The notes under the pieces are model-generated. The model did not search any database, was not told the origin of the DNA, and saw nothing but the letters and a program-made list of their open reading frames with translations. Source: Chloroflexota bacterium (GTDB lineage Bacteria; Chloroflexota; Anaerolineae; Anaerolineales; Villigracilaceae). From it: a DNA stretch of 17,867 nucleotides. This document shows, piece by piece, positions 1 to 17,867 of this stretch (the stretch's first letter is position 1; the number at the start of each line of letters is the position of its first letter). Made by a program: the position numbers and the translations under genes. The DNA lies in assembly GCA_021796155.1 (NCBI GenBank), contig JAJYOO010000014.1:1-17867 (forward strand). The letters run 5' to 3'.

Positions 1-2
1 TC

Positions 3-695
3 TTCGGACAACGCACCCAACTCTGGTGGGATTTGGCTTTCATCGAGTCGCTGGATCTCGTAGCAAGGATTTATCAAGTCCCGGAGACGCGTTACAAAAA
101 ACTGCTTGATCAGTTCGCAGAAACACTTGACCTTAAAGAATTATTCCATGTTCCGATTCGCAATATGTCACTTGGACAAAAGATGCGCGCCGAATTGGCA
201 GCCACGTTGATTCATGAGCCGCGCGTAGTTTATCTTGACGAGCCGACCATCGGCTTGGACTTGATTGTCAAGGAACGCATCCGCGAATTTATCAAGGAAC
301 AAAATCAAACAAAAAGTACGACAGTTGTTTTAACTACTCATGATCTCGGCGACATCGAAGAATTGTGCAAGCGCGTCATCATCATTGACGCGGGACGACT
401 CATTTATGATGGGCCAATCGAAACCATCAAACAGCGCTTCGGAAAATATCGCGAGATCACATTCGAGACGATCCACTCGCCGGAGCGCGTGACGTTGCCG
501 TCAGGCGCGGAAATGACTCTCGTCGAGCCGCGCCGCCTCACGGTCCGGTTTGACCGAACAGCGACCACGGCCAGTCAGGTCGCGGCGGCATTGATGAATC
601 AAATCGAGGTCAAGGACTTTTCGTTGTCCGAACCTGACCTTGCATCCATCATCAAACAAATTTACAACGGCGCGCTGAACGGAGAAGCCGCGTGA
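3..695 (+). CDS. ABC-2 type exporter ATP-binding subunit (COG4586-like), 5' end outside window
   Basis: This is the ATPase of an ABC-2 exporter and would power the two permeases encoded directly after it. The frame is open from base 3, so the gene starts outside the window and the Walker A segment is not visible. What remains begins at the Q-loop (FGQRTQLWWD), followed by an ABC signature of the form MSLGQKMRAELA, Walker B with the D-loop (VVYLDEPTIGLD) and an H-loop His (LTTHDLGD). The signature has SLGQ rather than SGGQ, and the QRTQLWWDL stretch is characteristic of the COG4586 subfamily. A C-terminal domain of about 100 residues follows. The stop overlaps the next start by 4 bp (GTGA), so the two are translationally coupled. 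Some members of this subfamily have been linked to viologen export in cyanobacteria (from memory); the substrate here is unknown. The TTG at position 33 is an internal codon, not a start. Confidence 0.93.
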   Translation, partial: FGQRTQLWWDLAFIESLDLVARIYQVPETRYKKLLDQFAETLDLKELFHVPIRNMSLGQKMRAELAATLIHEPRVVYLDEPTIGLDLIVKERIREFIKEQNQTKSTTVVLTTHDLGDIEELCKRVIIIDAGRLIYDGPIETIKQRFGKYREITFETIHSPERVTLPSGAEMTLVEPRRLTVRFDRTATTASQVAAALMNQIEVKDFSLSEPDLASIIKQIYNGALNGEAA

Positions 696-1504
696 TCCAA
701 TCGCTGCGACGCAACGTTTCGATCTATTCGGCCATCGCTTCGACCGCGGCAAAAGCGCGGCTGGCTTACAACATGTGGGTCTGGGCAGATTTTTTTGCGA
801 CCATCATTTCGATGTTCATCTTCGTTTATTTTTGGCGCGCGGTGTATGCGGGCGAAACAACACTCAGCGGGCTAACGCTGGAGCAAACCATCAACTATAT
901 TTTGCTGGCGCGTTTGCTCGCGCCATTGGTGGAGACGCGTACCATTTATTTCTTTGGCGATATGATCCGCCGGGGACAAATTGCTGTTGAACTCACGCGT
1001 CCACTTGATATGCAATTGCGAAACGTCGTCGAAACATTTGCAGAACTGGCAACTTTTCTTGTTCAACGATTGCCGTTGTTCCTGCTCGCATGGTTGATCT
1101 TTGGTTTGCAATTGCCAACGAACCCGGCAATCTGGATCGCATTTTTTATTTCATTGATTCTGGGACAGGCCATGCTTTTTCTCTTTGATTGGATGTTCGC
1201 GTGTCTCGCATTTTATGTTACTGAAACGTGGGGCTTGAGCGTGGTTCGCATCGGCGTCGGGTCATTCTTCAGCGGCGCGCTCGTTCCGCTCGTGATGATG
1301 CCGGGCTGGCTGCAAAATATCGCGGCGGCCATGCCGTTCGCGCAAGCCATGTCGGTGCCGGTTTCATTTTTGAGCGGCATTACGTCATTGGCCGACGCAC
1401 CGCGTTTGTGGCTGATTCAAATCATCTGGCTTGTAGCTTTGTTGATTCTTTCGCGCGTCGTGTTCAGCATCGCCGTTCGCAAAGTCACAGTGCAAGGCGG
1501 ATGA
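692..1504 (+). CDS. ABC-2 type exporter permease (COG4587-like)
   Basis: This is an integral membrane subunit of the ABC-2 exporter, 270 residues with about six hydrophobic segments (for example around residues 33-52, 120-140, 148-172 and 238-258). It starts with GTG, which overlaps the stop of the ATPase gene by 4 bp. The amphipathic motif RRGQIAVELTRPLDMQL near residues 93-109 is the cytoplasmic coupling-helix region typical of this family. The segment around residues 197-228 (LVPLVMMPGWLQ and following) is another family hallmark. It should pair with the permease encoded next to form a heterodimeric pore. The order ATPase, COG4587-type permease, COG3694-type permease is the usual one for this transporter group. 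The exported substrate cannot be inferred. Confidence 0.9.
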   Translation: MIQSLRRNVSIYSAIASTAAKARLAYNMWVWADFFATIISMFIFVYFWRAVYAGETTLSGLTLEQTINYILLARLLAPLVETRTIYFFGDMIRRGQIAVELTRPLDMQLRNVVETFAELATFLVQRLPLFLLAWLIFGLQLPTNPAIWIAFFISLILGQAMLFLFDWMFACLAFYVTETWGLSVVRIGVGSFFSGALVPLVMMPGWLQNIAAAMPFAQAMSVPVSFLSGITSLADAPRLWLIQIIWLVALLILSRVVFSIAVRKVTVQGG

Positions 1505-1505
1505 A

Positions 1506-2294
1506 ATGACTCGCTATCTGTCGCTCTACTGGTACTTCTTAATTCAGCGATTCAAAATTTTGATGGAATACCGCTTGAACTTTTTCATCGGCTCCGCTTC
1601 GACGGCGATTTTGCAAGCCGCGTCATCGGCAACGATCTGGGTTGTGATGCGGCAAATCCCATCGTTGAACGGCTGGAATTTTTACGAAGTCATTTTGATC
1701 TATGGATTTCTGACGATGGGCGAATCGATCACGCACATGTTCGCTGATAATCTATGGACCATCGGATGGAACTACGTTCGCAGCGGGGACTTCGACCGGT
1801 TCCTGGTACGACCGATTGATCCGCTCTTCCATCTTTTAGCGGATCGCTTCTGCCACGATGGCATCGGCAACTTCGTGACCGGAGCGCTGTTGATCGGCGT
1901 CTCGATGTATAACCTGCACATCGCGTTGACGCCCTTGCGCGCAGTTTATATTCTGGTGGCCGTCATCAGCGGCGGCGTTATTTTCATCGCGCTCAATTTG
2001 ATCACTGCCACATCCGCGTTCTGGTTGACCGAATCCATTCCGGTGACGCAAGTCGTTTTCAACATGAACGAATTCGCAAAATATCCGCTCAACATCTACC
2101 ATAACGCGATCCGCATTTTGTTGACGTGGTTAATCCCGTATGGATTCGTCTCGTTCTATCCGGCAAGTTATCTGCTCGGACGCGACGTGGGGCCGATGGT
2201 TTGGCTCAGCCCGGTCATGGCGGCGATTTTTATTTTGATTGCTTATCGCGTTTGGTTATTTGGTCTGCGGCATTATTCAGGAACCGGCTCATAG
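1506..2294 (+). CDS. ABC-2 type exporter permease (COG3694-like)
   Basis: This is the second membrane subunit of the exporter, 262 residues with about six hydrophobic segments. The ATG lies one base after the previous stop, so it is cotranscribed and probably coupled. Near residues 91-107 it carries the family motif VRSGDFDRFLVRPIDPL, which matches the RRGQIAVELTRPLD motif of its partner and probably contacts the ATPase. It is the last gene of this operon. Its stop lies 6 bp from the stop of the convergent LCP gene, with no room for a separate terminator, so transcripts from the two strands probably overlap at their ends. Family assignment is firm; substrate unknown. Confidence 0.9.
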   Translation: MTRYLSLYWYFLIQRFKILMEYRLNFFIGSASTAILQAASSATIWVVMRQIPSLNGWNFYEVILIYGFLTMGESITHMFADNLWTIGWNYVRSGDFDRFLVRPIDPLFHLLADRFCHDGIGNFVTGALLIGVSMYNLHIALTPLRAVYILVAVISGGVIFIALNLITATSAFWLTESIPVTQVVFNMNEFAKYPLNIYHNAIRILLTWLIPYGFVSFYPASYLLGRDVGPMVWLSPVMAAIFILIAYRVWLFGLRHYSGTGS

Positions 2295-2300
2295 AGTCAT

Positions 2301-3782
2301 CTAATACCCGGCTGGTAATTTGTTCACCCAATCGTTTCCAAGCATGACTGTAATATCTGCGGTCGAAGACGGATCGTTTTTAAAAATGATCTGATTGCTA
2401 CTTGCTATTCCAAATAGCTTGGTCAAATAGCGCAAGGCATAAACTTTTGGGGAATTGATAATAATCGTTGTCTGGTTATAAAGCTGCGGCGCCTGGCCGA
2501 GTCCAATCACGCGCATACCTTGTGAAATAAGGAAATTCGCCGAACGCGTATCCAGTTGAGGGACGCGCGTCCCGTTCAATACGCGGACTTGCGCGTTATC
2601 CGCCTGCATCAACTGTTTTGGGTCTCCCTGTGCGATGGGACCGTCCAATCCGCCCTGAAGAAAAATCTGGTCCGTCAGCGCGTGGATTTTATCCGGTATG
2701 GGAATAAACACATCGGCTGGCTGCCCGGCTAACGTGACAGTTGCCGTGTTTATCATCGTGTAATCTATGACAGCGCTCGTGATCTTGTCGCGGGGAATCT
2801 GGTTGACCAGATAAGCCAGCTTGACGGCTTCATCAAACGTCAAGTTCGTATGGATGCCAGCGGAGAATTCCTTGTACAAAGTTGGTGCCTGAGCAATGAA
2901 GGTTGGAAAATATTCCGAGCTGAAAATCTTTTTTTGTACGGCAAGGATGATCTGCTGTTGGCGCTGTGCGCGGCCAATATCATCGTACGTGGCTCCCTGG
3001 CTCGCATCACGGACACGCGCATACGCAAGAGCAACCTGGCCGTTCAGATGGCGCATCCCGCAGCATGTGACGACCACGTGATCGAGTCCGGTCCCCATCG
3101 GGTCGAGAACCAATCTCTGGTTCACGTAAACGTCCACGCCGCCCAGCGTGTTGATGAGCGATATAAAGGTTTTGAAATCCACGTTCACATAATATTGAAC
3201 CGGGACGCCAACAAACTGCGATACGGTCTTCATCGCTAGGCCGGGACCGCCGCCCGGCAATTTCGCCGCCTCCCCACTTGTCCACGCGGTATTGATGCGG
3301 CTGTAACCGAAACCGGGAATGTTCACGTACATATCGCGCGGGATCGAAATCATCGCCGCCGATTTTGAAACCGGGTCAACAGTAAACAGGATGATCGTAT
3401 CCGTGCAGGCCGGACAATTGGGTCCGCTGATATCCGCGCCGCTGGAGCGCAATCCGAAGAACACAATATTGATCCGGCTCGCGCCATCCCATTGAGGCGG
3501 TTCGACCACAGGCGCGGACTCCGGCGTTGGAGGCAGGTTCGCTGCCGGTGTGCCTTGAATCACTATCGGGGTTCTCAAAGCAGTTTCCGCCGCGCCGCTA
3601 CAAGTCGAGGGCGGGATGCCGGGCAGCGAAGTCAAAGTCCAGCAGGCGGTAAAGTTTCGCACAGAGATAAAAATCCCAATGGCGATAACGGCAGTGATTC
3701 CCCAGAACAAAGTTAAACCAAAAGATAGCTTTTGCGTCTCCGGGTGTTTGATATTTTTTGGAAATCCAGAAATGGGATCCAT
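2301..3782 (-). CDS. LytR-CpsA-Psr (LCP) family protein with LytR_C domain
   Basis: LCP proteins are membrane-anchored enzymes that transfer lipid-pyrophosphate-linked glycopolymers to the cell envelope outside the membrane. The protein is 493 residues: a short cytoplasmic tail, one membrane segment (about residues 22-41), a Pro-rich linker (71-96), the LCP domain (about 103-285) and a C-terminal LytR_C domain (about 396-486, starting VRVLNGT). Key positions visible are the SIPRD motif (R149, D150), R162 in SRINTAW, YARVRD (R256, R258), D268, R271 and R274, which match the pyrophosphate-binding Arg/Asp set of the family. Cys residues at 123, 126, 240 and 241 in the extracytoplasmic part could form disulfides. 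The ATG at 3782 is used; no strong Shine-Dalgarno is seen. A 99-bp gap from the rdhA-like gene suggests a separate unit or weak readthrough. A link to the catabolic genes is not evident. Confidence 0.92.
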   Translation of the reverse strand: MDPISGFPKNIKHPETQKLSFGLTLFWGITAVIAIGIFISVRNFTACWTLTSLPGIPPSTCSGAAETALRTPIVIQGTPAANLPPTPESAPVVEPPQWDGASRINIVFFGLRSSGADISGPNCPACTDTIILFTVDPVSKSAAMISIPRDMYVNIPGFGYSRINTAWTSGEAAKLPGGGPGLAMKTVSQFVGVPVQYYVNVDFKTFISLINTLGGVDVYVNQRLVLDPMGTGLDHVVVTCCGMRHLNGQVALAYARVRDASQGATYDDIGRAQRQQQIILAVQKKIFSSEYFPTFIAQAPTLYKEFSAGIHTNLTFDEAVKLAYLVNQIPRDKITSAVIDYTMINTATVTLAGQPADVFIPIPDKIHALTDQIFLQGGLDGPIAQGDPKQLMQADNAQVRVLNGTRVPQLDTRSANFLISQGMRVIGLGQAPQLYNQTTIIINSPKVYALRYLTKLFGIASSNQIIFKNDPSSTADITVMLGNDWVNKLPAGY

Positions 3783-3881
3783 AAGCGACCAGATTTGATA
3801 TATACCACCAATTGCCCGGTCGCGTACGCCGATGTCTAACCAGCTGCATTTTTGGATTTCGTTCCTCGCTACATCCGAATC

Positions 3882-5102
3882 TTATTCATTCCAAAACCGA
3901 CTGCCGTCTTTTTCCTTTCCATAGCCAAGCCAATCATCAATATTTTTCAACAGCGGATCAATGATGGGAAAGTTCGAAACAAAAGTCCGAGCCAGCTCAT
4001 GGACAAGGCCGGGATGTTTTGTAAACGGGCAAGCTCGCACACAACTTGTGCAATTGGCCGCCACGCCCAAGTCCCAATATTTGCGACAAGCCTCATTATT
4101 GATATGCCACGTGAAATGTCCATGACTGCATGAAATGCTATCACGCGACCAACTGCGTTCTCCGTGCGTGATGGCCTGCGCCGGACATTCATCCGCGCAT
4201 TTTTTGCAGACTTCGCAAAACTCCGTGACGCCGAATCGAATCGGATAGTCATGCGCGAGCGGTAGGTCGGTAATGACTTTGCACAGCCGCAGACTGGGCC
4301 CAAATTCGGGCGTGACCAGCTTTCCGCTGCGTCCCTGTTCGCCGAGACCCGCTTCGATTGCCATCGGAATGTTCAAACCTAAATCGTTAATGGACGGAAT
4401 CGCGTTGTAGCCGATGCCGCGCAAAAATTCCGCGACGCCCGAAACGATCAAACCCATTTTGCTGTAAGTGATGCGCGTCTCCGCGCAGCCCAATGGCGAC
4501 GGAGTGTAATCCATCATGTCAACTTCCATCGGGACGCCCATCACGATGACCCAGCACATCTTCTCCGGGATGACCATTTGGGTTTCGGTTTCTTTGGGTT
4601 GTTCTGTATCTGCAAAAACAATTTCCTTACGGGTCCCGTCGCTCCAATACGCGTGCGAATAAATGAATTGTTTCTTCAATGGCGCAATGCCAACCAGCTT
4701 TGCGCCGAAATAACGCGCCACGCGCTTCACCATCTTTGATGCTTCTTCGGGTGCGCCTTGCCATGCATTGATCCCGGGCGGAAGTTTATTTCCCAACGTT
4801 GACCATGACGTCACGCCCCGGTTGGAATGATTGATGGCGTTGCCCATGCGGAAGGCGCTCACGCCTCCTGCATCGAACAGACTGTAATCTTTCAATTGAT
4901 AACTTGATTTATCCGCTCTGATCTTTTTAATCCGCACCTCGACTGATTTCCGCAGCAGCGGCTTGAATTCATCATCCCAACTCGGCCGTCCCACCGTTAA
5001 ATTATTACGCTGGTCGAAGCGCTGATAGGTTTCGTTGATTTGATAGGGCGGATGATCCACTTCCAAATGTTTAACATACAAACGAGATAAAAGGTTCAGC
5101 AT
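3882..5102 (-). CDS. rdhA: Reductive dehalogenase (RdhA) family corrinoid/Fe-S protein, soluble, no TAT signal
   Basis: RdhA proteins use cobalamin and two [4Fe-4S] clusters to remove halogens from organic compounds. This 406-residue protein shows the N-terminal family motif YQRFDQRN (26-33), a corrinoid-binding core with AGLGEQGRSG (251-260) and TPEFGPSLRLCKVITDLPL (264-282), a first cluster motif CX2CX2CX3CP (C296, C299, C302, C306) and a second set (C339, C351, C354, C358, then PF). Y213 and Arg residues R258 or R272 are candidates for the proton-donor and halide-binding site; an alignment would decide. No twin-arginine signal, no transmembrane segment and no fused flavin or ferredoxin domain are present, and no rdhB anchor gene lies nearby. 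It is therefore probably cytosolic and reduced by a separate ferredoxin or flavoprotein. It follows the M24 gene by 42 bp. QueG is less likely because of the RFDxRN motif and the C-terminal spacing. Dehalogenation itself is not proven by homology. Confidence 0.88.
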   Translation of the reverse strand: MLNLLSRLYVKHLEVDHPPYQINETYQRFDQRNNLTVGRPSWDDEFKPLLRKSVEVRIKKIRADKSSYQLKDYSLFDAGGVSAFRMGNAINHSNRGVTSWSTLGNKLPPGINAWQGAPEEASKMVKRVARYFGAKLVGIAPLKKQFIYSHAYWSDGTRKEIVFADTEQPKETETQMVIPEKMCWVIVMGVPMEVDMMDYTPSPLGCAETRITYSKMGLIVSGVAEFLRGIGYNAIPSINDLGLNIPMAIEAGLGEQGRSGKLVTPEFGPSLRLCKVITDLPLAHDYPIRFGVTEFCEVCKKCADECPAQAITHGERSWSRDSISCSHGHFTWHINNEACRKYWDLGVAANCTSCVRACPFTKHPGLVHELARTFVSNFPIIDPLLKNIDDWLGYGKEKDGSRFWNE

Positions 5103-5108
5103 CTATTT

Positions 5109-5115
5109 CACCTCC
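5109..5115 (-). promoter_or_regulatory. Strong ribosome binding site of the rdhA-like gene
   Basis: On the minus strand GGAGGTG ends 6 bases before the ATG at 5102. It is one of the strongest Shine-Dalgarno matches in the window and fixes this start. It therefore supports the absence of an N-terminal export signal in the RdhA-like protein. Confidence 0.8.
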
Positions 5116-5144
5116 GCATTCATTGCCCCAACGTCTCTATCGCA

Positions 5145-6341
5145 TCATCCTTTTGCCACAACAAATTGCATCGGATATTTTTGAAAACTCACTGCGTCGC
5201 TTTCAGTCACGCGCGTTAAGCCGCCAACTTGCAAACCCATGCGTTCGTCAGGCGTGATTGGATTCGGCTGAACAACAATCGCCATGTCCTTTGCTATCGA
5301 ACGGCCAGCAGGCGCGAAATTTTTCCCATCCCAATATTTGCAACAACTCTGATCAATTAACGGCGGCTGGATGTCAACACCGAAGCCATGAATCAAATCA
5401 TCGTAAATTCGATATCCTGACTCGCCGATGACGGATGCAGACTGAATGACATCGCCTTCGGTCGCACCCGGTTTGAGCACGCGACAAACCTGACCGTAAG
5501 CCTGCTCGCCAATTTCAAAAAGTTTTTTCCACTCCGATGTTGGATCGCGCCCCACTGCAATCGGACGTTGTATCTGTCCCGAATAGCCCCAATAACTCGC
5601 GCTGATTTCCATGATGATGACATCGCCTTTTTGAATGACGCGGTCACTGACATTTTGCGAAGGGACACAAGCTGTGGGTGCATCCATCGGCATCGAACGC
5701 AAATAAGCCAGGTGCGGTTGTCCGCCTTTTCGACGATATGCGCCTTCGATGATCCCAATCAATTCAAATTCAGTCATACCCAATTTGATTTCTTTTTCCA
5801 GCGCGGACACGGTCGCATCGGTAAACTCGGCAGCTTTCTTGAGCCAGTCGAATTCTTCCTCGCTTTTGATCACGCGCAGACTCGCAAATGCGCGTGTGAC
5901 ATCAATCCATTCGATTTCAGGAAGACTTTGCGAGAGCATCGCAAAATGCTGATAAGGCATTCCCATACCAAACGTCGCGTTGACACCGACCAACCCGACG
6001 CGTCCTTTGCCGATGCCATTCTTCTTCAATTGAGCGACAATTTCTTTGGCAGGTTCGTATGTTCCCCAACGCGTATCTTCGATGACCGACATCAAGCGAG
6101 CGTTCGGAACGTGGTTGATGAATCCGACTAACAAGGCTGGCTCGCCTTCTAATGGCAAAACCAAATAGTTGTGATGCAAGTCTAGATAATTCGTCAGCCA
6201 ATAAACATTGGCTTCGTTATGGCGGAGGTTGCCCGAATTACCAAAGACGACCAATGCCTGCAAATCTTCTTTCCGCATCAAATCACGGGCAAGATTATTT
6301 CGACGCTCGAATTCAGCAGCAGAGAAACGCGGATACGTCAT
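5145..6341 (-). CDS. M24 (creatinase/aminopeptidase P fold) protein with degenerate metal site
   Basis: This is a two-domain 'pita-bread' protein: an N-terminal creatinase-like domain (about 1-155) and a C-terminal M24 domain (about 160-398). The start chosen is the ATG at 6341. It overlaps the stop of the preceding gene as ATGA and has AAGGA upstream; a TTG at 6362 would add 7 residues but is weaker. In active M24 metallopeptidases the metal is held by Asp, Asp, His, Glu, Glu. Here the equivalent positions read E245 (VIIMEIS), Q256 (12th residue of the GY...R block), H318 (HGFG), Q358 (VVQPN) and G373. Only the His is kept, so ordinary metallopeptidase activity is unlikely. Creatinase has the same fold and works without metal, so a C-N amidinohydrolase-like or other hydrolytic role on the imported compound is possible. 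It is translationally coupled to the alpha/beta hydrolase. Confidence 0.87.
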   Translation of the reverse strand: MTYPRFSAAEFERRNNLARDLMRKEDLQALVVFGNSGNLRHNEANVYWLTNYLDLHHNYLVLPLEGEPALLVGFINHVPNARLMSVIEDTRWGTYEPAKEIVAQLKKNGIGKGRVGLVGVNATFGMGMPYQHFAMLSQSLPEIEWIDVTRAFASLRVIKSEEEFDWLKKAAEFTDATVSALEKEIKLGMTEFELIGIIEGAYRRKGGQPHLAYLRSMPMDAPTACVPSQNVSDRVIQKGDVIIMEISASYWGYSGQIQRPIAVGRDPTSEWKKLFEIGEQAYGQVCRVLKPGATEGDVIQSASVIGESGYRIYDDLIHGFGVDIQPPLIDQSCCKYWDGKNFAPAGRSIAKDMAIVVQPNPITPDERMGLQVGGLTRVTESDAVSFQKYPMQFVVAKG

Positions 6342-7396
6342 CCAAGTTTTTCCTTGAGCCAATCGGCGGTCAGCGGACGATAAATGTATGGAATGTTATT
6401 GCAGACGTGATTCCCATTTTCGAATATTGCCAACTCCGCATTCTTGCCAACCGCGTTGATAATTTTGTGCGCTTGTTCCCACGGAACTAAACGGTCAAGT
6501 TTGCCGTGAATAACGAGCAACGGCTGTTTGATTTTGTTCGCCACACCTTCCAATGAAAGTTGACCAGCTTTTACTTTGGCGTCCACCGCGTCTTTCGCAC
6601 CAGAATGATATTGAAAGGCCGCACGCGTGAGCGATGGCGTTCCGTCCCAACACTCGGCAAAATTATACGGACCGCAATTGCCAACCGCGGCCTTGATGCG
6701 CGAGTCAAAAGCTGCGGCGCGCGGTGCATAATATCCGCCAAGACTTACGCCAGCCACGCCAATTCGATTTGGATCAATATCTTTGCGTTTGGTCAATGTA
6801 TCCAACGCAGTTGACACCGCGGCTTCATAATCGGGACGAATGAATGAGTTGTATCCGCACTCGCCTTGACCGGGGCCATCCAAGGAAAATGTCGCCAGCC
6901 CGCGCTCGAGGAAGACATTCTCCCAGTAGAAAAATTCCTCCTTAGTAGAATCAAGTCCAGGCAGAAGCAAAATCAACGGCGGCTTATTTACGTCTGCAGG
7001 TCGGCGGAAAGTCCCGACCATCGTCGCCCCGTCGAAAGGAATTTCCACGCGTTCCCCCGTTGGATCGAGCAGTTTGAGTCCTTTTGCGAAAGCCTCCACC
7101 GCTTTTTGCGAAGCTGACATGTATTCGTCGTGGAAATTCTGAAACACAAATTTGCCGAAGTGATAACACAACGCCGCGGCGATATACGCCTCGCCCGCAC
7201 TGACTTTATTTCCGTTTGCTTCGGCCTTCACGGCAAGATCAAAATGAACATCACCGGTAACAACCCACTCGCGGCACCAGTCTTCCCACTTTTGCACGCG
7301 TGCAGTAGTGCGGAAGAAATCGTTGTAGTCCACGCCTTGTGATGTAAAACGCGGTGCCCAATTTCTGATCGCGGCTTCTACTTTTTCGTCAGGCAT
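6338..7396 (-). CDS. Alpha/beta hydrolase, similar to 2,6-dihydroxypseudooxynicotine (C-C bond) hydrolase
   Basis: This 352-residue protein has an all-helical N-terminal part (about 1-110) and a core alpha/beta hydrolase domain (about 115-352). The core holds the oxyanion region LLLPGLDSTKEEF (143-155), the nucleophile elbow GVSLGG (S218), D301 in HGKLDRLVPW and H330 in ENGNHVC. An acidic residue E248 (NFAECWD) sits in the cap region. The layout matches the nicotine-pathway C-C hydrolase, whose catalytic residues I recall as Ser217, Glu248, Asp300 and His329, nearly the same numbering. That enzyme cleaves a C-C bond next to a keto group on a pyridine ring; FrsA-like esterases are a looser alternative. 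AGGAG lies 7 bases before the ATG. It sits 15 bp after the amidohydrolase gene and overlaps the M24 gene by 4 bp. The N-terminus (EYMSASQKAVEAF) is typical of this subfamily. Exact substrate unknown. Confidence 0.9.
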   Translation of the reverse strand: MPDEKVEAAIRNWAPRFTSQGVDYNDFFRTTARVQKWEDWCREWVVTGDVHFDLAVKAEANGNKVSAGEAYIAAALCYHFGKFVFQNFHDEYMSASQKAVEAFAKGLKLLDPTGERVEIPFDGATMVGTFRRPADVNKPPLILLLPGLDSTKEEFFYWENVFLERGLATFSLDGPGQGECGYNSFIRPDYEAAVSTALDTLTKRKDIDPNRIGVAGVSLGGYYAPRAAAFDSRIKAAVGNCGPYNFAECWDGTPSLTRAAFQYHSGAKDAVDAKVKAGQLSLEGVANKIKQPLLVIHGKLDRLVPWEQAHKIINAVGKNAELAIFENGNHVCNNIPYIYRPLTADWLKEKLG

Positions 7397-7411
7397 ATCA
7401 ATCTCCTATTT

Positions 7412-8398
7412 CTAAAATTTCCAATTCAATAAACGGCTGGCATTCTCACCGAGAATCGCCGCCTCATCTTTTGTGTTCAACTTGATCGAGCGAACCAAGT
7501 CAACAGGATTCTCATTACCCATATCAAACGGATAATCCGAACCAAGCAAAACATGATCTGCGCCAGCGAATTCAACAAGTTCACACAAAACAGTTGCATC
7601 GTGTGTGATCGTGTCAAAATAAAATTGCCGAAGATATTCTGTCGGTGGTTTTGAAATCACTTTGCTGATTTCAGGCCGCACCTTAAAGCCGCGATCCAAT
7701 CGTCCATGCAGGTATGGCAATGCGCCGCCGCCGTGCGCCAGTAAAATTTTCAGGTGCGGATAAGCCTCCATTGTGCCGGACAAAATCAAATGTCCCGCGG
7801 CGACCGAGGTTTCCATCGGATTGCCAATCACGTTCCATATGTAATAGTCGCGCAGCTCGGCGCGCCCGCCACCCTCGACTGGATGAATGAAAACAAACGC
7901 ACCAAGGGATTCACATGCTTCCCAAAATGGATGAAAGCGCGCATCGCCGGGATAAACGCCATTGACATGCGTGCCGATCTCGACGCCCTTCAATCCAAGC
8001 TTCATCGCGCGTTCAAGTTCTTTGATCGCAAGCGCAACATCTTGAAGCGGGACCAATCCCAACGCCGCGATTCGCTTTGGATATTTTTTTACAAGCGATG
8101 ACAACGCATCATTCTGGACCTGGCAACTGCCCAGCGATTCTTCTGGCTTTGACTCATATCGAACCAGCGACACCCACGGACAAAGCAGTACCGCATCAAC
8201 TTTCGATTTGTCCACCTGGGACAAAATCTTTTCGGCATTGACAAATTCGCGCGTTGCAGAGCCGATGCGCTTGCCGTTATATTCAACAAATTGTTTTCCG
8301 TTTTCCCATACTACACGCGGACGCCATTCTTCCGCGGGTGCAGCTTCACGCAAAATTTCAGGAACAATAGTGTGGGCGTGTGCATCAATGATGGTCAT
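7412..8398 (-). CDS. ACMSD-like amidohydrolase / decarboxylase (Amidohydro_2, COG2159)
   Basis: This is a TIM-barrel metal-dependent enzyme of 328 residues in the family of aminocarboxymuconate-semialdehyde decarboxylase (ACMSD), gamma-resorcylate decarboxylase and related non-oxidative decarboxylases and hydrolases. The metal site is complete: HxH at H7 and H9 (DAHAH), H172 (IHPVEGGG), H222 (LAHGGGALPY) and D288 (LLGSDYPFDMG). The GLKGVEIGT strand at about 135-143 is also typical. It lies between the nitroreductase (12 bp) and the alpha/beta hydrolase (15 bp), which points to an aromatic or ring-cleavage substrate. Whether it decarboxylates or hydrolyses cannot be settled by sequence. Start ATG 8398, preceded by GAGG about 10 bases upstream. 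Confidence 0.9.
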   Translation of the reverse strand: MTIIDAHAHTIVPEILREAAPAEEWRPRVVWENGKQFVEYNGKRIGSATREFVNAEKILSQVDKSKVDAVLLCPWVSLVRYESKPEESLGSCQVQNDALSSLVKKYPKRIAALGLVPLQDVALAIKELERAMKLGLKGVEIGTHVNGVYPGDARFHPFWEACESLGAFVFIHPVEGGGRAELRDYYIWNVIGNPMETSVAAGHLILSGTMEAYPHLKILLAHGGGALPYLHGRLDRGFKVRPEISKVISKPPTEYLRQFYFDTITHDATVLCELVEFAGADHVLLGSDYPFDMGNENPVDLVRSIKLNTKDEAAILGENASRLLNWKF

Positions 8399-8410
8399 GA
8401 AATTTATGCC

Positions 8411-9079
8411 TCAAAGATTTAGGAATTGTTTTAGGAGTTCCAGCTTCTCGGCTGGCGGCTCATCGCCTTTGCGGCAGTTGTACCATTCGTAAAACGCAAC
8501 TTCATTCAGCGGTCTGCGCTCCCAATACTTTGGGTCGGATGTGTCATAACCATCGGGCGAACCATTACCATCAATGTAGCCGATGCCGAGCAGCCCAATG
8601 AAAACCCAATGATGCGGTATGCCTACGATCACTTTCATTTTGTCCGGCATCATGTGACTCCAATAACATGCGCCCAATCCAAGCGCATGAGCCGTAAGCC
8701 ACATGTTCATAGCAGCTAGCGACGCGCCGATAATATGTCCCATCTCGCCACCAGTGTGCGGCGGAGCGTGACGCGGATCGGCGAAGATGGCAATGCCAAG
8801 CGGCATGTTACGCAGGTCAACAATGTAACCGCGTTTTTCGCCCTCGCGAAAATAGGGAGCCCAGATGCGCGATAAATTTTTGGACTCTTCAGCAACTTTC
8901 TGAATCCGCTCTTTCGTTTCCGGATTTTGGATGGCAATGAAAGCCCATGGCTGAAAGTTTCCAGCCGATGGCGCCCAGCGCCCCGCATCGAGAATCTTGT
9001 CTACCAGTTCATCGGGAACCGGCTTGTTCAGCCATTTGCGTATGCTGCGTCGGGTATGAATTGCTTCTAATACATCCAT
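8411..9079 (-). CDS. Nitroreductase family FMN-dependent oxidoreductase
   Basis: This 222-residue flavoprotein should bind FMN as a dimer and reduce nitro groups, quinones, enones or other acceptors with NAD(P)H. The family signature is clear: the N-terminal phosphate-binding RRSIR (10-14), RWAPSAGNFQPW (34-45), LGLGACYW (133-140) and the C-terminal RRPLNE (188-193). Members of this fold also include iodotyrosine deiodinase and the B12-ligand enzyme BluB; no BluB-specific motif is recognised here. A region of about 20 residues (66-89, RIWAPYFREGEKRG and onward) forms an insertion after the FMN segment. AAGGA lies about 9 bases before the ATG. It follows the EamA gene by 83 bp, in which no convincing promoter was seen. 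It could supply electrons to another enzyme of the cluster, including the RdhA-like protein, but this is speculation. Confidence 0.92.
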   Translation of the reverse strand: MDVLEAIHTRRSIRKWLNKPVPDELVDKILDAGRWAPSAGNFQPWAFIAIQNPETKERIQKVAEESKNLSRIWAPYFREGEKRGYIVDLRNMPLGIAIFADPRHAPPHTGGEMGHIIGASLAAMNMWLTAHALGLGACYWSHMMPDKMKVIVGIPHHWVFIGLLGIGYIDGNGSPDGYDTSDPKYWERRPLNEVAFYEWYNCRKGDEPPAEKLELLKQFLNL

Positions 9080-9162
9080 ATCAATATTTCCTTTTAATCA
9101 ATCATCGTCGGTTACGGTAATTAGATATGAACACGAACATCGCAATTTATTGTTGTCTTTGC

Positions 9163-10065
9163 CTAAACAAATGTTAATAGTAGCGCGCCGCCAACAATCA
9201 AGCCGGTTGCAGTCCATAATGTAGTCGTCACGCGTTCCAGTTGTTTGCCTGAGATCAGTGGCGAAAGAAAGATGACCATCGGAGCAGAGATCATGCTCAA
9301 TGCCAACACAACCGCGACAGGAGCCAGATCGAGTGCAACCCATCGCATCCACGTGGATAGACCAACCAAAACACCGGCGATCAATTTGTAGGTCCATGCT
9401 TCGTTCGTGATGGGTACGCCCATCCACCGTTGACGCTGAAACAGCAAAAGGATTCCATAACCGAACGCGCTAGCCGTCACGCCAACGGTCACGCCCAATA
9501 ACGGGGACGGCAATCCTTCCAGGCCGAGGCGAATGAATATCGGACTGATTGCCCAGCACAAACCCGCGCTCAACCCAAGCCAGGACACGCGCAAAATGTC
9601 AAAAAGGGATTTGGGCTTGGAAGCAGCTTCTGTGCTTGTATTCGGCTCATTGGAAACCAGATAAGCGCCTGCCACCATTGCGCCAATGCCAAGCAATTCC
9701 AACGGAGTCGGAATCTCGCTCAGAGTCACCGCCGCGATGATGGCCGCGAAAAGCGGATTCGTTCCAATCAATGGACTCGTCCGCGCTGCGCCAATGCGCT
9801 GCTGGCTGGCATTAAGAAAAGTCCAACCAATAAGAAAATGAAAAAAGCCCGCCGCGACAAAATAAATCAACGCACTGATTGGCGCGTGAAGAAGAGGACT
9901 CAAATCTTCCGTCAGCAAGGCGGCCGCGATCAGCACCAACGATGAAACGAAAAGCTGCACGAATGTCGCAACGTACACATCCATGCTTCGCACAGCCTGA
10001 CGATTAAATGTTTGGAACAGACCGAAACCCGCTCCCGCCGCCAACGCCCATAAGATTCCGCTCAT
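9163..10065 (-). CDS. EamA/DMT family membrane transporter
   Basis: This is a ten-helix drug/metabolite transporter of 300 residues made of two EamA repeats (about 3-137 and 155-300). Visible family marks are the N-terminal LWALAAGAGFGLFQTFNR, the end of repeat one (LELLGIGAMVAGAYLVSN) and the repeat-two sequence SPLISGKQLERVTTTLWTATG near the C-terminus. Family members export or exchange metabolites, often amino acids or nucleobases. The ATG overlaps the TGA of the importer ATPase gene (ATGA), so it is translationally coupled to a Liv-type ABC importer. That suggests it handles the same compound or a product of it, for example exporting a waste product. Direction and substrate are not determinable. 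Confidence 0.9.
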   Translation of the reverse strand: MSGILWALAAGAGFGLFQTFNRQAVRSMDVYVATFVQLFVSSLVLIAAALLTEDLSPLLHAPISALIYFVAAGFFHFLIGWTFLNASQQRIGAARTSPLIGTNPLFAAIIAAVTLSEIPTPLELLGIGAMVAGAYLVSNEPNTSTEAASKPKSLFDILRVSWLGLSAGLCWAISPIFIRLGLEGLPSPLLGVTVGVTASAFGYGILLLFQRQRWMGVPITNEAWTYKLIAGVLVGLSTWMRWVALDLAPVAVVLALSMISAPMVIFLSPLISGKQLERVTTTLWTATGLIVGGALLLTFV

Positions 10066-10838
10066 AGGGTCATACTCACTACATCGGCGCGCTTTCCGCG
10101 GCGGCGATAGGATTCGCCTTCGGTGGATCCACCGAGATAAAGCTTCGCCATTTCAGGACTGTCCAATAATTCTTTCGCGGTGCCTTCGAATTTTTCCTTG
10201 CCCAATTCAAGCACATAACCGCGATGTGCGGATGCCAAACCTTCGCGCGCATTTTGCTCGACCATGAGAATCGTCAAGCCACCGCGATTTAATTCGCGGA
10301 TGGTTTCAAATAATTCCGACATTGTCTTTGGCGCGAGTCCAAGCGATGGTTCATCCAAAATCAACAACGGCGGTTCAAGCATGAGTGCGCGTCCAATCTC
10401 GACGATCTTTTGCTGTCCGCCAGAAAGGTTGCCCGCTTTCACCTTAGCGCGAGACTTCAACCATGAAAACCGCGCATAGACTTTTTCCAGCCGCTGCTCG
10501 ACCACGTTTTTGTCCAGGACGGTAAATGCACCCATCAACAAATTTTCATGGACAGTCATCTTCGGGAAAACACTGTGACCCTGCGGAACGTGCGTAATGC
10601 CTTCGGTCAAAATTTTCTGCGGCGGCATCCCGCCGATGGATTTTCCATGGAACGTGATGGAGCCTTTTGATGGTTTGAGAAAACCCGATACCGCGCGCAA
10701 CACTGTGGATTTTCCCGCGCCGTTCGGTCCAACGAGGCAGACAATTTCGCCTTGCTCCACGCGCAGACTCACCCCGCGCAAAATGTCCACACCGGGGATG
10801 TAACTGGCTACCACATTCTCAAGCTGCAGCATTGGCAT
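10062..10838 (-). CDS. livF: Liv/HAAT-type ABC importer ATP-binding protein (LivF-like)
   Basis: This is one of the two ATPases of a branched-chain amino acid/amide-type importer. From the ATG at 10838 it is 258 residues: Walker A GPNGAGKST (37-45), Q-loop Q86 (THVPQGHSVFP), signature LSGGQ (138-142), Walker B LLILDEP (158-164) and the LivF-typical VEQNAREG (194-200). This start has GGGAG 8 bases upstream and overlaps the livG-like gene by 20 bp; the longer frame back to 10937 lies wholly inside livG and is not credible. After the usual LivF end (YLGG, about 234-237) there is an extra tail of about 20 residues rich in Arg (ESYRRRGKRADVV), whose coding DNA reaches the EamA start. Works with the genes at 10819-14867. 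Substrate not readable. Confidence 0.93.
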   Translation of the reverse strand: MPMLQLENVVASYIPGVDILRGVSLRVEQGEIVCLVGPNGAGKSTVLRAVSGFLKPSKGSITFHGKSIGGMPPQKILTEGITHVPQGHSVFPKMTVHENLLMGAFTVLDKNVVEQRLEKVYARFSWLKSRAKVKAGNLSGGQQKIVEIGRALMLEPPLLILDEPSLGLAPKTMSELFETIRELNRGGLTILMVEQNAREGLASAHRGYVLELGKEKFEGTAKELLDSPEMAKLYLGGSTEGESYRRRGKRADVVSMTL

Positions 10839-11574
10839 TTTGTGTACTCCCGAGGTAGGCTTCCAAAACGAGCGGATTGTTTTGAATTTCCGAAGGCCCG
10901 CCCTCCGCAATCTTCTGTCCATGATCGAGAACAACAATGTACTGGCAAAGTTCCATGACGAGGCGCATATTGTGTTCGACCAACAGGAATGTTTTACCTT
11001 TTTGATTCAAATCATCCACCAGTTCCATCATCTTTTCGATCATGACCGGGTTTACGCCGCCCGCCGGTTCATCGAGCAGAATCATATCCGGGTCCGACAT
11101 CAGAACCGCCGCCAACTCGATCAGCTTTTGCTGGCCGAATGAAAGCTTGCGGGCTTCCTCATCGCGATATTTGGTAAGCCCCACCATTTCCAAAAGTTCC
11201 ATCGCTTTTTCTTCTTCATGTTTTTTTACGCCCTGGCCCATCAACACCTGCATGCCCAATTGCTTCACGGGAACGATCATATTTTCCAGGACGGTCATTT
11301 TCCAAAACAAACGCGTGATCTGAAATGTGCGCCCGATCCCGCGGTGATAAATCTGATTCGGTTTGAGTCCGTGAATCGGTTTATCATTTAAAAGAATTGA
11401 ACCCGAATCAGCCTTATAGAATCCGGTGATGATGTTGAACAGCGTGGTCTTACCCGATCCATTTGGGCCGATCAAGCCGGTGATGGAACCGCGTTCGACA
11501 GCAATCGAACAGGAATCTACGGCTTTGATTCCGCCAAAGGATTTCGTTACCTGGTCTGCTGATAGCATCGGCAT
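10819..11574 (-). CDS. livG: Liv/HAAT-type ABC importer ATP-binding protein (LivG-like)
   Basis: This is the second ATPase of the importer, 251 residues: Walker A GPNGSGKT (36-43), Q85 in RTFQITRLF, signature LSFGQ (144-148, with Phe in place of the first Gly, common in LivG), Walker B MILLDEP (164-170) with AGGVNP, and H201 (VEHNM). The C-terminal EAYLG is the usual LivG ending. The ATG is 4 bases after the livM-like stop, with GAGG about 8 bases upstream. The first codons (MPML) and the bases around the ATG are nearly the same as at the start of the livF-like gene. LivG-like and LivF-like ATPases pair to drive the two permeases. Confidence 0.94.
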   Translation of the reverse strand: MPMLSADQVTKSFGGIKAVDSCSIAVERGSITGLIGPNGSGKTTLFNIITGFYKADSGSILLNDKPIHGLKPNQIYHRGIGRTFQITRLFWKMTVLENMIVPVKQLGMQVLMGQGVKKHEEEKAMELLEMVGLTKYRDEEARKLSFGQQKLIELAAVLMSDPDMILLDEPAGGVNPVMIEKMMELVDDLNQKGKTFLLVEHNMRLVMELCQYIVVLDHGQKIAEGGPSEIQNNPLVLEAYLGSTQNANAAA

Positions 11575-11578
11575 TTTG

Positions 11579-12574
11579 TTACCTCGCCTCGCTCACTGCG
11601 ACTTGGGCCTTGGTGCGGCGCTGCTTTAGGTATTCTGACACTGCCGGCAAAATCCCTTGCGGCACAAACAGCATGACCAGCAATAAGATTCCACCAAAGA
11701 CCGCCAGGTGAATGGATGACCCGCCAAATTGTCCAACGACCCAGATGGACAACGGCTGCATAATGAAAGCTCCCAGCACCGGTCCCCAGAGTGTGCCGCG
11801 TCCGCCGAGGATCGCCATCAAGACCATGGACACGCTGACGAAAATGTCAAAGACAAAGCCCGGGTCAATGTAGGTGAAAAAGTATGAATAAATACCGCCA
11901 GCCACAGCCACAAAATATGAACTGATTCCAAAGGCAAGCACTTTGTACATCATCGTGTCAATGCCAACGGATTCGGCTTTGCCTTCATCTTCGCGAATGG
12001 CGATCAATCCCAACCCAAACTTGGAATGGCGAATCCACCACGACGCAAAAATTGTCAGGCAAAGCAAAACAAGAAAGAAATAAAGAAACGGAATCTTTAT
12101 GAACTCCGGCGACCATTGCACGCCTCCCCATCCAGGGCGTGATTGGGTCAAGCCTCTTGCGCCATTGGTGATCTGATCCAGGTTAAGCGCAAGCAAACGG
12201 AAAATAAAGATGATCGCTATGGTGACAACCACGAAAGCCGATCCGTGAGTGCGAAGCGCAATCCATCCCATGATCAAAGCCACGACCAACACAACCAAAC
12301 CCAGGAACCATGCACTGATGAATGGATGCCATCCATAATGATTATTCGTCCACGCTACCAGGTAACCGCCCAGGCCGAAGAAGGCCGCGTGTCCCAGCGA
12401 CGTATATCCCGCGTAGCCGCCGATCACATTCCAACTGGAAGCCATCACCGCCGCCATTAACGTCATGACGATGATGTGTTGATAATATTGGTTTGGCATG
12501 ACCCACGGCGAAATTAGCCCGACGACGAACAGGATAATAACCAGACCAGGAGTCGAACGAAAGAATTTCGACAT
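11579..12574 (-). CDS. livM: Liv/HAAT-type ABC importer permease (LivM-like)
   Basis: This is a membrane subunit of the importer, 331 residues with about nine hydrophobic segments. Family marks are GYAGYTSLGHAAFFGLGGYL (53-72), the cytoplasmic ATPase-contact loop AIREDEGKAESVGID (192-206) and GGRGTLWGPVLGA near the C-terminus. The ATG shares one base with the stop of the livH-like gene (TAATG), so it is coupled to it. It pairs with the LivH-like protein as a heterodimeric channel. The LivM-type permeases of the urea, amide and aromatic-acid importers share these motifs, so a leucine-type substrate should not be assumed. Confidence 0.94.
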   Translation of the reverse strand: MSKFFRSTPGLVIILFVVGLISPWVMPNQYYQHIIVMTLMAAVMASSWNVIGGYAGYTSLGHAAFFGLGGYLVAWTNNHYGWHPFISAWFLGLVVLVVALIMGWIALRTHGSAFVVVTIAIIFIFRLLALNLDQITNGARGLTQSRPGWGGVQWSPEFIKIPFLYFFLVLLCLTIFASWWIRHSKFGLGLIAIREDEGKAESVGIDTMMYKVLAFGISSYFVAVAGGIYSYFFTYIDPGFVFDIFVSVSMVLMAILGGRGTLWGPVLGAFIMQPLSIWVVGQFGGSSIHLAVFGGILLLVMLFVPQGILPAVSEYLKQRRTKAQVAVSEAR

Positions 12575-13461
12575 TAGCCCTTCTCCCGAACCACTTCACC
12601 CATCAAGCCTCGCGGGCGAATAATCAAAATGAAGAACAGGAAAACGTAAAAGACAATTGGTGACCAATACAACGTAATGACAATGGCCGTCAATTGTTCC
12701 ATGACGCCGAGTATCAATGAAGCGACCAATGCGCCGGGCAGGCTTCCCATGCCGCCCAACACGATGATGGCAAGCGTCTTGGCGACCCAATCGCCCTGGC
12801 TGGCCGGGTTGAACGTGTAGATCATGCTCAACAACGATCCACCAGCCGCGGCAGTGGATACACCCAGCGCGAACGCGAATGCGGATACCATCGAAACTTT
12901 AACGCCGACCAATTGCGCGGCGCGCGGGTCCTGGATCGTAGCACGGACCGCGCGTCCCAGCCGGGTGCGCTGCAAAATGAAGTAGAGAATCAACAGCACC
13001 AGCAGTGCAGCGACGAATCCTGCGAGACGCGTGACCGGAATACGATATGTCGCAATCACCAGCGTTGCGTTGGAATACGCAGGCGTCACCGAGCGCGCAG
13101 TCGTTTGAAAGATTGCGCCCAGCAAACCTTCCAGAACGAGCGCCAGCGCAAACGTCACCAGTACGGATGTCTGCTCTGGATTCTCAATGCGCGAAAATAC
13201 ATACCGCTGAAGAAGCCATCCGAACAAAAAGAAAAGTGGAACTGTGATGAAGATGGAAAGGATGGGATCCAACTTAATCCACTGAAAGAGAACGTAAGTC
13301 AAGTACGCGCCAAGAATCAAAAATGCGCCATGTGCCACATTGATCACTTTCATAACGCCGAAGATCAATGTCAGCCCGGATGCCATCAGCGCATACACGC
13401 CGCCGACAAGTATTCCTAGAATCAAAGTCTGAATGAATAAATGAGCAGACGGTAACGACAT
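12574..13461 (-). CDS. livH: Liv/HAAT-type ABC importer permease (LivH-like)
   Basis: This is the partner permease, 295 residues from the ATG at 13461 with about eight hydrophobic segments. Marks are INVAHGAFLILGAYLTY (40-56), the cytoplasmic loop with RATIQDPRAAQLVGVKV, and LGGMGSLPGALVAS toward the C-terminus. Several starts are possible: TTG 13482, ATG 13476, ATG 13473 and ATG 13461. The last has GGAG 6 bases upstream and gives the usual LivH N-terminus; the first lies inside a strong RNA hairpin (13478-13515), so 13461 is preferred. The gene lies 125 bp after the binding-protein gene. Confidence 0.92.
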   Translation of the reverse strand: MSLPSAHLFIQTLILGILVGGVYALMASGLTLIFGVMKVINVAHGAFLILGAYLTYVLFQWIKLDPILSIFITVPLFFLFGWLLQRYVFSRIENPEQTSVLVTFALALVLEGLLGAIFQTTARSVTPAYSNATLVIATYRIPVTRLAGFVAALLVLLILYFILQRTRLGRAVRATIQDPRAAQLVGVKVSMVSAFAFALGVSTAAAGGSLLSMIYTFNPASQGDWVAKTLAIIVLGGMGSLPGALVASLILGVMEQLTAIVITLYWSPIVFYVFLFFILIIRPRGLMGEVVREKG

Positions 13462-13477
13462 GAAAAGCTCCATCATT

Positions 13478-13515
13478 GACAATCTGGAGGCGACTTGCGC
13501 CGCCCCCAGATCATC
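13478..13515 (-). promoter_or_regulatory. Strong RNA hairpin with GCAA tetraloop just before the livH-like gene
   Basis: On the minus strand, bases 13510 to 13483 form a 12-bp stem (two G-U wobbles) closed by a GCAA loop (13498-13495), a GNRA tetraloop. The stem extends to 13515/13478 with further A-U, G-U and G-C pairs, about 17 bp in all. No U-run follows, so it is not a standard intrinsic terminator. Its place between binding-protein and permease genes suggests an mRNA-stabilising or partial-attenuation element that keeps the binding protein more abundant. It also covers the TTG at 13482. Confidence 0.75.
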
Positions 13516-13555
13516 CTAATCAGATTTCGAGTTTGGGCAGATTGCCGTCCAAATC

Positions 13556-13575
13556 TCCAGAAGCGAGCTTCCGGA
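13556..13575 (-). promoter_or_regulatory. RNA hairpin directly after the binding-protein gene
   Basis: On the minus strand an 8-bp stem (UCCGGAAG with CUUCUGGA, one G-U) is closed by a CUCG loop, which fits the stable YNMG class. It begins 11 bases after the stop of the binding-protein gene. Only a weak U-rich stretch (GAUUU) follows. It may protect the 3' end of that message. A small third hairpin (GGCA, loop AUC, UGCC) lies at 13536-13546. Confidence 0.55.
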
Positions 13576-13586
13576 TTCCAAATCGT

Positions 13587-14867
13587 TTACCAATTCGGCT
13601 TGGGCCAGACGGCATCCACTTGCTTGGCGTAATCGGGTGCGACGATTTTATATGTGCCGCCCTGCCATTGCAGGACCATGAACGAACCTTTGGGTTGACC
13701 AAGTTCATCGAATGACAATGGACCCACAACAGTCTTGTATGTGGCCGAGTGCATATCTGCGATCAATTTGGCGTTGTCCACGCTCTGGGTGTTCTCGATT
13801 GCCTGCTGAAGGACCTGCCCCACCGTGAAGGCATTGGCGGAATCTTCAGCAATCGCTTCGGAGCCGTACATGGCGTGATAGGCAGCCACAAATTCAGGAT
13901 TGGTCGGGGTTGTGGAAGCCTCAAACCAGGACATGGCAGAGAAGATGCCTTCCGTAGCCGGGCCTAGACTTTGATTGAATTCCACGGGCATCGAGGGACC
14001 GGTAGTAAAGAAGGCACCTTTCGGCTGATAGCCAGCCTGGATGTACGCCTTGATCTGGCCAACAGAGTCATCGAACATTGTGCCGCCGAGGATCAAATCA
14101 GGATTCTTGTCAGCAACCTTGGCCGCAAGCGAGGAAAAGTCCTTGGTGTCAGGCGCATATTTCTCGTTGAGAACTTCGGTGAGACCGCCAGCGGTCAATA
14201 ATGGTTCCATTGCCGTTACCACGCCGAGAGTGAATGGATCGTCCTGGGTAATCACGGCAAAGGTCTTGGGACGGGTGGCTTCCGGCAAGCTCAATATGTA
14301 ATTGACAAAAGGAACACCCTGCGTATTGGAGGAAGCCGGCTGGCAGAAGAAAATATTTTTCAGGCCGCGGTTGAATACATCCGGTGCGCCACCGGCGGGT
14401 TCGGGGAACGCATAACCGTATTTATTGGCAACTTCGGATGTGGGGATAACGAGCTTACTAGAGAATGGACCAACAACCAAATCCACTTTATCCTGCGTGA
14501 TCAACTTTTCGTAATCGGCAACGGCAGTATCGGGATTGGACGCGTTGTCGTAAACCGTCAGCTCAACTTGACGGCCAAGCAATCCCCCGGCCTTGTTGAC
14601 CATATCAACCCACAACTCGTAACCTTTCTTGGCTGCGGTGCCCGGATCAGAAAAATCACCGGTCAAGGGAAGCGAAGCGCCAATCTTGATTGGTGCTGCA
14701 GCGGCGGGCGGCACAGCAGTTGGGGCCTCTGTGGCCGCAGGCGCGGGCGGTTGTGCGGGTGGTTGGGTTACAGCGAGAGGAACAGGCGTCGCGGCAGGGC
14801 CGCAGGCGACGGCCAGCAGGCTTATTAAAGCCAAGCTGATTATCAACGACCAAAACTTCGATTTCAT
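13587..14867 (-). CDS. Liv/HAAT-type substrate-binding lipoprotein (LivJ/K-like, Peripla_BP_6)
   Basis: This is the extracytoplasmic receptor of the importer, 426 residues. A lipoprotein signal (residues 1-21, KSK then a hydrophobic core) ends in AVAC with the lipidated Cys at position 22. A Pro/Ala/Thr-rich spacer runs to about residue 58, and the type-1 periplasmic binding fold follows (IKIGASLPLTGDFSDPGTAA from 60). Both lobes look intact (YDNASNPDTAVADYEKLI, VVGPFSS, then FAVITQDDPFTLG in lobe two). The Pro-rich spacer after the lipid Cys is common in Chloroflexota. GAGGAG sits 5 bases before the ATG. It is followed by two RNA hairpins and then the permeases. Binding-site residues could not be matched to leucine, urea, amide or aromatic-acid receptors by eye, so the ligand is open. 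Confidence 0.93.
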   Translation of the reverse strand: MKSKFWSLIISLALISLLAVACGPAATPVPLAVTQPPAQPPAPAATEAPTAVPPAAAAPIKIGASLPLTGDFSDPGTAAKKGYELWVDMVNKAGGLLGRQVELTVYDNASNPDTAVADYEKLITQDKVDLVVGPFSSKLVIPTSEVANKYGYAFPEPAGGAPDVFNRGLKNIFFCQPASSNTQGVPFVNYILSLPEATRPKTFAVITQDDPFTLGVVTAMEPLLTAGGLTEVLNEKYAPDTKDFSSLAAKVADKNPDLILGGTMFDDSVGQIKAYIQAGYQPKGAFFTTGPSMPVEFNQSLGPATEGIFSAMSWFEASTTPTNPEFVAAYHAMYGSEAIAEDSANAFTVGQVLQQAIENTQSVDNAKLIADMHSATYKTVVGPLSFDELGQPKGSFMVLQWQGGTYKIVAPDYAKQVDAVWPKPNW

Positions 14868-14968
14868 AGATTCTCCTCTTGTACTCCATTTGGTTTACTT
14901 CGGATTTACATCGAATAAAGGTCTTGTCTTGGTATTTAGCCGGAAAGCACCTCCTTCCAGTTATTATG
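14868..14968 (-). promoter_or_regulatory. Leader of the binding-protein gene, with RBS and a hairpin carrying an orphan Shine-Dalgarno
   Basis: AGAGGAG at 14873-14879 (minus strand) is the ribosome binding site of the binding-protein gene. Further up, 14940-14960 can fold into an 8-bp stem (two G-U) with loop AGGUG; it contains AAGGAGGUGC (14947-14956), a near-perfect anti-Shine-Dalgarno match with no start codon after it. The hairpin lies 8 bases after the stop of the aldehyde dehydrogenase remnant. CATAAT at about 14964-14969 could serve as a -10 box, but no good -35 was found. A promoter for the importer is likely here because the upstream gap is 225 bp, yet none is proven. Confidence 0.4.
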
Positions 14969-15093
14969 TCAGGAACGATAGTTAAACGTCAGTAACTTTA
15001 ATTCGCTCATCCCTTCCATGACATAGCGCAATCCTTCGCGTCCAAAGCCGGATTGCTTAACCCCGCCCCGTAAGGCATGTGATTAATTGTTGT
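14969..15093 (-). pseudogene. Decayed C-terminal end of an aldehyde dehydrogenase gene
   Basis: Read on the minus strand, 15067 to 14972 encodes GGVKQSGFGREGLRYVMEGM followed by SELKLLTFNYRS, then TGA at 14971-14969. This is the C-terminal signature of NAD(P)-dependent aldehyde dehydrogenases of the lactaldehyde/glyceraldehyde type, where the same residues are preceded by (D/N)xMPY. Here TTINHMPY is also present (15093-15070) but in a different frame: there are two extra bases in the G-rich run at about 15062-15070. Everything before TTINH, including the catalytic Cys and Glu, is missing and replaced by the end of the E2 gene. So this is a truncated, frameshifted remnant of about 42 codons. 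Confidence 0.78.
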
Positions 15094-16469
15094 CATGCCA
15101 ACAACTTCCATGGATCTTCAATAAGATTCGCCAAATCACCGAGGAATGGCGCCGCTCGCGCCCCGTCCACGACGCGATGATCGAGTGAAAGCGTCACGAC
15201 CATCATGGGCCGAATCACCACTTGACCATTCACCGGCACAACGCGATCCGCAATCCGTCCAACCGAAAGGATCGCGGCTTGCGGCGTGTTGACAATCGCA
15301 TTGAACGCGTCCACGCCGTACATGCCAAGATTCGTTAAAGTGAACGTACCATCAGAAACATCTGTGGGCCGAAGTTTTTTCTCGCGCGCCCGTTCGATCA
15401 AATCTTGACGTTGAGCTGCAATCTCGCTTACAGTCGCTTTATCCGCATGATGAATGACCGGAACGATCAAGCCATCATCAACAGCAGTTGCAATCCCAAC
15501 ATTGATTTCTTCGTTCCATTGAATGCCATCTTTTATCCAACTCGCATTCAAACGCGGGTGATCGCGCAGTGCAATGCCGATCAATTTCACAAGCAAATCG
15601 GTATAAGTTGGTTTGACATTGGTACGTTTTTCGACAGTTGGCGTGATTCGCTTTCGCCATTCAACCAAATTGCCCGCATCCACTTCACGGATTAAATAAA
15701 AGTGCGGGACGGTCGTCCAACTGGCGGACATGTGTTCCGCCATCACGCGCCAGATTTGACCGGGCGTTTCGAGATTTTTTGATTCGACGACTAGCTTGAA
15801 ATTTTCCACATCCGACGCGAGTACGGCTCCATCTGGGCCGGAACCGGATACCGTTTTCAAATCGAGTCCACGCTCCGAGGCGAGTCGACGCGCCTTCGGC
15901 GAAGCAAGAACGCGCGAAGGATGAGAGATGAAAGATGAAGGATGAATGGCGGAAACTTCATCTTTCACACCTACACTTGCGCCAGGTGCAGGTGTCTTTC
16001 CACTTTCATCTCTTAGGTACGCCATCACATCTGCTTTCCCGATCCGCTTGCCATTTGATTTCAACGATGACAGGTCAATCCCATTTTCTTCCGCCATCTT
16101 ACGCGCGACGGGAGAAACATCAACTGGCGTTGTGACATTCAATGGTATTGGTTTTGATTCAGTTGGAGCGATAGTGCTTGTAGTTCGACCGGTTGGAAGG
16201 TCAATCGGCGGCGTGGATGGCGGAGTTTCGCCGGGCTGCAAAATCCAGCCAATGGTTTTACCAACTTGAACAACATCATTTTCCTTGACGAGGATGCCGC
16301 CAAGGATGCCGGCTTCGGGCGCGCCGATCTCAACCGTCACTTTGTCGGTCTCGATTTCCATAATCGGCTCACCTTTAGCAACAGTGTCGCCATCGTGCTT
16401 GAGCCAACTTACGAGGCGTCCAGTTTCTTGCGCCATTTCGAGCGCCGGCATAATGATGTTCGTTGCCAT
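15093..16469 (-). CDS. 2-oxoacid dehydrogenase dihydrolipoyl acyltransferase (E2) with two E3/E1-binding domains
   Basis: The E2 core enzyme of a pyruvate-, branched-chain- or acetoin-dehydrogenase-type complex carries acyl groups on lipoate and passes them to CoA. Domains over 458 residues: lipoyl domain (about 1-78, lipoyl Lys K43 in IETDKVTVE), Thr/Pro linker, a peripheral subunit-binding domain (117-152, VSPVARKMAEENGIDL), a second linker, another such domain (187-222, ASPKARRLASERGLDL) and the catalytic domain (about 228-458) ending with DHRVVDG (H431, D435). Tandem binding domains are unusual. The linker between them is encoded by heptamer repeats. No E1 or E3 genes are in view. The ATG directly follows the TAA of the DddP-like gene. 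The tail LIEDPWKLLA is normal, and the stop sits exactly at the junction with the aldehyde dehydrogenase remnant. Substrate class cannot be assigned. Confidence 0.93.
   Translation of the reverse strand: MATNIIMPALEMAQETGRLVSWLKHDGDTVAKGEPIMEIETDKVTVEIGAPEAGILGGILVKENDVVQVGKTIGWILQPGETPPSTPPIDLPTGRTTSTIAPTESKPIPLNVTTPVDVSPVARKMAEENGIDLSSLKSNGKRIGKADVMAYLRDESGKTPAPGASVGVKDEVSAIHPSSFISHPSRVLASPKARRLASERGLDLKTVSGSGPDGAVLASDVENFKLVVESKNLETPGQIWRVMAEHMSASWTTVPHFYLIREVDAGNLVEWRKRITPTVEKRTNVKPTYTDLLVKLIGIALRDHPRLNASWIKDGIQWNEEINVGIATAVDDGLIVPVIHHADKATVSEIAAQRQDLIERAREKKLRPTDVSDGTFTLTNLGMYGVDAFNAIVNTPQAAILSVGRIADRVVPVNGQVVIRPMMVVTLSLDHRVVDGARAAPFLGDLANLIEDPWKLLA
15919..16013. repeat. Heptamer tandem repeats and inverted copies inside the E2 gene
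   Basis: On the + strand four consecutive heptamers GGATGAG, AGATGAA, AGATGAA, GGATGAA fill 15919-15946. A perfect 12-bp inverted copy of 15929-15940 follows at 15956-15967 (CTTCATCTTTCA, 15-bp loop), and a 10-bp inverted copy of 15924-15933 lies at 16004-16013. In the protein these give HPSSFISHPS and part of KDEVS, in the linker between the two subunit-binding domains. Similar heptamer runs occur between genes and in linkers of several bacterial groups. Here it looks like an in-frame insertion in a tolerant linker. Confidence 0.75.
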
Positions 16470-17795
16470 TTAGCCTCGTGCCGCGGCAACCATTTCAACA
16501 ACACGTTCGTTCATCACCGGTTCGTGTGTGCGCGTGGTTGGCAATGGACCCGTTGCAGTGTAATAATGATGACCCGCTACCATCAAATCATTGGCTGGAA
16601 AACGCGTGATGATTTCATGTCCGGTTTCGGTAACGACGATTTCTTCTTCAATACGCGCCGCGCTCCAGCCATCGGATGACGGCCAATACGTTTCGAGCGC
16701 AAAGACCATGCCGGGTTTGATCTCAGCTGGATGGTCAATGGAAACGAGGCGGCTGATAACCGGCCGTTCCCAAATTGCGAGGCCAACGCCATGGCCATAT
16801 TGAAGTGCGAATGCAGCTTCTTCATTTGGAAAACCGAAGTCGGTTGCTTTCGGCCATGCTTTTGCAATTTCGCCCGTTGTGCAACCTGGACGCACTAATT
16901 CGATTCCAGCATCGAGAATATCGCGGCAGCGTTTATACGCGTCCACCATCGCGGGAGATGCATAACCGATTACGAAAGTCCGGTAATAGCATGTTCGATA
17001 ACCCATGTATGATTGAAGAATATCGTAATAGACCGGGTCGCCGGGACGAAGCATTCTGTCCGAGAAAACATGTGGATGCGGGTTGCAGCGTTCGCCTGAA
17101 ATCGCGTTGACCGCCTCGACATATTCAGAGCCAAGATCATAAAGAACTTTACTGGCAATGCCAACTGCTTCGTTCTCGCGCATTCCTGGTTTCATCATGC
17201 GATAAAGTTCATCGTACGCGGCATCCACCTGGCCTGCCGCGTGAGTCAATAATGAAAGCTCGTCTTGTGTCTTGATGACACGCGCTTCGGACATGAGTTG
17301 TTGGCCATCAACAATCGTCAAACCTTTTTTCTGTAGCTCGAACAGCACGGGCACTTCAGCAATATCAACGCCGACAGGTTCTTTTTCAAGTCCGCGTTCT
17401 TTGAGTTCGGCCCAGATTTTATTGGCAACATCTTCAGCGCGTCCCATTTCGGGAGACATCGCACCGCGCAAAAGGGAAATACCCGCGCGTGATCTTTTTT
17501 CTCCGAGCCATGGAGCGTAAAGCTGATGATGTTTCGCGGCAGACCCAAAATCCCACAGGATTGGTTCATCATCCTGCGGAAGCAATGTGAAACGATTGGC
17601 TTTGTCCTGCGCCCATGTGCCAATGTGAGTTGCTGTCAGATAGCGCACATTGTTCATATCAAAGCATAACAATGCACCCATTTCAGATTCGCGGAGCAAT
17701 TTTTTAGCGCGGTCCAATCGTTCACGGCGCAAGCGATCAAAATCAATGCGTTGTTCCCAATCCACTTGCATGGTTCCATAGGTTTTGATTGCCAT
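16470..17795 (-). CDS. M24 family protein, DddP-like, with Asp-to-Cys change at a metal ligand
   Basis: This is a creatinase/aminopeptidase P-fold protein of 441 residues from the ATG at 17795, which has AGGAG 8 bases upstream; the ATG at 17801 is only 2 bases from it. Several blocks resemble the DMSP lyase DddP as I recall it: LLCFDMNNVRYLT, ILWDFGSAAKH and NAISGERCNPHPH. Metal-ligand positions read D258 (YYDILQS), C269 (RTCYYRTF), H335 (GHGVGL), E368 (FALETYWP) and E383 (RIEEEIVVT). Four of five are kept and the second Asp is Cys. After the His the sequence is HGVGLAIWERP, whereas DddP has an Asp recalled as its catalytic base there, so DMSP lyase activity is unlikely. It precedes the E2 gene with no gap (TAAATG). 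A lyase or hydrolase acting on a small organic acid or amide is possible. Confidence 0.88.
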   Translation of the reverse strand: MAIKTYGTMQVDWEQRIDFDRLRRERLDRAKKLLRESEMGALLCFDMNNVRYLTATHIGTWAQDKANRFTLLPQDDEPILWDFGSAAKHHQLYAPWLGEKRSRAGISLLRGAMSPEMGRAEDVANKIWAELKERGLEKEPVGVDIAEVPVLFELQKKGLTIVDGQQLMSEARVIKTQDELSLLTHAAGQVDAAYDELYRMMKPGMRENEAVGIASKVLYDLGSEYVEAVNAISGERCNPHPHVFSDRMLRPGDPVYYDILQSYMGYRTCYYRTFVIGYASPAMVDAYKRCRDILDAGIELVRPGCTTGEIAKAWPKATDFGFPNEEAAFALQYGHGVGLAIWERPVISRLVSIDHPAEIKPGMVFALETYWPSSDGWSAARIEEEIVVTETGHEIITRFPANDLMVAGHHYYTATGPLPTTRTHEPVMNERVVEMVAAARG

Positions 17796-17807
17796 ATCCA
17801 TCTCTCC

Positions 17808-17867
17808 TCAATTACTAGACTTTGCCACAAAGCGTCTTTGCCATTTGGAAAACAGTTTCTTCAGTTG
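17808..17867 (-). CDS. C-terminal end of an unidentified upstream gene (partial)
   Basis: Minus-strand codons from the window edge read QLKKLFSKWQRRFVAKSSN, then TGA at 17810-17808, 12 bases before the next ATG and overlapping its ribosome binding site (TGAGGAG). The tight spacing suggests the previous gene of the same operon. It is a basic tail with no recognisable family motif. Only 19 codons are visible, so this could also be chance open frame. Confidence 0.35.
   Translation of the reverse strand, partial: QLKKLFSKWQRRFVAKSSN

Follow-up and report, generated by a model that had tools for sequence, protein, structure and literature searches.

RdhA genes are often taken as the mark of organohalide respiration, and the present locus raises the question of what such a gene does when it lies in a catabolic and import operon and its product has no export signal. 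The window, by which we mean the whole stretch of 17,867 nucleotides analysed here, carries the gene together with its ribosome site:

3882..5102, minus strand: RdhA-like protein of 406 aa, predicted to hold a corrinoid and two [4Fe-4S] clusters, no TAT signal, no TM helix
5103..5125, minus strand: ribosome site GGAGGTG and in-frame TAG immediately 5' of the RdhA ATG

A sequence-only reading of this DNA had placed the gene correctly but had not named the strand; the ORF reads from 5102 to 3882. It had also reported the GGAGGTG site and the lack of an export signal, and both are borne out. The start region is GCGGAGGTGAAATAGATGCTG, where GGAGGTG stands only a few bases ahead of the ATG as a strong ribosome site, and the codon adjoining the ATG is an in-frame TAG, so that an N-terminal extension is impossible in that frame. 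The missing signal peptide is therefore no start-site artefact, and a TAT signal overlooked through a wrong start can be excluded. A chance ORF can also be excluded, as 1030 of 2675 candidates are homologues at E<=1e-3, and a copy 82% identical to the window protein lies in a syntenic operon (L001, from the groundwater Chloroflexi MAG G001), the pair having a dN of about 0.12 and a dS of about 1.03.

Judged by its sequence, the protein is a true RdhA and not QueG. It reaches 264.8 bits with TIGR02486 (cut-off 160.35) and 45.7 bits with PF13486 (cut-off 24.3), Fer4_16 and Fer4_7 exceed their cut-offs as well, and the computed RdhA fold extends across the entire chain, with a structural match to PceA from residue 3 to residue 406. 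This confirms the family behind the full RdhA corrinoid core that had been read from the letters, with the corrinoid itself predicted, and agrees with the claim that the 406 residues hold no fused redox domain. All eight cysteines of the two cluster motifs (296, 299, 302 and 306; 339, 351, 354 and 358) are in place, as had been proposed, and all are kept in 77 of 77 clusters of the clade described below. Y213, N239 and R272 correspond to Tyr246, Asn272 and Arg305 of PceA and are likewise kept in every cluster, and the equivalent of the PceA residue W376 is found, by alignment, in 69 of the 77. PceA of Sulfurospirillum multivorans (4uqu, 5ma2) thus shares the whole fold, both four-Cys motifs, the Tyr/Asn/Arg trio and W376, although identity in the structural alignments is only 34–36%. 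It is extremely improbable that a QueG-type or other B12 protein has been mis-called: the weak similarity to QueG (45.3 bits with TIGR00276) would suit such an error, but it lies below the cut-off of 200, a profile on which the QueG of G001 itself scores 333 bits, and the match to PceA covers the whole chain. Of the two outcomes that would have spoken against an RdhA, placement within QueG was not found, and the active-site trio is present.

PceA is a TAT-exported, respiratory enzyme, and being the closest solved structure to the window protein it could be taken to favour a membrane-associated respiratory RdhA that reaches its partner in some other way. We regard this as very improbable. The motif RRx[FLIVMY] is absent from the first 80 residues of the window protein, while the same test is positive in 21 of 21 TAT controls; with the TAG blocking any extension, this upholds the earlier claim of no TAT signal. 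An RR motif is also missing from the first 80 residues in 66 of the 77 clade clusters, and in the other 11 it lies either in the conserved core (residues 52–64) or at residues 2–8 without a hydrophobic stretch. All 21 controls have a hydrophobic stretch of 1.26–2.16 on a 13-residue scale; P0046 is the sole clade row within that range (1.38), but at residue 64, inside the conserved core. TM helices, defined by a 19-residue Kyte-Doolittle mean >1.6, occur in none of the 77 clusters, by a test that is blind to TAT signals, as most TAT-bearing controls also score zero. The window RdhA is accordingly predicted to be cytosolic. An RdhB-like ORF, taken as a small ORF with at least two hydrophobic segments, was not found within about 3 kb of the rdhA genes of the window, of G001, of a second relative, G111, or of the first of two copies in a third, G503. 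The absence of RdhB claimed for the window thus stands within that distance. One small two-segment ORF does lie within 3 kb of the second G503 copy, which would favour the respiratory alternative, but it is antisense to another ORF.

The sequence-only reading had treated this architecture as an anomaly, which it is not: TAT-less, RdhB-less RdhAs have already been published for Dehalococcoidia, Anaerolineales and Asgard archaea, so the window protein belongs to an established kind. DEH-C11 (Dehalococcoidia) has an RdhA without TAT signal or RdhB, for which a catabolic, detoxifying or fermentation-aiding role was suggested (Wasmund et al. 2016, PMC4959651), and the RdhA of the Anaerolineales cell An-B22 lacks both a TAT signal and the features usual for rdhAB (PMC4959059). 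Both resemble the window protein, compared by description only, in the lack of TAT, in having no reported RdhB, in their Fe-S motifs and in phylum. Contigs of the DEH-C11 clade often carry a tRNA-His beside rdhA, and DEH-C11 a MarR gene (PMC4959651), whereas the window has no Rfam match. The RDases of Loki- and Thorarchaeota are described as TAT-less, RdhB-less and unfused with a conserved trio, those of Thorarchaeota carrying an extra 4Fe-4S domain that the window RdhA does not have (PMC6737245). Ros_A3X954 of Roseobacter is a TAT-less RDase reported to be active when expressed, and it is listed with active enzymes of Bathy-, Loki- and Thorarchaeota (PMC13101508); these named enzymes, compared by description only, are TAT-less like ours. 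As far as the comparison goes the lineages are separate, the Bathyarchaeota relatives L002–L004 being 38–41% identical to the window protein and falling outside its clade. TAT-less cytoplasmic RdhAs have been termed catabolic, and hybrid RdhAs have 1–4 N-terminal TM helices (PMC6797604), unlike any of the 77 clade clusters. Bins with RDase genes but no RdhB gene have also been described (PMC12090745).

The premise that soluble RdhAs of the NpRdhA type carry their own reductase domain was wrong, as PMC10463259 outlines a clade of catabolic RdhAs without that domain, to which NpRdhA belongs. According to the same paper, NpRdhA and BhbA are cytosolic and have no TAT signal, as the window protein, but contain a further RdhA domain that is vestigial, to which BhbA adds a reductase domain, whereas the window RdhA is single-domain: both the duplicated RdhA domain and the fused phthalate-dioxygenase-type reductase of the BhbA subset are absent from its 406 residues. 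BhbA and a relative from Nitratireductor sp. OM-1 belong to aromatic-catabolic loci and are about 28% identical to the window RdhA over the core.

Two other groups of RdhA homologues were noted in passing. P0092, P0094, P0095, P0097, P0105 and P0109 (the last named Desulfitobacterium sp. PCE1) are 676–709 aa long with no TAT-like start in the first 120 residues; P0094 and P0109, the two read through their second half, consist of two tandem RdhA units, each with its own Cys motif pair, unlike NpRdhA with its vestigial second unit. L006–L009 and L011, from Flavobacteriaceae and Saprospiraceae records, are TAT-motif-less homologues of 383–403 aa that form a separate lineage (100/100).

Among the best 120 of the 1030 matches, P0002–P0091 form one identity group, in which full-length rows are 51–85% identical to the window protein and the rows that follow at most 45%. 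Their source labels, which come from MAGs and depend on binning, are Chloroflexi, Anaerolineales, Acidobacteriota, Gammaproteobacteria and, for one fragment, Methanothrix. When 63 of the 98 collected rows were placed in a careful tree, the 18 members among them formed one clade with support 100/100, the backbone not being resolved. A quick tree with 34 clade members had placed the clade beside a group of 375-aa proteins, but its search had missed a better tree joining the clade to BhbA-type rows, which scored higher when constrained. With the careful set the latter join is not favoured (p-AU 0.263, not rejected; three BhbA-type rows, from Comamonas, Nitratireductor sp. OM-1 and Jannaschia, with NpRdhA left out), and the join with the 375-aa group is not rejected either (p-AU 0.418). 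Given the full support for the clade, and joins that are neither favoured nor rejected, we consider it an RdhA lineage of its own. We found no description of the clade or its operons in the literature searched, and none of 44 pattern stretches in viral contigs was confirmed as a relative.

The RdhA gene is one of 13 co-directional genes in the window, the others being, from the 5' end of the operon:

16470..17801, minus strand: M24a, M24-fold protein, resembling DddP in score yet well short of its cut-off
15093..16469, minus strand: 2-oxoacid dehydrogenase E2 (lipoyl acyltransferase)
13587..14867, minus strand: LivK-type substrate-binding protein (Peripla_BP_6)
12574..13482, minus strand: LivH-type permease, named from place and sequence
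11579..12574, minus strand: LivM-type permease, named from place and sequence
10819..11574, minus strand: LivG-type ABC ATPase, named from place and sequence, 88% identical copy in G001
10062..10937, minus strand: LivF-type ABC ATPase, named from place and sequence, true start probably internal
9163..10065, minus strand: EamA-family transporter
8411..9079, minus strand: nitroreductase-family flavoprotein, nearest solved structure BluB (E 1e-20), iodotyrosine deiodinases at E 2e-12
7412..8398, minus strand: amidohydrolase-2, nearest solved structures ACMS decarboxylases (E 5e-52)
6338..7396, minus strand: alpha/beta hydrolase, nearest solved structure 2,6-dihydroxypseudooxynicotine hydrolase (2jbw, E 5e-49)
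5145..6362, minus strand: M24b, M24-fold, creatinase-like protein, 88% identical in L001

Eight of the 12 junctions are overlapping or less than 16 nt wide, and the largest gap is 225 nt. M24b likely starts at about 6341, where the L001 copy starts. In the printed alignments both prolidase-type Asp ligands are replaced in M24b and they are partly altered in M24a, so that these proteins may be creatinase-like rather than peptidases. This gene content agrees with the catabolic and import operon that had been proposed. A LytR-CpsA-Psr protein is encoded on the same strand at 2301–3782, 99 nt downstream of the RdhA gene, and a search of the minus strand between 3600 and 5300 gave no terminator-like site. 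The position of RdhA at the end of the operon, also part of the earlier reading, holds in the window only, as the gene lies mid-operon in the syntenic relative.

That relative, L001, keeps the gene order of the window with shared proteins 62–93% identical, LivG included, but an acyl-CoA dehydrogenase and CoxG/M/L/S have been added and the nitroreductase is missing from that place. Here RdhA and CoxS share 4 nt, and only 3 nt separate RdhA from the next genes, three dehydrogenases, the first medium-chain, and then IolN (537 bits, cut-off 245), a KDG-type kinase and a KDPG-type aldolase. At 190–208 bits the dehydrogenases do not reach the IolM cut-off of 450. The closest match of the CoxL-like subunit is 4-hydroxybenzoyl-CoA reductase, and 6-hydroxypseudooxynicotine dehydrogenase ranks third. 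In G111 the RdhA gene lies between ascorbate-type PTS IIC and IIB, with IIA, a ribulose-phosphate epimerase and a phosphofuranose-lactonase-like gene (379, below the cut-off of 630) nearby. The first G503 copy is accompanied by three M24 genes, a creatininase, a TPP enzyme, CoxG, dehydrogenases and an aldehyde:ferredoxin oxidoreductase, while the second, divergent copy adjoins two M24 genes and an acyl-CoA dehydrogenase. M24 genes thus accompany four of five clade members, G111 being the exception, and sugar- or cyclitol-type enzymes occur at the G001, G111 and, more weakly, first G503 loci. G111 has an additional TAT-type RdhA of 506 aa (L049, 6057–7577), near which L049 carries a gene resembling aldehyde:ferredoxin oxidoreductase by sequence reading (9167–11200). 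A catabolic, cytosolic role fits all five neighbourhoods, and those of the relatives suggest, in part, the breakdown of cyclitols or sugars.

Among genomes drawn around the relatives, clade members are rare and patchily distributed. With membership set at 50% identity or more, and in draws that overlap so that the same genomes recur, members were found in 2/396 genomes of the class of G001 (where 43/396 have some match at E<=1e-40, with at most four candidates scored per genome), 2/301 of its order, 1/152 of its family, 1/7 of the order of G111, 1/27 of the family of G503, and 1/400 of a phylum draw, whose second match, G742, is only 41% identical. The patchiness within the two families and the varied neighbourhoods would suit a reductase that serves as electron sink or in detoxification and is transcribed along with a catabolic operon without being a step of its pathway; such facilitated fermentation and detoxification are among the roles proposed for the DEH-C11 RdhA in PMC4959651. 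We think this quite unlikely, since the window and L001 both retain RdhA in this operon despite the gain and loss of other genes, and its coupling in G001 is tight.

A further alternative concerns the substrate. As aligned, the clade pocket is without much of the aromatic lining of PceA: W96 is replaced by G in 77/77 clusters and Y382 by N in 71/77, both being lost in the window clade, and the Y102 position is mostly Leu or Met. The alignment instead places polar residues in the pocket (E208 in 74/77, N350 in 71/77), besides G80 in 77/77. The clade might thus run the RdhA machinery on a non-halogenated polar substrate, by reductive C–O or C–N cleavage in cyclitol, sugar-acid or N-heteroaromatic catabolism. 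QueG, for comparison, acts on an epoxide. The more polar pocket, the G001 gene overlapping CoxS and only 3 nt from the dehydrogenase of an IolN/KDG-type kinase/KDPG-type aldolase module, and the G111 gene between PTS components all favour this, and the relatives' operons make it a live alternative. It is nevertheless unlikely in our view, as the dehalogenase trio and, mostly, the W376 equivalent are kept, the G001 dehydrogenases and G111 lactonase-like gene stay under their cut-offs, genes that share an operon with a dehalogenase can be there for the product of dehalogenation, and the window has no module of this kind. We would give the same low credence to the wider picture of a patchy RdhA clade of catabolic operons reducing such substrates and driven by a general ferredoxin pool.

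Whatever the substrate, the window RdhA needs an outside electron donor, as the sequence-only reading had held. A search for ferredoxin genes found none in the five neighbourhoods by two Cys-spacing patterns, a scan that is not exhaustive: adrenodoxin-type ferredoxins and flavodoxins lie outside it, and it misses the [2Fe-2S] subunit CoxS of G001, where the Cys spacing differs. Two pattern matches in G001 proved to be out-of-frame or antisense ORFs. The nitroreductase can be dismissed as a dedicated donor, as it is not kept at that place in L001. Aldehyde:ferredoxin oxidoreductase is only a lead: G503 has a gene some 1.9 kb downstream and G001 an ORF matching AFOR_C alone some 21 kb upstream, but the window has none. 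The simplest source, we infer, would be a shared pool of low-potential ferredoxin. A search for CobS found none in the three relative MAGs (G001, G111, G503), as would be expected if corrinoid is salvaged or the MAGs are incomplete.

We consider it rather probable that this cytosolic, single-domain RdhA of an uncultured Chloroflexota bacterium is a peripheral catabolic reductase that cleaves a carbon–halogen bond. An organic substrate would be imported via LivFGHMK, and two electrons of low potential would reach RdhA from the cell's general pool of ferredoxin or flavodoxin and travel along the two [4Fe-4S] clusters to the corrinoid, held base-off as Co(I). The C–halogen bond would then be cleaved with Y213 as proton donor, aided by N239 and R272, and the operon's creatinase-like, C–C hydrolase, decarboxylase and 2-oxoacid dehydrogenase enzymes would then take over the product. 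Corrinoid content, electron route, halogen as leaving group and order of steps are what we infer here from the computed family, fold, motifs, trio, lack of export signal and conserved operon. No gene in the neighbourhoods names a halogenated substrate, and the replaced aromatic residues, the relatives in PTS and inositol-type operons and the missing CobS count against this explanation. The earlier conclusion of a catabolic rather than respiratory role thus stands as to cytosolic location, catabolic operon and outside donor, but not in its reductase-domain premise.

What is new here, by the sequences compared, is the clade with its operons: the embedding among molybdenum-hydroxylase and inositol-type genes or between PTS IIC and IIB, and the less aromatic aligned pocket. 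The clade places enzymes of the RdhA fold within operons for carbon catabolism, where in G001 the reading frame overlaps that of a neighbour. The G001 genome also encodes a heme-copper oxidase, of which none was found in G111 and G503. With a halogenated substrate, dehalogenation would count among the ordinary peripheral steps by which Chloroflexota use carbon. With a non-halogenated one, the clade would represent a new reaction of corrinoid reductases and, next to QueG, a second class of non-dehalogenating reaction for this corrinoid fold, and RdhA annotations in metagenomes would need correction.
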